A stretch of 64,000 nucleotides of DNA from Marinitoga hydrogenitolerans DSM 16785 (GTDB lineage: Bacteria > Thermotogota > Thermotogae > Petrotogales > Petrotogaceae): positions 62,001-126,000 of the forward strand of contig NZ_FQUI01000001.1 of the NCBI RefSeq assembly GCF_900129175.1, in the 5' to 3' direction. The position numbers and the translations under genes are program-made. The notes beneath the pieces are model-generated. The model did no database searches, was not told the DNA's origin, and saw only the letters and a program-made list of their open reading frames with translations. Positions 1 to 64,000 of the stretch are shown here, one piece after another (within the stretch, counting starts at the first letter, position 1; each line of letters starts with the position of its first letter).

Positions 1-2280
1 AATTTCTTCTGCTATTTTTTTATCCTCAAATATCTCATAAGCTGCATCTAACATCTCTTTAGTTGTTCTAAAATATTTATTTGAATTATACACTTTCTTT
101 TTTTGACCTTTTGTGGCTGATCCTATTATTAAAGCATCTCTTGCTTTTTTATCCTCTTTATTCAAATAATGTGCATTACCAGTCATAACTACTGGAATAT
201 TATAATTTTTTGCAGAATTATATAACAATTTATAAAATTCTTTAACTTTTTTCGAATCCATATTTCCATTTTCAGAATCTTTATCGGGATGTTCAATACT
301 ATCAAGCGGTTGAATTTCTATATAGTCAAACAAACTAATTAAAGCATTTATTTCCTCTATAGATGCACCTCTTGAATATTCTTCAAATATTATATTTTTT
401 GTACAGCCACTTCCAATTAAAAGACCTTCTCTGTTCTCAAGTAACTCATTTAACAGCACCGTTGTATCTCTATAAAAATATTCAGTATGTGCTTTAGATA
501 TTAATTTATATAAATTCTTCAAACCAGTTCTGTTTTTAACCAATACTGTCATATGATATTTTCTCAATTTTTTAAAGTCTATCATCTTTTCAAGGTTAAT
601 TAAATCATTTAATGTTCTAATCCCTCTACCTTTTGCTTTTTCAAGAAGTTTTAAAAAAACATGTGCTGTAATCTTTGCATCTTCATGTGCCCTATGGTGT
701 TCAAAATTTCCTAATCCTAATACCTTAACTACTTTATCAAGAGAATGTCCTCCTTTCAAATTCAACAATGCTCTGGACATAGAGAGTGTATCAATATACG
801 GAATTTTTATTTCAATATTCATTATTTCTTTAACCCAACGTCTTAAAAATCTATAATCAAAATTGGCATTATGGGCAACCAAAACTGAATCGGATATAAA
901 ACTCATAAATTCAGGAAGTACCTCTTTTATAGATGGTGCATTTATTAACATCTCATTTGTTATACCTGTAATTTCTTGTATTTTTTGTGGTACATTTTTT
1001 TGTGGTTTTACCATTTTATGAAAAACATCTGTTATCTCACCATTTATTATTTTAACAGCACCAAATTCGATAATTTCTTCAATATTTGGATCAAGACCAG
1101 TTGTTTCAAAATCAAAAACCACAAAATTCGAATCAAAAGGTATTTCATCGCTAAAATTGTAAATTATTGATGCTCTATTATTTACAACATTTATTTCACA
1201 ACCATATATAGGTTTAATATTCTCCTTCTTTGCAATATTATAAAAGGTTGGGATCGATTGAACAACTTCATGATCTGTAATAGCAACAGCTTTATGCCCC
1301 CATTTCGCCGCTGTTTTTACTAAATCTTCAACATCCAAAACAGAATCTAGCGCACTAAATTTGGAATGCGCATGTAACTCAACTCTTTTTTTCTCAAAAT
1401 TATCAATTCTTTCTTTGGCCTCTATTTTCATAATATTTTCAGGTATTATAACATATTCTTTTTGATATTCATCATATGTAATTTTCCCTTCAACTTTTAT
1501 AAACTCCCCTTCTTTAATATTATTATTTAATCTTTCTGCTGAATTTTTAAACGCCTTTATTATGATGGAATCTGTATTATCGGTAATATACATTGTTAGT
1601 ATAATAGCTCTATCATTATATTCTTTATAAAACACCTTTCCTTCAATTACTACTTTTGAAGTTTGATACATAATATCGTTTAATTTATCTAGCGGAATAG
1701 ACACCTTTTTAAATTTATTACCCAAAATTACATAATCATCCTGCTTTTTTGATTCAATGTTATTATCAACAGATTCATCTACAACAATTACATTATCAAA
1801 TTCTTCTGATAATTCATAATCACCCTTTTTATTTGTTTCAAAATTTTTATAATCAATTGCTATTTTTTCATCAAAAACAAATTCATAGTCAGGTAAATAA
1901 CCCAAACTTCTACTTAATATATTATCAATGATTTTTCTGTTTTTTTTCACTCTCTCAAGAGCAAATTTATTTGAAACTCTAAAAATCAATTCATTTTCAG
2001 AAATATCCGGTAATAAAAATCTTAGATAATTTTCTTCTTCATTACCATTTATTAAGTCTATCCAATTTTCTAAAATATAACTTAAATCTTTTTTGGAAAG
2101 CAATATGATTTTCACTGGCATTTTCATTAACCTTGAAAAAAATTTTTTTACTTTTTTTTCATCACTTTCATTAAGAGGATTATTCAATTTTAAAAGAAGA
2201 AAATCATTTATTTCAACTTCACCTTGAAGATTAAATGGATCAAATTCTAATTTGGAAAGTAAAAAATCTGATATTTTCAT
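1..2280 (-). CDS. polC: DNA polymerase III PolC-type alpha subunit, N-terminal part (runs off the left edge)
   Basis: Reading the minus strand from an ATG at 2280 gives an uninterrupted frame of 760 codons to the window edge. The order of parts is that of Gram-positive-type PolC: an N-terminal region, an OB-fold segment (about residues 150-290), a PHP domain beginning at VELHAHS (about 298), a DnaQ-like 3'-5' proofreading exonuclease inserted in the PHP domain (about 387-550, with FDFETTGLDP, HNANFDYRFL and a final HRAHEDA motif), then the rest of PHP. The polymerase palm and fingers lie outside the window. A strong AGGAGG site precedes the ATG. The product is the replicative polymerase with built-in proofreading; the exonuclease acidic residues are intact. 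Confidence 0.95.
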   Translation of the reverse strand, partial: MKISDFLLSKLEFDPFNLQGEVEINDFLLLKLNNPLNESDEKKVKKFFSRLMKMPVKIILLSKKDLSYILENWIDLINGNEEENYLRFLLPDISENELIFRVSNKFALERVKKNRKIIDNILSRSLGYLPDYEFVFDEKIAIDYKNFETNKKGDYELSEEFDNVIVVDESVDNNIESKKQDDYVILGNKFKKVSIPLDKLNDIMYQTSKVVIEGKVFYKEYNDRAIILTMYITDNTDSIIIKAFKNSAERLNNNIKEGEFIKVEGKITYDEYQKEYVIIPENIMKIEAKERIDNFEKKRVELHAHSKFSALDSVLDVEDLVKTAAKWGHKAVAITDHEVVQSIPTFYNIAKKENIKPIYGCEINVVNNRASIIYNFSDEIPFDSNFVVFDFETTGLDPNIEEIIEFGAVKIINGEITDVFHKMVKPQKNVPQKIQEITGITNEMLINAPSIKEVLPEFMSFISDSVLVAHNANFDYRFLRRWVKEIMNIEIKIPYIDTLSMSRALLNLKGGHSLDKVVKVLGLGNFEHHRAHEDAKITAHVFLKLLEKAKGRGIRTLNDLINLEKMIDFKKLRKYHMTVLVKNRTGLKNLYKLISKAHTEYFYRDTTVLLNELLENREGLLIGSGCTKNIIFEEYSRGASIEEINALISLFDYIEIQPLDSIEHPDKDSENGNMDSKKVKEFYKLLYNSAKNYNIPVVMTGNAHYLNKEDKKARDALIIGSATKGQKKKVYNSNKYFRTTKEMLDAAYEIFEDKKIAEEI

Positions 2281-2350
2281 CGAAAGACCTCCTGAGAGTT
2301 TTGCTAAATTAACTATAACATATTTTTTTTAAATTTTATAGAAATTTAAT

Positions 2351-2375
2351 AAAAAATGGAGTTCTATCGAACTCC
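2351..2375 (-). terminator. Intrinsic terminator of the flavoprotein gene
   Basis: A 7-bp stem GGAGTTC/GAACTCC with a 4-nt loop (2358-2375) starts one base after the stop codon of the gene at 2377. On the minus strand a run of six T follows (2351-2356), giving a standard intrinsic terminator between this gene and polC. Confidence 0.85.
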
Positions 2376-2376
2376 G

Positions 2377-3726
2377 TTATAATTTTTTAACTGCTTGTGT
2401 TGCTGCAACAAGATCTATATCCCAAACAGGAGAAAATGGTGGAGAATAAGCTAAATCCATATTTCTTAATTGTGAAACTGTTCCATTTGTATAAATAAGA
2501 GATGTTATAGTATTTAATCTAGGATGAATTTCACCACCTATTAATTGAGCACCGAGTATTCTTCCTGTTTTCTTTTCAAATACTAATTTTATTTTTATTT
2601 TCTTTGAACCAGTATAATAATGCGCTCTACTTCCAGATTTAATAAACACAGAATCAGCGTCAAAACCTTTTTCTATAGCTTCTTTTAATGTTAATCCCGT
2701 TTTTGCATATTCAACATCCTCAAATTTAGTTATTAAAGATCCAACTACTCCTATAAATGAATCATCATCTCCTGCTAAGTTTTTCCCCGCTATTCTCCCT
2801 TGTTTATTTGCAGTAGTTCCAAGAGGTATATACACATTCTCTTTTGTAATAAAATGATTTACAGTTGCACAATCCCCAGCAGAATAAACATCTTTAATAT
2901 TTGTTTCCATATTTTCATTTACAATAATTGCCCCATTTCTTGCCATATTTAAACCTTTCTCTTTTAAAAATAAGGTGTTTGGTTTTACTCCAATTGATAC
3001 TATTATCATATCTGATTCAAAATTTCCATTTTTTGTAATTACTTTAAACTTATCATTCTCCTTTATTATATCATCAGCAAAAGTATTAAATAGGATCTTT
3101 ACTCCTTTTTCTTTTAATCCATTTACAAACTCTTCGTGGATCTCCGGCTCTATGTTACCAAGAACATGATCTGTACCTTCAATAATTGTAATACCTATAT
3201 TATGTTTTTTTAATGCTTCAGCTGTTTCAATTCCTATAAATCCTCCGCCAATTACAACTGCATTTTTAGGATTATTTTCATTTATATACTTTAAAATATT
3301 CTTCGCATCATCAGGATTTCTTAGCTTAAAAATTCCATTTTCCCCCCATGCCCTAAAAGCTGGAATAATTGGCGAAGCACCTGTTGCAATAACTAATTTA
3401 TTATAAGAAACTTCTATTTCCCCATTATCTGATTTCACATAAACAATTTTATTTGAAAAATCTATTTCATATGCCTCATGATTAACGAAAACATCTGCAC
3501 CTTTTTTTTCTTTAAAAATTTCAGGAGTCAATGCGATAACAGATTCGGGTGACTTAACATCACCACTAATTACATAAGGTAATCCACATCCACCATATGA
3601 AATATATGGTTCTTTTTGAAATATTGCTATTTTTAAATCTTTTTTTACTCTTTTAGCGCTAGCCGCCGCACTCGTCCCTGCTGCTACACCACCAAGAATA
3701 ACAACATCATACTCCATTTTTTTCAT
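2377..3726 (-). CDS. FAD/NAD(P)-dependent disulfide oxidoreductase (NADH oxidase / CoA-disulfide reductase family)
   Basis: The 449-residue protein has an N-terminal FAD-binding motif (GGVAAGTSAA, residues 12-21), the single redox cysteine in YGGCGLPY (C47), a second Rossmann motif GGGFIGIETAE near 158 for NAD(P)H, the FAD-contact motif YSAGDCA, and a C-terminal dimerisation domain. One cysteine in this context is typical of NADH oxidase, NADH peroxidase and CoA-disulfide reductase, whose substrates cannot be told apart from sequence alone. In an anaerobe the likely role is oxygen or peroxide detoxification, or sulfur/CoA-disulfide reduction. The ATG at 3726 has a GGAGG seven bases upstream. 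The gene stands alone with its own terminator. Confidence 0.88.
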   Translation of the reverse strand: MKKMEYDVVILGGVAAGTSAAASAKRVKKDLKIAIFQKEPYISYGGCGLPYVISGDVKSPESVIALTPEIFKEKKGADVFVNHEAYEIDFSNKIVYVKSDNGEIEVSYNKLVIATGASPIIPAFRAWGENGIFKLRNPDDAKNILKYINENNPKNAVVIGGGFIGIETAEALKKHNIGITIIEGTDHVLGNIEPEIHEEFVNGLKEKGVKILFNTFADDIIKENDKFKVITKNGNFESDMIIVSIGVKPNTLFLKEKGLNMARNGAIIVNENMETNIKDVYSAGDCATVNHFITKENVYIPLGTTANKQGRIAGKNLAGDDDSFIGVVGSLITKFEDVEYAKTGLTLKEAIEKGFDADSVFIKSGSRAHYYTGSKKIKIKLVFEKKTGRILGAQLIGGEIHPRLNTITSLIYTNGTVSQLRNMDLAYSPPFSPVWDIDLVAATQAVKKL

Positions 3727-3880
3727 ATTTGCACCTCCAAATACAAATAAACTTATTTAACATTTATAAAATCCAATCAACTTTCGATGCTTATCAAAAA
3801 ATTGTTTTACTTTATTAAATACTAATAATATTAATTATTAAATTTATACTACTATTATTAACATATAGATAATAAAAATA

Positions 3881-4474
3881 TTAATTCAATATATCATAAT
3901 ATGATAATAAAGACAAAAATATCGAATAAGTTAAATATATAATACTTGGTATATAAAATACCTCATTTTTCCCTAAAGAAGTATTCCCAAATAGCGATGC
4001 TCCAAACCACTGAATACCGTGTTTGAAAATAAGATACAATATAGTAAAAATCATAATAACTGAAATTAAGAATTTTAGAAATGCTGTAATTTTTGTACCT
4101 TTTATACTCCTTTTTAAATAGTAAATTGCATTAAACTGTTCGAAAATACTGTATAACAGAAATAAAATACCAAGAACTATAATATTGGTTACATCGAGAG
4201 AAAATTGACTCCCCAACATACTTTGAATTAATGGCTTTTGAAAATAAACACCAAGAATTAATAAGGTTAAAATCAAAGAAATCAAAAAATTAAAACTGGA
4301 AAATATTATTTTCAACCAACCCATTCCAGCATTACCTAAAGGTAAGTTTTTAATTGCTTCACCTTTTTCCAAATTTTCGAAATGATTTATTTTTTCTTGT
4401 GTTTTACTTTTTTTAGATAATATATGTTTTTTTCTTTCTTTTTTCTTTTCGTTATGTATCTTTAAAGTTGCCAT
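3881..4474 (-). CDS. Small integral membrane protein, function unknown
   Basis: This 197-residue protein is not recognised. It begins with a strongly basic, soluble stretch of about 50 residues rich in Lys and Glu, followed by four predicted membrane helices (about 55-77, 95-113, 130-150 and 175-193). The start overlaps the end of the macro-domain gene by 23 bases and has a GGAGG five bases upstream inside that gene, so the two are probably translationally coupled. It is the last gene of the permease / macro-domain unit. No enzymatic motif is visible. Confidence 0.7.
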   Translation of the reverse strand: MATLKIHNEKKKERKKHILSKKSKTQEKINHFENLEKGEAIKNLPLGNAGMGWLKIIFSSFNFLISLILTLLILGVYFQKPLIQSMLGSQFSLDVTNIIVLGILFLLYSIFEQFNAIYYLKRSIKGTKITAFLKFLISVIMIFTILYLIFKHGIQWFGASLFGNTSLGKNEVFYIPSIIYLTYSIFLSLLSYYDILN

Positions 4475-5027
4475 ATCTTCCTCCTATAATCTCTTTTAAC
4501 AAAAAAGCTCTGTTTTTATCTAAAAAACAAAATCTTATTTCACTTAAATTTTTTGCTTTTTTAGAAAATTCCTCGATAGCTTTAATATATACCTCACATG
4601 CTTTTTCAAACGGATATCCGAATATTCCTGTACTAATAGCTGGAAAAGAAATTGTTTTCAGTTTTAAATCATCTGCTTTTTTTAGAGAATTATATATTGC
4701 ATTATATAAAAGCTTTTCTTCGTTATTGTTACTTCCGTTCCAAACTGGTCCTACAGCGTGAATAATATATTTTGCTTTTAAATTGCCTCCGGAAGTAACC
4801 CCAACTTCTCCTGTTTTTATTATACCATTTTTTCTTATATAATCATCGCTTTCTTTTTGTATTTGATATCCACCCGCTTTCACAATAGCTGCTGCTACGC
4901 CACCGCCATGCGCTAAATAAGAATTGGCTGCATTAACAATTACATCAACATTCTCTTTTGTTAAATCTCCAATGACAATTTTAAAAATAACCTTATTTAT
5001 TTTTCTTTCAAAAATTTCTTTATTCAT
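4452..5027 (-). CDS. Macro domain protein, probable ADP-ribose/O-acetyl-ADP-ribose deacetylase
   Basis: The whole 191-residue protein is one macro domain. Visible signatures are DVIVNAANSYLAHGGGVAAAI near residue 28 (adenine and distal-ribose contacts, with the Asn and Gly-rich loop of the MacroD/YmdB group), IIHAVGPVW near 108, and FPAISTGIFGYP near 147 (phosphate-binding loop). Proteins of this type bind ADP-ribose and often hydrolyse O-acetyl-ADP-ribose or mono-ADP-ribosyl esters in the cytoplasm. It sits 16 bases downstream of the permease gene and overlaps the following membrane-protein gene, so it is likely cotranscribed with both. No partner ADP-ribosyltransferase is seen in the window. 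Confidence 0.9.
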   Translation of the reverse strand: MNKEIFERKINKVIFKIVIGDLTKENVDVIVNAANSYLAHGGGVAAAIVKAGGYQIQKESDDYIRKNGIIKTGEVGVTSGGNLKAKYIIHAVGPVWNGSNNNEEKLLYNAIYNSLKKADDLKLKTISFPAISTGIFGYPFEKACEVYIKAIEEFSKKAKNLSEIRFCFLDKNRAFLLKEIIGGRYGNFKDT

Positions 5028-5043
5028 ATTCTCACTTCCCTAC

Positions 5044-6309
5044 TTATATGAAAAACAAATATATAGTTCCTAAAATAAGAGGTATCAAAACAGAAAAAAA
5101 TGATTTTTTCATATATTCTCCAAAAGTTATTGTTTGATTATAGTTTTTCTCAAGCAAAGAAACTCCAACTATATTTTGAACAGCACCAAGTGGTGTTAAA
5201 TTAGTCCCCAGATTAGCACCAATTGCATATGCATACCAAAGTTCATATGGCGCCCCATGTAAAACTAAAAGTTTAATAACTGGAGCTAAAATCAAAGTTC
5301 CTGGTACAGCACTTAAAAACGGAATAACAAATGCTGATAACCACATAATTACGACCATCAATAAAAATGGTGTTGCCATCAACGGATTAAAAACATTGGC
5401 TATTGCTTGAGTTACCCCAATTTCCTCAAGAGAAAAAGCTATTGTAAATAAACCACCATAGAAAAACATTGTATCCCAATCCAGATCCTTTGACATACTT
5501 TCAAAATCCTTCTGAGTTAATAACATTAATACTAAAGCACCAGCCATAGCTATCAATGCTAAATCGATTTTAATTAAAGAATGAAACATAAATCCTGTTA
5601 ACACAATTAAGAAAACTGTTAACCCTTTATACATTAATGATTTATTTTCAATAGCTTTTTCAGGATCCATATCTGACAATTTCTTCAATCTTTCATTAAA
5701 CACTTTTGAATCTACTTTATTATTTATTTTAAACATAATTATTACTGAAATAAAAGATAATATTGTTATTGGAAGCATCACATTTAAAAATTTAGTAAAG
5801 TGTAAATCGCCGATAGAACCTAAGACTATATTTAACGGGCTACCAATTAACGTACTCATACCTCCAATATTATCAATAGTTATTGTTAATAAAATTAAAG
5901 GCGTTGGATTCATTTCTATTGTGTCTGCAACCAAAAAAATAATTGGAGCCATCAGCATTATTGTGATTAAGTTATCTAAGAAAGCTGAAAAAAATGTTAC
6001 CAAAACCATTAGCATTGTTAAAACTATCCAAAACTTATAGCGACTTAATTTAATTGCATTAACTGCTGCAAATGTAAAAAAACCACTTTCTTTAAGTATT
6101 TCAACAATAATCATCATCCCAAGCAAAATACCTAATGTTTCAAAACTAACAATCCTTCCAATATTTTCAAATTCCAAACCTTCAACAGGTTTCAAAATGA
6201 ATAATAAAATACCAAAGAAGAATGTAATAATAGATTTTTTTACATTTCTCGCAAAAATAATAAAATAATACGCTATAATAGTTATTCCTAAAACCAATAG
6301 TTCTGACAT
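5044..6309 (-). CDS. ArsB/NhaD-type ion permease (SLC13/IT superfamily)
   Basis: The 421-residue product is almost entirely hydrophobic, with about eleven membrane segments. Conserved features of the ArsB/NhaD/CitT superfamily are seen in the repeated segments: FFSAFLDNLITIMLMAP in the first half and GANLGTNLTPLGAVQN in the second, the two re-entrant substrate loops. Members transport arsenite, sodium/proton or dicarboxylates; the substrate here cannot be decided. An upstream in-frame TTG at 6330 exists, but a GGAGG seven bases before the ATG at 6309 makes that the better start. It heads the unit that includes the macro-domain gene. Confidence 0.82.
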   Translation of the reverse strand: MSELLVLGITIIAYYFIIFARNVKKSIITFFFGILLFILKPVEGLEFENIGRIVSFETLGILLGMMIIVEILKESGFFTFAAVNAIKLSRYKFWIVLTMLMVLVTFFSAFLDNLITIMLMAPIIFLVADTIEMNPTPLILLTITIDNIGGMSTLIGSPLNIVLGSIGDLHFTKFLNVMLPITILSFISVIIMFKINNKVDSKVFNERLKKLSDMDPEKAIENKSLMYKGLTVFLIVLTGFMFHSLIKIDLALIAMAGALVLMLLTQKDFESMSKDLDWDTMFFYGGLFTIAFSLEEIGVTQAIANVFNPLMATPFLLMVVIMWLSAFVIPFLSAVPGTLILAPVIKLLVLHGAPYELWYAYAIGANLGTNLTPLGAVQNIVGVSLLEKNYNQTITFGEYMKKSFFSVLIPLILGTIYLFFI

Positions 6310-6428
6310 TTGACCGCCTCCAATTTTCAAATTTTAGCATCCTTATTAAACTCCTTTTCTTTAAAGTTCTCTTGAAATATTTTTTACGTTTTTAAAAACT
6401 ATTTCATTAGAATCTTAAAAATAAATTC

Positions 6429-6457
6429 TTCATAATTTAGGGAAAATGTGTTAAAAT
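6429..6457 (+). promoter_or_regulatory. Probable promoter of the clpC operon
   Basis: TTCATA (6429-6434) and TAAAAT (6452-6457) are separated by 17 bases and lie 24 bases before the clpC start. The -35 matches the sigma-70 consensus at four of six positions. No CtsR-type operator was recognised. Confidence 0.5.
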
Positions 6458-6481
6458 ATTATTGAATATGGAGGTGATAAT

Positions 6482-8980
6482 ATGTTTGACAACTTTACAG
6501 ATAGAGCCGCAAAAGTTTTTATCGAGGCACAAAATGAAGCAAGGTTTATGGGCCATCCTTATGTTGGCACTGAACATCTATTATTAGGACTTTTAAAAGT
6601 CAACGGAAAATTCTTATCACAAATATTTTCCTATTACAACTTAACTTATGGAAAAATCAAATCTGAAATAACTGGTATAGTAGGAGTAAATGCTTCTCAT
6701 AATATAGTTGGTTCTTCTCCACAACCAACACCAAGAGCTAAAAGGATTATAGAATTAGCTTATGACGAATCTGAAATCCTTGGCACTTCGCAAATTGATG
6801 CAGAACATTTATTACTTGGAATTTGTCGTGAAGGCGAAGGAATTGCCGCTCATGTTTTAAGAAGATTAGGAATTAATCTTGTTGAAATGAGAAAAAAGCT
6901 TGCTGATTTAATGCTAAATAAGTCAGAACATGCAAATAGCGATATACAATCATTTAAAGAGGATGAAGAAGAAAAAATTAGACAAAGACAAAATGCTATA
7001 AAACAGCTGGAAGGGTATGGGACAGATCTAACTGAAAAGGCAGCAAAAAAAGATTTAGATCCCGTTATTGGTAGAAAAGTTGAAATTAGAAGATTAATGG
7101 AAATATTGGCCAGAAGGAAAAAAAATAACCCTGTTTTAATTGGTGAAGCTGGGGTAGGTAAAAGTGCTATTGTCGAAGGATTAGCAAAAAAAATAGTTGA
7201 TGGTGATGTACCTGAGGTTTTAAAAAACAAATGTATCTTTTCTCTTGATTTAACCTCATTAGTTGCAGGAACAAAATACCGTGGTGAATTTGAAAAAAGA
7301 ATGAAAAAATTAATGCAAATCTTAGAAAAAAATAAGGATATTATTCTCTTTATTGACGAATTACATATGATTGTTGAAGCGGGTGCAGCTGAAGGTTCTT
7401 CAATGGATGCTGCTAATGTTTTAAAACCTGCTTTAGCCAATGGAAAGGTTACAGTTATTGGTGCTACTACTCCTTCAGAATATAGAAAATTTATTGAAAA
7501 AGATCCTGCTTTAGAAAGAAGATTTCAAAAAATTTATGTAAATGAACCTTCATACGAAGAAGCGATTGATATATTAAAGGGCATAAAAACCAAATACGAA
7601 GAACATCATAAAGTGAAATATACTGATTCAGCATTAGAGGCCGCAGTTAATCTTTCATTAAGATATATTACAGATAGATTTTTACCCGATAAAGCTGTTG
7701 ATCTAATTGATGAAGCTGGTGCAAGAGTACGTTTAAGCGCTCTTACTTTACCTAAAAACTTAAAAAAGATGCTAAATAAAATAACTGAGTTAGAAAATAA
7801 AAAAGAATATTTTATTCAAAATAACAAATATGATGAAATAGAAGATATAAAATCTCAAATAAATAATTTAAAGAAAAAATATTCAAAAAAGTATACTGAA
7901 TGGCGTGAAAAAGCTGAAAAAGATATTATTGAAATTACAGAAGAACACATATCTGAGGTTGTATCTGATTGGACCGGTGTTCCATTAAAGAAATTAGAAA
8001 TGTCTGAAATGGAAAGGTTACTCAACCTTGAAGCAGTCTTGCATGAAAGAGTAATCGGACAGGATGACGCCATAAAGGCTGTTTCAAAAGCTATTAGACG
8101 CGCTAGAAGTGGCATAAAAGACCCAAAACGTCCTACAGGTGTTTTCTTGTTCTTAGGACCTACTGGTGTAGGTAAAACTGAATTAGCTAAAACTATAGCT
8201 GAATATTTATTTGGCGATGAAAAAGCTTTAGTTCGCATAGATATGTCAGAATATATGGAAAAATTCAACGTTTCAAGATTAGTTGGTGCACCTCCAGGCT
8301 ATGTTGGATACGAAGAAGGCGGTCAATTAACTGAAGCTGTCAGAAGAAGGCCTTATTCTGTTATTTTACTTGACGAAATAGAAAAAGCTCATCCAGATGT
8401 ATACAATATATTATTGCAAATAATGGATGATGGACGATTAACCGACTCTCAAGGGAGAATTGTCGACTTTAGGAACGCTATCATTGTAATGACAAGTAAT
8501 CTTGGAAGTGAAACAATAAATAAAACTAAAAGATCCATGGGTTTTGTTGATGAAGAATCAGAAGAGAAAAAATATAATGAAATAAAATTATCTGTTATGG
8601 AAGAGGTTAGAAAAGCATTTAAACCAGAATTTTTAAACAGATTAGACGAAACAGTTGTATTCCATCCTCTCACAAAAAAAGATATGAAAGAAATTATAAA
8701 AATTCAATTAAAAGACCTTGAAAAGAGATTAAAGGAAAAAGACTTACATCTGAAATTTAAAGAAGAAGCGGTTGATTTATTAATAGAAAAAGGATTTGAC
8801 CCTATATTTGGAGCCAGACCATTAAGGAGAGCTATACAAAGATATTTAGAAGATCCTTTATCTGAAGAAATTCTAAAAGGTAGATTTAAAGAAAGCGATC
8901 GAATAATAATAGATGTTAAAGATAATAATATACATTTTAAAAAAGGTAGAAAATCTTCACCAAAACAGAAGGTGCTCTAA
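6482..8980 (+). CDS. clpC: ATP-dependent Clp protease ATPase subunit ClpC
   Basis: This 832-residue Hsp100 AAA+ unfoldase feeds substrates to ClpP in the cytoplasm. It has the double Clp N-terminal repeat (residues 1-150), AAA module 1 with Walker A GEAGVGKSA (about 221) and Walker B LFIDELH, a middle helical domain with a UVR-like segment (about 450-465) as in ClpC rather than ClpB, and AAA module 2 with Walker A GPTGVGKTE (about 559), Walker B ILLDEIEKAHPD and a C-terminal ClpB-D2-small domain. Length is normal for ClpC. GGAGGTGAT precedes the ATG. It is the first gene of a six-gene operon; its stop codon shares a base with the radA start. Confidence 0.96.
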   Translation: MFDNFTDRAAKVFIEAQNEARFMGHPYVGTEHLLLGLLKVNGKFLSQIFSYYNLTYGKIKSEITGIVGVNASHNIVGSSPQPTPRAKRIIELAYDESEILGTSQIDAEHLLLGICREGEGIAAHVLRRLGINLVEMRKKLADLMLNKSEHANSDIQSFKEDEEEKIRQRQNAIKQLEGYGTDLTEKAAKKDLDPVIGRKVEIRRLMEILARRKKNNPVLIGEAGVGKSAIVEGLAKKIVDGDVPEVLKNKCIFSLDLTSLVAGTKYRGEFEKRMKKLMQILEKNKDIILFIDELHMIVEAGAAEGSSMDAANVLKPALANGKVTVIGATTPSEYRKFIEKDPALERRFQKIYVNEPSYEEAIDILKGIKTKYEEHHKVKYTDSALEAAVNLSLRYITDRFLPDKAVDLIDEAGARVRLSALTLPKNLKKMLNKITELENKKEYFIQNNKYDEIEDIKSQINNLKKKYSKKYTEWREKAEKDIIEITEEHISEVVSDWTGVPLKKLEMSEMERLLNLEAVLHERVIGQDDAIKAVSKAIRRARSGIKDPKRPTGVFLFLGPTGVGKTELAKTIAEYLFGDEKALVRIDMSEYMEKFNVSRLVGAPPGYVGYEEGGQLTEAVRRRPYSVILLDEIEKAHPDVYNILLQIMDDGRLTDSQGRIVDFRNAIIVMTSNLGSETINKTKRSMGFVDEESEEKKYNEIKLSVMEEVRKAFKPEFLNRLDETVVFHPLTKKDMKEIIKIQLKDLEKRLKEKDLHLKFKEEAVDLLIEKGFDPIFGARPLRRAIQRYLEDPLSEEILKGRFKESDRIIIDVKDNNIHFKKGRKSSPKQKVL

Positions 8981-10320
8981 TGGTAAAAAAGAAACAAAAT
9001 TATTTTGTCTGTTCCGAATGTGGTTATGAAAGTACTAAATGGTTTGCAAAATGCCCTTCATGCAAGGAATGGAATACCGCGGTGGAATTCACCGCGGATG
9101 CTTTTGATGATAATATAAAATCTTCAACATCAGAAATATTATTTTTAACCGATAATATAAAAGAACCAATAAAAATTAATACAGGATTCAAAGAACTAAA
9201 TGAAATATTATACGGTGGACTAGTTGAAAATGCTGTTTATTTATTAGCTGGTGAACCTGGAATTGGAAAAAGTACTCTTTTAACACAACTATCTTCTAAT
9301 ATCGGAAAAGAAAAAAGTGTTGTCTATGTTTCTGGAGAAGAATCTGCAGAACAGGTATTTCAAAGGTTTAATAGACTTAATGCAAAAACAAATAATAAAA
9401 GAATAGGATTGTTATTTGAAAATTCCTTAGAAAAGATCATTTCCTTAATTGAAAAGCTCAAAGAAAAGCCCGAATTATTAATAATAGATTCCATTCAAAC
9501 TATAAAATCTGATAACTTTTCATCATATGCTGGTAGTGTTTTACAAGTAAAAGAAGTAACAAGATATCTCTCAGAATATTGCAAAAAAAAGGGAATAACT
9601 TTAATTATAGTCGGACATGTTACAAAAGGTGGAATAATTGCTGGACCAAAAATATTAGAACATATGGTTGATGTTGTACTTCAATTTGAATTAGAAAAAA
9701 CATCTGGATTACGCATGCTCAGAATATTAAAAAATAGATATGGACCAACTGATGAAATTTTAATGTTTGAAATGACTCAAATGGGCTTAAAACCTATTTC
9801 AGAATATACTCATTATTTTTTAAAGGATTATAAAAATACATCTGGTAATGTTTTAACCATCGTAAAAGAAGGAAGTAAGTTAATTCCTATTGAAATTCAA
9901 GCGTTGGTAAGCAAGCCTGTATATGGAAATCCTAGGAGAGTTACATCCGGTGCTCCACTTGATAGACTCCTTATGATAATCGCTGTTTTAAGTAAACGAC
10001 TAAGATTACCTATAGAATCTAAAGATATTTTTTTAAGTACATCTGGTGGCTTTAAAATCTCAGACACTTCAAGTGATTTGGCAATAGCTTATGCTTTGCT
10101 TTCATCCTTATTTGATATTTCAACATCTGATTCTATAATTGTATTAGGCGAAATTGGCTTAGATGGAAATGTAAGAAATATAAGAGATCTTAAAAAAAGA
10201 ATTGATTTTGCAAAAAAACTTGGAATGGGAAATATTGTAATACCTAATTCTAAAATGAAATTTGAAAACACCTTGATGATTAAAAATCTGACTGACTTAG
10301 TTAAGCAATTCTTTTCTTAA
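8980..10320 (+). CDS. radA: DNA repair protein RadA (Sms)
   Basis: The 446-residue protein has the complete RadA layout: an N-terminal four-cysteine zinc finger (CSECG..CPSCKEW), a RecA-like ATPase with Walker A GEPGIGKST (about 92), the diagnostic KNRYG motif (about 251), and a C-terminal Lon-like domain with the LDGNVRNI segment. RadA is a branch-migration helicase acting in recombination repair. The ATG overlaps the clpC stop by one base, so translation is probably coupled. The clpC-radA-disA order matches the conserved stress cluster of Firmicutes. Confidence 0.97.
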   Translation: MVKKKQNYFVCSECGYESTKWFAKCPSCKEWNTAVEFTADAFDDNIKSSTSEILFLTDNIKEPIKINTGFKELNEILYGGLVENAVYLLAGEPGIGKSTLLTQLSSNIGKEKSVVYVSGEESAEQVFQRFNRLNAKTNNKRIGLLFENSLEKIISLIEKLKEKPELLIIDSIQTIKSDNFSSYAGSVLQVKEVTRYLSEYCKKKGITLIIVGHVTKGGIIAGPKILEHMVDVVLQFELEKTSGLRMLRILKNRYGPTDEILMFEMTQMGLKPISEYTHYFLKDYKNTSGNVLTIVKEGSKLIPIEIQALVSKPVYGNPRRVTSGAPLDRLLMIIAVLSKRLRLPIESKDIFLSTSGGFKISDTSSDLAIAYALLSSLFDISTSDSIIVLGEIGLDGNVRNIRDLKKRIDFAKKLGMGNIVIPNSKMKFENTLMIKNLTDLVKQFFS

Positions 10321-10335
10321 AAGAGGTGAGCTAAT

Positions 10336-11427
10336 ATGAAAAACGACTTCTCTGAAATTTTTAGTTTTCTTGCCCCAGGTAAAAAACTAAGAAATGGTAT
10401 AGATTTAATAATTTCAGCAAATTTAGGAGCATTAATATTTTTAACGGATAATGCTGAAGAGCTTCTAACTAAAGGGTTAATTCAATTAGGTTTTGTTATA
10501 GATTGCGACTTTGAACCCGAAAGACTTTACGAATTGGCAAAAATGGATGGTGCAATTGTTTTAAATAAAGATGCTACAAAAATATTATACGCTAACGCTC
10601 AATTGAATCCTTCAAGTGACATTCCAAGTTTTCAAACAGGTATGAGACATAGAACTGCTGAAAGAATGGCTAAAGAAACAAATGAAGTTCTTATTGCTGT
10701 TTCAAAAAGAAGAAATCAGGTATCTATATATCAAGGTAATCACAGTAGAGTATTATATCCAGAGATCATTATTTTACCAAGACTAAACCAGGAAATTGCA
10801 GTTGCTCAAAGATATAAACAGAGTTTTTTTGAATTATTATCCGAGATTAATATCTCAGAAATGGAAAATAGAGTAATATTGTCTAATGTGGTAGAAGCAA
10901 TATCAAAAGGGTTTATGACATTAAAGGTTGCTGAAAAAGCCGAAAAATACTTATTAGAATTAGGAGAAGCTGCTGAAAGTTCAAGACTTGAAATTAATGA
11001 AATAAATAGAATAACCCCAAGATATTTAGGCGCTTTAATAATGGATTATTCAAAAAATTTATTAGAATATCAATATCCTCAAGACTCTTTAAACTTATTT
11101 TCCGGATTAAAAACTGAAGATTTTTTAAATATGAAAATAATTGCCCAAAAATTAGGTTATGACATAGAAACAGAAGACGATTTAGAAGAACTCTTTGTTT
11201 CACCAAGAGGTTTTAGATTATTATACTCAACAAAAATACCATCAATAATTGTGAGAAATGTTGTTGAAACATTTAAGAATTTAGATTCTCTAATGAAAGC
11301 TAATATTAACGAATTAATAAATGTACCCGGAATAGGGAAAAAACGTGCTGAAAGAATTAATCGAGCTATAAAAAGAAAAAGTGAGTTTTCAGAAAAACTT
11401 TCTTCTGAAATGGAGGAACTCGAATGA
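10336..11427 (+). CDS. disA: DNA integrity scanning protein DisA, diadenylate cyclase
   Basis: The 363-residue protein carries an N-terminal DAC domain with both catalytic signatures, DGA (in KMDGAIVL, about residue 71) and RHRTA (about 104-108), a central helical domain, and a C-terminal helix-hairpin-helix DNA-binding domain ([13 protein letters not shown]). It makes cyclic di-AMP from two ATP and slows when bound to branched DNA. Location beside radA fits the DisA-RadA partnership known in Bacillus. GAGGTG lies upstream of the ATG, and the end overlaps smpB by four bases. Confidence 0.97.
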
Positions 11428-11873
11428 AAATAATAACCAATAACAAACATGCTACTTACCAATATCATATAATTGAAAAATATGAGGCTGGTATAGAATT
11501 AAAAGGTTCTGAAGTAAAATCTTTACGAGAAGGTCGTGTTAACCTAAAAGATGCTTTCTGTAAAATTGAAAAAGGTGAAATTTATTTATATAATGCACAT
11601 ATTAGTCAATATAAAAATGCATCTTTATTCAACCATGATCCTGAAAGGCCTAGAAGATTATTAATGCATAAATATGAAATCTTAAAGTTAAACCAAAAAG
11701 TAAAAGAAAAAGGGCTTACTATTATTCCTTTAAAAATGTATTTTAATGAAAAAGGGTTAGTTAAAGTAGAAATCGCACTAGTAAAAGGTAAAAAATTATA
11801 TGATAAGAGAGAAGACATTGCTAAAAGAGATCTTGAAAGAAGAATTAGAAAAAGTTTCAAATATGATATGTGA
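11424..11873 (+). CDS. smpB: SsrA-binding protein SmpB
   Basis: The 149-residue protein matches the full SmpB length, with the conserved [13 protein letters not shown] segment, the NAHISQY motif, a LLLHK-like (LLMHK) segment and a basic C-terminal tail ending in [11 protein letters not shown]. SmpB delivers tmRNA to stalled ribosomes for trans-translation. The ATG overlaps the disA stop (ATGA) and has GGAGG seven bases upstream. No tmRNA gene was found next to it. Confidence 0.97.
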
Positions 11874-11881
11874 GGTGTATT

Positions 11882-12811
11882 ATGAGCAAGGCTATTGAAA
11901 TGAAAAATGTTACTCGAAAATTCGGTGAAGTTATTGCTTTAAATAATGTAAATTTTGAAATTGATGAAAAAAAAATTGTGGGATTATTAGGACCAAATGG
12001 GGCTGGCAAATCCACATTAATGAAAATAATATCCACATTAATTTTACCATCTTCTGGTGAAGTAAAAGCTTTTGGAATTGATGTTATTAAAGAAAAAAAT
12101 ACGGTCAGAAATTTTATAAGTTTAGTTTCAGACTATACTGTTTTGGAAGATGAACTAACTCCATATGAAAATCTAATTTTATTTGGAAAAATAAGCAATG
12201 TAAAAGAAAATTTAAAATCAAAAGCTTTAAATCTTTTAGAAGATTTTGGACTTTCTCAATATAAAAATAGATTAACTAAAAATCTTTCTTCTGGAAATAA
12301 ACAAAAATTAAATATAGCTCGTTCTCTAATAAAAGATCCTAAACTTCTGTTATTAGATGAGCCAACAATAGCAATAGATGTAGAAACATCAAGATTTATC
12401 AGAGAATATATTTTAGACCAAAATTTAAAAAATGATAAAACCATTTTAATTTCTTCTCATTATATGTGGGAAGTAGAGCAAATTGCTTCGGAAATTGCTA
12501 TTTTAGTTGATGGAAAAATTGTTATTCAAGACAAAATGATAAATATTATACGCGATTTTGAAAATAAAATATCTATAATTGAGATAGAATTAGAAAGTTC
12601 TGATTATTTAACAAATCTTGAGTCACTTAAAAATGAAAAAAATATTTTTGGACTAAAAATTATTTCTCCAACAACTGCAATAATTGAAACACCTTTAAAA
12701 CAAAATCATTTTGATGAACTATTAAAAAATCATAATATAAAAGGTTCATATAGAAATATGAAAATATCTTTAGAAGATGTATATTCATATATAACTAAAG
12801 GGAGATATTAA
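11882..12811 (+). CDS. ABC transporter ATP-binding protein without an adjacent permease
   Basis: The 309-residue protein has Walker A GPNGAGKST, signature LSSGNKQKLN, Walker B LLLLDEPT and an H-loop in ISSHYMWEVEQ, plus a C-terminal extension of about 90 residues as in NatA/CcmA-like exporter ATPases. A GTG frame opening exists at 11870, but GAGGTG sits just before the ATG at 11882, so that start is preferred. It lies in the clpC-disA operon, and its stop shares a base with the next start. No permease gene is nearby, so the partner and substrate are unknown. Confidence 0.88.
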   Translation: MSKAIEMKNVTRKFGEVIALNNVNFEIDEKKIVGLLGPNGAGKSTLMKIISTLILPSSGEVKAFGIDVIKEKNTVRNFISLVSDYTVLEDELTPYENLILFGKISNVKENLKSKALNLLEDFGLSQYKNRLTKNLSSGNKQKLNIARSLIKDPKLLLLDEPTIAIDVETSRFIREYILDQNLKNDKTILISSHYMWEVEQIASEIAILVDGKIVIQDKMINIIRDFENKISIIEIELESSDYLTNLESLKNEKNIFGLKIISPTTAIIETPLKQNHFDELLKNHNIKGSYRNMKISLEDVYSYITKGRY

Positions 12812-13509
12812 TGGAAAGATTAGATAAATTTCTATCAAATGCAAAAATCGGTTCTCGAAAAGAAGTAAAAAAAATAATAAAAAATGGTTTAATAAAAGTA
12901 AACGGTACAATAATTAAAAAATTCGATTTCAAAATTTCTAATTCTGATATTATTGAATTCAACGGAAAACAAATTGAAGGACATAAATTAATCTATATTA
13001 TTTTAAACAAACCTAAAGGATACCTCTCTTCAACATATGATACCAAAGATAAATATGTTTTACAATTAATTAATCACACATATAAAGACGAACTTAGTAT
13101 TGCAGGAAGATTAGACAAAGATGCGCATGGATTATTATTTTTAACTAACGATGGAACTTTGATACATAAAATCATATCTCCAAATAAAAACATTTTTAAA
13201 ACTTATGAGGTTAAAGTTAATGGAAAAATTACTAAAGAAAAAATCGAGAAGTTAGAAAATGGCATCCAATTAAAAGATTTTAAAACAAAACCTGCTATTA
13301 TTGAAAAAGTTGAAAATAACATTATTACAATAAAAATTTCAGAAGGAAAATTTCACCAAATAAAAAGAATGATGGCATCTGTTGATCTTGAGGTGGTTGA
13401 TTTAAAAAGAATAGCAATTGGGAATCTATATCTTCCCGAATATTTAAAAATAGGTGAATGGCTGGAAATTAAAAAACCAGATATTTTCAACGATAGCTCC
13501 CCAAAATAA
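12811..13509 (+). CDS. RsuA/RluB-family rRNA pseudouridine synthase
   Basis: The 232-residue protein has an N-terminal S4 RNA-binding domain (about 1-60, RLDKFLSNAKIGSRKEVKK) and a pseudouridine synthase domain with the catalytic aspartate in GRLDKDAHGLLFLTND and the later KFHQIKRM motif. Family members modify 16S or 23S rRNA; which position is modified here cannot be assigned. It is the last gene of the clpC operon. Its 3' end overlaps the convergent prepilin peptidase gene by 66 bases, which is unusually long. Confidence 0.9.
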   Translation: MERLDKFLSNAKIGSRKEVKKIIKNGLIKVNGTIIKKFDFKISNSDIIEFNGKQIEGHKLIYIILNKPKGYLSSTYDTKDKYVLQLINHTYKDELSIAGRLDKDAHGLLFLTNDGTLIHKIISPNKNIFKTYEVKVNGKITKEKIEKLENGIQLKDFKTKPAIIEKVENNIITIKISEGKFHQIKRMMASVDLEVVDLKRIAIGNLYLPEYLKIGEWLEIKKPDIFNDSSPK

Positions 13510-13953
13510 ATAATAACCAAGAGGAGCCTTTTCTTTCCTTTCAAATATCAACGAAATTATTACAGAAAAAATAATTATATAAAAGATATTTATTCCATAA
13601 ACTAAAGATAATCCAAATAAAAGCTTTACATCTCCATAACCCAACTTATCTTTTTTCGCATACTGAATTAATAATAAAAATAACATAATTCCTATTGAAA
13701 TATTTAAAAAAGTTGTATTCAATATTCCAAGAATAATCAACGTATAATTTAAAATATCTGGAATATACAATGTATTATAATCAATAAACGCTATTATACT
13801 TAATAACACAATAATTATATTTAATCTTCCAAAAAAAAGAACAAAAAGAACTCCCGAAAAAATCGGGAGTATTATTTTTTTATTTTTTAACAAAGATTCC
13901 CTAATTAAATTTAAGTCTTCATTAATCCACAAGTACAGTTTTTTCATTTTCAT
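13444..13953 (-). CDS. Type IV prepilin peptidase, A24 family (short form)
   Basis: This is a compact membrane aspartic peptidase. The two catalytic motifs are visible: FIDYNTLYIPD, and GYGDVKLL with the GxGD signature, each in or next to a membrane helix. It lacks the N-terminal cytoplasmic methyltransferase domain of full PilD, so it probably only cleaves prepilin-like leaders. TTG (13968) and ATG (13953, 13947) starts are possible; the ATG at 13953 has GAGG nine bases upstream and gives 169 residues. The 5' end overlaps the TPR gene by 32 bases and the 3' end overlaps the rRNA modification gene by 66. A terminator-like hairpin lies inside the gene. Confidence 0.82.
   Translation of the reverse strand: MKMKKLYLWINEDLNLIRESLLKNKKIILPIFSGVLFVLFFGRLNIIIVLLSIIAFIDYNTLYIPDILNYTLIILGILNTTFLNISIGIMLFLLLIQYAKKDKLGYGDVKLLFGLSLVYGINIFYIIIFSVIISLIFERKEKAPLGYYLFWGAIVENIWFFNFQPFTYF
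13850..13870. terminator. Intragenic bidirectional terminator-like hairpin
   Basis: An 8-bp perfect stem ACTCCCGA/TCGGGAGT with a 5-nt A loop is followed by T-rich DNA on both strands (TTCTTTTTG then eight T on minus; ATTATTTTTTTATTTTTT on plus). It lies 52 bases past the TPR gene stop but inside the prepilin peptidase reading frame (about residues 28-35). On the plus strand it is the first clear terminator after the clpC operon. Confidence 0.65.
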
Positions 13954-14995
13954 CAAGAATATCCTCAAGAATATTTTTCATACCATAATAATACCATGGG
14001 AATTTTTCTTTAATTTCTCTAATTATCAATTTTGCTTCTTCTGTTTTTCCGGATTTCAAAAGCGGTACAACTAATAATATCTTAAAATGTTCATATTCAT
14101 TATTTCTATCTAAAAATTTATTGATAAATCTTTCAACCTTTTCATATTTCTCATTTTGAAACATTATTTTCGCCCAAATTTCAACATCACTTACATATTC
14201 TGGTTGAGATCGCGAAATTTCTGCTTTTAACTCATTTGCTTCTATACTTCTTTCAAGTTTTTTATAAACCTCCATTAATTCATACTTCGCTAAAATACTT
14301 TTTGGATATTTATTCAAAAATTTTTCTAATATTCTTGCTGCTTTTTTAAAGTTTCCACATTGTCTATATGCATCAGATATCATAAAATATGTTACTGTAT
14401 TTTCTGGCATTAATTCAACTTCCTTCATCCATATTTCAGCAGCTTTTTCATATTCACCAAGATTAAAATACGTTTCACCAAGTTCAGACAATGCTGCTAC
14501 ATTCCAAGGATCCTGTTTAACTGCTAATTCTAAGTATTTTTTTCCCTCTTCTAAATTCCCTTCTTCTATTAACACTGAACCTAATATCTCATATGCTGGT
14601 GTATAATTAGGATCTATTTCAATCATAAACTTTATTATACTTTTCAAATCATCAAATTCATGATGATCTGCATAATCCAAAATTATATCATACAATTCAT
14701 TTAAAGTAGCGTGATTAAAATCAGAAGGACTTAATTCAAATTCTTTCAAATAGGAAAGGAATTCGGAGAATATAAATGGTTTTGTAACAAAATTTGAAGA
14801 TATGCCTGGTATTTTTTCTGAAATTTTTTTAATCTTTTTTGATTCAGTCATTAATTTTTCCTTTGATTTTAAATCTGCCATCATCAAATCAATATCACCC
14901 TCATACATAACATCTGCCAAAATAACTGGAAAAACTGTATTAGTATTTATTTCAATCTTTTCTCCCATTAAATCAATAATAGCCACTGTTTCCAT
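13922..14995 (-). CDS. Tetratricopeptide-repeat protein
   Basis: The 357-residue protein has no signal peptide. Residues 1-90 form a domain with no recognised family; residues about 100-340 hold at least six TPR-type helix pairs (for example AALSELGETYFNLGEYEKAAEIW and TYFMISDAYRQCGNFKKAARILEKFL fragments). Such arrays act as protein-interaction scaffolds; a partner cannot be named. GGGAGGAGAT precedes the ATG. The gene overlaps the start of the prepilin peptidase, suggesting coupled translation. Confidence 0.82.
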   Translation of the reverse strand: METVAIIDLMGEKIEINTNTVFPVILADVMYEGDIDLMMADLKSKEKLMTESKKIKKISEKIPGISSNFVTKPFIFSEFLSYLKEFELSPSDFNHATLNELYDIILDYADHHEFDDLKSIIKFMIEIDPNYTPAYEILGSVLIEEGNLEEGKKYLELAVKQDPWNVAALSELGETYFNLGEYEKAAEIWMKEVELMPENTVTYFMISDAYRQCGNFKKAARILEKFLNKYPKSILAKYELMEVYKKLERSIEANELKAEISRSQPEYVSDVEIWAKIMFQNEKYEKVERFINKFLDRNNEYEHFKILLVVPLLKSGKTEEAKLIIREIKEKFPWYYYGMKNILEDILDENEKTVLVD

Positions 14996-15160
14996 GGGTA
15001 TCTCCTCCCTATATTTAATATAGCCGTAATTTTATTTTATCATTTTTAACATAAAATAATAAATGCTATTTTTTCTTATAATTTAGTATAATACCTAATA
15101 AGAATTAAATATTTAGAATTACTTTAATAAATTTAAATATATATTAAGGCAGGCTAAAAT

Positions 15161-15931
15161 ATGACTTTTTTTAAACGCTCAACATTTCTAATAATAATAA
15201 TAGTTATATATGCTTTTTTCATAGAACCTTTTTCCATTAAAAAAAATTATTTAAATATTAAAATACCCAATTTAAATTCAAAAATAAAAATTATACATAT
15301 TACAGATTTACACATTTATAAATATATTTTTTTTCATGATAAAATATTAAATAATATAAAACAAGAAAATCCCGATTTAATACTTTATACCGGAGATTCT
15401 ATTATAAAAAATACTGTTAAAAATGACTTAAATATGTTTTTTAAAGCACTAAATGAAATCTCCCCTGTTTACGCAGTTTACGGAAATTGGGATTATTATA
15501 ATTTAAATTTAATAAATGATGTGTATAATAAAAATAACATTCATTTGATTAATGATAATACAACAAGTATTTACTTTAATGATTTCTCGTTAAAACTCGT
15601 GGGGCTTCCAATATATAAAAAATTAAGTTATTCTGATACTACTCCTGCCAGTTATACAATTGTGTTAGAACATATACCTGATACTATTTTATACAACAAA
15701 GAAATATTTGATCAGGCAAATTTAATTCTGGCTGGTCATACACATGGTGGTCAAGTTTATATTCCTTTTATAACAAAATATTTTCTAAAACAATATGCAT
15801 TTTATTTAAGAGGCGAAATGGATTTTAGCAATAATAAAATAATGTATATAAATAGAGGATTAGGTTCATGGTTTAATCTTCGCCTTTTTTCTCCACCAGA
15901 AATTTTAATAATCAAATTATCTAATAATTAA
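15161..15931 (+). CDS. Membrane-anchored calcineurin-like metallophosphoesterase (YkuE/YaeI type)
   Basis: The 256-residue protein begins with one membrane helix (about 7-22) and then a phosphoesterase domain with the metal-binding motifs ITDLH (about 47), YTGDSI, YGNWDYY in place of the usual GNHD, and GHTHGGQ near 195. The YkuE/YaeI group acts on membrane-associated phosphate esters such as UDP-diacylglucosamine-like lipids; the exact substrate is open. The usual His of GNHD is replaced by Trp (GNWD), a change also seen in this subgroup. No strong ribosome site is visible. Confidence 0.83.
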   Translation: MTFFKRSTFLIIIIVIYAFFIEPFSIKKNYLNIKIPNLNSKIKIIHITDLHIYKYIFFHDKILNNIKQENPDLILYTGDSIIKNTVKNDLNMFFKALNEISPVYAVYGNWDYYNLNLINDVYNKNNIHLINDNTTSIYFNDFSLKLVGLPIYKKLSYSDTTPASYTIVLEHIPDTILYNKEIFDQANLILAGHTHGGQVYIPFITKYFLKQYAFYLRGEMDFSNNKIMYINRGLGSWFNLRLFSPPEILIIKLSNN

Positions 15932-15969
15932 ATTTTAATATAATTGTTTATTAAAATATAAATACTTCC

Positions 15970-15998
15970 TTGACTAAGAAAAAAGAATATGTTATAAT
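15970..15998 (+). promoter_or_regulatory. Promoter of rpmE
   Basis: TTGACT (15970-15975) and TATAAT (15993-15998) are spaced by 17 bases, five and six matches to the sigma-70 consensus, 39 bases before the rpmE start. Confidence 0.85.
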
Positions 15999-16010
15999 TT
16001 GTCAGACAAA
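15998..16010. promoter_or_regulatory. Perfect 13-bp palindrome at the rpmE transcription start (possible operator)
   Basis: TTTGTC-A-GACAAA begins on the last base of the -10 box and covers the expected start of transcription. The position suits a repressor site; the regulator is unknown. Confidence 0.4.
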
Positions 16011-16036
16011 AAAATTATAATATAGAGGTGAATAAC

Positions 16037-16252
16037 ATGAAAAAGGGAATACACCCAGAAATGAAACTCATCACAGTAAGATGCGCATGTGGTGCTGAAC
16101 ATCAATTATACAGCACAGAAGAGAACTTTCGTGTTGATGTTTGTTCAAAATGTCACCCATTCTATTTAGGAGAATCAAGTTCTCAAATTATTGATACAGA
16201 AGGTAGAGTTCAAAAGTTTAAAAATAAATATGCAAAATTTCTCAACTCATAA
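16037..16252 (+). CDS. rpmE: 50S ribosomal protein L31, zinc-binding form
   Basis: The 71-residue protein (start ATG 16037, with GAGGTG upstream; the in-frame GTG at 16028 is part of that ribosome site) matches L31, with RCACGAEH and [13 protein letters not shown] holding the four cysteines of the zinc-containing type. L31 sits at the central protuberance and bridges the subunits. It has its own promoter. Confidence 0.95.
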
Positions 16253-16254
16253 GT

Positions 16255-16270
16255 GGGAGGATAACCTCCC
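16255..16270 (+). terminator. Hairpin after rpmE (weak terminator or attenuator)
   Basis: GGGAGG-ATAA-CCTCCC begins two bases after the rpmE stop. The following sequence (ATATTGTTATAT) is AT-rich but lacks a clean T run, so read-through into the S1-domain gene is likely. Confidence 0.5.
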
Positions 16271-16309
16271 ATATTGTTATATATAAATTATTTTATGGAG
16301 GTAGTATTT

Positions 16310-16675
16310 GTGGCTAAAAGTATGGCATTTGGAGAAACTGTGAAAGTAACGGTAAAAGACATTAAAAAATTTGGAGCATTTGTTACACTAGAATCTGGTG
16401 AAGAAGGTTTTATTCACATTTCAAAGATTTCAAATGACTATGTAAAAAACATTTCTGACTTTTTAAAAGTTGGTCAAGAGCTCGAAGGAAAAATCATAGG
16501 AAAAACAAAAGATGGAAAGGTTGAACTCTCCTTGAAAACTGAAGATGTCAAAGAAGAAAAGAAAGATGATGAGTTCGAAAAAAAGCTCACTAGATTCTTA
16601 AGAGACAGCGACAGAAAATTATCAGAGTACTCAAAAAGACTCGATAAGAAAAGAGGTGGCAAGGGGAAGAGATAA
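16310..16675 (+). CDS. S1-domain RNA-binding protein (general stress protein 13 / YabR-like)
   Basis: The start is best placed at the GTG at 16310, eight bases after GGAGG; the frame opens earlier but without a ribosome site. The 121-residue product has one S1 OB-fold (about 5-72: GETVKVTVKDIKKFGAFVTL.. GFIHISKIS) and a lysine-rich, charged C-terminal tail. Single-S1 proteins of this kind bind ribosomes or mRNA. It is probably cotranscribed with rpmE. Confidence 0.87.
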   Translation: MAKSMAFGETVKVTVKDIKKFGAFVTLESGEEGFIHISKISNDYVKNISDFLKVGQELEGKIIGKTKDGKVELSLKTEDVKEEKKDDEFEKKLTRFLRDSDRKLSEYSKRLDKKRGGKGKR

Positions 16676-16700
16676 TAATCTTATAATCCGTGGGGGATAT

Positions 16701-16728
16701 AAGGCGGCTATGCCGCCTTATTTTTTTT
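16701..16728 (+). terminator. Intrinsic terminator after the S1-domain gene
   Basis: AAGGCGGC-TAT-GCCGCCTT followed by A and eight T is a strong terminator. Its 3' arm overlaps the stop codon of the convergent zinc-ribbon gene. Confidence 0.92.
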
Positions 16729-16951
16729 CACTCGATGTTGACGATGTTGATTTAGATTTCGATGATTTACTTGATCCTTTCGAATCATTTATATAAAAAC
16801 CGTTTCCCTTAAAACTAATTCCTATTCTTCCTATACCTTTTCTAGCTTTACCTCCACATTGCTCACAAAAAACATTTGGTTCTTCATTCATTCCATGCAT
16901 AACTGTAAATTCATTTCCACAATCTTCACAAATATATCTATATATAGGCAT
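16718..16951 (-). CDS. FmdB-family zinc-ribbon protein
   Basis: The 77-residue protein starts MPIYRYICEDCGNEF with a second CEQCG pair, which is the FmdB/CxxC_CxxC_SSSS family signature, and has a serine/lysine-rich C-terminal tail. The family is named as putative regulators but its role is unproven. GGAGGTGTAG precedes the ATG. It is a single-gene unit converging on the S1-domain gene. Confidence 0.9.
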   Translation of the reverse strand: MPIYRYICEDCGNEFTVMHGMNEEPNVFCEQCGGKARKGIGRIGISFKGNGFYINDSKGSSKSSKSKSTSSTSSEKK

Positions 16952-17117
16952 ATCTACACCTCCAATCTCTATATCATATATATTAATTCGAAAAAATTTT
17001 CACTACTTCTACACAATATCTGATAAATTTTAACAATATTATGTTTAAAATCTATTTCACACAATTTAATTTCCTAAAACAAAATACACTAAAAATTTTC
17101 TAAAAATCATTTTTTAC

Positions 17118-17146
17118 TTGAATTATCAAAAGTTTTAGTGTATAAT
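17118..17146 (+). promoter_or_regulatory. Promoter of secG-tyrS
   Basis: TTGAAT (17118-17123) and a perfect TATAAT (17141-17146) are 17 bases apart, 43 bases before the secG start. Confidence 0.8.
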
Positions 17147-17189
17147 ATTTTTTGAGACTAAGGAGAAAAATGTAAAGGAGGAAGATGAA

Positions 17190-17429
17190 GTGTCAATTTT
17201 AACAATATTAGCAGTTATTGTTCATATTATTTTATCTATTGCTTTAATTTATTTTGCATTACAAAGAATGCAAAAGAACGCTGAATTAGGCGGCGCTTTC
17301 GGATCAGGTGCTTCCCATACAATGTTTGGAAGAGAAAAAGGTCTTGACCCAGCTGCAAGAATGGCTTTATGGGCAGGTATTTTATTCATGATTTCATGTT
17401 TTGTTGTAGCAGCACTTCTTGCGAGGTGA
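17190..17429 (+). CDS. secG: Preprotein translocase subunit SecG
   Basis: The 79-residue protein has two membrane helices (about 2-22 and 52-77) joined by a glycine-rich loop with GGAFGSGASHTMFG, the SecG signature. It is the accessory subunit of SecYEG. The start is GTG at 17190, eight bases after GGAGG; the nearby ATG at 17185 is out of frame. tyrS follows seven bases downstream. Confidence 0.93.
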   Translation: MSILTILAVIVHIILSIALIYFALQRMQKNAELGGAFGSGASHTMFGREKGLDPAARMALWAGILFMISCFVVAALLAR

Positions 17430-17436
17430 TTGAATA

Positions 17437-18627
17437 GTGGATTTTGAAAGGCATTTTGAAATTATAAAAAGAAATACCATAGATTTAATAACTGAAGAAG
17501 ATTTAAAAAAGCGTTTAAAATCCAAAAAAACTTTAAGAGTTAAATTAGGTGTAGATCCTTCAAGACCAGATCTTCACTTAGGTCATGCTGTTGTTTTAAA
17601 AAAGTTAAGAGAATTTCAAAATTTAGGTCACCAGGTAGTCTTAATCATCGGAGATTTTACTGCACGAATTGGTGACCCATCGGGTCGTTCAAAAACAAGA
17701 CCTATGCTTACAAAAGAAGAAGTTGAACAAAATGCAGAATCATATAAAAAACAAGCATTTAAAATTCTTGACCCAGAAAAAACCGAGATACGCTATAACA
17801 GTGAATGGTTGGATAAACTTTCTTTCTATGATATTATAAAACTGTCCTCTAATTATACTGTTGCGAGAATGTTAGAAAGAGATGATTTTGCAAAAAGATT
17901 GGCTAAAAATGAACCTATAAGTGTTTCTGAATTTATGTATCCTTTAGCTCAAGCATATGATTCAGTAATGGTGAAAGCTGACATTGAAATTGGTGGAACT
18001 GATCAATTGTTTAATCTTCTCGTTGGAAGAAAAATTCAGGAAGCTTATGGTCAAGAACCTCAAGTTGTGTTAACAATGCCTATAATAGAAGGAACAGATG
18101 GAAATTTAAAAATGAGTAAATCTTACGATAATTACATTGCATTTGAGGATGAACCTTTTGATATGTATGGAAAAGTTATGTCTATTCCAGATAGCTTAAT
18201 ATTAAAGTATATGAGATTAGCAACCGATATACCTGAAGATACTATTAAAACATATGAAGAGAAAATGAAAAACAATTCTATTAATCCTCGAGATATAAAA
18301 ATGCTATTAGCTCATGAAATTGTTACGTTTTTCCACGGTAAAGAAAAAGCTGATTATGCTCAAAATGAGTTTATCAAGGTGTTCCAGAAGAAAGATATAC
18401 CCGACGAAATTAACGAAATAGCTGTAAATTCTCCTATTAAAGCTATAGACTTAGTAATGGCAACCAAATCTGTGTCCAGTAAAAGTGAAGCAAAAAGGTT
18501 GATTAATCAAGGTGCCGTTAAACTAAATGACATTAAAATCAATGATCCTTTCCAATTATTAGAAATTAAGGGCGATGAAATACTAAGAATTGGGAAAAGA
18601 AGATTTTTTAAACTAAATACTAATTGA
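17437..18627 (+). CDS. tyrS: Tyrosyl-tRNA synthetase
   Basis: The 396-residue class I synthetase has the HIGH-type motif HLGH (about 47-50, in DPSRPDLHLGHAV), the KMSKS motif (about 225), and a C-terminal S4 RNA-binding domain (about 335-396). The ADIEIGGTDQLFN segment is typical of the TyrS group with this length. It charges tRNA-Tyr; a tRNA-Tyr gene is in this window at 39505. The start is GTG at 17437 with GAGGTGAT upstream. Confidence 0.96.
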   Translation: MDFERHFEIIKRNTIDLITEEDLKKRLKSKKTLRVKLGVDPSRPDLHLGHAVVLKKLREFQNLGHQVVLIIGDFTARIGDPSGRSKTRPMLTKEEVEQNAESYKKQAFKILDPEKTEIRYNSEWLDKLSFYDIIKLSSNYTVARMLERDDFAKRLAKNEPISVSEFMYPLAQAYDSVMVKADIEIGGTDQLFNLLVGRKIQEAYGQEPQVVLTMPIIEGTDGNLKMSKSYDNYIAFEDEPFDMYGKVMSIPDSLILKYMRLATDIPEDTIKTYEEKMKNNSINPRDIKMLLAHEIVTFFHGKEKADYAQNEFIKVFQKKDIPDEINEIAVNSPIKAIDLVMATKSVSSKSEAKRLINQGAVKLNDIKINDPFQLLEIKGDEILRIGKRRFFKLNTN

Positions 18628-18654
18628 CAAATTTTTAATATTTTATAGTATAAT
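18624..18654 (+). promoter_or_regulatory. Promoter of the toga anchor gene
   Basis: A perfect TTGACA (18624-18629) and TATAAT (18649-18654) are spaced by 19 bases, slightly long. The -35 box overlaps the tyrS stop codon. The leader to the start codon is about 50 bases. Confidence 0.7.
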
Positions 18655-18711
18655 ATAATTAGTGCGTTTTAGAAATCAAAAATTCAAAATTTAAAAGAGG
18701 GGGTAGAGCGT

Positions 18712-19713
18712 ATGCGTAAAACACTTTTAGTATTGGCATTAGTTCTTTTTGGAGTATTATCTTTTGCATTTAAAGATGTTCCAGAAGATCATTGGGCATA
18801 TGAGTATGTTATGGACTTAGCAAATAGAGGTATTCTTCCTATGGAAGATAATTTCAATCCAGACATTGTTTTAACAAAAGCTGAAGTTGCTGTATTATTA
18901 TCAGATACATTGACTTATGTTGAAAATGACCCTGTTTTAGCAAAAGCCGAAGATATTAAAAGAGTAGAAACAGTTTTAAAAATGTTAGATAAAAAATTAG
19001 CAGGATTATCCTCGTTATCTGATGACGTTGCTGTAAATATCGAAAATATCGATGGATTATGGGAAGAATTAGATACAGTAAAATCTGATTTAGATTATGT
19101 TGCTGGACAAAATGTAAAAGAACATCAAGAATTAAAAGATATGATTTCAAAAAAAGCTGATATGGATACTGTAGATAAGTTATCAAAAGATTTAGAAAAG
19201 ACAAATGCAAAATTAGAAACAATAACAAAAGTTGCTTACAGAGCATTTAACAACGCAGATATGTTAGTAGAAGATATGTTAGATCTTCAAGATCAAGTGG
19301 ATGAATTATCTGGAAATTTTGACACTTTCAAAACTTATACAGCAAGAAGTTTAATGGAATTAAAATATAAAACTCTTGATTTAGAAGATAGATTGTCAAA
19401 TGATGAAGATAAATTAGCAAAATTAGAAGGTATTAACACAAAATTAAATGCAATTGAATCAGCTGTAACTGCAAATCAAACAGTTTTAATTAGCTTAACA
19501 AAAAAGAGTAAAGATTTAGAAGATAAATTAGGAATGACTTCAAGTGATTTATCAAAAGTTCAATATTTATCTAAAGATTTATCAGATAGAATGGTTAATG
19601 TTGAAGGAAAAGTTGCTGCTAATGAAGAATCATCAAACAAGGCTAACATGTTAGCAATGGTTGGAATAGCATTAGCAGGTGTTGCATTAGTATTACCATT
19701 TGTAGTAAAATAA
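18712..19713 (+). CDS. Toga anchor protein, Omp-alpha-like (SLH domain plus coiled coil)
   Basis: The 333-residue protein has a signal peptide (MRKTLLVLALVLFGVLSFA), one S-layer homology domain (about 20-65, DVPEDHWAYEYVMDLANRG), a long coiled-coil rod (about 75-305) and a C-terminal hydrophobic helix (about 312-331). This is the layout of Thermotoga Omp-alpha, a rod that spans the periplasm between cell wall and toga. Its own near-consensus promoter and GAGGGGG ribosome site suggest strong expression, and the porin gene follows immediately. Confidence 0.9.
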   Translation: MRKTLLVLALVLFGVLSFAFKDVPEDHWAYEYVMDLANRGILPMEDNFNPDIVLTKAEVAVLLSDTLTYVENDPVLAKAEDIKRVETVLKMLDKKLAGLSSLSDDVAVNIENIDGLWEELDTVKSDLDYVAGQNVKEHQELKDMISKKADMDTVDKLSKDLEKTNAKLETITKVAYRAFNNADMLVEDMLDLQDQVDELSGNFDTFKTYTARSLMELKYKTLDLEDRLSNDEDKLAKLEGINTKLNAIESAVTANQTVLISLTKKSKDLEDKLGMTSSDLSKVQYLSKDLSDRMVNVEGKVAANEESSNKANMLAMVGIALAGVALVLPFVVK

Positions 19714-19732
19714 TTAATCACCTGATTAATTA
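19711..19732. other. AT-rich perfect palindrome between the toga genes
   Basis: TAATTAATCA-CC-TGATTAATTA (10-bp arms) overlaps the stop codon of the anchor gene. It could be a weak terminator or an operator for the next promoter, which starts 19 bases later. No T run follows. Confidence 0.45.
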
Positions 19733-19750
19733 ATTTGACGTTAAGAACTC

Positions 19751-19779
19751 TTGACTTTTATTTACAAATGTGATAAAAT
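19751..19779 (+). promoter_or_regulatory. Promoter of the porin gene
   Basis: TTGACT (19751-19756) and TAAAAT (19774-19779) are 17 bases apart, 47 bases before the porin start. Confidence 0.75.
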
Positions 19780-19826
19780 AATTGCAGTTTAATTCAAATT
19801 AAATTATATTTAAGGAGGTTGTTTGC

Positions 19827-21344
19827 ATGAAGAAAGTTTTGGTATTGTTATCCGTATTAGTATTTTCTCTTTCGTTATTTGCTCAAACAAACGTAGAAGT
19901 TTCTACAGAAGCTTGGGTACAAGGAAGTGTTACTTTTACCTTAGGGTTAGATGAAAATGGTCTTGATTTGAGTTTTAATCAATTTGATAATTATGCAGGT
20001 TACACATTACACACAGGTATTTATATAACAATACCTACAGGTGTAAGTGCTGATGACTCAGCAACATTATCTGCAAATGTTTCAGGATCTTTTGGTTTAG
20101 ATAGTTGGACAACATTTGGAATTAGCGATATGACATACGAAGATGCAAATGTAAAATTATATTTAGCTAACTATCCATACTATGGAACTTTCTCTTCATA
20201 CACAGTTGCTAACTATGATAACAATTATGATGGTTCTACAGATGATCCTTTAGGATCTCATTATGCCGAATTAACTGTAAAAGATTTTGGATTAGACGTT
20301 TTATATGTTGATTTAAGTTCTAGTTATGATGTTACTGATCATTCAACATCTACAAAAGATGCTTCTTTCTTAAATTCTGATGTTTTTGCAGTAAAAAAAT
20401 CTTTAGATCTTGGAATGTTTGACTTAACAGCTGCTGGTGCATTCTGGGCTTCAGCCCCAATGGCAAGAACATCTGGAGTAGCTTTAGGTTACTCAGCAGA
20501 CGTTAATTTATCCGGTAAAGAAGGATTAAAAGGGTTAGGGGTAAATGCTGTATATGGTGCTCAAAGTGCTACAGAAACAGATTTATCAGAAAAAGCTATG
20601 AGAATATTCGTAGATTATAGTAAAGATTTTGAAGCTGGAATCGTGACATTATCACCATATGTTTCATTCAAATATCAAAAAGGTATAAATAAATTAGCTT
20701 TAGTAAACCAAGCATGGTCAGGAGATGCATCAGAAGTATATGCTTCTTTAACATCTAATTTTGATTTTGGTTTAACTTTAGGTGTAGACGGACTATACAA
20801 ATTATCATCAGATGCTACTCCAGAATTTTCAGCTTATGCTAATTTCGCAAAGAAATTTGCTGATTTAGCAAATCTTGAAATGTTAAAAGTTACAAGAGAA
20901 TGGGATACAACAGATGTTGCAACAAATGTTCTAAGATTCTCCGTTAAAGTTACAGGTTCTCAAACATTTGATATAGTAACTGCAGGATATAGTTTATTTG
21001 CAAGAGTTCCAAACTTATTAGATAATCCAGGGGAAACATATTGGTTATTTGCAAATCCATATGTAACTTTAAAACCTGTAGATAAAGTTTCTGTAGATGC
21101 TAATTTATATGCATATATCGACGCGTCTGAAGCTGATGCTGATAAAAAAGATGATTTTGGTTATTCTTTGAATATTGCATATAATCCAAATTCAGTTATT
21201 GAATTAGGTGCTCACTTAGGTAATGAAGTAAGTGGATATTCTTATGATGATGATTTTGGAGATTTCTATTATTATACAGGTAATGCTTCTGGATTTGGTG
21301 GATATCACTGGTATGCATACGTTACAGGAACTGTAGAATTTTAA
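19827..21344 (+). CDS. Outer-envelope beta-barrel porin (toga protein, Omp-beta-like)
   Basis: The 505-residue protein has a signal peptide ending in LSLFAQ, then alternating beta strands throughout with many Tyr, Asp and Gly residues, and ends in a strand with a C-terminal phenylalanine (YVTGTVEF), the usual outer-membrane barrel signal. Position directly after the SLH/coiled-coil anchor supports assignment as the toga porin. GGAGGTTG precedes the ATG, and codon use is biased toward frequent codons as for abundant proteins. The exact family cannot be named from sequence alone. Confidence 0.82.
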   Translation: MKKVLVLLSVLVFSLSLFAQTNVEVSTEAWVQGSVTFTLGLDENGLDLSFNQFDNYAGYTLHTGIYITIPTGVSADDSATLSANVSGSFGLDSWTTFGISDMTYEDANVKLYLANYPYYGTFSSYTVANYDNNYDGSTDDPLGSHYAELTVKDFGLDVLYVDLSSSYDVTDHSTSTKDASFLNSDVFAVKKSLDLGMFDLTAAGAFWASAPMARTSGVALGYSADVNLSGKEGLKGLGVNAVYGAQSATETDLSEKAMRIFVDYSKDFEAGIVTLSPYVSFKYQKGINKLALVNQAWSGDASEVYASLTSNFDFGLTLGVDGLYKLSSDATPEFSAYANFAKKFADLANLEMLKVTREWDTTDVATNVLRFSVKVTGSQTFDIVTAGYSLFARVPNLLDNPGETYWLFANPYVTLKPVDKVSVDANLYAYIDASEADADKKDDFGYSLNIAYNPNSVIELGAHLGNEVSGYSYDDDFGDFYYYTGNASGFGGYHWYAYVTGTVEF

Positions 21345-21354
21345 TATTAAAATC

Positions 21355-21380
21355 AAATCCCGGCAAAAGCCGGGATTTTT
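21355..21380 (+). terminator. Intrinsic terminator after the porin gene
   Basis: A 10-bp stem AAATCCCGGC/GCCGGGATTT with an AAAA loop runs into six T. It separates the abundant porin from the paralogue downstream. Confidence 0.92.
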
Positions 21381-21417
21381 TATACTTTTAAAAAGTAAAA
21401 TGTATTGGAGGAATGAT

Positions 21418-23082
21418 ATGAAAAAGTTATTAATTATATTTGTTTTATTTGCTACTATAATTTCTTTTTCTATTGATTTTAATATAGATTATTGGTATAT
21501 ACAATATAAACTTCTGTTAGATGAAAATGGAATTGATATAAAAAATAATCTTGATATTTCGTATAAAATAACATTTAGTGATTATTTGTTTTCTAAAAAA
21601 TGGATGTTATCCTTTGAAAACTACAATGATTTTCCTGAATTTGATGAATTAAAAATTCATTTTAATGATGAGTATTCTTTTTTATTTAAATCCAATTACT
21701 TTGGAATTGATTATAAAGATAAAATTACCGCATATTATAAAGATTTATCAGAGGATTATGTTGTATCCGAAGATAAATTAAGCGAAGGTATTATCTTTAA
21801 TTGGGAAAATTTATTGAACAATTCAGAATACGGATTTTTAATAGAACAATACAAATATAAAAATTTTAGAGTGGATTATCTTAATGTATATACAAAAAAT
21901 GACATAAATACTTATTTGAAAAATATTTATTATATAAATTCAACAACAAAAAATAATGAAATAGAAAGATTAAATCAATTAAAAGCAACATTGGAATATT
22001 TAAAGAACAAATATATCAGTGAAATTTACATTTCTGATCCAGGAACAGATGTTTCTTCAAGTTCAACAATCGTTTCCATAAACAATGCTATTGAAGAAAT
22101 TGAAGGACAAATTAATGCCTTAAACTCGTATTCTCAAACTATTAGTATAGACACTACATATATTGAAAATGGTATATATTCATACCTTAAATATAATGGT
22201 TTTTATTTTACTGGCGTATATTTAAAAAAAGAAAGTGAAAATATTGAAAGCGAAAAGTCAACTCCAATTGAATTAGAAGTTGCAAATTATATTAATTTTA
22301 ATAATTTTGAATTAGATATAGATAATATATTAACTTCAAAAAATATTGAAATTGGAAATGAATATAACTATACTTTAGAAAAGGAATTAAAAGAAAAAAA
22401 GTATTTGAAATTTGGTTATAAAAACAGATTCAAAATATTTGATACTTACTTTCTTCCAAATATAAAATTTATCTGGAAAAAAGATAATACATTACCTTAT
22501 TATATTTATCCAATTAGTTTAAGTGCAGAATATTTAAATTTTGATTCGATTTACAAAATATATTCAGAAGAATCGACCACACTTGTTCTTGGAAGTCAAA
22601 TAACAAAACTTTTTGATAAAAATTCTTTATATGTTAATTATAACTTTGCAATTGATTTTAATAAAGATAAATTTGTTTATAATCAAGTGTTGGATAGTTT
22701 TTTTAGACTACAACTTGGAAAAAATTATGCTAAATTCGGATATAAAAATTTTACTGTAAATTTGAATGATGAAGAAAATAAAGATGTTTTTCAAAAATAT
22801 TATTTCGAAGGCGTTTTAATTCCTATTAAGAATTTTTATATTAATACTCAATTATGGAATTATAATTATGAAAAATTAAATGATATTGAACATGAAATAG
22901 GTTATGAAATCAATCTTTATTATAAATTAAATGAGATGCGAACAGGTTTTGAATTTGGAAATGCTATTATTGATAAAACGACAAAGCTTATTATAGGTTC
23001 TAAAGATAACAATTACTGGCAATTTTATATAAAAATAGATGTAACTCCATCAAGTGACGAAGCCTTTGAATATAATGAATGA
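21418..23082 (+). CDS. Divergent beta-rich envelope protein, probable porin paralogue
   Basis: The 554-residue protein has a signal peptide (MKKLLIIFVLFATIISFS) and a beta-strand-rich body of alternating aromatic and polar residues. Near the N-terminus it has LLLDENGIDI preceded by YWYIQYK, matching LGLDENGLDL preceded by AWVQGSV at the same place in the upstream porin. A helical insert at about 183-235 (IERLNQLKATLEYLKNKY) has no counterpart there. It ends in DEAFEYNE rather than Phe. The ATG at 21418 has GGAGG six bases upstream. Expression may depend on read-through of the preceding terminator, as no clear promoter is seen. Confidence 0.7.
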   Translation: MKKLLIIFVLFATIISFSIDFNIDYWYIQYKLLLDENGIDIKNNLDISYKITFSDYLFSKKWMLSFENYNDFPEFDELKIHFNDEYSFLFKSNYFGIDYKDKITAYYKDLSEDYVVSEDKLSEGIIFNWENLLNNSEYGFLIEQYKYKNFRVDYLNVYTKNDINTYLKNIYYINSTTKNNEIERLNQLKATLEYLKNKYISEIYISDPGTDVSSSSTIVSINNAIEEIEGQINALNSYSQTISIDTTYIENGIYSYLKYNGFYFTGVYLKKESENIESEKSTPIELEVANYINFNNFELDIDNILTSKNIEIGNEYNYTLEKELKEKKYLKFGYKNRFKIFDTYFLPNIKFIWKKDNTLPYYIYPISLSAEYLNFDSIYKIYSEESTTLVLGSQITKLFDKNSLYVNYNFAIDFNKDKFVYNQVLDSFFRLQLGKNYAKFGYKNFTVNLNDEENKDVFQKYYFEGVLIPIKNFYINTQLWNYNYEKLNDIEHEIGYEINLYYKLNEMRTGFEFGNAIIDKTTKLIIGSKDNNYWQFYIKIDVTPSSDEAFEYNE

Positions 23083-23105
23083 TATGTGTGATGTAAAATA
23101 AAAAA

Positions 23106-23131
23106 CTCCTGGATTTCTCCAGGAGTTTTTT
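23106..23131. terminator. Bidirectional terminator between porin paralogue and tRNA-Asp
   Basis: CTCCTGGA-TTTC-TCCAGGAG is flanked by five A on the left and six T on the right, so it can terminate the plus-strand envelope gene and the minus-strand tRNA-Asp transcript. It begins at the tRNA 3' end. Confidence 0.92.
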
Positions 23132-23207
23132 GGCGGGGACGACGGGACTCGAACCCGCGGCCACCGGTGTGACAGACCGGCATGCTAACCAACTGCACCA
23201 CGTCCCC
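23131..23207 (-). tRNA. tRNA-Asp (anticodon GTC)
   Basis: The minus strand folds as a 77-nt cloverleaf: acceptor GGGGACG/CGTCCCC, D arm with GGTTAGCA, anticodon stem CCGGT/ACCGG around loop CTGTCAC (GTC), T loop GGTTCGAGTCC, discriminator G and encoded CCA. An extended -10 (TGG-TAAAAT) lies about 12 bases upstream on the minus strand. Confidence 0.96.
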
Positions 23208-23368
23208 AACCGACCGAATATATTTTACCAAAAGAAATATTACATTTCCAGTCCTAAGTGGTTTCTAATCAATGACATGTTTTTTAGTATTTTTTTAATA
23301 AACTAAGTATAAGCTCTATGAATTCAAAATTATTATACAGTAAAAATCTCTAAAATTTACATTGCTGC

Positions 23369-23397
23369 TTGATTTTAAAAAAAAAATGTGGTAAAAT
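23369..23397 (+). promoter_or_regulatory. Promoter of the HU gene
   Basis: TTGATT (23369-23374) and TAAAAT (23392-23397) are 17 bases apart, 43 bases before the HU start. Confidence 0.7.
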
Positions 23398-23440
23398 TCC
23401 AGTGAAATGTGTTTATTATCAATATATAGGGGGTGCATGT

Positions 23441-23716
23441 ATGAACAAAAAGGAACTCGTTAGCGCATTAGCTGAAAAAGTTAATGTTACAAAGAAAGAA
23501 GCCGCTTTATTTGTTGATTCTTTTGTTGAAGTTGTATCTGAAGCTTTAGGTAACGGTGAAAGCGTTAAGATCGTTGGTTTTGGTACATTTGAAGTTGTTG
23601 AAAGAAAACCAAGAAAAGGCGTTAATCCACAAACAAAAGAAGCTATTGAAATCCCTGGTGGAAAAGTACCTAAATTCAAAGCTGGAAAAGAATTAAAAGC
23701 AAAAGTAAAAGGATAA
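23441..23716 (+). CDS. hup: DNA-binding protein HU
   Basis: The 91-residue protein starts MNKKELVSALAEK and carries the HU/IHF signature GFGTFEVVERKPRKGVNP with the DNA-intercalating arm and proline. It is a nucleoid protein that bends and constrains DNA. The frame is open upstream to 23369, but the GGGGGTG ribosome site and family length place the start at 23441. It is followed by a strong terminator. Confidence 0.96.
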   Translation: MNKKELVSALAEKVNVTKKEAALFVDSFVEVVSEALGNGESVKIVGFGTFEVVERKPRKGVNPQTKEAIEIPGGKVPKFKAGKELKAKVKG

Positions 23717-23719
23717 TAA

Positions 23720-23749
23720 TTTAAACGGAGCCTTTAGGCTCCGTTTAAA
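23720..23749 (+). terminator. Strong terminator after the HU gene
   Basis: A 13-bp stem TTTAAACGGAGCC/GGCTCCGTTTAAA with a TTTA loop follows the HU stop codon and leads into ATTTAG. The U-tract is formed mainly by the 3' arm. Confidence 0.85.
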
Positions 23750-23771
23750 TTTAGAAAGAACGGAGGTTGTT

Positions 23772-24149
23772 ATGACTTTAATTTATATAGGCCTTGGAGG
23801 CTTTTTAGGCGCTATTTCAAGATATTTAGTATCAAAATATATAAATACTATCTTTGCGCTGGGAAATATGCCTTATGGCACCTTATTAGTTAATATTAGT
23901 GGAGCATTTATATTGAGTTTTTTAATGTCATTGAGTATGCATAAATTAGAAATACCTAAAAATTTTATGTTGTTTTTTTCAACTGGTTTTATAGGTTCTT
24001 ATACTACATTCTCCACTTTCATGTATGAAACCATAATGTTAAATGAAGAGTCCTTTACTTTATATTCTTTTTTATATCTAATTATAAGTATTATATTAGG
24101 CCTTATTGCTGCATTTTTAGGTTATGCTTTGGGGAGGATGGGAACATGA
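23772..24149 (+). CDS. crcB: Fluoride channel CrcB/FluC
   Basis: The 125-residue protein has four membrane helices and the FluC signatures GGFLGAISRY, GTLLVNISGAF (conserved Asn) and STGFIGSYTTFSTF (the phenylalanine box and polar track). As a dual-topology dimer it exports fluoride. It has CGGAGGTT before the ATG, lies 22 bases after the HU terminator with no clear promoter of its own, and overlaps the next gene by four bases. Confidence 0.95.
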   Translation: MTLIYIGLGGFLGAISRYLVSKYINTIFALGNMPYGTLLVNISGAFILSFLMSLSMHKLEIPKNFMLFFSTGFIGSYTTFSTFMYETIMLNEESFTLYSFLYLIISIILGLIAAFLGYALGRMGT

Positions 24150-24466
24150 ATTTTTTAAGAATTTATTTAGGTGAAAGTGATCATTGCGGACATGAACCTG
24201 TTTATAAACATATTGTAAAACTATGTTATGAACATGGATTAAAAGGAGTTACTGTATTAAAAGGTGTCATGGGGTTTGGTGAAAAACATCATGTTCATAG
24301 AGTAGATTTTTTAACTTTAAGTGAAGATTTACCTATAGTTATTGAGGTTGTTGATGAAAATGAAAAAATTAGAAAACTAATTGAAGAAATTAAAAAATGT
24401 AATTTTGATGGTTTAGTAGTTTATTGGGATGTCAGTACCCTAAGAATAAAGAAAGAAGCCCTCTAA
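24146..24466 (+). CDS. DUF190 (PII-like) protein partnered with the fluoride channel
   Basis: The 106-residue protein matches DUF190: RIYLGESD at the N-terminus, GLKGVTVLKGVMGFG and a histidine-containing loop HHVHRVD, then LPIVIEVVDENEKI. The fold is ferredoxin-like, related to PII signalling proteins. DUF190 genes often neighbour crcB, and the ATGA overlap here supports a joint role, probably modulation of the channel; that role is inferred. Confidence 0.9.
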   Translation: MNFLRIYLGESDHCGHEPVYKHIVKLCYEHGLKGVTVLKGVMGFGEKHHVHRVDFLTLSEDLPIVIEVVDENEKIRKLIEEIKKCNFDGLVVYWDVSTLRIKKEAL

Positions 24467-24476
24467 TGGGCTTCTT
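24453..24476. terminator. Bidirectional terminator between DUF190 gene and the small ORF
   Basis: AAGAAGCCC-TCTAAT-GGGCTTCTT contains the DUF190 stop codon in its loop and the small ORF stop in its right arm. On minus it is followed by TTCTTTATTC, on plus by ATATTAAGTT, so it terminates better on minus. Confidence 0.7.
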
Positions 24477-24615
24477 ATATTAAGTTATTACTCATATATA
24501 TCTTTTCTAATGCTTCTTCTCTAAAGCTTTCTACTAATCCATCTACTTCGCTTTCAGAAGCTCTACTTAACATATAATCTAATTTCTTATTTAAAAAATC
24601 TTTTATGATTCTCAT
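24475..24615 (-). CDS. Small protein of 46 residues, function unknown
   Basis: This ORF is short but well supported. The ATG at 24615 has a strong GGGGAGGGAGAG ribosome site, the frame is clean, and it ends at a terminator. The product is soluble and highly charged, begins MRIIKDFLNKKLDY, continues with SRASESEVDGLVESFREEALEKIYMSN and is predicted largely helical. No family is recognised. It converges on the crcB/DUF190 unit. Confidence 0.65.
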   Translation of the reverse strand: MRIIKDFLNKKLDYMLSRASESEVDGLVESFREEALEKIYMSNNLI

Positions 24616-24778
24616 GTCTCTCCCTCCCCTTTATAATGATTTCAATATTATTATATCTTTATTTTTATACAATTAGGTATCCGAACTATTATGTTATTTA
24701 TCATTTATCTTTTCACTTCTATTAACTTATATTATTTCAACATGGAGCAGACATGAGCTATTAATATCAACTTAATAA

Positions 24779-26155
24779 TCAAGCCTTTTTTGAATTTTTC
24801 TTAAGATAATCAATGCATTTGGCAATAATTTTCTTTATATCCTCTTTTGTGTAATCAAAATTTTTTTCTCCATATTCCTTTAGAACAAAAAGATTTGTTA
24901 AAAGTTCAAATTCTTTTGAACTATCTGTTTTATATAACAATTCATAAGGTGTTAAATGAGAAAGTGGTTTAAAAAATCTTTTTCTAATATATTTATATCC
25001 AACATCTATTAAATCTGGTATGTTTTCTTCTTCATATTTCTCAATAGAGAATTCCTTTACAAATTTTTCTTCTTTTTCTTGTTTGTTTAAAAATTTTATT
25101 ATTATAAAAAGTAAAAGTATTCCAAATAATATAGTACTTATCAAATATATCCATTTTATTTCCTGATATAATTTTAAATACGCAGTTCTTGGCGATGATG
25201 CAATTTCTCTAAAAATATTCATTTGTTGTTCTGAAGATATAGCATTACGATTTGAAAGTTGATTTGATGAATCAATTGAATTTATTTCTTTATCAACCAT
25301 TAATTCTCTTCCTCTTTCTAAATAAACAATACCTGTTCCAAGTAAAACTATTATAGTAAAAAATACAATTGTTGAAATAATTACCTTTCTCTTTTCGTTT
25401 TTGGTTAAATATCTCCATGTAATAAAAGCTGTAACTATAGCTAAAATCCCTCCAATAATAACATTGATTAATATTATTGCATCTACAATATTATTATTTT
25501 TTTTAATAATATTTTTTTCTTCTACTGTAATATCTTTTAAAATCTCTTCTTTTTTCTTTTGAACAACTTGTTTTTCATTTTGTTCATTCAAATAATTGTT
25601 CAACTCCGAGTTTTCAAATTGTTTTTCTTTTAAAAGAGATGTATCTGGTGAAAAATGGAAATCTTTAAAAGGATTATAATATACATTAAAGTTCAAAAGG
25701 CTAAAAATAATAAATATAGCATACATGGCAATGATTATTTTTTTATTTTTTTGTTCTTTCAATAATTCAAATAATGATATCAATAGCGTAATTAGTGGGA
25801 ATATTGGATTAATTAAATGCCTCAAAAGAATTATTAATATTAAGAATATAAAGGTATATTTTATTATTTCTTTTGATTCTTGAGGCAAATAATAAGATAA
25901 AATAGAAATTGCTATAATATTCAAGCTATAATATAAATTCATTGAACCAAAAGCATTAAGTATAAAAAATGTAATCATAAATATACCAAATAAGGCAAGA
26001 AATGCTATATAATAAGGCATTCCAAATTTTCTAATTTTTATGTATATAAAAGAAAATAGTATTCCCATTATTAAAAGAGGTATACCGGTATTCAAATTAA
26101 AAGGTATAAAGGTTAAAAAAATTGAAAAAAGATATATAAGTCCTTGCTTTTTCAA
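24779..26155 (-). CDS. Multi-spanning membrane protein with C-terminal DUF4129-like domain
   Basis: The likely start is TTG at 26155, five to six bases after AGGAGGGGG; an ATG at 26182 precedes that ribosome site and overlaps the DUF58 gene. The roughly 458-residue product has about six helices in the first 150 residues, a large extracytoplasmic stretch (about 155-215), two more helices around 230 and 265, another near 345, and a soluble C-terminal part with YIRKRFFKPLSHLTPYELL, typical of DUF4129. In many bacteria such proteins also carry a transglutaminase domain, which is absent here. It closes the MoxR-DUF58 unit. Confidence 0.72.
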   Translation of the reverse strand: MKKQGLIYLFSIFLTFIPFNLNTGIPLLIMGILFSFIYIKIRKFGMPYYIAFLALFGIFMITFFILNAFGSMNLYYSLNIIAISILSYYLPQESKEIIKYTFIFLILIILLRHLINPIFPLITLLISLFELLKEQKNKKIIIAMYAIFIIFSLLNFNVYYNPFKDFHFSPDTSLLKEKQFENSELNNYLNEQNEKQVVQKKKEEILKDITVEEKNIIKKNNNIVDAIILINVIIGGILAIVTAFITWRYLTKNEKRKVIISTIVFFTIIVLLGTGIVYLERGRELMVDKEINSIDSSNQLSNRNAISSEQQMNIFREIASSPRTAYLKLYQEIKWIYLISTILFGILLLFIIIKFLNKQEKEEKFVKEFSIEKYEEENIPDLIDVGYKYIRKRFFKPLSHLTPYELLYKTDSSKEFELLTNLFVLKEYGEKNFDYTKEDIKKIIAKCIDYLKKNSKKA

Positions 26156-26168
26156 TAAAACCCCCTCC

Positions 26169-27413
26169 TTAGATTGTTTCAAAAATTTCTGTTAATGAAT
26201 TATTAGGTGACACTAATCTTACAATTATATGATTTTCTTCAAGCAAAATAGTTTTTTTTTCAAGATCTATAGCTTCTATCCTGAACATATCATGCTCTTT
26301 TATATTTAATTTTCCTTCATGTTCTATTCTAAAACCATATGGCATTATTAATACTATAACCTTAGAAGTTTTTGCTCTTAACTTAATTAAATCTGGAATT
26401 ATTTTATCTGTTAAATGTATTGATATTATAATTACAGTATCTTCATATGTAAAATATGGAAGATCATGTTCTATTATCTCCTCTATTTTGTACTCTGGTT
26501 CTTCTGTTCCTGTGGAAATTGAAAGAATATCATAATAATTTATCCAATCATTTGAAGAAATTCTCTTTATTTCTTTTCCTATCACAACGAGATTAACATC
26601 TTCATGTTTTAATTTTTGATTTCTTATAATACTTGCAGCTGCCTTTAATGCATACTCTTCATATATCTTTCTTTCACTTTTCCAAAATATATTATTCTTA
26701 GGAATACCATCTGGAAGATTCAAATCAACAAACATATAAACTTTTCCTGTTGATGTATGTGCATATTTTTTTACCATTAATTTATCGTATTTTGCAGAAA
26801 CTTTCCAATTTATTCTATTCATTGGTTCATTGTTATATTCATCAATATTTTCCACATAGGTTACGTCTTCTAAAACCCTAATATTTGACTTCTGTCCAGG
26901 AAGTAATTTTTTTAAACTTTCTTTGTTAAATTCAGAATATATGAATTCTGGCAAAACCTCTATAGTTTTATTAACCTTTTTTATTTTCCAAAATTCAAAT
27001 CCCAAAGGCGTCTTATAATTTATACTTATATAACCAATCTCTTTAATTCCTCTCGTACCAAAAGATGTAATAAATGTTATTTTTTTCTTTTCGTTTGATA
27101 ATAATTTTATTCTTTGAAACGGTGGTTTTAATCTGCTTAATAAATTTGATGGTGATATTGTAATATAGATATCTTCATTGGAGTTATTTTTTAAATATAT
27201 TCTATATTCAATTTCTTCTTCAATAAAGCATTTTTCATATTCTAAATCATATTCAATTTCTAAATTTTCAAATACTTTTTTCTTTTGAAAAAATTCATAC
27301 CATCCAAACAAAACCAACACTAATAGCAATATTGTATAATTGCTAAAATAAAATATATTAAATAATATAGAAGCTATAGACATCAATAATAAACCTTTTA
27401 TTTTATATTTCAT
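26169..27413 (-). CDS. DUF58 protein
   Basis: The 414-residue protein has two N-terminal membrane helices (about 5-45), a beta-rich extracytoplasmic or membrane-proximal region, and the DUF58 core with NRINWKVSAKYDKLMVKKY near 200, followed by a von Willebrand-like fold (FVDLNL; later VIISIHL). DUF58 proteins work with MoxR AAA+ ATPases in assembling or activating protein complexes. It is eight bases downstream of the moxR-like gene. Confidence 0.87.
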   Translation of the reverse strand: MKYKIKGLLLMSIASILFNIFYFSNYTILLLVLVLFGWYEFFQKKKVFENLEIEYDLEYEKCFIEEEIEYRIYLKNNSNEDIYITISPSNLLSRLKPPFQRIKLLSNEKKKITFITSFGTRGIKEIGYISINYKTPLGFEFWKIKKVNKTIEVLPEFIYSEFNKESLKKLLPGQKSNIRVLEDVTYVENIDEYNNEPMNRINWKVSAKYDKLMVKKYAHTSTGKVYMFVDLNLPDGIPKNNIFWKSERKIYEEYALKAAASIIRNQKLKHEDVNLVVIGKEIKRISSNDWINYYDILSISTGTEEPEYKIEEIIEHDLPYFTYEDTVIIISIHLTDKIIPDLIKLRAKTSKVIVLIMPYGFRIEHEGKLNIKEHDMFRIEAIDLEKKTILLEENHIIVRLVSPNNSLTEIFETI

Positions 27414-27421
27414 ATTATCAT

Positions 27422-28354
27422 CTACTTTATTACCTTTACTTCTTCAAGAATTTCGTTTACTAATTTATATGTTGAAACTTTTTTTATTTTTGCTTCAGCT
27501 TTTAATATAATTCTATGAGCTAAAACATATGGCGCGATTTTTTTTACATCATCTGGAATTACAAATTCTCTACCTTCTATTGCTGCCATACTTTTTGATA
27601 ATTGCATTAATGATATTGATCCCCTTGGACTGGCACCAACCTTTATATCTTTATGATTTCTTGTCCTGTTTATAATATCAACTATATATCTTTTTATTTC
27701 ATCTGAAACATGAATACCCTTTATTTCTTTTTTTACTTCCATAATTTCATCAATATTCGAAATACTATTTATATTGTTTATCGGATGCACTTTCTCCTGT
27801 GAGTCAAGCATTTTTATTTCATTTTCTATATCCGGATACCCCAAACTAAGTCTGATCATAAATCTATCTAATTGTGCCTCAGGTAATGGAAATGTACCTT
27901 CAAATTCAATAGGATTTTGAGTTGCAATAACAAAAAAACTTTGGGATAATTTATGAGTAATTCCGTCAATAGTAACCTGACTTTCTGCTAATGACTCTAA
28001 TAAAGCTGATTGAGTTCTTGGGGTTGCTCTATTAATTTCATCTCCTAAAAGAATGTTGGTAAAGATTGGTCCTTTTTTTAAAACAAACTCATTTTTATTC
28101 TTGTCATATATATATAATCCTATCAAATCATTAGGTAATAAATCTGGTGTAAATTGAACCCTTTTAAAATTTAGATCAAAAGACTTTGCCAGAGCTCTTG
28201 CTAACATAGTTTTTCCTGTTCCTGGTACATCCTCTAATAATACATGACCATTAGAAAAAAACACAGATAAAACCATTTTAATTTGTTCTTCCTTCCCCTT
28301 TATCACCTTCCCCACGTTTTTTATAATTTTTTGTGATAATTCTGCTGTTAGCAT
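27422..28354 (-). CDS. MoxR-family AAA+ ATPase
   Basis: The 310-residue chaperone-like ATPase has Walker A DVPGTGKTMLA, Walker B LGDEINRA, sensor 1 ATQNPIEFEGTFPLPEAQLDRF (MoxR insert) and a C-terminal lid domain with GASPRGS. The start at ATG 28354 is preferred because GGAGGTGTAGG lies just upstream; the frame extends a further 21 codons without a ribosome site. A TATAAT on minus (28392-28397) may be its -10 box. Confidence 0.93.
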   Translation of the reverse strand: MLTAELSQKIIKNVGKVIKGKEEQIKMVLSVFFSNGHVLLEDVPGTGKTMLARALAKSFDLNFKRVQFTPDLLPNDLIGLYIYDKNKNEFVLKKGPIFTNILLGDEINRATPRTQSALLESLAESQVTIDGITHKLSQSFFVIATQNPIEFEGTFPLPEAQLDRFMIRLSLGYPDIENEIKMLDSQEKVHPINNINSISNIDEIMEVKKEIKGIHVSDEIKRYIVDIINRTRNHKDIKVGASPRGSISLMQLSKSMAAIEGREFVIPDDVKKIAPYVLAHRIILKAEAKIKKVSTYKLVNEILEEVKVIK

Positions 28355-28401
28355 CCTACACCTCCAATATTTCTTGATTTTATACATAAAAATTATATCA
28401 T

Positions 28402-28425
28402 AAAAAAATGCTCCCATAAGGGAGC
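28402..28425 (-). terminator. Intrinsic terminator of the exporter operon
   Basis: On minus, GCTCCC-TTAT-GGGAGC is followed by A and seven T. It lies 86 bases past the permease stop and just before the MoxR gene, separating the two units. Confidence 0.88.
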
Positions 28426-28510
28426 CAATGTTGGTTATTTTATTATTTATATTAAGGGGTTGTAATACTATTATATACTTTGTTTCTTAAAATTGTCTTA
28501 GAATTGTTTT

Positions 28511-30112
28511 TCATTCCCATTTCTTCATTCTTTCTTTTACGTTATTTAATTCTTTATAAGATAAATATATAGTTAAGAATATTAAGATTATAGGCAATAC
28601 TCCCCCGAGAAAATGGTATAAAGCAGTTGAGTCAAATAAGAAATCAATTAATTGTTCTTTTATTTCTATATTTTTTAAAGAGGAAATATATAAATTTCCT
28701 GGCAAAAATATTCCAAGTCCAAGTCCAAGAATAATGCCTTCAAGATAAAAAACTTCTTTTCCACTTATAATATTTTTTTGGGATAAATCTCTTTTAGGAT
28801 TTTTTAAATAAAGACTAATTCCGAGTATGGAAGAATACATAATTATTAAAATTACTGGAATAATACTCCAAAAAACCTCTATAGATGCTTTTCCTGATAA
28901 ATATATTAATACTGTTATAGCAATATACTCAACAACGTATATTATAAAAGGCATAAATGCTTTTGAAAAAATTAAATGTCCTATTTTGATAGGGTATAAT
29001 TTTGGTACTGGCCATAATTTCCCTTCATATGAAATGGCGTAAATAGCAACCATTGCAGCATAAATAGCAGCGATCATAACAAAAATAATACTTATCATAT
29101 CAAGTGATGTAGAAGAAAACATAAATATTATTGGAAAAAATAAAGGATATAATAAAAGGAAAAACGTTTGTGAATCTCTAAAAAGCAGTTTAAAATCTTT
29201 TTTTAATATTGGGAATTTTGAGCTTTTAAACTTAATTTCTGCTTTTTTCTTTTTTCCCTTTTTTCTTGATACAGAAAATTCAAGTGTATTTGATAAGTAA
29301 TAAATTACATAAGATAATATAAGTATAGTTGAATACAGCAAAATCAAGAAAGGAATACTACCTTTCATTACTTTAATTACCCATGTATGAGGCCAGAAAA
29401 TATTTAAGATTATATTTGACATTCTTTCAAGGGCGTTGGCTAATTGAGAAGGAGGAGTATTTGCAAAGTTGGGGAGTAAATTACTAATTCCAACATAGAA
29501 AAAAATACTTATAAAATACATAATCATTGTCCAGCGCTTAGCGGACGTTTTTGTTAAAAATTTTGAAAATAATATACCTCCTAAATTTGAAATTAATAAC
29601 AATAGAATTAAAAATCCAATGCCTCCAAGTATGCTGAAAATAATGCTATTTTTAGCTATTAAAGCATAAACTGCAAAAATTGGTATCATCATTCCCAGAG
29701 GGAGCCCGGCCATTATTAAACTATCAATGGCACTTGCTATATATATCGATGAACGCCTTATTGGCATAGAAAGCAACAATTGAGTCATTTCACTTTCATA
29801 TAAATTTGCAACAATAGCAGGTGAATAATTTAAGAAAAACATGAATCCCATAAGTAGAAACCACATTCCAAAAATCACATCTAAAATAGTCCAGGGCAAA
29901 TTTATACCTAATTGAGAAAACGGAATGTTTAATTCTTTAAACATAAAATACATCATCGGGGCGAGAGAACCTCCAAATATTATAGCAGGAAGTATATAAG
30001 CCATTAAAGCTCCCCATGGGCCTCGCTTTTTATATGTGCCATCTTTTTTCTGTTTTGGTCTTAATTTATTTTGATATGAATATTTTAATATTAATATAAT
30101 CTTATTTTTCAT
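28511..30112 (-). CDS. ABC-2-type exporter permease
   Basis: The 533-residue membrane protein has about twelve helices in two sets of six, separated by a charged segment (near 270-285, RKKGKKKKAEIK). It starts with a basic cytoplasmic leader. The size and paired layout fit fused ABC-2 permeases. The substrate is unknown. It lies ten bases after the ATPase gene and is the last gene of the two-component/export operon. Confidence 0.82.
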   Translation of the reverse strand: MKNKIILILKYSYQNKLRPKQKKDGTYKKRGPWGALMAYILPAIIFGGSLAPMMYFMFKELNIPFSQLGINLPWTILDVIFGMWFLLMGFMFFLNYSPAIVANLYESEMTQLLLSMPIRRSSIYIASAIDSLIMAGLPLGMMIPIFAVYALIAKNSIIFSILGGIGFLILLLLISNLGGILFSKFLTKTSAKRWTMIMYFISIFFYVGISNLLPNFANTPPSQLANALERMSNIILNIFWPHTWVIKVMKGSIPFLILLYSTILILSYVIYYLSNTLEFSVSRKKGKKKKAEIKFKSSKFPILKKDFKLLFRDSQTFFLLLYPLFFPIIFMFSSTSLDMISIIFVMIAAIYAAMVAIYAISYEGKLWPVPKLYPIKIGHLIFSKAFMPFIIYVVEYIAITVLIYLSGKASIEVFWSIIPVILIIMYSSILGISLYLKNPKRDLSQKNIISGKEVFYLEGIILGLGLGIFLPGNLYISSLKNIEIKEQLIDFLFDSTALYHFLGGVLPIILIFLTIYLSYKELNNVKERMKKWE

Positions 30113-30122
30113 TAGATCCCCC

Positions 30123-30875
30123 CTATAATTCCTTTATTATATCATCTAATTCCCCAGCACCTGTTAATTCAAGGAATAAATCTTCAAGTGTTTGTTTTTC
30201 ACCAGTTTTTGATAGGCTTTTTAATTCTTCCAATGTTCCTTCAGCTATTAAATTACCACTTGATATTATACCAATTCTATCACACATTTTTTCTGCAATC
30301 TCAAGAATATGTGTTGTCATAAATATTGTTGCACCTTCATGAGCGTATTTTTCTATTAGCATTTTTAATATTTTTGCAGATTTTGCATCGAGGCCAACTG
30401 TAGGTTCATCTAAAAATATAACTTTTGGTTTTCGCATTAATACAGAAGCAACCATTAACTTTTGTTTCATTCCATGAGAATAATCTCCAATAAAAGAATC
30501 AAGATAATCAATTTCAAAGGCATCACAGATTTCATCAAGCCTTTTTTTTGCATCATCTTTTCTGACTTCATATATATCCATAATAAATTCAATAAATTCC
30601 GATCCTTTTAAGTTTTCATACATTTTTGGTTCGTCAGGAACTACTCCGATATTAGCTTTGATTTTAATTTCATGTGTTTTCATATTCATTCCAAGAATTT
30701 CGATATTTCCATCTGAAGGTTGTAATGTTCCGGTTAGCATCCTTATAGTAGTGGTTTTTCCTGCACCATTTGGGCCTAAAAAACCATAGATTTCTCCGGG
30801 TTTGATATCAAGGTTTATGTTATTTACCGCAGTGAAATCCCCAAATTTCCTCACCAAATTCCTTGCTTTAATCAT
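30123..30875 (-). CDS. ABC transporter ATP-binding protein of the exporter
   Basis: The 250-residue protein has Walker A GPNGAGKTT, signature YSHGMKQKLM, Walker B VIFLDEPTVGLD and switch histidine TTHILEIAE. It is of the CcmA/NatA exporter type and probably energises the adjacent permease. ATG at 30875 has GGAGG eight bases upstream; the in-frame GTG at 30884 is part of that ribosome site. It starts 16 bases after the response-regulator stop. Confidence 0.93.
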   Translation of the reverse strand: MIKARNLVRKFGDFTAVNNINLDIKPGEIYGFLGPNGAGKTTTIRMLTGTLQPSDGNIEILGMNMKTHEIKIKANIGVVPDEPKMYENLKGSEFIEFIMDIYEVRKDDAKKRLDEICDAFEIDYLDSFIGDYSHGMKQKLMVASVLMRKPKVIFLDEPTVGLDAKSAKILKMLIEKYAHEGATIFMTTHILEIAEKMCDRIGIISSGNLIAEGTLEELKSLSKTGEKQTLEDLFLELTGAGELDDIIKEL

Positions 30876-30890
30876 AAGTTGCACCTCCGT

Positions 30891-31616
30891 TTAAAAATTG
30901 AATTTATTTTTTATATAATTTAAATGGCTTCTGCCAATTTTCAGTTCAGTTCCATTATCAAGTTCTAAAATATAATCCCGAACAAAAAATTTTTTAAATT
31001 TTTTTATATGTTCAATTGAGACAATATAACTTTTGTGTATTCTAATAAATTTTTCCGGGTCTAATTTCATTTCTAAATTTTTTAAAGTATCATCATAGTA
31101 ATATTCCTGATTTTTTGTACATAAAAAAACATATTTATCCTCTGCCTTGAAGTAATATACATCAGTTTCTGGAATTATTAATATAATATCTCTGTCTTTT
31201 ACCGAAAATTTATTTATGTATTGTATATTAATATTATCTAATATTTTTTTAGTTAATAACTTTTTTCTTTCCGTTGTTCTATCTATAGCTATTTTTAATC
31301 GTTTTAAATCAAAAGGTTTTAGTAAATAATCTATAGCATTTTCTTCAAAAGCTTTTATAGCATATTCTTGATATGCCGTTATAAAAATCACAAGTGGTTC
31401 ATAAGATAAATTTTTTAAAATTTCAAAACCACTTTTTTCTGGTAGATTAATATCAAGAAATAATAGATCAGGTCTTTTTTCTTCTATTAAATCAATGGCT
31501 TCGTCACCATTTTTGCTTTCACCTATTATTTCAATGCTTTCAAAATTTTCCAGCATTTTTTTTAATCTATTTAAAGCTCTCTCTTCATCCTCGATTATAA
31601 TACATTTAATCATCAT
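30891..31616 (-). CDS. LytTR-family response regulator
   Basis: The 241-residue protein has a receiver domain with acidic pocket EDE (9-11), phospho-acceptor D55 (LFLDINLPE), the conserved Thr in FITAYQEYA and Lys in LLKPF, then a LytTR DNA-binding domain (about 135-241: RIHKSYIVSIEHIKKF and KIGRSHLNYIK). LytTR proteins bind paired direct repeats upstream of target promoters. The ATG overlaps the kinase stop by four bases. Confidence 0.95.
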   Translation of the reverse strand: MMIKCIIIEDEERALNRLKKMLENFESIEIIGESKNGDEAIDLIEEKRPDLLFLDINLPEKSGFEILKNLSYEPLVIFITAYQEYAIKAFEENAIDYLLKPFDLKRLKIAIDRTTERKKLLTKKILDNINIQYINKFSVKDRDIILIIPETDVYYFKAEDKYVFLCTKNQEYYYDDTLKNLEMKLDPEKFIRIHKSYIVSIEHIKKFKKFFVRDYILELDNGTELKIGRSHLNYIKNKFNF

Positions 31617-32629
31617 ATTTCCCCCATATTTTGTATTGATATAATAACTTTTATACCTGATGGATTATTTTGATATATATTAAAATTAGCATTATTTTTA
31701 TATATAAGATTTAGTCTATTGATAACACTTGAAATGCCAAAGCCATATCTTATATTTTCAACTTTTCCTATACCATTATCAGATATTTCTATTATAAATA
31801 AAGTGTTTTTTAGATGTATATTTATATTTATAAAACCGCCATTTTTTTTTGGAGCAATGCCATGGATTATGGCATTTTCCACCAAAGGTTCTATAATTAG
31901 TGTAGGAATTTTATAATTTAAAGTTTTTTTATCAATGTTTATATAATATTTTAATCTATCTCCAAGTCTCACTTTTTCAATTTCTAGATATTTTGTTACT
32001 ATATTTAATTCATCTTCAACAGTACAAAAATCTTTGTCTGAAGAGTATAATATTTTTCTATATATGTCTGAAAGATTTATAATAATTTGTTCAACTTTTT
32101 CAGGAGATTCATATGCCAGATCTATTATAGCATTCAATGTATTAAAAAGAAAATGTGGGTTTAATTTAGCCCTAAGCGCTATTAATTCTGATTTTAACTT
32201 TTCGCTTTTTAATTTTTCGTTTTCAATGATTTTAATTCTGAGTTTTCTATATATTAAAATTATTGATACAATTAAAAAAATAAGTATAATATTAACAATT
32301 AAAAATAAGTATTTATATGAAGGGGAAAGATTAAATGATAATAAATTTGACATAATATATTCTGAAATAACTATACCAGAAAAAAAACTAAAAATCAAAA
32401 TTAAAAATTGTAAAATTTTTCTTAAAAATTGTATTTCAATTTTTATAAACGAATACAATAATTTTTCCAGTAAAAAATATATTATTCCAATTGAATTAGA
32501 AAAAATTTCGGCAATTATTAATCCATGCCAGAAATTAAAATAAGGAGAAAAAATATATATGAGAATTAATATAAATATAGAACTTATCTGATTTTCTACT
32601 AAAATAATGTGCAATTTTTTATTTTTCAT
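31613..32629 (-). CDS. LytS-type sensor histidine kinase
   Basis: The 338-residue kinase has four membrane helices (about 12-30, 38-60, 72-98, 108-127) and almost no extracytoplasmic domain. A short coiled coil leads to the His_kinase motif LNPHFLFNTLNAI (phospho-acceptor H159), then an ATPase domain with N box PLVENAIIHG, G1 ISDNGIG and G2 GFGISSV. Such intramembrane-sensing kinases detect changes in or at the membrane. It overlaps both the upstream exported-protein gene (11 bases) and the regulator gene (4 bases). Confidence 0.93.
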   Translation of the reverse strand: MKNKKLHIILVENQISSIFILILIYIFSPYFNFWHGLIIAEIFSNSIGIIYFLLEKLLYSFIKIEIQFLRKILQFLILIFSFFSGIVISEYIMSNLLSFNLSPSYKYLFLIVNIILIFLIVSIILIYRKLRIKIIENEKLKSEKLKSELIALRAKLNPHFLFNTLNAIIDLAYESPEKVEQIIINLSDIYRKILYSSDKDFCTVEDELNIVTKYLEIEKVRLGDRLKYYINIDKKTLNYKIPTLIIEPLVENAIIHGIAPKKNGGFININIHLKNTLFIIEISDNGIGKVENIRYGFGISSVINRLNLIYKNNANFNIYQNNPSGIKVIISIQNMGEI

Positions 32630-33158
32630 AATATATCAACCTATAATAATTTGGATATTCTTTTAATTTTTTTAATAAAGATTTTGCTTTTTCTTTATTA
32701 TCAAATTCATATATCCGGTATAATTTATACAATACTTCACCAAAGTCAAATTTATTTTTGAAATCATCATTCACTCTAATATAAATATATTCAAAATCAT
32801 TAATAAAAATTTTTCTCGCAAAGTCATATGATAAAATTTCAAATGCGGTTTTTCCTCTTATATATCGATATATGAGGTTGTCAAAATTCTCTTTGACAAC
32901 CTCTTTCATTTCCAGCATTCCACTATAAAGATAATAATATTTTAAAGGTAAAAACCATTCATGTTTTGCTTTTTTAACCAACACACTCCCATGGATTATT
33001 TTATTTAATCCATTTTTACTCGATTCTGTAGTATTTAATATCTTATTTAATTCAGCCTTATTTAATTTATCAAAATTATTCAGATAGTAATTTAATATAT
33101 TTTCTGAAAATACGTATGAAGAAAGTAAAAGTAATATAATTATAATCCGTTTTTTCAT
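32619..33158 (-). CDS. Exported protein of unknown function
   Basis: The 179-residue product has a signal peptide (MKKRIIIILLLLSSYVFS) and a mature part that is predicted helical, rich in Lys, Tyr, Leu and Asn, with TPR-like helix pairs. No family is recognised. It shares one base with the stop of the barrel gene upstream and overlaps the kinase start by 11 bases, so it is part of the same translational chain and could be a periplasmic input to the kinase. Confidence 0.7.
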   Translation of the reverse strand: MKKRIIIILLLLSSYVFSENILNYYLNNFDKLNKAELNKILNTTESSKNGLNKIIHGSVLVKKAKHEWFLPLKYYYLYSGMLEMKEVVKENFDNLIYRYIRGKTAFEILSYDFARKIFINDFEYIYIRVNDDFKNKFDFGEVLYKLYRIYEFDNKEKAKSLLKKLKEYPNYYRLIYYEK

Positions 33159-33799
33159 TAGAACCCCCAGATAATTCCCGCTCCAAATGAATAATAGTAG
33201 TTATAATTAGGCACATTATCCGTTATTTGATATTCTCCTTCAATTTTCCAGTTTTCGGGTGAATAATTATATGTGAATTTACCTTCTATTACAACACTTA
33301 AGAATTCCATTAGGTTTAAATAAATTTTAGCTCTTGGGGAAATAGAAACTTCTTCTCTTTTTAATTGTACCACATATGGAACAGAATCAATATTATTTAC
33401 AATATCATCAATAGATTTTCCATTTCTTGATTCATCAACTTTTTTACTTACAATAGTTTCTCCGCCACCCAGGCCAATTCCAACATCAATATTTATTATG
33501 TTTAAATTAATTTGTTTTCCGAAAGTGAAATATCCTTGAGAAACATATAATTTATAATTTCCGTTTGTAGTTTCACCACTATAACCTTCTCCACCAAAGT
33601 AAGAACCGCCTGGTATTATACCAAAACCGCCACCACCTTGTAAAATTAATTCATCGAAAGATAAATAATCTTTTAAAGGGTTAATCTGTTTTACCTGATC
33701 TTTAGGAATGTAATTAAGTATATATCCACCGCCACCAAAATTAATTGAAAATATTGAAACAGAAAATACCAGAGTAAAAATTAAAATCATTTTTTTCAT
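33158..33799 (-). CDS. Small outer-envelope beta-barrel-like protein
   Basis: The 213-residue product has a signal peptide (MKKMILIFTLVFSVSIFS), a glycine-rich N-terminal region with GGGG clusters, amphipathic strands and a C-terminal strand ending in phenylalanine (SFGAGIIWGF), which is typical of outer-membrane barrels. The size suits an eight-strand barrel. No named family is recognised. The ATG at 33799 has GGAGG eight bases upstream. Confidence 0.7.
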   Translation of the reverse strand: MKKMILIFTLVFSVSIFSINFGGGGYILNYIPKDQVKQINPLKDYLSFDELILQGGGGFGIIPGGSYFGGEGYSGETTNGNYKLYVSQGYFTFGKQINLNIINIDVGIGLGGGETIVSKKVDESRNGKSIDDIVNNIDSVPYVVQLKREEVSISPRAKIYLNLMEFLSVVIEGKFTYNYSPENWKIEGEYQITDNVPNYNYYYSFGAGIIWGF

Positions 33800-33812
33800 A
33801 ATATACACCTCC

Positions 33813-34514
33813 TCAATATTTTATAATTTGAATATTTTTATTTGAATTTATCTTACCAGTATTATTTTTATTCATTTTTACTGTTATATTTTCTGAAATA
33901 GAATTTATTTTAATATTTCTGGAATCATTCCATGTATCCAGAAAAAAGATATTGCCACTTATAGATATGCTATCAAGATTTATATTTTTTAACATTTTAG
34001 CCTTTATGTCTATAATCAGCGAAACACTATCAACATTTAAATTTTTTGCAAAAATATTTCCATTGATCCTTATACTTGTTCCATCAATATTTAGAGTATT
34101 TCCAATAAAGGTGAATGTATTTTTTAGTATAATATTAGTTCCAGATATTTCTGCAATATTACTATTTACATTGCCATTTAACGTTATATTTAATCCGTTT
34201 ATTTCAATATTTTCATATGTATATTTAGTTCCAATAATTATTTCGAGATATCTATTTCTACTTCCGCTATTTAAAATTAATTCTTTATCTCTTTTTTTAA
34301 TTAATATTTTAGATGGATAATATATTTGCGTGGCTTCAGGATCGAATTTTATATTTACATTTAAACCAGTAATTTTTATTTCTTTAATATCTTTTAAATT
34401 CATGGTTTTATCTGGTATTAGCGAATAATCGTTAATGCTATATTCTGTAATTTGAAGTGCCATTAAAATAAAAACGATTCCAACTAAAGGAATAAAATAC
34501 CAATATTCTCTCAT
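33813..34514 (-). CDS. Membrane-anchored beta-repeat protein (DUF4097/adhesin-like)
   Basis: The 233-residue protein has one N-terminal membrane helix (about 4-22) and then a ladder of short beta repeats with motifs such as INGLNITLNGN, ISGTNIILKN, IDGTSIRINGN and LDSISISGNIF, spaced by about 20 residues. This resembles the beta-helix of DUF4097 or bactofilin-like proteins; family membership is an inference. It is the first gene of the two-component/export operon. The start is ATG 34514; the earlier frame start at 34529 is just before a GGAGGTGAT ribosome site. Confidence 0.7.
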   Translation of the reverse strand: MREYWYFIPLVGIVFILMALQITEYSINDYSLIPDKTMNLKDIKEIKITGLNVNIKFDPEATQIYYPSKILIKKRDKELILNSGSRNRYLEIIIGTKYTYENIEINGLNITLNGNVNSNIAEISGTNIILKNTFTFIGNTLNIDGTSIRINGNIFAKNLNVDSVSLIIDIKAKMLKNINLDSISISGNIFFLDTWNDSRNIKINSISENITVKMNKNNTGKINSNKNIQIIKY

Positions 34515-34568
34515 ATTATCACCTCCCATATCTATAATAACTCTGATAAAAAATCATTCAAAATACTT

Positions 34569-34603
34569 TTTGATAATATGTCATATAAATTGATATATTG
34601 TCA
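34569..34603 (-). promoter_or_regulatory. Tandem operator-like repeats and possible promoter of the two-component/export operon
   Basis: Two 14-bp repeats, TTGATAATATGTCA (34569-34582) and TTGATATATTGTCA (34589-34602), match at 11 of 14 positions and are exactly 20 bases apart. Each also has TGA-N7-TCA dyad symmetry. On minus a perfect TTGACA (34598-34603) starts the distal repeat and TATTAT (34572-34577) lies in the proximal one with a long spacer of 20. This is 55-90 bases before the first operon gene. Confidence 0.5.
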
Positions 34604-34648
34604 ATAAAGTAAAAAGCAGTTCCAAATCGGAACTGCTTTTTACTTTAT
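34602..34648 (-). terminator. Terminator of the PHP-type hydrolase gene
   Basis: A 21-bp perfect inverted repeat with a 5-nt loop contains the hydrolase stop codon. The GC core GCAGTTCC/GGAACTGC is followed on minus by TTTTTACTTT, acting as the U-tract. It directly abuts the operator region of the next operon. Confidence 0.9.
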
Positions 34649-36378
34649 TTTATTTTCAATAATTTTTTTAAAAACACTTCATTCTCTGCACTTTCAAAAG
34701 GATTACCTGTAAATATTACATAGTTTTTATTAAGAATAAATCCTCTTTCTTTACCTTTAAATAATATTTTAAATCCATTATTAAAGTATAATTTATTTAA
34801 TATTTTATTATTAAATTTTTCAGTTGTTATCTCATATTTAGTTGGAATTAAATTTAATAAATTCTCATTAATTTCATCTAGAACTATTCCAATCCTTTTA
34901 TTTTTAGATAATTCAACAATTTTATTATACATAATTTCATCTTTTAAAGCACTTGAGGATATCAAAATAATATAAGAATTTTCTGAAAGGTTATTTTTAA
35001 TTGTATATTTTCCCTTAAAAATTTCCGGATTAATATCTATAGCTGATATAATTATTTTATCTTTTAAAATAATATCATTTTCATACCATAATAAGTTATT
35101 AATATAGATTTTTAAATTTATTTTGTCTTTATCAGGGGTTTTTAACATTGTATTTATCATCCTTTTCTCAAAAGAAGATAAATTAATTTTATTATCATAT
35201 TTTAATGAATCATCTATATATATTTTTATATCAGCACTGGATTTTTTATTAAGAACGTTATATAAATAAAAATTATAATTATTTCCTGAATTTTTATACA
35301 TAACAGTTTTTGGCAAGTCAAAAAGCCTTATACCATCTTTCGATTCATACCATATCGCTGTAGAAACTACCTTATCTCCATCTTCTTGTTCTAAACTTGC
35401 AAAAACAAAGAAATATGGTGAATCTATAGGAATTTCAATTTCTTTTTCAAATTCAAAAGGTAAATTATCAAAAACATATAAATTATTTGGTGTATAAATT
35501 TTTAACTTTTTCACATTTTCTTTATCAGGATCTTTATAATAAACATTTAATTTTATATTTTCAGGTATAGAGTTATAATAATATATGTCACCCATCATAG
35601 CTTTATTTGTTTCAATCCAAAGTTTAACATTTTTATCTTCAGTTCCATATGTTTTTCTATTGAAAAAAGAATTTAATATTTCTTTTTTTGTCCTTGATTT
35701 TACCCATAATGCCGTTCTTGAATCATTTCCTGTCCCCCAATTGGCAGCATGATTGTCTTGACCAACTGTTGCTCCCACATGCCAACCTTTTTTTAATGCT
35801 AAAATATAATTAGAAAACATTTCATCATTTATTGTATCATTTTTCGACCAGCTTCCATTTCCTACTTCAATTAAATTTATATATTGATCAACTTCAGGAT
35901 AATATTCAAAATTTTTGAATATACCAAACATAGAAATCGGATGATTAAATTGAGCTACTGCTTTTTCGTTAACCAGCCAGTTATAAAACTCTTCTGTAGT
36001 TGTTTTAACATTTCGACTAGTCCACGTATTTGCTTGAAAAACATTTATATGACCACTACCTGATGTCCATTCAAAACCGGCTAATGCTACAAAATTTTTT
36101 GTTGTTTCTTTTTCAGCCATTTCTTTCATAACTTCAAATTTATCCCGGTTGTTATATTTAGCCTCAAAATAATAAGCGTGGTCTGTAACTGCTAAGAAAT
36201 CAATATTTGCAACATCCCTCGCATATTTATATGCATCCTCTGGTATTGTTCCTGGTTCTCCATCAGAAAATGATGTATGAGAATGTGGATTACCAAATAA
36301 TAGTATTAAGTCATTTGGAAAAGAGAAAATTAATATAGAATTGATAATCAAAAAAATTAAAACATAGTATCTTTTCAT
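34645..36378 (-). CDS. Secreted PHP-domain hydrolase, CehA/McbA family
   Basis: The 577-residue protein has a signal peptide (start ATG 36378, preceded by AAGGAAGGTGG) and an N-terminal PHP metal-dependent domain with GNPHSHTSFSDG, FLAVTDHAYYF, AGFEWTS and GQDNHAANWG as metal ligands. The rest is beta-rich with a C-terminal domain of unknown type. CehA/McbA members hydrolyse carbamates or phosphoesters, but most are uncharacterised; the natural substrate here is unknown. It is a single-gene unit with terminators on both sides. Confidence 0.85.
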   Translation of the reverse strand: MKRYYVLIFLIINSILIFSFPNDLILLFGNPHSHTSFSDGEPGTIPEDAYKYARDVANIDFLAVTDHAYYFEAKYNNRDKFEVMKEMAEKETTKNFVALAGFEWTSGSGHINVFQANTWTSRNVKTTTEEFYNWLVNEKAVAQFNHPISMFGIFKNFEYYPEVDQYINLIEVGNGSWSKNDTINDEMFSNYILALKKGWHVGATVGQDNHAANWGTGNDSRTALWVKSRTKKEILNSFFNRKTYGTEDKNVKLWIETNKAMMGDIYYYNSIPENIKLNVYYKDPDKENVKKLKIYTPNNLYVFDNLPFEFEKEIEIPIDSPYFFVFASLEQEDGDKVVSTAIWYESKDGIRLFDLPKTVMYKNSGNNYNFYLYNVLNKKSSADIKIYIDDSLKYDNKINLSSFEKRMINTMLKTPDKDKINLKIYINNLLWYENDIILKDKIIISAIDINPEIFKGKYTIKNNLSENSYIILISSSALKDEIMYNKIVELSKNKRIGIVLDEINENLLNLIPTKYEITTEKFNNKILNKLYFNNGFKILFKGKERGFILNKNYVIFTGNPFESAENEVFLKKLLKIK

Positions 36379-36427
36379 TTTTCCACCTTCCTTTTGCAAA
36401 ATAATTATAACCTTATATTATATCATA

Positions 36428-36470
36428 AAATAACAAAAAACCTCCAAAAACCGGAGGTTTTTTGTTATTT
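36428..36470 (-). terminator. Terminator after the arcD-type gene
   Basis: An 18-bp perfect inverted repeat (AATAACAAAAAACCTCC and its complement, 7-nt loop) starts two bases past the transporter stop. On minus the GGAGG/CCTCC core is followed by TTTTTTGTTATT. Confidence 0.9.
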
Positions 36471-36471
36471 A

Positions 36472-37881
36472 TCAAACGACCAACTTTCCTGTTGCCACCA
36501 GAATAATAACAACAACAGAAACACTCCACATTATCCCGTATATAGTTTTTTGCATTCCTGACAACATTTCTCCTTTTTCTCTTTTAGCTACTGGATAAGC
36601 AAAAATTCCAAATGAATAAATTACCAATGCCGTTATAATATAAATCCAACCAACTGCATATATTACCCATGCTGTATAAATAACTGCAATCCATCCAAAG
36701 AACTTATATAAACCACTGTTCTCTTCACGGGCAATTTTTACACCAAATATCGCTGAAAAAAGATACGGTAACAATATTGTTGTTGTTGCTATATAGAAAA
36801 TTGTATTATATACATTTTGTAATGTATCTGATAATAATGACAATAAGAAAATTTGAGTAATTATATTTGTTACTGTTAAAGAAAATACTGGTGTTGCATG
36901 TTCATTTTGTTCTGAAAATTTTTTAGGGAATACATTATCTTTAACCGCAGCAATATAAGGGATTTCTGCTGTTAATAATAACCAACTTAATAAAGCACCA
37001 AATACAGAAAATAAAAATCCAAAATCTAAAATATATTGGCCAGGTTTTCCTATTATTTTGCTCAAAACTGTTCCAAGTGGTGATGTTGAATCGACTAATT
37101 CACTTGGTGGAACAACTCCCATTGTAAATACGGAAACCGATATATATATTACTAATGTAATTAAAAATCCTATTACAGTTGCTTTACCTACATCTTTTTG
37201 AGACTTTGCTTTATTAGATAAAACTACAGCACCTTCAATACCTATAAATGCCCATAACATTGTTCCAAAGCTATTATTAATTTGATTAAATATAGAAGAA
37301 GTTTCACCTGTTGCCGCTAATTTTGTTGAGAAAAATATATCTTTTACAAGATCTGGATTAAAGGCAAAGATTGATAATACTGCTACTAAAAATAAAGGAA
37401 TTAATTTTAAAATTGTTAAAATTGCATTTGTAAAACCTGCTGTTCTTATCCCGCTTATAATTAAGAAATGATATACCCATAATATAATACTTGAAAATAT
37501 TAAAGCTATTATTTTATTTTCTGCTAAAATTGGAAAATAACCACTTAAAATTTTCATTATAACTGCGAAAAATGCAATATTACCTAGTAATGCTGACCAC
37601 CAATATCCCCATGCAGAATTAAATCCTACAAACTCTCCAAATTGCTCTTTAGCATAAGAATAAATACCGCCTTCAAGTTCTGGTTTTTTGTAAGATAAAA
37701 ATTGAAAAACCATAGCAAGAGAAAAAACACCAAAACCTGTAATCAACCAACCTATTAAAATAGCACCTGGATTAGCGACGCTTCCTAAATCAGCTGGCGA
37801 ATTAAAGATCCCTGCTCCGATCATTGAACCTATAACTATCATAGTTAAAGCAAATAAACCTAATACCTTATTTGTCCCCAC
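36472..37881 (-). CDS. arcD: APC-family amino acid antiporter, probable arginine/ornithine ArcD
   Basis: The 469-residue protein has about twelve to thirteen membrane helices and the APC signature GSMIGAGIFNSPADLG near the N-terminus, and FIGIEGAVVLSNKAK in the middle, typical of the basic amino acid/polyamine antiporter branch. It lies 26 bases downstream of arginine deiminase, which supports arginine import in exchange for ornithine or citrulline. The direction and partner ion are inferred. Confidence 0.88.
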   Translation of the reverse strand: MGTNKVLGLFALTMIVIGSMIGAGIFNSPADLGSVANPGAILIGWLITGFGVFSLAMVFQFLSYKKPELEGGIYSYAKEQFGEFVGFNSAWGYWWSALLGNIAFFAVIMKILSGYFPILAENKIIALIFSSIILWVYHFLIISGIRTAGFTNAILTILKLIPLFLVAVLSIFAFNPDLVKDIFFSTKLAATGETSSIFNQINNSFGTMLWAFIGIEGAVVLSNKAKSQKDVGKATVIGFLITLVIYISVSVFTMGVVPPSELVDSTSPLGTVLSKIIGKPGQYILDFGFLFSVFGALLSWLLLTAEIPYIAAVKDNVFPKKFSEQNEHATPVFSLTVTNIITQIFLLSLLSDTLQNVYNTIFYIATTTILLPYLFSAIFGVKIAREENSGLYKFFGWIAVIYTAWVIYAVGWIYIITALVIYSFGIFAYPVAKREKGEMLSGMQKTIYGIMWSVSVVVIILVATGKLVV

Positions 37882-37907
37882 ACCAACACCTCCTATTTGA
37901 ATTTATA

Positions 37908-39110
37908 TTATCCTCTATTCATAGGCATTGACATACATCTTGGCCCACCACGACCTCTTGATAATTCACTTGATGGTATCTCTATAACATTAATTCCGTT
38001 TTCTCTTAATAAAGTATTTGTCACGTAATTTCTATCATATGCTATTACAACTCCGGGTTTTATAGCTAAAACATTTGACCCATCATTCCATTGTTCTCTT
38101 TTTGCGGCAATTTCATCTTCTCCACCACATTTCAATATTTTAACTTCACCATTATTAAGATATTTTTGCAATATTTTTTCTAAAGATGTTTTTTCCTCAA
38201 TTACTTCTAAATCTTTATCTCCTTTTTTAATTACATAAACTAATAAACTTGATTCTAATTTAGAATGAGCTAAAAACTTATCTGTATCCACCATTGTAAA
38301 TATTGTATCTAAATGCATATAAGCTCTTTTCTTAGGAATATTTATAGCTAATATTGTTTCAAAGCTTTCATCTGTTTCAAAGAATAATTTCTTAGCCAAT
38401 ATTTCAACAGCCTCCGGCTCAGTTCTTTGAGATATTCCTATAGCTAATACTTTATCTGTTAATATTAAAATATCTCCACCCTCTATTGCAAAATGATTAT
38501 TCATATCATAATATACTGGAGTATTTTTAAAATCCCTATTATACTTTATCACATATTTCATAAATAATGATTCTCTTCTTCTAGCTTTTGTTCTCATTTT
38601 ATTAATAACTATGCCTATACCAACAAAAGCTATAGGATCTCTCTGGAAATATAGGTTAGGTAAAGGTAATAAATAAAACTGTTTGTTCATTCTAACTTTT
38701 GTAGAAAATGTTTCTTTTTTTAATTTAAATTCATTTATTCTTATTCCGCTAACAATCTTATTTATCATATTTTTTGTATCAAAACTCAACAAATAATCTT
38801 TTAAAGCATCTAAAATATATTTATTTTTCACTTCGCTTAATTGCAAATATTCATTTATAAACTCTTTTTTTATTTCATCTTTGCTCAAAGCTGTAGATAA
38901 TAAATCGGTAATGTATTCAACATGTATACCATTTGTTCTTAATACATCAGCAAAATAATCATGTTCCTGTTGTGCTTTTTTTAAATAAGGTATATCTTCG
39001 AATAATAATTCTTCTAATAAATCTGGTTCCATATTTTCTAATTCTAACCCGGGTCTGTGTAATAATACTCTTTTTAATTCTTTCACTTCCGAATATACAT
39101 TTATACTCAT
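37908..39110 (-). CDS. arcA: Arginine deiminase
   Basis: The 400-residue enzyme converts arginine to citrulline and ammonia. Visible motifs are LPNLYFQRDPIAFVG, the AIEGGDILIL acidic pair, the catalytic histidine in AYMHLDTIF, and the C-terminal catalytic cysteine (about C392) in GRGGPRCMSMP. The ATG at 39110 has GGGAGGG upstream; the frame opening at 39125 precedes that site. With the antiporter it forms the first half of the arginine deiminase pathway. Ornithine carbamoyltransferase and carbamate kinase genes are not in the window. Confidence 0.96.
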   Translation of the reverse strand: MSINVYSEVKELKRVLLHRPGLELENMEPDLLEELLFEDIPYLKKAQQEHDYFADVLRTNGIHVEYITDLLSTALSKDEIKKEFINEYLQLSEVKNKYILDALKDYLLSFDTKNMINKIVSGIRINEFKLKKETFSTKVRMNKQFYLLPLPNLYFQRDPIAFVGIGIVINKMRTKARRRESLFMKYVIKYNRDFKNTPVYYDMNNHFAIEGGDILILTDKVLAIGISQRTEPEAVEILAKKLFFETDESFETILAINIPKKRAYMHLDTIFTMVDTDKFLAHSKLESSLLVYVIKKGDKDLEVIEEKTSLEKILQKYLNNGEVKILKCGGEDEIAAKREQWNDGSNVLAIKPGVVIAYDRNYVTNTLLRENGINVIEIPSSELSRGRGGPRCMSMPMNRG

Positions 39111-39195
39111 CTTAAACCCTCCCATTATAATTTTTAAATCAGTAATATTATACTTTATATAACAAAAAAATAAAAACTCGAAATTTCTTGAATTT

Positions 39196-39245
39196 TTATA
39201 AGTATGATAAATTTTTCACGGTTATGAGAATTTATTATAAGTATG
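39196..39245. repeat. Direct repeat in the arcA-tRNA intergenic region
   Basis: TTATAAGTATG occurs at 39196-39206 and again at 39235-39245, and a partial GAGTATG at 39249-39255. The region lies 85-145 bases upstream of arcA on the other strand and could be a regulator site. The rest of 39111-39355 is AT-rich with no ORF and a small CCCG/CGGG hairpin near 39313-39330. Confidence 0.35.
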
Positions 39246-39355
39246 CGTGAGTATGCTTCATAAAACAATGAAAATTTTTTCAATAATAATGTTATGAAAT
39301 TTTCTATCAACACCCGATGTTGCAAACGGGTAATAAGTTCTTAATCGTTAGGTAA

Positions 39356-39384
39356 TTGACAGAAAAGTTTTTATCTGGTATAAT
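39356..39384 (+). promoter_or_regulatory. Consensus promoter of the tRNA-ribosomal-RNA polymerase block
   Basis: A perfect TTGACA (39356-39361), a 17-base spacer and a perfect TATAAT (39379-39384) with an upstream TGG extended element lie 16 bases before tRNA-Thr. It probably drives tRNA-Thr, tRNA-Tyr, rpmG, secE, nusG and beyond. Confidence 0.95.
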
Positions 39385-39400
39385 AACCCACGGATGAGTT

Positions 39401-39476
39401 GCCGACGTAGCTCAATTGGCAGAGCGGCTGACTTGTAATCAGCAGGTTGGGGGTTCAAGTCCCTTCGTCGGCTCCA
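39401..39476 (+). tRNA. tRNA-Thr (anticodon TGT)
   Basis: This 76-nt cloverleaf has acceptor GCCGACG/CGTCGGC, anticodon stem GCTGA/TCAGC with loop CTTGTAA (TGT), T loop GGTTCAAGTCC and encoded CCA. It is first in the block. Confidence 0.97.
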
Positions 39477-39504
39477 TATTTTTTTAATTTTTTTACTTAC
39501 CGGT

Positions 39505-39591
39505 GGTGAGGTGCCCGAGTGGCCAAAGGGGGCGGACTGTAAATCCGCTGGCGGATTGCCTTCGAAGGTTCGAATCCTTCCCTCACCACCA
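39505..39591 (+). tRNA. tRNA-Tyr (anticodon GTA)
   Basis: This 87-nt class II tRNA has acceptor GGTGAGG/CCTCACC, anticodon stem GCGGA/TCCGC with loop CTGTAAA (GTA), a long variable arm, T loop GGTTCGAATCC, discriminator A and encoded CCA. Confidence 0.97.
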
Positions 39592-39626
39592 TTTCATTAA
39601 TTATAATGTTATGTGAGGTGAATAAA

Positions 39627-39791
39627 ATGGCAGCAAAAAGTCCTGTTTTAACCGTATCTTTAAAATGTACAGAATGCAATAGAAGAAATTACTACAAACA
39701 AAGAAAAAGAACATTTAAAAAGAAATTAGAATTCAAAAAATATTGTCCTCACTGTAATAAACATACTTTACATGTTGAATCAAAAATATAA
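39627..39791 (+). CDS. rpmG: 50S ribosomal protein L33
   Basis: The 54-residue protein has two CxxC pairs (CTECN and CPHCN), the zinc-binding form of L33, and a basic body. The frame opens at 39606 inside the tRNA-mRNA spacer, but GAGGTG before the ATG at 39627 defines the start. tRNA-rpmG-secE-nusG order is common in bacteria. Confidence 0.95.
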   Translation: MAAKSPVLTVSLKCTECNRRNYYKQRKRTFKKKLEFKKYCPHCNKHTLHVESKI

Positions 39792-39819
39792 ATTGTGAAG
39801 TTTTCTAAAAAAGAAAATC

Positions 39820-39840
39820 AACCCCCTAATTTAGGGGGTT
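39820..39840 (+). other. Hairpin between rpmG and secE
   Basis: AACCCCCT-AATTT-AGGGGGTT forms an 8-bp stem. No T run follows (ATGATTAAATC), and the secE ribosome site is 14 bases later. It is more likely an mRNA-processing or attenuation element than a terminator. Confidence 0.55.
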
Positions 39841-39865
39841 ATGATTAAATCTTGGGGGTGTTTTG

Positions 39866-40093
39866 ATGTCAAAATTTTGGTTGTTTTTAAGTTCAGTTAT
39901 GCAAGAATCAAAAAAAGTAAAATGGCCTAACAAGAAAGAAGCAATGACCTCAACTTTAATAGTATTAGCTATTATAATATTCGTGTCTTTGTATTTGTTC
40001 ATTGCTGATTACGGGTTATTAAATTTATTTTCTAAAGTTATTTATCCTATAATAGGTATAAAAAGTGGTTTAGGCACAAGCGCTTCTCAATGA
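39866..40093 (+). CDS. secE: Preprotein translocase subunit SecE
   Basis: The 75-residue protein has the SecE motif ESKKVKWPNKKEAMTST before a single membrane helix (about 30-50). It is the essential small subunit of SecYEG. ATG at 39866 has GGGGGTG five bases upstream. Confidence 0.94.
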   Translation: MSKFWLFLSSVMQESKKVKWPNKKEAMTSTLIVLAIIIFVSLYLFIADYGLLNLFSKVIYPIIGIKSGLGTSASQ

Positions 40094-40116
40094 TGTTGCA
40101 AAGCAGGTGAATAATT

Positions 40117-41175
40117 ATGCGTAAAAAATGGTATATTTTACAAACTTTCTCTGGAATGGAATACAAAGTTAAAGAATTAATAGAAGAAAAAGCAAAATTA
40201 TATGACAAAGAAAAAATGTTTGGTAAGATATTAATACCAGAGGAAAGTGAGATTGATTTAACAAATAAAAAAACCGATAGAATTGTTGTTTCTGAAGAAG
40301 CTCAAGTTTTTGTGAAAAATGGAGAAAATGTAAAAAAAGGAGATTTACTTGCTGAAGAACCTCCTGTAATTGTAAAAAATGCAGGAATAATCTCTGAAAT
40401 TAAAAATTTTAGAAAAATAATTGTTGAAACGAAAGATAAAAAATTTACAAAAACTTTCTTAATTCCTGAAAGCGCTAAAATAATTGGTGGTTTAAAAGTG
40501 AATTCAAGAATTCATGCTGGCATTCCTTTAGCAAGAGAAGATGGATATGAAGCGGATTTAGATGGTATTATTATTTCTGTTGAAAAATTGAAAAGAGTTA
40601 CTATACAAACAGAAAATAATACAAAGGATGTTTATTTAATATTTAAAGATAATTTTGACTCTGCAGCTTTTAGAAAAGGTACATATGTTGAGAAAGGCCA
40701 AATTTTGGGAAATAAACGACAATATAAAGCAAAGTCTTCTGGAAAAGTCGAAATAAGAGATTTTGCATCAAGAAAAGAGATCATAATTTTAAAAACAAAG
40801 ATTTCAAGATTATTCCCAGGTTATATGTTTATTGAAATGATTTTAAATAAAGAAACACAAGAAATGGTTAAAAATATCCCTTATGTTATTAATTTCATAA
40901 ATATCGGTGGAACTCCTGTTCAATTAAAAACCAAAGAAGTAAAAGCATTATTGAGATTAACAGGAGAAGAAGGATATGAAGTAAAAGAAAGTAAATTAAG
41001 AGCTGATTACGTAATTGGCGAACATGTAAGAATAATTAATGGACCATTTGAATTCTTTACTGGTAAGATAACTAATATCGATCTACACAAACAAACTGTT
41101 AAAGTAACTATAAATATGTTTGGTAGAGAAACAGAAGTAGAATTAGGTTTAACTGAAATAGAAAAAATTGATTGA
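40117..41175 (+). CDS. nusG: Transcription antitermination factor NusG with large inserted domain
   Basis: The 352-residue protein is twice the usual size. The NGN domain is split: its first part is KWYILQTFSGMEYKVKELI (2-25), and the second part FPGYMFIEMILNKETQEMVKNIP starts near 233. About 180 residues lie between them, rich in beta strands and lysine. A KOW domain follows (about 297-352, GEHVRIINGPFEFFTGKI). The same architecture is known in Thermotoga maritima NusG. It binds RNA polymerase to modulate pausing and termination. Confidence 0.96.
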   Translation: MRKKWYILQTFSGMEYKVKELIEEKAKLYDKEKMFGKILIPEESEIDLTNKKTDRIVVSEEAQVFVKNGENVKKGDLLAEEPPVIVKNAGIISEIKNFRKIIVETKDKKFTKTFLIPESAKIIGGLKVNSRIHAGIPLAREDGYEADLDGIIISVEKLKRVTIQTENNTKDVYLIFKDNFDSAAFRKGTYVEKGQILGNKRQYKAKSSGKVEIRDFASRKEIIILKTKISRLFPGYMFIEMILNKETQEMVKNIPYVINFINIGGTPVQLKTKEVKALLRLTGEEGYEVKESKLRADYVIGEHVRIINGPFEFFTGKITNIDLHKQTVKVTINMFGRETEVELGLTEIEKID

Positions 41176-41178
41176 TAA

Positions 41179-41208
41179 TGGTGGGAGGGTTACCCCGCTA
41201 ATACCACA
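41179..41208 (+). ncRNA. Structured leader before rplK
   Basis: The nusG-rplK spacer contains GTGG...CCAC outer pairing (41181-41184 with 41204-41207) enclosing GGG-TTA-CCC (41187-41195), with unpaired A-rich bases between. A similar GTGGGAGGG..CCAC element precedes L11 genes in several phyla and may bind L1 or L11. The regulatory role is inferred. Confidence 0.5.
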
Positions 41209-41222
41209 AAGGAGGGAAACAT

Positions 41223-41651
41223 ATGGCAAAAAAAGTTGCTAGATTAGTAAAATTACAGTTGCCTGCAGGTAAAGCTACACCTGCTCCACCAGTTGGTCCA
41301 GCTTTAGGACAACATGGTGTTAATTTGATGGAATTTTGTAAAAAGTTTAATGCTGCAACAGCAGACAAAGCTGGAATGATTATTCCTGTTGAAATTACTG
41401 TTTATGAAGACAGATCTTTTACATTTACTTTAAAAACCCCCCCAGCATCTTTCTTGATATTACAAGCTGCTGGATTAAAAAAAGGTGCTTCAAATCCAGG
41501 TAGGGAAATCGTTGGAAAAATTACATTGTCTCAAGTGAAAGAAATAGCAGAAATCAAAATGCCCGATTTAAATGCAAAAACAATAGAAGCAGCTATGGAA
41601 ATAATAAAAGGTACTGCAAGAAATATGGGCATTGAAGTAGTCGAAGGTTAA
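41223..41651 (+). CDS. rplK: 50S ribosomal protein L11
   Basis: The 142-residue protein shows the L11 N-terminal [21 protein letters not shown] motif region and the C-terminal rRNA-binding domain ending [13 protein letters not shown]. It forms the GTPase-associated centre stalk base. AGGAGGG precedes the ATG. Confidence 0.97.
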
Positions 41652-41665
41652 GGGGGTGTATGCGA

Positions 41666-42367
41666 ATGTCAAAACATGGAAAAAGATATTTGGAAGCAAA
41701 AAAATTAATCGATAGAGAAAAATTTTATACTCTAGATGAGGCTTTAGAATTAATTCCTAAAATTGCTAATGCTAAATTTGATGAAAGCATAGAATTGCAC
41801 ATGGTTCTAGGTATAGATCCAAGAAAAAACGATCAACAAGTAAGAGGTAATATTTCATTACCGCATGGAACAGGTAAAAAGGTAAGAATTTTAGTTTTTG
41901 CAAAAGGTGAAAAAGTTCAAGAAGCTTTAGATGCTGGCGCAGATTATGCTGGCTCCGATGAATTTATTCAAAAAATACAAGGTGGATGGACAGATTTTGA
42001 TATTGCTATCGCCACACCTGATATGATGAGAGAAATTGGAAGATTAGGTAAAATTTTAGGTCCAAGAGGATTAATGCCATCACCAAAATCCGGTACAGTT
42101 ACAAATGATGTTGCTGATGCTGTAAAAGCTTTTAAAGCCGGAAAAATCGAAGTAAGGAATGACAAAACTGGTAATTTACACGTTGCTGTTGGTAAAAAAT
42201 CTTTTGATTCTTCAAAGTTAAAGGAAAATATTGTAGAAGCTATACAACAGATTGAAAAAATGAGACCATCTGGAGCAAAAGGTAAATTTATAAGAAAAGT
42301 AGCATTAGCTCCTACAATGGGTCCTGGATTGAAATTAAACGTTTCTGAATTTTTAACTGAAAAGTAA
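41666..42367 (+). CDS. rplA: 50S ribosomal protein L1
   Basis: The 233-residue protein carries the L1 signature [12 protein letters not shown] and the GxxxxRN region. ATG at 41666 sits seven bases after GGGGGTG; the ATG at 41660 is too close to it. L1 forms the mobile stalk and often represses its own operon by binding the leader. Confidence 0.97.
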
Positions 42368-42376
42368 TAATCATTG

Positions 42377-42385
42377 TGTTATAAT
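42377..42385 (+). promoter_or_regulatory. Extended -10 promoter before the L10 leader
   Basis: TGT-TATAAT gives a perfect extended -10 box starting ten bases after the rplA stop. No -35 match is visible, as expected for an extended -10 promoter. Confidence 0.6.
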
Positions 42386-42515
42386 ACTCACGTGAATATG
42401 TACTGAAGACAGCAGGTATATATAATGTGGTGAAAACCCGCCTGCCGAGGTACGCTGAAGATAAAACAATAAATGTTTTAGTGCTTCTGCGGTCCTCGGG
42501 ACCGCAGATTTTTTT
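42386..42515 (+). ncRNA. Ribosomal protein L10 leader with terminator-attenuator
   Basis: The 165-base rplA-rplJ spacer holds a structured leader (with GTGGTGAAAACCCGCCTGCCGAGG-like core) ending in an intrinsic terminator: TCTGCGGTCC/GGACCGCAGA-type stem at 42486-42508 followed by seven T. In bacteria the L10-L7/L12 complex binds this kind of leader to control rplJL. The attenuator lies before the rplJ ribosome site. Confidence 0.8.
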
Positions 42516-42532
42516 AGAGGAGGTGTGAGTCG

Positions 42533-43081
42533 GTGTTAACAAGAGCTCAAAAAGCTGAGTTGTTAAAAGAATTAGAAAGCGTTTTTAAAGATTCTTCAAT
42601 AGTTACTTTTGTAGACTTTAAAGGTATGACTGTAGCACAATCTAATGCATTTAGAGGTGAATTATATAAGAAATTTGAAAATAAGGTAACCTTCAAAATT
42701 ACAAGAAATGCATTGATTAAAACAGCAATTAAAAATGCTGGATTAAATTTAGAAGATTTCGAAAAATTCTTAGAAGGCAACACTGCACTTCTTTACACTA
42801 AAGAAGCGGATCCAATTGAGACATTAAAAGTTTTAGTTGAATTCAAAAAGAAAAACAAATTAGATGTTCCTGTAATTAAAGCCGGTGTTTTAGAAGGTAA
42901 AATCTTTACTGCTGAAGAAGCGGAAGAATTGGCAAAATTACCTTCCAAAGAACAATTACTTGCTATGTTGGTTGGTGGCTTAAACGCTCCTATTTCCGGT
43001 TTAGTTGGCGCATTAGGTGGAATATTAAGAAAATTCTTATATGCTTTAAATGCTATAAGAGAAGAAAAAGAGAAACAATAA
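42533..43081 (+). CDS. rplJ: 50S ribosomal protein L10
   Basis: The 182-residue protein has the L10 N-terminal rRNA-binding part (VTFVDFKGMTVAQSNAFR region) and a C-terminal helix that binds L7/L12 dimers. The start is GTG at 42533 with AGAGGAGGTG upstream. Confidence 0.96.
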   Translation: MLTRAQKAELLKELESVFKDSSIVTFVDFKGMTVAQSNAFRGELYKKFENKVTFKITRNALIKTAIKNAGLNLEDFEKFLEGNTALLYTKEADPIETLKVLVEFKKKNKLDVPVIKAGVLEGKIFTAEEAEELAKLPSKEQLLAMLVGGLNAPISGLVGALGGILRKFLYALNAIREEKEKQ

Positions 43082-43131
43082 GACAGATTTTATAAAAACA
43101 GTATTTAAGAAATTTCAGGAGGTGTTTTGGA

Positions 43132-43509
43132 ATGACAAGAGAAGAATTAATTCAAGCAATTAAAGAAATGACTGTAGCAGAATTAGCAGAATTAGTAAAG
43201 GCTTTAGAAGATGAATTTGGTGTATCAGCAGCAGCTCCAGTTGCAGTAGCAGCAGCTCCAGTTGCAGCAGCAGCAGCTGAAGAAGAAAAAGATTCATTTG
43301 ATGTTGTATTAAAAAGCTTTGGTGCTAAAAAGATAAATGTAATTAAAGTTGTTAGAGAAATTACAGGTTTAGGTTTAAAAGAAGCTAAAGATTTAGTTGA
43401 AAAAGCAGGTACTCCAGATGCTGTAGTTAAAGAAGGCGCAACAAAAGACGAAGCAGAAGAACTTAAAAAGAAATTAGAAGATGCTGGCGCAGAAGTAGAA
43501 TTGAAGTAA
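43132..43509 (+). CDS. rplL: 50S ribosomal protein L7/L12
   Basis: The 125-residue protein has an N-terminal dimerisation helix, an alanine-rich hinge (about 38-52) and a C-terminal factor-binding domain with [15 protein letters not shown]. It recruits elongation factors to the ribosome. AGGAGGTG precedes the ATG. Confidence 0.97.
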
Positions 43510-43536
43510 TTTCTTAAAGAAATATAAACTTTTATA

Positions 43537-43545
43537 TGATATAAT
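43537..43545 (+). promoter_or_regulatory. Extended -10 promoter before rpoB
   Basis: TGA-TATAAT lies 75 bases before the rpoB start, giving an internal promoter in the rplL-rpoB spacer. No clear -35 is present. Confidence 0.55.
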
Positions 43546-43549
43546 TTAC

Positions 43550-43575
43550 CCGCATCAGGCTCTAGTCTGATGCGG
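43550..43575 (+). terminator. Attenuator hairpin between rplL and rpoB
   Basis: CCGCATCAG/CTGATGCGG (9 bp, extended by G-T and C-G pairs) with a TCTA loop is followed by TATTGTTTTG. It is likely a partial terminator that sets the ratio of L7/L12 to RNA polymerase. Confidence 0.7.
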
Positions 43576-43619
43576 TATTGTTTTGCTAATAAAAAATTAG
43601 GAAGACGAGGTGATTCTTT

Positions 43620-46600
43620 GTGAACACCCGAGTATTGAAGGTGGGAAAAAGAGAAAGGCATTTTTTTGGAAAAGTTGATGAAGATTTTGAGCTTTTCCAT
43701 GATTTATTGGAAATCCAACTTAATTCTTTTGAATGGTTTGTTAAGGACGGTATAAAAGACGTTCTAAACAAATACACTCCTATTACAGTTGAATTAAAAG
43801 GGAAAAGGAAAACTAAAATTTCTTTAGAGTTTACCGATGTATGGACGGAAGATCCTACATTTGATGAAATGGAATGTAAAGAAAAAGGTTTGTCTTATAC
43901 AGTTCCATTAAAAGCTAAAATAAGAATCACAGATCATAGTACTGGGGAAATAATTGAACCCAGTGATTCGTTATTTTTTGGAAATATTCCAAAAATAACT
44001 GATAGAAGCACCTTCATAATTAATGGTGCAGAAAGAGTAGTTGTAAATCAGCTTGTTAGATCTCCTGGCGTATATTTTGTTAGCGAGGAACAAAAAAGTG
44101 TTAAGCAAACAAGACCTTATTTTGTTGCCCATTTTTTACCTGTAAAAGGTGCATGGTTGGAAATAATATATAACCCAAACCCTGGTAAAGATTTTTTACA
44201 AATTAGAATTGACAGAAAGAGAAAATTTAATTATTTCCTCTTTTTAAGAGCTTTGGGTTATGATTCTGATCTTGCTATTTTAGATTTATACCCTCAAAAG
44301 ATAAATTTAAACTATGATTTATCAGAATATCTTGAAAAGAATATAACTATTCTTTCTGATATCAAAGTTCCTGAAACTTCTGAATTTTATAAAGAATCAA
44401 AAACATATAGAGGACTAAGATTAACGGAAAAAATTGTAGAAGAATTGATTGATTTAGATATATCCGAAATAACAGTTGCTCATATTGTTGCACAAAATAC
44501 TTTAGACTTGTTTAAAAAAACTTATGAATCAGAAGACTCTATATTAACTCCAGAAGATGCTTATAAAGAATTATTTAAAAAATTGAGACCTGGTGAAATT
44601 CCAAGAGTTAATATTGCTACAGACTATATAAATAATTTATACTTTAATCCTAACACTTTTGATTTTTCTATGATCGGAAGGAAAAAGATTGTTAATAGGA
44701 TGGAAGATGTTTATAAAAAATATTTAATTGAAGTTGAAGGAAGAAATATCGAAAAAGGTGAAGATATTGAATATCCTTATAAAGAAGAAAAAACTTTGAC
44801 AAAATTAGACCTTATTTTAGCTTCAAGGCATTTATTGGAAATGAAAGAAAATCCAGAATTGCTTGACACTCGTGACCATTTGGGTAATAAACGTGTAAGG
44901 TCCGTTGGAGAATTAATGCAAATAGAATTTGAACGTTCATTCTCTAAAATGTTGCCTATATTAAATGAAAAGCTCAGCATTATTCCAAACATACAAAAAT
45001 TAAATCCAAATTCTTTAATAAATTCCAGAGCTATAATGACAACTATAAACCAATTCTTTGCAACCAGTCAGTTATCACAATTTATGGATCAAGTGAATCC
45101 ATTATCTGAGTTAACCCATAAAAGAAGATTATCAGCTATTGGTCCTGGTGGATTAAAAAGAGAACATGCTAAATTTGAAGTTCGTGATGTTCACCACTCA
45201 CACTACGGAAGAATGTGTCCTATAGAAACACCTGAAGGGGCTAATATAGGTTTAATAACATCTTTAGCTATACTTGCAAGAGTTGATGAATTTGGATTTT
45301 TAGAAACACCTTATTATAGAGTAAAAGATGGTAAAGTTTTATATGAAAAAGGTGTATATTGGCTAACTGCTGATCAAGAAGAAGAAAAAATTATAGCTCC
45401 CGCTTCAGTAGAAATTGATGAAAATGGAATAATAAAGGCTGAGTATGTTGAAATTAGGCATGCTGGTAAGGTTACCTATGTTCATAGAGAAGATGTGGAA
45501 TTTATAGCTGTAACTCCTAAACAGATTGTTAGTGTTTCTACATCATTAATCCCATTTTTGGAACACGATGATGCTAATCGTGCTTTGATGGGGTCTAACA
45601 TGCAGAGACAAGCCGTGCCTTTAATGATTACTGAAGCCCCTTTTGTAGGAACAGGTGTTGAATGGCTTGCTGCAAGAGATTCGGGGTATGTAATTAAAGC
45701 AAAACATAGAGGAAGAGTTTCATATATTGATGCTAAAACTATAATAATAAATAGAATAGATGAAGATGGAAAAGATATAATAGATAATTTTGGAAATCCA
45801 GTTCAAGATAAATATACATTATGGAAATTTATTAGATCTAACCAAGATACTACAATAAATCAAAGACCTATCGTTGAAATGAATGAAATCATTGAAAAAG
45901 GTGACCCTATTGCTGATGGCCCTGCTATAGATATGGGAGAATTAGCTTTAGGTAAAAATGTATTAGTGGCCTTCATGCCATGGGAAGGTTATAATTTCGA
46001 AGATGCTATTTTGGTAAACGAAGAATTACTTGAAAGAGATACTTTCACTTCTTTACATATAGAGGTATATGAAACAAAAGCTATGGACACCCAATTGGGA
46101 CCAGAAGAGATTACCGCTGATATCCCAAATGTAAAGAAAGAATCATTGAGAAACCTTGATGAACATGGAATTGTAAGAGTGGGTGCTTATGTATCTTCAG
46201 GAGATATTTTAGTTGGTAAGGTTACACCAAGAGGCGAATCAGAAACCTCACCTGAAGAAAAATTGATTAGATCAGTATTTGGAGATAGAGGAAAGGACGT
46301 AAAGGATACTTCATTAACTGTTCCACATGGAATTGAAGGAAGAGTTATTGATGTTAAAGTTTATACAAGAAAAGATATTCCTGATTTAGAAACTGGTGTA
46401 AATCAATATGTTAAAGTTTATATAGCATCAAAGAAAACTTTAAATGTTGGAGATAAATTAGCTGGAAGACATGGTAATAAAGGTGTAGTTTCGAATATTT
46501 TGAGAAAAGAAGATATGCCATTCTTACCAAATGGAAAACCTATAGAAATGATACTTAGTCCTTTAGGTGTTCCATCACGTATGAATCTTGGGCAGGTATT

Positions 46601-47228
46601 AGAAATGCATCTTGGATGGCTAGCAAAATTAACAGGAAAACACTTTGCTACTCCTATTTTTGACGGTGCAAAAGAAGCTGAAATAATGCAAGCATTATAC
46701 GAAGCAAGAAAAAATAATCGTATGGATGAATTAGATAAAGTTCGTAAGGAATACGGATTAGATTTAGGAGATTCTGTTGAAATAGAAAGTGGTAAGATTG
46801 TATTAAGAGATGGTAGAACTGGTGAACCTTTTGACTATCCAATAGCTATTGGATATATGTATATGTTAAGGTTAGTTCATATAGCAAAAGATAAAATGCA
46901 TGCACGTTCCACAGGTCCATATTCTTTAATTCACCAGCAACCACTTGGCGGTAAAGCTCATTTTGGTGGTCAGAGATTTGGTGAAATGGAAGTTTGGGCT
47001 TTAGAAGCATATGGTGCTGCACATACATTAACTGAAATGCTAACATATAAATCAGATGATATAAAAGGTAGAAATGAAGTTTATAAAGCTATTTTGAATG
47101 GCAAAAATCTTCCTGATCCTGGTATTCCAGAAAGTTTTAAAGTATTAGTAAAAGAATTACAGGGGTTAATGTTAGATGTTCGTTTGTTTGATGAAGACGG
47201 CAATGAATTAGATGTAGATAAATTATAA
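43620..47228 (+). CDS. rpoB: DNA-directed RNA polymerase subunit beta
   Basis: The 1202-residue protein has the full beta subunit layout with the rifampicin-region motif [16 protein letters not shown] near 493, the active-site lysines in [12 protein letters not shown] and [13 protein letters not shown], and the C-terminal [21 protein letters not shown]. The start is GTG at 43620 with GAGGTGAT upstream. No truncation is visible. Confidence 0.98.
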
Positions 47229-47250
47229 ATCCCCTCAAGGAGGGTAAAGC

Positions 47251-50200
47251 ATGGGTAAAATGACATCATCATTTAAAAGGAAAATTGCAAAAATCAAAGT
47301 GGGTATTGCTTCTCCAGAAAGAATAAGAGAATGGTCAAGCGGAGAAGTTAAAAAGCCTGAAACTATTAATCACAGAACATTTAAACCAGAAAGAGATGGC
47401 TTGTTCTGTGAAAAGATTTTTGGCCCTGTTAAGGATTATGAATGTACTTGTGGCAGATACAAAGGAAAAAAATATGAAGGTACTGTATGTGAAAGATGTG
47501 GAGTAAAGGTTGAGTCAAAAGAATCAAGAAGAAGAAAAATGGGGCATATTGAATTAGCTGCTCCTGTTGTTCATATTTGGTTCTTAAAATCATCTCCTTC
47601 TATCTTATCTATATTATTAAATATACCAGTTAAAGAATTAGAAAATATTATTTACTACGGTTCCAAAAGAGTTGTTGAAAAAATCTGGTTAATTACAGAT
47701 CCAAAAGACTCAGACATGTTTGATTACGGCGATATGCTACACAACACTGAATACGAAATATTTAAAGAAAAAATGGATTTTGAAGTTGAACAAGCCGTAA
47801 AAGTGTTACATGTTAAAGAAAAACCAATATCCAAAAGAAGTGGTGTTGTAAGTATAGAAAGTGAAATGACTCAGGCAAAACATGAAGTAACTTGGATTAA
47901 AATAAAAGATGATAACGGTGTTGAAGAAAAGTGGCCAATATTTGAAGGATCAACATTATTTGTTGAAGATGGTGACGAAATTGAAGAGGGTACACAATTA
48001 GCTGATACATTCTTATATGAAGAAGAAATATTAACAGCTAGTGAATACCTTATATTCGAACAATTCTATCCATCAGCAATTGAAATTGAAAGAGATATTG
48101 AAAGAGATACTCCTATTTTAGTAATTACGGATATTGATCCCGAAGTAGAAAAAGAAATAGGAAAAGGTATTGGCAACACATTGTTGCAGGAAGAATATGA
48201 AGCTTATAAAGAATTATATAATGACAAAATTACTGCTGATTATGGTGGAGAAGCTATTAAAAAATTACTTAAAAATATTGATTTACATGAATTAAAAATA
48301 CAATTAGAAGCTGAATTAGCAAAATTAGATAAAAAAAGTGCAAAAGCCTTAAAATTAATAAAAAGATTAAAGGTTGTTAAAGACTTTTTAAAGTCCGCTA
48401 ATAAACCTGAATGGATGATTATTGAAGCACTACCTGTTGTTCCACCAGATATAAGACCTTTAATTCAAATAGATGGTGGTAGATTTGCTGCTACTGATTT
48501 AAATGATTTATACAGAAGAGTTATTAATAGAAATAACAGACTTCAAAAATTATTTGAGATCGAAGCTCCTGAAATAATAATCAGAAATGAAAAAAGAATT
48601 TTACAACAAGCTGTAGATTCATTAATTTATAACGGCCGTGTTGGAAAGGCAATGACAGACAGAAGCGGAAGGCCTTTAAGATCTTTAACTGATTTAATAA
48701 AAGGTAAAAAGGGAAGGTTTAGAAGGAATCTTCTTGGTAAACGTGTAGACTATTCTGGAAGGGCTGTAATTATTGTTGGTCCTGAATTAAAAATACATGA
48801 ATGTGGTCTTCCAAAGAAAATGGCAATGGAATTATTTAAACCTTTTGTTCTAAATAAATTATTAAAAGATTCTAATGCTTCAAGTAAAAATGCAAGAAAA
48901 TTAAAGAAAACTATCATAGAAAAAGAAATGCCTGAAGCATGGGAAATGCTTGAAGAAGTTATCAAAGGACATCCTGTAATGTTAAACAGAGCTCCTACAT
49001 TGCATAGAATTTCTATACAAGCTTTTATCCCAAGATTAATTGAAGGTAATTCTATTCAGTTACATCCATTAGTATGTCCTCCATTTAATGCCGATTTTGA
49101 TGGAGACCAAATGGCTGTACACGTTCCATTATCAAACATTGCACAAGCTGAAGCTAAATTCTTAATGTTATCAAGATATAATATCATATCCCCTGCAAAT
49201 GGAAAACCTATTTCTATGCCAGGTAAAGATATGATTGCTGGTGCATATTATTTAACAACAGTAGATCCAAAATATTTTGAATCTAAAAAGCTTCCTAAAA
49301 ATATAAAAGATTTAGAAACCAAGAAAAGTATTAAATATATTTTTGGAGATGAATTCCAAGCATTTTATGTTCATGAATATGAAAAAATAACAAAACATGA
49401 AATTCTTGTTGAAAATAATAAATTAAAATGGAATAAGCCAACTCTTAATTTGCATGAACCTATTGGCTTATATTATAAAGATAAATTAATAAAAACAACT
49501 GTTGGAAGATTAATTTTTAAAGAAATATTACCAGAACCTATTGGAAGATTTAATCCTGACTTCAATAAAATTTATAAAAAGAAAGAAATTAAAAATTTAA
49601 TCTTTGATACATTTAAATATCATGGAATAGATAGAACTGCCGATCTGCTAGATGACATTAAATTTTTAGGTTTCCATTATGCTACTGTTTCTGGTTTAAC
49701 AATTTCTGTAAGAGATATTGTTGAACCAAAAGAAAGATTAGAAATTATAAAGGAATCCGAAAAAACAGTTATGGAAATTGAAAAATACTTTGAAGAAGGA
49801 TACTTAACAGATGAACAACGATATAAAGAAGTTGTTAAAGTATGGGAAAAAACTATTAGTGCAGTTACAGAGGTTACAAGTAAAGAATTCAAAAAATATC
49901 CTTTTAATCCAGTTTGGATGATGGTTGACTCTGGAGCAAGAGGTAATATTGACCAATTAAAACAATTAGCTGGTATGAGAGGTCTTATGGCCGATCCTTC
50001 AGGTAAGGTTATTGAATTACCAATTAAATCAAACTTTAGAAATGGTTTATCAGAATTAGAATTCTTTATTTCTACTCATGGTGCTAGAAAAGGTTCTGCT
50101 GATACAGCTTTAAGAACATCAACTGCCGGATATTTAACAAGAAGATTGGTTGATGTTGCACAATCAATTACTGTAACAGAACCAGATTGCGGTACAGAAA

Positions 50201-51981
50201 AGGGTATTGAAGCAAGAGAGTTAATTGCTGATGGATTAAGAATAGAAAAACTTGCTGATTATTTATTTGGTAGAGTTTTAGCTTCAGATGTATTAGACCC
50301 ACAAACAGATGAAATTATTATCAATCCAGAAACTGGAAAAAAATATGTAAGAGATGTTATGCTTGATGAAGAAGATGCCGAATTTTTAGCAAATTATAAA
50401 ACAAAAATTCCAGTTGTAGAAATTAAAGAAAATATAAATATTGATGATATTAACCTGTACCTATATAATATCTTAAACAATGATGTCTTAATTGATGGTG
50501 AATTGTTATTTTCAGAAGGAACAGAAATTGATAAAGATATAATTCTCTCGCTAAAACAACATAATGTAAAAACTGTGAATATTAAAGAATATAAAGCTGT
50601 TAATTTTGTATTTGTTGGAGATAATCTAAAAGTTGAAGATGAAAATGGAAAATTAATTACTTTAACTAATTATCAAGAAAAAATTGACGCTGATACAGCA
50701 AAAAAACTTGAAAGATATAATGTTGAAGAAGTTGAAGTTAGACCATCTATTTATGTAAGGTCTATTTTAACCTGTGAATCTGAGCATGGTGTTTGTGCTA
50801 AATGTTATGGAATGGATTTATCAAATCATAAAATTGTGAATATTGGTGAATCTGTTGGTATTATAGCTGCTCAATCAATTGGAGAACCAGGAACACAATT
50901 AACAATGAGAACATTCCATACTGGTGGTATTGCTACTACAGGAGATATTACACAGGGTCTTCCAAGAGCAGAAGAATTATTTGAAGCAAGAAAAAATTTA
51001 AAAGGTCCTGAAGCAGAATTTTCTACTGTAAAAGGAATTGTTAGAAAAATTGATAGAGATGAAAAAGGTAAACTTATTTTTATTGTAGAAGATTTCACAG
51101 GTGAATTACATACCTATATAGCTGATCCAAAAGTTAAACCAACTGTTTCTGAAGGAGATAAAGTAGAACCTGGTTATAGGCTTACATCTGGTAATATTAA
51201 ACCAAGAAGATTGTTAGAAGAACTTGGTGCAGAAGTCACTTTCGATTATCTTTTGAAAGAAATTAAGAAAATCTATGCCGAACAAGGTGTTGAAATTCAT
51301 GATAAACATTTTGAAATTATCATAAAACAAATGTTTAATAAGGTTGAAATAACATATGCTGGTGATACTGATTTTATGCCGAGAGATTTGGTTAATATAA
51401 AAGCAGTTGAAAAAGTAAATAAGAAAATCTATGAAGAAAATAAAATGATAGAGCAAAATAGAGAAGACGTCATAGGCAAAAAACTGGCTGAAAAAATTTC
51501 TATAAAATTAGATGAGACTCCTGAAATTATAGGTAATATTGGTGATGAAGTAACAGAAGAATTATTAAATAAGATAATAGATGTTGGTATAAAAGAAATA
51601 GAAGTGTTTAAAACAGAACCACAATTATTAGAAACAGATGATGGCGAAATAAGATTAGTTGGTGAAAAGAAAGTATATCTAATTAACGCCAAAGAACCCG
51701 CAAGATTTGAAAGAAAATTATTGAGAATTACAAAATCTTCTTTAGAAAGAGAAGGATGGTTAGGTGCAGCATCTTTCCAACAAACAGTTCAAGTATTAAC
51801 AGAAGCAGCATTAGAAGGTAAAGAAGATTACTTATTGGGACTAAAAGAAAATGTTATTGTTGGACAACCTATACCTGCTGGTACTGGTTTAAAAGCATTT
51901 CTTGAATCTGAAATTTCAATATTTGAATTGCCAACATTTCCAACTGAAGATTCTGAATCTGAAGAAAGCGCAGCATCTTAA
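47251..51981 (+). CDS. rpoC: DNA-directed RNA polymerase subunit beta-prime
   Basis: The 1576-residue protein has the N-terminal zinc finger ([13 protein letters not shown], about 70-90), the catalytic [10 protein letters not shown] motif (about 613-622, some 150 residues later than in E. coli), the bridge-helix region [24 protein letters not shown], a second zinc site with [13 protein letters not shown], and the C-terminal GWLGAASFQ. The shift implies an inserted domain between about 160 and 330; extra residues are also seen near 1055-1160 and 1395-1480. Inserts of this sort occur in Thermotoga. Confidence 0.97.
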
Positions 51982-51987
51982 ATAACC

Positions 51988-52020
51988 AAACCCTGGAGTT
52001 TTTTACTCCAGGGTTTTTTT
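51988..52020 (+). terminator. Strong terminator after rpoC
   Basis: AAACCCTGGAGT-TTTTT-ACTCCAGGGTTT (12-bp perfect stem) followed by more T ends the rpoBC transcript, seven bases past the stop. Confidence 0.95.
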
Positions 52021-52098
52021 GAATTGACTCTCACAAATATTCATTTTTTTATTTATTAATAACAACTATAATAACATTATTTTTCTAATATGAAAAAT

Positions 52099-52131
52099 AA
52101 AAATAAGGAACCTCAAGGGCTCCTTATTTTT
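52099..52131 (-). terminator. Terminator of the ATP synthase operon
   Basis: On minus, AAATAAGGAGCCC..TTCCTTATTT forms a 9-bp outer stem with a short inner pairing and runs into TTATTTTTCA. It overlaps the atpC stop codon. Confidence 0.78.
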
Positions 52132-52519
52132 TAACTACTGAAATTCTTACCATATTTTTTTCTATTTCAGCTTGAACTTTGGCTTTTTCTGCAGCATTTT
52201 CTACTTGATTTAACTTATCTTTAGCCGATTCTATCGCTTTCATTGCAGTTTCAACATCTATTTCTTCTGGCCTTTCAGCAGCTGTTGTTAAAACAATCAT
52301 TTCTTTGCCATCCATTTTTATTATTCCACCATGAACAGCAAATAACTCTTCTTTATCATCTTCTGTTTTTATTTTCAAAGGAGAAACTTTTAATTTCGCA
52401 ACTATTGGCAATCTATCAGTTAAAACTCCCATTCCACCTTCTACAGTTGTAAACTCTGCATATTTTGCTTTTATATTTGCTTTAATTCCTCTGGGGGTTA
52501 CAATTTTTAAAACAAACAT
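52124..52519 (-). CDS. atpC: ATP synthase F1 subunit epsilon
   Basis: The 131-residue protein has the epsilon N-terminal beta sandwich (EFTTVEGGMGVLTDRLPIVAKL) and a two-helix C-terminal hairpin. It couples and regulates rotation in F1. It is the last gene of the operon, 13 bases after atpD. Confidence 0.95.
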   Translation of the reverse strand: MFVLKIVTPRGIKANIKAKYAEFTTVEGGMGVLTDRLPIVAKLKVSPLKIKTEDDKEELFAVHGGIIKMDGKEMIVLTTAAERPEEIDVETAMKAIESAKDKLNQVENAAEKAKVQAEIEKNMVRISVVKK

Positions 52520-52532
52520 TTTTACCCCCTCC

Positions 52533-53942
<1,410 letters not shown>

Positions 53943-53959
53943 TTATTACACCCCCAATA

Positions 53960-54796
53960 TTATTCTTCCTGCAATGCTTGAGCACCATTCACTATTTCTA
54001 TTAATTCCTGTGTAATTGATGCCTGCCTTGCTTTATTATATGCCAAAGTCAGTTTTTCTATCAATGTTTTTGCATTATCTGTAGCATTACGCATCGCATT
54101 TTTTCTTGCGTATAATTCACTGATTTTATTTTCATATATCATTAAATACATCTTTGATAATAAATACAAATATGCAGCTTCTTCAAATAATTCTTTTGAA
54201 TTTGGTTCATACTCATATCTTGGATCTGCTGATTCTTCAAATTTTATAGGTAGTAAATCTATTACTTCTGCTTTTTGAATTAATACATTTTTAAACGCTC
54301 CATAAACAACTTTTACTTTTCCAATATTTTTACTTTCCACTATGTCAATAATATCATCCAAAATATATTCTGCATCTTCTTGTTTTGGAACATCATAAAG
54401 TTTTGTTCTTGATAATAATAGATCATTGGTTTGTTTTAATTCAATTTCACCTTTGACTCCTATATTATAAAAGCCTATAAAATCTTCTGTTTGTTTTGAT
54501 AATTTAATTGCAGTTTTTGATAATTCCATAGGAAATGCTCCACATAAACCCATATCCGGGGTAACAACAACAATTAAAGTACCTTTTTTGTTCGAAGTAT
54601 ATATACTATTCTCAACTGGTGCTATTTTTTTTATTATTCTCTCTGCATAATGTGCATAATCTTTTAAGGCTGTAATCTCCTTAACGATTTTATTCGCTTT
54701 TGCTGCTGCAACCATTTCCATAGCTTTTGTGATTTTCATTGTTGACTGGGTGGATACCCGACGTTGTTTTAAAACTCTCAATTTTCCACGACTCAT
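53960..54796 (-). CDS. atpG: ATP synthase F1 subunit gamma
   Basis: The 278-residue shaft subunit has the N-terminal helix STQSTMKITKAMEMVAAAK, the conserved PDMGLCGAF segment, and the C-terminal helix MRNATDNAKTLIEKLTLAYNKARQ. Confidence 0.97.
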   Translation of the reverse strand: MSRGKLRVLKQRRVSTQSTMKITKAMEMVAAAKANKIVKEITALKDYAHYAERIIKKIAPVENSIYTSNKKGTLIVVVTPDMGLCGAFPMELSKTAIKLSKQTEDFIGFYNIGVKGEIELKQTNDLLLSRTKLYDVPKQEDAEYILDDIIDIVESKNIGKVKVVYGAFKNVLIQKAEVIDLLPIKFEESADPRYEYEPNSKELFEEAAYLYLLSKMYLMIYENKISELYARKNAMRNATDNAKTLIEKLTLAYNKARQASITQELIEIVNGAQALQEE

Positions 54797-54811
54797 TTAA
54801 ATGTCACCACC

Positions 54812-56329
54812 TTAAGCTTGAAAAGCCGCTTTAAAATCTTCAATAGCTTTCCTAAGCTCCTTATCTAAATCATCATCAATTTTTTTCTTTGTCTTTATTG
54901 TTTCTAAAATTGATGGCTTATTAGATTTTAAGTATTGTAAGAATTCTTTTTCAAACTTGTTTATACTTGCTGTTGGTATATCATCAAGATAACCATTTAC
55001 TCCAGCAAACACAACAGCTACTTGATCTTCAACTTCCATAGGAACGTACTGTCCTTGTTTTAATAATTCAGAAAGTTTTTCACCTCTAATTAATTGCTTT
55101 CTCGTTGACTCATCTAATTCTGTTGCAAATTGCGCAAATGCTTCTAATTCTCTATATTGAGCCAAGTCAAGTCTCAAACTTCCAGCTACCTGTTTCATAG
55201 CTTTTATTTGAGCTGCTCCTCCAACCCTCGAAACAGATAAACCAACGTTAACTGCCGGTCTTTGACCTGCATAGAATAATGAAGGTTCAAGATATATCTG
55301 TCCATCTGTTATAGATATAACATTTGTTGGAATATATGCAGAAACGTCATTTGCTTGAGTTTCAATAATAGGTAAAGCAGTTAGAGAACCACCACCATAA
55401 TTCTCATTAAGTCTTGCAGCTCTTTCTAATAATCTTGAATGTAAATAGAACACATCACCTGGATAGGCTTCACGCCCTGGCGGCCTTCTTAAAAGAAGGG
55501 ATATTTCCCTATAAGCTGCCGCATGTTTTGATAAATCATCATATATGACTAATGCATCCTTACCATTAAACATAAAATATTCACCCATTGCACAACCTGC
55601 ATATGGAGCAAGATATAATAATGATGCCGGATCACTTGCACTTGCAACAACAACTGTTGTATATTCCATAGCACCATATTCTTCTAATTTCGCTACTGTT
55701 CTAGCAACAGATGATGATTTTTGCCCAATTGCGACATATATACAATGAACACCTTTTCCTTTTTGATTGATTATTGTATCTATTGCAATTGCAGTTTTAC
55801 CTGTTTGCCTATCACCAATGATCAATTCTCTTTGTCCTCTTCCAATTGGAATCATTGTATCTATAGCTTTTAATCCTGTTTGTAAAGGTGTATCAACAGG
55901 CTTTCTTAAAACTACACCTGGAGCTTTAAATTCTATAGGTCTTGTATGTTTTGCATTAATTGGTCCTTTACCATCTAAAGGCTCGCCTAATGGATTAACA
56001 ACTCTTCCAAATAGTTCTTCACCAGCAGGCACTTCAGCAATCTTTCCTGTTCTAACAACCTTATTTCCTTCTTTTATAAGTCTATAATTCCCTAAGATAA
56101 TTATACCAACATTATCTTCTTCAAGATTTAATGCCATACCGCTTATTATTTCACCTGTATCTGCATGTATTTCAACTAATTCACTTGCCATAGCATCTTT
56201 TAATCCATACGCTCTGGCTATACCATCACCAACTTGGATTATCCATCCAACTTCTTTTATTTCACCTGATTCATAAGCTTTTATACGCTCTTCAATAACT
56301 TTTTCAAGTTCATCAGGATTTATTCTCAA
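54812..56329 (-). CDS. atpA: ATP synthase F1 subunit alpha
   Basis: The 505-residue subunit has Walker [12 protein letters not shown] and the conserved [12 protein letters not shown] and arginine-finger region [13 protein letters not shown]. The start is TTG at 56329, unusual for an abundant protein, with GGGGGTGAT upstream inside the atpH stop region; no closer ATG is available. Confidence 0.97.
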
Positions 56330-56335
56330 AACAAA

Positions 56336-56890
56336 TCACCCCCGCTTGGAAGCGTAATCGCGTCCGATTTTTTCCAATATTGCCTTTATTGAATAATCAA
56401 ATATTTTATCTTCTAATTGTAATTGTAATCCTCCTATTAATTCTTCATCTATTTCAGAATCTAATATAGCCTTTCTTCCTGTTTTTTTAAGTACTATTTC
56501 TTTTAATTCTTCTATGGTTTTTTCTTGAAGTTTATATGGTGTTATCATTTTTACATTTACAATTTTCTTTAATTCTTCATTTTTCTTTTCCAATAACATA
56601 TATATTATTGGAAGCATTAATTGTCTTTTTTTATAAATCAATACCTCAATAAATTTATTAAAATCTGCATCATCTATTTCAGATACTTTCACTATTTGCA
56701 TAACAATATAATCCTTTGGTAACAAAGGATTTCCTATTAAATTATAAAACATTTCATCTGATTCAATTTTATCAACTACTCTTTTTATAGCTTCAACATA
56801 TGATTCTAGCTTATCAAGTTTATTGGATTCTGATAAATATTCATAAAACGCTGCCACATATCTTGAAGCTAAAGAGATTGAGTATTTCAT
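56336..56890 (-). CDS. atpH: ATP synthase F1 subunit delta
   Basis: The 184-residue peripheral-stalk subunit has the N-terminal helical bundle (LASRYVAAFYEYL) and the C-terminal IDEELIGGLQLQLEDKIFDYS segment typical of delta/OSCP. It overlaps atpF by four bases. Confidence 0.94.
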   Translation of the reverse strand: MKYSISLASRYVAAFYEYLSESNKLDKLESYVEAIKRVVDKIESDEMFYNLIGNPLLPKDYIVMQIVKVSEIDDADFNKFIEVLIYKKRQLMLPIIYMLLEKKNEELKKIVNVKMITPYKLQEKTIEELKEIVLKKTGRKAILDSEIDEELIGGLQLQLEDKIFDYSIKAILEKIGRDYASKRG

Positions 56891-57378
56891 AAGTTTTCAC
56901 CCTTATTCAATGACTCAAAAGCTTTTTTTACTATCTCTTCATTTACTTTTTCATCAATATTTTTCTTTAATATCATTGAAGCAATTGAAATTGAAAGTGA
57001 AACAACTTTACTTTGAATATCTTTATATGCTTCTTCTTTTATTTCTTTTGCTTCTTTTTCTGCTGCTGCAATTATTCTACTTTTTTCCATATTAGCATCT
57101 TCTTTTGCATTTGAAATAATGCTTTTTGCTAATTCTTCTGCTTCTTTAATAATATTTTCTTTTTTCATTTTTATTTCATCTAATTCTTTATTAGCTTTTT
57201 GTAACTTTTCTTCAGCCTCTTTCCTTAATTTTTCTGATTGATTTAATTCGCTTTCTACAATTTGCCTTCTCTTATCTATTATTTCAAAAAAAGGTTTATA
57301 TAGCATCACCCATAAAGAATAGGCTAACACTATAAAACCTACTAAATTAACAATTGATGTAAAATTAAAATCTAACAC
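56887..57378 (-). CDS. atpF: ATP synthase Fo subunit b
   Basis: The 163-residue protein has one N-terminal membrane helix (about 7-27) and a long charged coiled coil (about 35-150) that forms the peripheral stalk. The start is GTG at 57378, six bases after GGGGGTG; that ribosome site can be paired in a hairpin, which may keep b low relative to c. Confidence 0.93.
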   Translation of the reverse strand: MLDFNFTSIVNLVGFIVLAYSLWVMLYKPFFEIIDKRRQIVESELNQSEKLRKEAEEKLQKANKELDEIKMKKENIIKEAEELAKSIISNAKEDANMEKSRIIAAAEKEAKEIKEEAYKDIQSKVVSLSISIASMILKKNIDEKVNEEIVKKAFESLNKGENL

Positions 57379-57384
57379 TTTTCA

Positions 57385-57411
57385 CACCCCCTTTAATGGG
57401 GATTTTACCCC
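57385..57411 (-). promoter_or_regulatory. Alternative hairpins over the atpF ribosome site
   Basis: On minus, the atpE-atpF spacer reads GGGG-TAAAAT-CCCC-ATTAAA-GGGGG. The CCCC (57398-57401) can pair with the upstream GGGG (57408-57411) or with the downstream GGGGG (57387-57391), which is the atpF Shine-Dalgarno site. The two pairings exclude each other. Confidence 0.5.
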
Positions 57412-57422
57412 GAATTTACAAA

Positions 57423-57719
57423 TTATGGTAATACTATTAACATCAATAATGCTATAACCAATGAATACAACCCTGTAGATTCTGTAACTGCCATAGCAAG
57501 TAACATTCGTGTTGTTAATGATCCTGCCATCTCTGGTTGTCTTGCCATAGCATCCATAGCATGAGCACCAACCTGACCTTCACCAACACCAGGACCTATA
57601 GCACCTATACCCATTGCCAACCCTGCACCAATAAATTTACCTAAATAATATAAACCTGTTCCTAATGCAGCTTCACTCCCTGAACTTACTATTTCTTGTG
57701 CAACTTGTTCAACAGCCAT
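57423..57719 (-). CDS. atpE: ATP synthase Fo subunit c, predicted sodium-type with two carboxylates
   Basis: The 98-residue proteolipid has two membrane helices and the loop ARQPE. The N-terminus is about 20 residues longer than usual. The ion site shows E80-S81-T82 with Y85 (VTESTGLY), matching the Na+ ligands E65, S66, T67 and Y70 of Ilyobacter tartaricus, and a second carboxylate E47 (GVGEG) at the position of its Q32. AGGAGG precedes the ATG by nine bases. Confidence 0.95.
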   Translation of the reverse strand: MAVEQVAQEIVSSGSEAALGTGLYYLGKFIGAGLAMGIGAIGPGVGEGQVGAHAMDAMARQPEMAGSLTTRMLLAMAVTESTGLYSLVIALLMLIVLP

Positions 57720-57751
57720 TCTAATCTACCTCCTTATAATTTTAATATTTT

Positions 57752-58576
57752 TTATTCTTCAAGTAATGCTCCCATATATGCTATTGCTAGAAGCGAAAAT
57801 ACAAATGCCTGTATTAACCCAACAAAAATACCAAAGAATCCCCATAAAAATATAGGAAGAACAAAATATTTCAACATATAACTTATTATTAATACCAAAA
57901 TTCCTCCACCAAAAATATTACCAAAAAGCCTTAAAGAATGCGATACTGGTTTTGCTAATTCGCCGATTAAATTTAATGGCAATAACAATGGTGTAGGTTC
58001 AATAAACATTTTTAACCATTTTCCTACCCCCTTTGCCCTCGCTGCAAACACATGACTTATAATAAGAACCATAATTGCAAACGTTGCATTGGTATTTAAA
58101 TCAGAAGTTGGGGTATACCATGTGTCTGTAAACAATCCTATTTTTAATCCTTCATCTACAGGTGAAACATTAATACCCGGCATACCAGAAATTAAATTTG
58201 CAACTAAAACAAATAAGAATAAGGTTGTTGAAATAACATATACGGACTTTCTATATTTTTGATTGGGCACAGCATCTTCAACTAATTCCCAAAAATATTC
58301 TAATAATGATTCAACTAACGCTTGTTTTTTATTTGGTATTAGTTCAAATTTTACTCCTGCTGCAAATATAATCAAAATAAATATAATTGTAAAAGACATA
58401 ATAACTGTCATTGGATTTATAGTATTCCAAAAAGATGCCGTTTCTCCAAATGAATAAGTCCATCTTAATCCGACACCTTCCAAATCAGCAGATGGAAAAA
58501 CAATGAAATTTATTAAACCCAACACGGCATAAATCGAAAAAAGGATTAATAGAGTTTTTTTCTGTTTTTGATTCAT
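57752..58576 (-). CDS. atpB: ATP synthase Fo subunit a
   Basis: The 274-residue membrane protein has five to six helices, the essential arginine in LAKPVSHSLRLFGNIFGG, and a C-terminal helix with FGIFVGLIQAFVFSLLAI. It forms the ion channel next to the c ring. GGGGAGGAAT lies upstream. Confidence 0.95.
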   Translation of the reverse strand: MNQKQKKTLLILFSIYAVLGLINFIVFPSADLEGVGLRWTYSFGETASFWNTINPMTVIMSFTIIFILIIFAAGVKFELIPNKKQALVESLLEYFWELVEDAVPNQKYRKSVYVISTTLFLFVLVANLISGMPGINVSPVDEGLKIGLFTDTWYTPTSDLNTNATFAIMVLIISHVFAARAKGVGKWLKMFIEPTPLLLPLNLIGELAKPVSHSLRLFGNIFGGGILVLIISYMLKYFVLPIFLWGFFGIFVGLIQAFVFSLLAIAYMGALLEE

Positions 58577-58591
58577 ACATATTCCTCCCCA

Positions 58592-58930
58592 TTATTTTGG
58601 TGAAATAAATGCTGCAAACTTCATATTCATAAGTCCTAAAAAAGATACAAACAATCCTTCATTAGAAATCAAACCTGCAACCAATAAGATTATACCAAAA
58701 AAAGCGTATCGTATAAGATAACCTTTTGAAAATTTATATTTTGTTTTGGTTAACAATATATTAATTTCATCGGCTATCATTAAAATCCCAACAATTGCTC
58801 CTAAACTCCCCCAAAAAACAAAAAGAGCTTTTAGTTTTAAAAAAAATACTAAAATTAAAAATTCAATTATCGAAAGAATTATTATCTTTATTATTATCTC
58901 TTTTACTTTCTTTTTTAGTTCTAAATTCAT
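58592..58930 (-). CDS. atpI: Putative ATP synthase subunit I (AtpI)
   Basis: The 112-residue protein has four predicted helices and lies between the AtpZ-like gene and atpB, where AtpI belongs. Sequence conservation of AtpI is low, so the call rests on size, topology and position. Its start overlaps the preceding gene by 68 bases, with a GGAGG that is 15 bases away, more than is usual. AtpI assists c-ring assembly in some bacteria. Confidence 0.72.
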   Translation of the reverse strand: MNLELKKKVKEIIIKIIILSIIEFLILVFFLKLKALFVFWGSLGAIVGILMIADEINILLTKTKYKFSKGYLIRYAFFGIILLVAGLISNEGLFVSFLGLMNMKFAAFISPK

Positions 58931-59156
58931 TATCTTGTTTCTTAGCCTCCTTTAATAACTCTATTATACCATTATACAAACCTGATATAACTCCTAAAAA
59001 CAAAAAAATTATCTTCCATATTTCAAAGTGTGTTAAGGAAGACAATAAAGTTCCAATTAAATACCCAATAAAAATGTTTGCTAAAACCGTTAATGCGAAA
59101 AAAAGAATCAAATTTAAATTTGCAAAAATTTTAATATCTAATCTATTTTTTTTCAT
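58863..59156 (-). CDS. AtpZ-like small membrane protein of the ATP synthase operon
   Basis: The 97-residue protein has two membrane helices (about 14-38 and 46-66) and a lysine/asparagine-rich C-terminal tail. The pattern GYLIGTLL then KIIFLFLGVISGLYN fits the AtpZ/AtpI F-ATPase accessory family. Its start overlaps the cheX stop by four bases (ATGA), so it is translated in the same transcript. Confidence 0.7.
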   Translation of the reverse strand: MKKNRLDIKIFANLNLILFFALTVLANIFIGYLIGTLLSSLTHFEIWKIIFLFLGVISGLYNGIIELLKEAKKQDNEFRTKKESKRDNNKDNNSFDN

Positions 59157-59623
59157 ATCGCACTTTTTAATACCACAAAAAATTCTTCGGAAAATTTATT
59201 ATCAATATTCATTGGAAATCTTAAAGAAATTCCATCTTTTATAAAAATAATATTATTTCCATGCATTATTGAAGGAGGAGTAATATTTATCTTATATCCT
59301 AATTTTTCTAAACTTACAGCAATAGCTCCTGAAATCATATTTCCTAATTCTCCTAATGCGCTTAAACTCATTTCATCTAATTTTTCCACAGGCATTCCCA
59401 TCATCATTTGTGAAACGATTGTTTTTGCGGATTCTACAGATAACCCCATATGAATATTTCCATTTAAATCCCCTATAAATCCAATAGTAACAACCACCTC
59501 ATATGATCTGTTTTCTCCCTTATCAACAACAGGCTTTTGAATGACAATATCCATATTATTTGTTGCCATTTTGAAAGTCTTTGAAAAAGCATCTAATATA
59601 GAATTAATAACTTTTACATTCAT
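59153..59623 (-). CDS. cheX: Chemotaxis phosphatase CheX-like protein
   Basis: The 156-residue protein has the CheC/CheX phosphatase motif in SALGELGNMISG (the paired Glu and Asn) and the single-domain length of CheX. CheX dephosphorylates CheY-P in flagellar chemotaxis. AAGGAGG precedes the ATG. It is the first gene of the ATP synthase operon here, with a four-base overlap to the next gene. Confidence 0.87.
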   Translation of the reverse strand: MNVKVINSILDAFSKTFKMATNNMDIVIQKPVVDKGENRSYEVVVTIGFIGDLNGNIHMGLSVESAKTIVSQMMMGMPVEKLDEMSLSALGELGNMISGAIAVSLEKLGYKINITPPSIMHGNNIIFIKDGISLRFPMNIDNKFSEEFFVVLKSAI

Positions 59624-59653
59624 GAAAAATCCTCCTTTTTATATTTCATAATT

Positions 59654-59682
59654 ATTATACTATAATTTTAATTAAATTACAA
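59654..59682 (-). promoter_or_regulatory. Promoter of the cheX-atp operon
   Basis: On minus, TTGTAA (59677-59682) and a perfect TATAAT (59654-59659) are 17 bases apart, 31 bases before the cheX start. Confidence 0.8.
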
Positions 59683-59694
59683 CATTATAATAAT

Positions 59695-59723
59695 TTTACT
59701 AAAAAATTTTTTTCTGGTATAAT
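59695..59723 (+). promoter_or_regulatory. Promoter of the phosphofructokinase gene
   Basis: TTTACT (59695-59700) and TATAAT (59718-59723) are 17 bases apart, with a TGG extended -10 element, 43 bases before the start. Confidence 0.75.
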
Positions 59724-59765
59724 GATATTAAAAGAGTACAAGAGCTTTTAATGGGAGGGGTTAGA

Positions 59766-60788
59766 ATGCGTGTTGGTATATTAACTGGAGGGGGAGACTG
59801 TCCTGGTTTAAATGCTGTTATTAGAGGTATTGTTCATGCTGCTAATGAAAGATTTGAAACATACGGAATATTAAATGGTTGGAAAGGTATGCTAACAAAA
59901 GATATAATGAAATTAACAATGGATGATGTAGAAGGAATACATATTTTAGGTGGAACTATATTAGGAACATCCAGAGTTAACCCATTTAAAGATGAAGAGA
60001 GTAAAGAATTACTTGAAAAAAATTATAAAGATATGAATTTAGATGCATTAATCGCTATTGGGGGAGATGATACATTATCTGTAGCTGCTAAACTATCCAG
60101 TTTAGGATATCCTGTTGTTGGTGTTCCAAAAACAATAGACAATGACGTTTCTAACACAGATTATACTTTTGGATTTCATACAGCTGTAAATGTTGGAGCA
60201 GATGCTATAGACAGACTACATTCAACTGCAAAATCTCATCAAAGAGTTATGATTGTTGAATTAATGGGAAGAGAAGCTGGCTGGATAACAATTGAGGCTG
60301 GAATGGCTGCTGGAGCACATTTAATATTAATACCAGAATTTCCAATGACAATAAACGAAATTGTAAACTACGTGAACAAAAGAATGAAAGATAAAAGATA
60401 TATGATAATTGCTGTAGCAGAAGGATTTAAACCAACTGAATTAGAACAGGTTGTTGCAGATAAATCTTCAATTGATGCTTTTGGTCATATTAAACTTGGT
60501 GGAATAGCTCATTATTTGGCTGAAATCATTGAACAAAAAACAGGATTTGAAACAAGATCTGTTGTATTGGGGCATTTGTTAAGAGGTGGAACTCCTACAG
60601 CTTTCGATAGAATTTTAGGAACAAGATATGGTGTAGAAGCAATGCGTCTTATAAAAAATAAAGATTTTGGAAGGATGGTTGCTTTAAAAGGAAATAAAAT
60701 AATTTCTATTCCATTAGAATATGGTGTCGCTACAAAAAAACTTGTTCCTTTTGAATACTACAAATTAGCTCAATTATTTTTTGATTGA
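59766..60788 (+). CDS. 6-phosphofructokinase, predicted pyrophosphate-dependent (group III type)
   Basis: The 340-residue protein starts MRVGILTGGGDCPGLNA and has GGTILGTSR, GGDDTLS (99-104) and PKTIDNDV (121-128). In place of E. coli Gly104 it has Asp (D102), and in place of Gly124 it has Lys (K122); this pair marks pyrophosphate users such as Amycolatopsis PPi-PFK, which has the same length. It would interconvert fructose-6-phosphate and fructose-1,6-bisphosphate with PPi. ATG 59766 follows GGGAGGGG; the ATG at 59751 precedes that site. Confidence 0.92.
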   Translation: MRVGILTGGGDCPGLNAVIRGIVHAANERFETYGILNGWKGMLTKDIMKLTMDDVEGIHILGGTILGTSRVNPFKDEESKELLEKNYKDMNLDALIAIGGDDTLSVAAKLSSLGYPVVGVPKTIDNDVSNTDYTFGFHTAVNVGADAIDRLHSTAKSHQRVMIVELMGREAGWITIEAGMAAGAHLILIPEFPMTINEIVNYVNKRMKDKRYMIIAVAEGFKPTELEQVVADKSSIDAFGHIKLGGIAHYLAEIIEQKTGFETRSVVLGHLLRGGTPTAFDRILGTRYGVEAMRLIKNKDFGRMVALKGNKIISIPLEYGVATKKLVPFEYYKLAQLFFD

Positions 60789-60864
60789 TAAATTAGCGCT
60801 AAAGATTTACGGATTTCAATAAAATAATATAATTAACCATTTAATATTAAATAGAGGTGAGGCA

Positions 60865-61755
60865 ATGAATTATGCTGTAACTATTGGTACTTTTGATGGT
60901 GTTCACAAAGGGCATCAGGTTATTATCAAAAAGACACTTGAAATTGCAAAAAGTAACAATTTAATCCCAAAAGCTTATATCATGAAATATCCCGCTTCAA
61001 AATATTTTGGAAATTTTAGCGGAGTTATTATTCCATCTTATAAAAGAGAAGAAATATTAATGAATTATGGATTTGAAACAGAAGTTTTTGAGCTTCCTAA
61101 GGTTATACATATTTCCCATGAAGAATATTTGAAATTCCTTTTGAAAAATGGTATGAAAGCTATTATATGTGGTGAAGATTTTACTTTTGGAAAAGACAGA
61201 AAAGGGGATATTTCTTACCTTTTGGCAAAACAACATAAAAATAATTTTTTCGTCGAAGTACTCAAAGACATTAAAACTTCAGAAACAAGAATTAGTTCAA
61301 CATTTATTAGAAGAGCTTTACTTGCAGGAAATATAGATGAAGCTAATAATTTATTGGGTAGAATTTGGACAATTGAAGGGCCTGTTTATGAAGATCGGCA
61401 TGTTGGTTTTAGTTTGGGATTTCCTACTGCTAATATAGATATAAGATATAAAGAAGAGGTTATTTATCCAAAATATGGTGTGTACCTGGTAAAAGGCGGT
61501 GTAAAAAATAATCCTCATAAATACTATGGACTTATGAGTGTTGGATTAAGACCTACTTTTAATGAAAATATAAAAGAACCTAAAGTTGAAATTTATTTTT
61601 TAGATTATTTTGGTGATTTATATAATAAAATAATAGAAGTTGAGGTATTAAAGTTTCTTAGAGATGAAATAAAATTTAATTCTAAAAAAGACCTTATTAA
61701 TCAAATGATAAAAGATGAAGATAATGCCAGGAAAATAATAAATAACTGGAGATAG
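60865..61755 (+). CDS. ribF: Bifunctional riboflavin kinase/FAD synthetase
   Basis: The 296-residue protein has an N-terminal nucleotidyltransferase domain (GTFDGVHKGHQ near 8, ISSTFIRRAL near 147) and a C-terminal riboflavin kinase domain (GFPTANID near 187). It makes FMN and FAD in the cytoplasm. GAGGTGAGG precedes the ATG. The gene ends in a terminator. Confidence 0.95.
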   Translation: MNYAVTIGTFDGVHKGHQVIIKKTLEIAKSNNLIPKAYIMKYPASKYFGNFSGVIIPSYKREEILMNYGFETEVFELPKVIHISHEEYLKFLLKNGMKAIICGEDFTFGKDRKGDISYLLAKQHKNNFFVEVLKDIKTSETRISSTFIRRALLAGNIDEANNLLGRIWTIEGPVYEDRHVGFSLGFPTANIDIRYKEEVIYPKYGVYLVKGGVKNNPHKYYGLMSVGLRPTFNENIKEPKVEIYFLDYFGDLYNKIIEVEVLKFLRDEIKFNSKKDLINQMIKDEDNARKIINNWR

Positions 61756-61775
61756 ATATCCTATCTCCAGTTATT
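61741..61775. terminator. Bidirectional terminator between ribF and fliD
   Basis: A 15-bp perfect stem AATAACTGGAGATAG and its complement with an ATATC loop spans the ribF stop. T-rich sequence follows on plus. On minus it lies 11 bases past the fliD stop. Confidence 0.88.
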
Positions 61776-61785
61776 TATATTTTAT

Positions 61786-63651
61786 TTATTTAGCAAATGC
61801 ACTCATTATCCATGACCCTTGTGCTTGCATTTGAGAAACAGATTGTTCCATTGCTGAAAACTTTTGCCAATAATAAGCTTCTTTTCTTTGGAGTTGATCT
61901 ATTAAAGACGTCATCCTTTTGGCTATATCTCTCATTTCAAGCCCTATTGTTCCTGTAGTTCCAGAAATTTGGTCTATTGTTCCTCCAAATTTTGTTGTTT
62001 CCCATATATAATCTTTAAATTGTATTGCAATACCTTTATTATTAGAATCTTCATAAGCAAATAATTTCCAGACTTCTTCTGCATTATTTTGAATTGCTTG
62101 TTTTAATTTGTCTTCATTAATTTGCAAAACACCTTTCATAGTGTTTTCATAAGTACCTCCGGCATCACCTGAATTTATGCCAATTTCATATAAAGATCTA
62201 TAAGCCATGTCTACATCAGAAGACCACGATATTACTCCATAAGCCATGTCTCTTAACGAATTAAAAATATCTTCTAAATTATCATCACCTTTTAAAACAC
62301 CTTTAATTTTATCCTCTTCAGATAACGTTTCACCTTTCTCTGGTTTCACTGCATCTTCATTTAATTTGTCATATATATATCCTATAATCTCATTATATTT
62401 GTCAACAAATTCGCTTATCTTATCATATGTTGCATCCACATCTTGAGTTACTTGAACATCTACCCATCCAGTAGATATTGATTTTAAATTTAGTGTGACA
62501 TTATTATATTCTACAGTATTACCCCATGTTGTTTTGGTTAAATCTGCTGTTCCATCACCATCTAAGTCTATTTCAACATTTGCCGCACTACCAGGAATAA
62601 TAGTTCCTAAATAATTTCCACCACTATCAACCCACGACAAATCATCAAGAACATTTGTCAAATTATTTCCATTAGAATCCCCATCTTCAATAGTTATTGA
62701 TTGAGGACCACCCTCTTTATTTCTTATCATGAGTTTGTCTTCATTCTCATCATACCATACTATTACATTAGCATTTGATGCGTTTATTCTTGCAATTAAA
62801 TCTCCAACTGTATCTGTTGAACTAACTGTTATCTCAGTCCCATTAATTCTTATTATACCAGAAGTGACATCTGGGCTTATATCTGATAACAATTTAGATG
62901 TATTTATTGCACCTACATGTACTGTACTCTCTATATAACCAGCTGTTGCTCCACCAGGCACATAATCTGATCCTTCAAGATTAAAAACTTCTACAAAATT
63001 ACTGGTATCTGATGAATCTCCTAATAATATATTCGCAACAGTTCCTTCCTGCCCAACTTTTTCTTCAATTCTTAATTTCCCATTATTTAAAGATGCTGTA
63101 AAATATGTTGAATTTGTATCAATTTGATTTATTATATCTCCTATTGTATCAGTTCCTGAAAAATTAATATTTAAAGTCTCCAATACATTACCAGAAGAAT
63201 CAAGGGCTTTTAATGTAAATGTCCCAGCCACAGGTGTTGTTCTTCCATTTAATTGATAATATTGTGTTGTTAAGTCCGGAATATTTCCTAATGTATTATT
63301 AGGAGTTAAAGATGTTGACGAAGATAAAGAATTAACTTTAACCTTAAAATTTGTATTAGTTGCCGATGTTGACGCTGTTGCTGACAAAACATTTTCATCA
63401 CTTACTTGAACGGTTTTTGGTATTAAATTACTTTTTAATTTAAAAGTAGCAAGGAAATCCCAGAAGTCACTGAGTTTTGAATCAACTTCTTCCCACGCTT
63501 TTTGTTTTAATTGTAATGTTTCAAAATCATTTTGTAACCTTTCCAAAGGTTTCCTTTCTACTGACATTAACTGATCTATAATAGATGATGTATCTAATCC
63601 ACTTGCTATTCCACCAAATTGAAAAGTTCCAAGATAACTATTTTCACTCAT
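61786..63651 (-). CDS. fliD: Flagellar filament cap protein FliD (HAP2)
   Basis: The 621-residue protein has the FliD N-terminal segment IASGLDTSSIIDQLMSVERKPLERLQ, a long variable middle rich in Ser, Thr, Asp and Gly, and a C-terminal domain ending with a coiled coil (KRMTSLIDQLQRKEAYYWQKFSAMEQSVSQMQ region). It caps the filament and guides flagellin assembly. GAGGTGATT lies before the ATG. It follows flaG by 16 bases. Confidence 0.95.
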   Translation of the reverse strand: MSENSYLGTFQFGGIASGLDTSSIIDQLMSVERKPLERLQNDFETLQLKQKAWEEVDSKLSDFWDFLATFKLKSNLIPKTVQVSDENVLSATASTSATNTNFKVKVNSLSSSTSLTPNNTLGNIPDLTTQYYQLNGRTTPVAGTFTLKALDSSGNVLETLNINFSGTDTIGDIINQIDTNSTYFTASLNNGKLRIEEKVGQEGTVANILLGDSSDTSNFVEVFNLEGSDYVPGGATAGYIESTVHVGAINTSKLLSDISPDVTSGIIRINGTEITVSSTDTVGDLIARINASNANVIVWYDENEDKLMIRNKEGGPQSITIEDGDSNGNNLTNVLDDLSWVDSGGNYLGTIIPGSAANVEIDLDGDGTADLTKTTWGNTVEYNNVTLNLKSISTGWVDVQVTQDVDATYDKISEFVDKYNEIIGYIYDKLNEDAVKPEKGETLSEEDKIKGVLKGDDNLEDIFNSLRDMAYGVISWSSDVDMAYRSLYEIGINSGDAGGTYENTMKGVLQINEDKLKQAIQNNAEEVWKLFAYEDSNNKGIAIQFKDYIWETTKFGGTIDQISGTTGTIGLEMRDIAKRMTSLIDQLQRKEAYYWQKFSAMEQSVSQMQAQGSWIMSAFAK

Positions 63652-63667
63652 TTTTAATCACCTCTAT

Positions 63668-64000
63668 TTACGCACGTTCATCGAGAAAAATACCTTCTAA
63701 TTTATCCAGCATTTCTGCCATTTTTACAGCTGTTTCAGGTGGAATTTGCCTAATTACTTTTTTTGAATCTTTATCAATGATTTTAACTATTATCATATTA
63801 ACATCATCATTCACTTCAAATTTTACTTCACCTTTAAAAATCTCTTTTAATTTATTTAATTTTTCCTCTATAACTCTTGAAAGTTTTTTTGTATCTAAGT
63901 TAATTGTATTATTACTTTTAGTATTCTTTTCCAATTCAGAAGGTATTCTTTTATTAGCTATTTTTCTTGAAAAACTTATATCTTTTGTAAGCGAATCTAT
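63668..64000 (-). CDS. flaG: FlaG family protein, 5' end beyond the window
   Basis: The frame ends at 63668 and stays open to the window edge, at least 110 residues. A TTG at 63934 could be read as a start, but it has no ribosome site and the frame continues upstream, so the true start is probably outside. The C-terminal part shows the FlaG motif VIRQIPPETAVKMAEMLDKLEG. FlaG influences flagellar filament length. It is cotranscribed with fliD. Confidence 0.85.
   Translation of the reverse strand: MDSLTKDISFSRKIANKRIPSELEKNTKSNNTINLDTKKLSRVIEEKLNKLKEIFKGEVKFEVNDDVNMIIVKIIDKDSKKVIRQIPPETAVKMAEMLDKLEGIFLDERA

Follow-up and report, generated by a model that had tools for sequence, protein, structure and literature searches.

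A pair of direct repeats before a LytTR operon of Marinitoga, a predicted operator shared with an unlinked PspC operon

The window analysed here, a stretch of 64,000 nucleotides from Marinitoga hydrogenitolerans DSM 16785, contains two direct repeats spaced by about two turns of the helix, directly upstream of an operon that encodes a LytS-type kinase and a LytTR regulator. The pair, its spacing, its place before a predicted promoter, its conservation in the genus and its recurrence at a second, unlinked operon can all be read from the sequences. It is almost certainly a transcription-factor site serving two operons. In our reading of the whole, to which we give a probability of about 0.78, the pair is a LytTR operator through which the regulator would activate its own operon and control the PspC operon, as part of a PspA-free envelope-stress response.

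The repeat pair and the predicted promoter

The first-pass annotation placed two tandem palindromic repeats at 34569-34603. Both 14-mers are present, but the span begins one base too early, the copies lying at 34570-34583 and 34590-34603. The rest of that description agrees with the sequence: the copies have the same orientation and a period of 20 bp, 11 of 14 positions are identical, each copy has the form TGA-N7-TCA, and a perfect TTGACA lies in the distal repeat (minus strand, 34604-34599). Read on the operon strand, the pair is TGACnnnnTATC twice with a spacing of 20 bp. The intergenic sequence of this strand is TTGACAATATATCAATTTATATGACATATTATCAAAAAGTATTTTGAATGATTTTTTATCAGAGTTATTATAGATATGGGAGGTGATAATATG, and the two words given originally are the reverse complements of its initial two repeats. 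Coordinates are collected in Table 1.

Table 1. Predicted elements and genes of the LytTR operon (window coordinates)
Feature	Position	Strand	Description
Terminator-like hairpin	34604..34648	-	where the upstream CehA/McbA-type gene ends; almost symmetric, reported on + by the scan
Distal half-site TGACAATATATC	34592..34603	-	predicted; distal equivalents in sister genomes more degenerate
Proximal half-site TGACATATTATC	34572..34583	-	predicted; most conserved element (TGnCnnnnTATC in 7/7 genus operon promoters)
-35 box TTGAAT	34556..34561	-	predicted from consensus; position constant in orthologues
-10 box TATTAT	34534..34539	-	predicted; 16-nt spacer from TTGAAT
Gene A	33813..34514	-	first gene; N-terminal transmembrane helix and Toastrack-type beta-helix, predicted
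Gene B (216 aa)	33158..33808	-	N-terminal signal-peptide-like helix and small outer-membrane beta-barrel fold, predicted
Gene C (179 aa)	32619..33158	-	no Pfam match; conserved in the operon
Histidine kinase, LytS type	31613..32629	-	PF06580
Response regulator	30891..31616	-	fifth gene, presumed binder; PF00072 and PF04397 LytTR (1.7e-25)
ABC transporter ATPase	30123..30884	-	Pfam scan
Membrane protein, presumed ABC permease	28511..30112	-	orthologues follow the ATPase in 7/7 genus genomes

When the 116-bp intergenic stretch was shuffled 1000 times with its dinucleotide composition kept, 94 shuffles contained a 14-mer pair at least 11/14 alike at a period of 18-24, so that pair identity alone is weak evidence in such A+T-rich DNA. 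Two TGA-N7-TCA words at this period occurred in none of 1000 shuffles. A refined pair pattern, composed after the orthologues had been seen, gave one match in the 64-kb window at up to three mismatches (shuffle mean 0.09; at least one match in 9 of 100 shuffles). The conservation among species described below is stronger evidence for the pair than these shuffle statistics.

The proximal site ends 10 nt before the predicted -35 box, or 9 nt with the alternative frame TTTGAA (34562-34557). A promoter scan scored TTGACA-18-CATATT (34604-34575), which lies within the repeats, at 10/12 and the downstream TTGAAT-16-TATTAT at 9/12. In the relatives only the downstream promoter keeps its position, and three of the seven operon promoters of the genus have a perfect TATAAT. 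TTGACA in the distal copy is confined to the window among 12 aligned sites, namely seven operon promoters and five PspC promoters, those of PspC in genomes G001 and G002 being left out. The distal TTGACA is probably not the -35 box and was rejected as such. The pair occupies an activator position with respect to the predicted promoter, and because the recurring promoter lies downstream of both repeats, activation rather than occlusion would be expected. The original proposal that binding would cover the promoter through the distal TTGACA is thus unlikely.

The upstream gene ends at 34645 with the terminator-like hairpin, from which we infer that the operon has a promoter of its own. This gene, a CehA/McbA-family metallohydrolase (34645-36399, minus strand), stands directly upstream of the operon in six of the seven genus genomes and was not found at the G002 locus. 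The start of gene A was taken at the conserved MREYW, while the ORF list starts at an in-frame ATG at 34529. Between the operon promoter and gene A of G005 sits an insert with a TwoAYGGAY RNA element (RF01731, 46.2 bits, cut-off 43) on the opposite strand (locus L083, 7440-7597). DNA matches to this 251-base region, counted with partial ones included and with only 40 candidates scored per genome, number 50 in G005, 23 each in G004 and G002, 7 each in G000 and G003, 3 in G001 and 1 in G006, and the family behaves like a dispersed repeat in these genomes.

Conservation in the genus and a second operon

The order of gene A, gene B, gene C, kinase, regulator, ABC ATPase and permease is kept in the seven genus genomes, and the first five genes are partly found again in other genera and families. 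In G002 the operon begins with an extra gene, B-like by eye, which the promoter precedes. Gene B of G003 matches in two frames. The kinase gene of G004 is split by about 1.6 kb carrying a 415-aa transposase-like ORF (L085, 4470-6088), presumably IS256-like, and both promoters of this genome keep the pair. At the L090 locus of G007, from another genus, gene C, kinase and regulator are kept, but a search for genes A and B gave no match there.

Alignment of the orthologous upstream regions, the check proposed in the first-pass annotation, showed the paired direct repeats before the LytTR operon in all seven genus genomes. Each promoter has TGnCnnnnTATC, then 9-10 nt, a -35-like hexamer, 15-17 nt and a -10-like hexamer, with a weaker second copy 20-21 bp upstream of TGnCnnnnTATC. 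The spacing is 21 bp in five relatives and 20 in the window, and G002 fits better at 20. Within the half-site, conservation is highest at the G and the C of TGnC and at the C that closes TATC, and the distal half-site is degenerate across genomes. When a leave-one-out matrix was used to score 200-bp stretches around the site, the best pair was the true site in 7/7 operon promoters; this score was reached by 0/300 shuffles in six genomes and by 29/300 in G003. Apparent third copies of the half-site one period further upstream, near 3890-3960 of L086 (G006) and near 10100-10170 of L142 (G002), suggest that binding of a higher order may occur. Beyond the genus the evidence for the pair fades: shuffles reached the score of the operon promoter 4 times in 500 for G010, 278 for G011 and 33 for G013, and the promoter of G042 was equalled by only one of 500, yet its proximal half is poor. 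No pair precedes the kinase gene of a paralogous LytTR locus on contig C8, where 420/500 shuffles reach the score.

The same pair was also sought elsewhere, as had been proposed, and a second target that the earlier annotation lacked was obtained. With a matrix trained solely on the operon promoters, it was found before an unlinked PspC/LiaF/ABC operon in five of the seven genus genomes (G000, G003, G004, G005 and G006), with scores of 17.7-22.2 bits and 0/300 shuffles each, and in all five the proximal site ends 9 nt before a -35-like hexamer. This operon encodes PspC (PF04024, 5.6e-24), two LiaF/LiaI-like membrane proteins (LiaF-TM, 3.8e-6; LiaI-LiaF-like TM, 1.5e-7), an ABC ATPase and permeases. 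PspC orthologues are present in 7/7 genus genomes. In G002 the PspC promoter has a marginal pair (6.2 bits, 12/300 shuffles) with a one-base insertion in the site, and in G001 no pair was found there (131/300 shuffles) though the regulator and the operon site are present.

PspC matches were obtained in 20 of 21 family genomes, G007 being the one without, and the 200 bp upstream were scored in 18 of these 20 (G013 and G016 were left out, as the open frame was not recovered). No pair precedes PspC in G010 and G011, which have the regulator (248/300 and 40/300 shuffles). The nine family genomes that keep PspC and have no close orthologue of the regulator gave no convincing site: their scores run from -0.5 to 3.9, and G008, which has the smallest shuffle count among them (4/300), reaches a raw score of only 3.9.

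Searched in the seven genomes with up to three mismatches, the operon-site pair pattern matched 26 times at period 21 (reversed control 24) and 12 times at period 20 (reversed control 11), so that the totals do not exceed chance. Its only three one-mismatch matches are the operon promoters of G000, G004 and G006, and its three-mismatch matches on contigs G000:C15, G005:C48 and G006:C2 fall at the same place, upstream of the PspC operon. A pattern built from PspC-type sites gave 25 matches against 9 in the control, and each of the five with at most two mismatches is a PspC promoter. When the grammar was extended to the whole layout (TGACnnnnTATC, 9 nt, TT, spacer, TATWWT), it matched seven times in the seven genomes, always in the two promoters; since it was written after the sites had been seen and its reversed control gave 6 matches, the placement and not the count of 7 is the evidence. 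A loose TTGATA pair pattern in the window's own genome was uninformative (111 matches, 54 forward and 57 reverse; control 28).

A relaxed grammar had 23 matches in the 21 family genomes, 16 of them in the genus (reversed controls: 11 in all, 5 in the genus), and 9 of these 16 are in the two promoters. The other 14 comprise eight inside an ORF, five overlapping the start of an ORF on the opposite strand, and one intergenic in G010, upstream of an ORF on the same strand. Only one of them recurs at one and the same place in the genus, in L211 (G001) and L209 (G006) at 1501-1548, between genes that we take to be HrcA-like and MurE-like. MurE would be an envelope gene; however, the match was not counted as a third target because the letters of the motif coincide with the region of the first gene's start codon, and it is probably due to chance. 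A 12-site pair matrix gave 37 matches of at least 11 bits over 20 DNA sources of the genus (19 loci and the window, of which some overlap and several were chosen from pair-pattern matches). Two matches above 20 bits fall inside coding sequence, so that a pair without a promoter is an unsafe predictor. One is in L140, in an ORF that we take to be phosphoribosyltransferase-like; the other, at 19398 of the window (minus strand), is in a gene presumed to encode an SLH-like protein. The latter, a coiled-coil protein (18712-19713), is followed by a large barrel-like protein (19827-21344), both on the plus strand, a pair which to us is reminiscent of the toga proteins of Thermotogales.

The candidate regulator and alternative readings

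The kinase with PF06580 adjoins a regulator with receiver and LytTR domains, which is the arrangement of a LytS/LytTR two-component system. The regulator is the only DNA-binding protein among the six proteins of its own operon scanned with Pfam, and no regulator was found among the first five proteins of the PspC operon. Published LytTR operators are built of two repeats, direct or inverse, each 9-11 nt long and separated by 11-13 nt (PMC4847170); in LytTR regulatory systems the majority of repeats are separated by 12 bp and show a strong tendency to lie 10 bp before the -35 (PMC6193735). Here the start-to-start distance of 20-21 bp corresponds to 9-nt repeats with 11-12 nt between, and in 7/7 operon promoters the pair ends 9-10 nt before the predicted -35 box, inside the span of about 4-11 bp taken for LytTR sites. 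Two repeats about two turns apart and just upstream of the promoter are likewise described for HdrR/BrsR of Streptococcus mutans, YpdB of Escherichia coli and AgrA of Staphylococcus aureus (PMC6193735, PMC4847170, PMC4227749), and HdrR autoactivates through its repeats (PMC6193735). LytTR sites are stated to have no common consensus (PMC4847170), so the word TGACnnnnTATC cannot prove membership in this family; it differs from the published S. pneumoniae repeat ACCACTTAC.

The binder is thus most likely the LytTR regulator of the operon itself, judging by gene content and layout. Autoregulation by this downstream-encoded protein, as first proposed, is still the best reading and the layout fits the published operators. 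Control of the PspC operon through the same site is also most likely, and since one site precedes both operons, one sensor system probably controls both.

The palindromic form noted at first is not what is conserved. TGA-N7-TCA is kept in 7 of the 12 proximal sites and in 1 of the 12 distal ones, and the promoter in the window is the sole one of the 12 with the dyad in both copies. The forward leave-one-out matrix outscores its reverse complement at 12/12 proximal sites. The conserved unit is an asymmetric TGnC...TATC at a fixed phase and distance from the -35, and the dyad was rejected as the recognised unit on these counts. They also bear on the reading in which a different regulator, for example a dimeric helix-turn-helix protein encoded elsewhere, would read the dyads and control both operons. 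Both copies in the window do have this form, which no shuffle produced as a pair, and it survives in most proximal sites; however, the loss of the dyad from the distal sites, the preference for the forward matrix, the asymmetric unit and the Pfam scans of both operons, with no other DNA-binding protein among the 6 and 5 proteins, make such a regulator unlikely.

Still less probable is repression by occlusion, in which the pair would overlap a real promoter, TTGACA-18-CATATT, and the regulator would shut off its own operon. The perfect TTGACA and the scan result (10/12 against 9/12) speak for it, but among the 12 aligned sites this hexamer is found in the distal copy of the window alone, the 18-nt spacer with CATATT is poor, and the downstream boxes recur at a fixed distance, with their perfect TATAAT in three promoters. 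As for a chance repeat in A+T-rich DNA, 94 of 1000 shuffles did yield a pair as similar; this reading is nevertheless scarcely credible and was rejected, since the pair is conserved in all seven operon promoters of the genus and in five of the seven PspC promoters, where it was detected by a matrix blind to those promoters.

We therefore keep to the LytTR regulator as an activator of its own operon and of the PspC operon, a probable course of events that we infer from sequence and from the published systems. The regulator, presumably phosphorylated by the adjoining LytS-type kinase, would bind both half-sites, direct repeats of the word TGACnnnnTATC, on the same face of the DNA. From there, immediately before a -35 box that most of these promoters have only in a weak form, it would recruit RNA polymerase. 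This would produce positive feedback on the operon for the Toastrack protein, the outer-membrane barrel, gene C, the kinase, the regulator and the ABC transporter, and the same site before the unlinked operon would bring PspC, the two LiaF/LiaI-like proteins and a further ABC transporter under the same control. The whole may constitute a PspA-free envelope-stress response, with a presumed stress signal at its head.

Predicted envelope proteins and relation to known systems

The cell envelope is the theme common to both operons. The structure model of gene A (pLDDT 88.5, 238-aa form) has one transmembrane helix and a beta-helix, and its structural matches include 4QRK (VIA-align Z 10.6, 138 aligned, rmsd 2.7), 4OPW (Z 12.7, 192 aligned, rmsd 3.5) and 3LYC. 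Examples of Toastrack given in PMC11237479 include 4OPW and 4QRK. The sequence match is weak, with 1 of 11 members matching DUF2807 at 1e-4, and no significant profile similarity to the LiaF-like protein was found. A Toastrack fold is predicted from the model. The model of gene B (pLDDT 85.5) resembles the OmpA domain 1BXW (Z 16.9, rmsd 2.4, 155 aligned) and NspA 1P4T (Z 16.8), and a small outer-membrane barrel is predicted by fold. PspA/IM30 (PF04012) was found in none of the seven genus genomes by a search that was positive in 9 of 14 control genomes. The two predicted folds of genes A and B point to a PspA-free envelope-stress system.

In its components the system is like the PSP/Lia and PspA-free Toastrack systems, with PspC, LiaF-TM, LiaI-like and Toastrack proteins, a two-component system and ABC transporters. 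It differs from PSP/Lia systems in that Toastrack and PspC/LiaF are in two unlinked operons joined by one predicted LytTR-type operator, in that an outer-membrane barrel is included, and in that PspA is absent in 7/7 genomes. Predicted two-component control of LiaI/LiaF-type genes recalls LiaSR of Bacillus subtilis, whose LiaR has a winged helix-turn-helix output, whereas the regulator here is of the LytTR type. In the LytTR Regulatory System (LRS, HdrRM type), which is distinct from two-component systems, a LytTR regulator such as HdrR is paired with a membrane inhibitor and is not known to carry a receiver domain. The present regulator differs in having the receiver PF00072 and, as its partner, the adjoining kinase. 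PspA-free Toastrack systems with two-component regulators, and LytTR near Toastrack genes in Firmicutes, have already been reported (PMC11237479). A literature search confined to open-licence papers returned no such operator, no LytTR regulator controlling PspC/LiaF in trans and no described LytTR regulon in Thermotogota.

In the boldest form, for which we see an even chance, one LytS/LytTR system would, as master switch, govern a PspA-free envelope-stress response across both membranes, feeding back on itself, sensing through the Toastrack protein and the barrel, and turning on the PspC/LiaF/ABC operon through the TGACnnnnTATC pair, with a recruitment of PspC that would be recent and confined to the genus. 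For a LytTR regulator of the Thermotogota the analysis predicts an explicit operator word together with a regulon of two operons, and it places Toastrack, an outer-membrane barrel and PspC/LiaF under the control of a single predicted switch.
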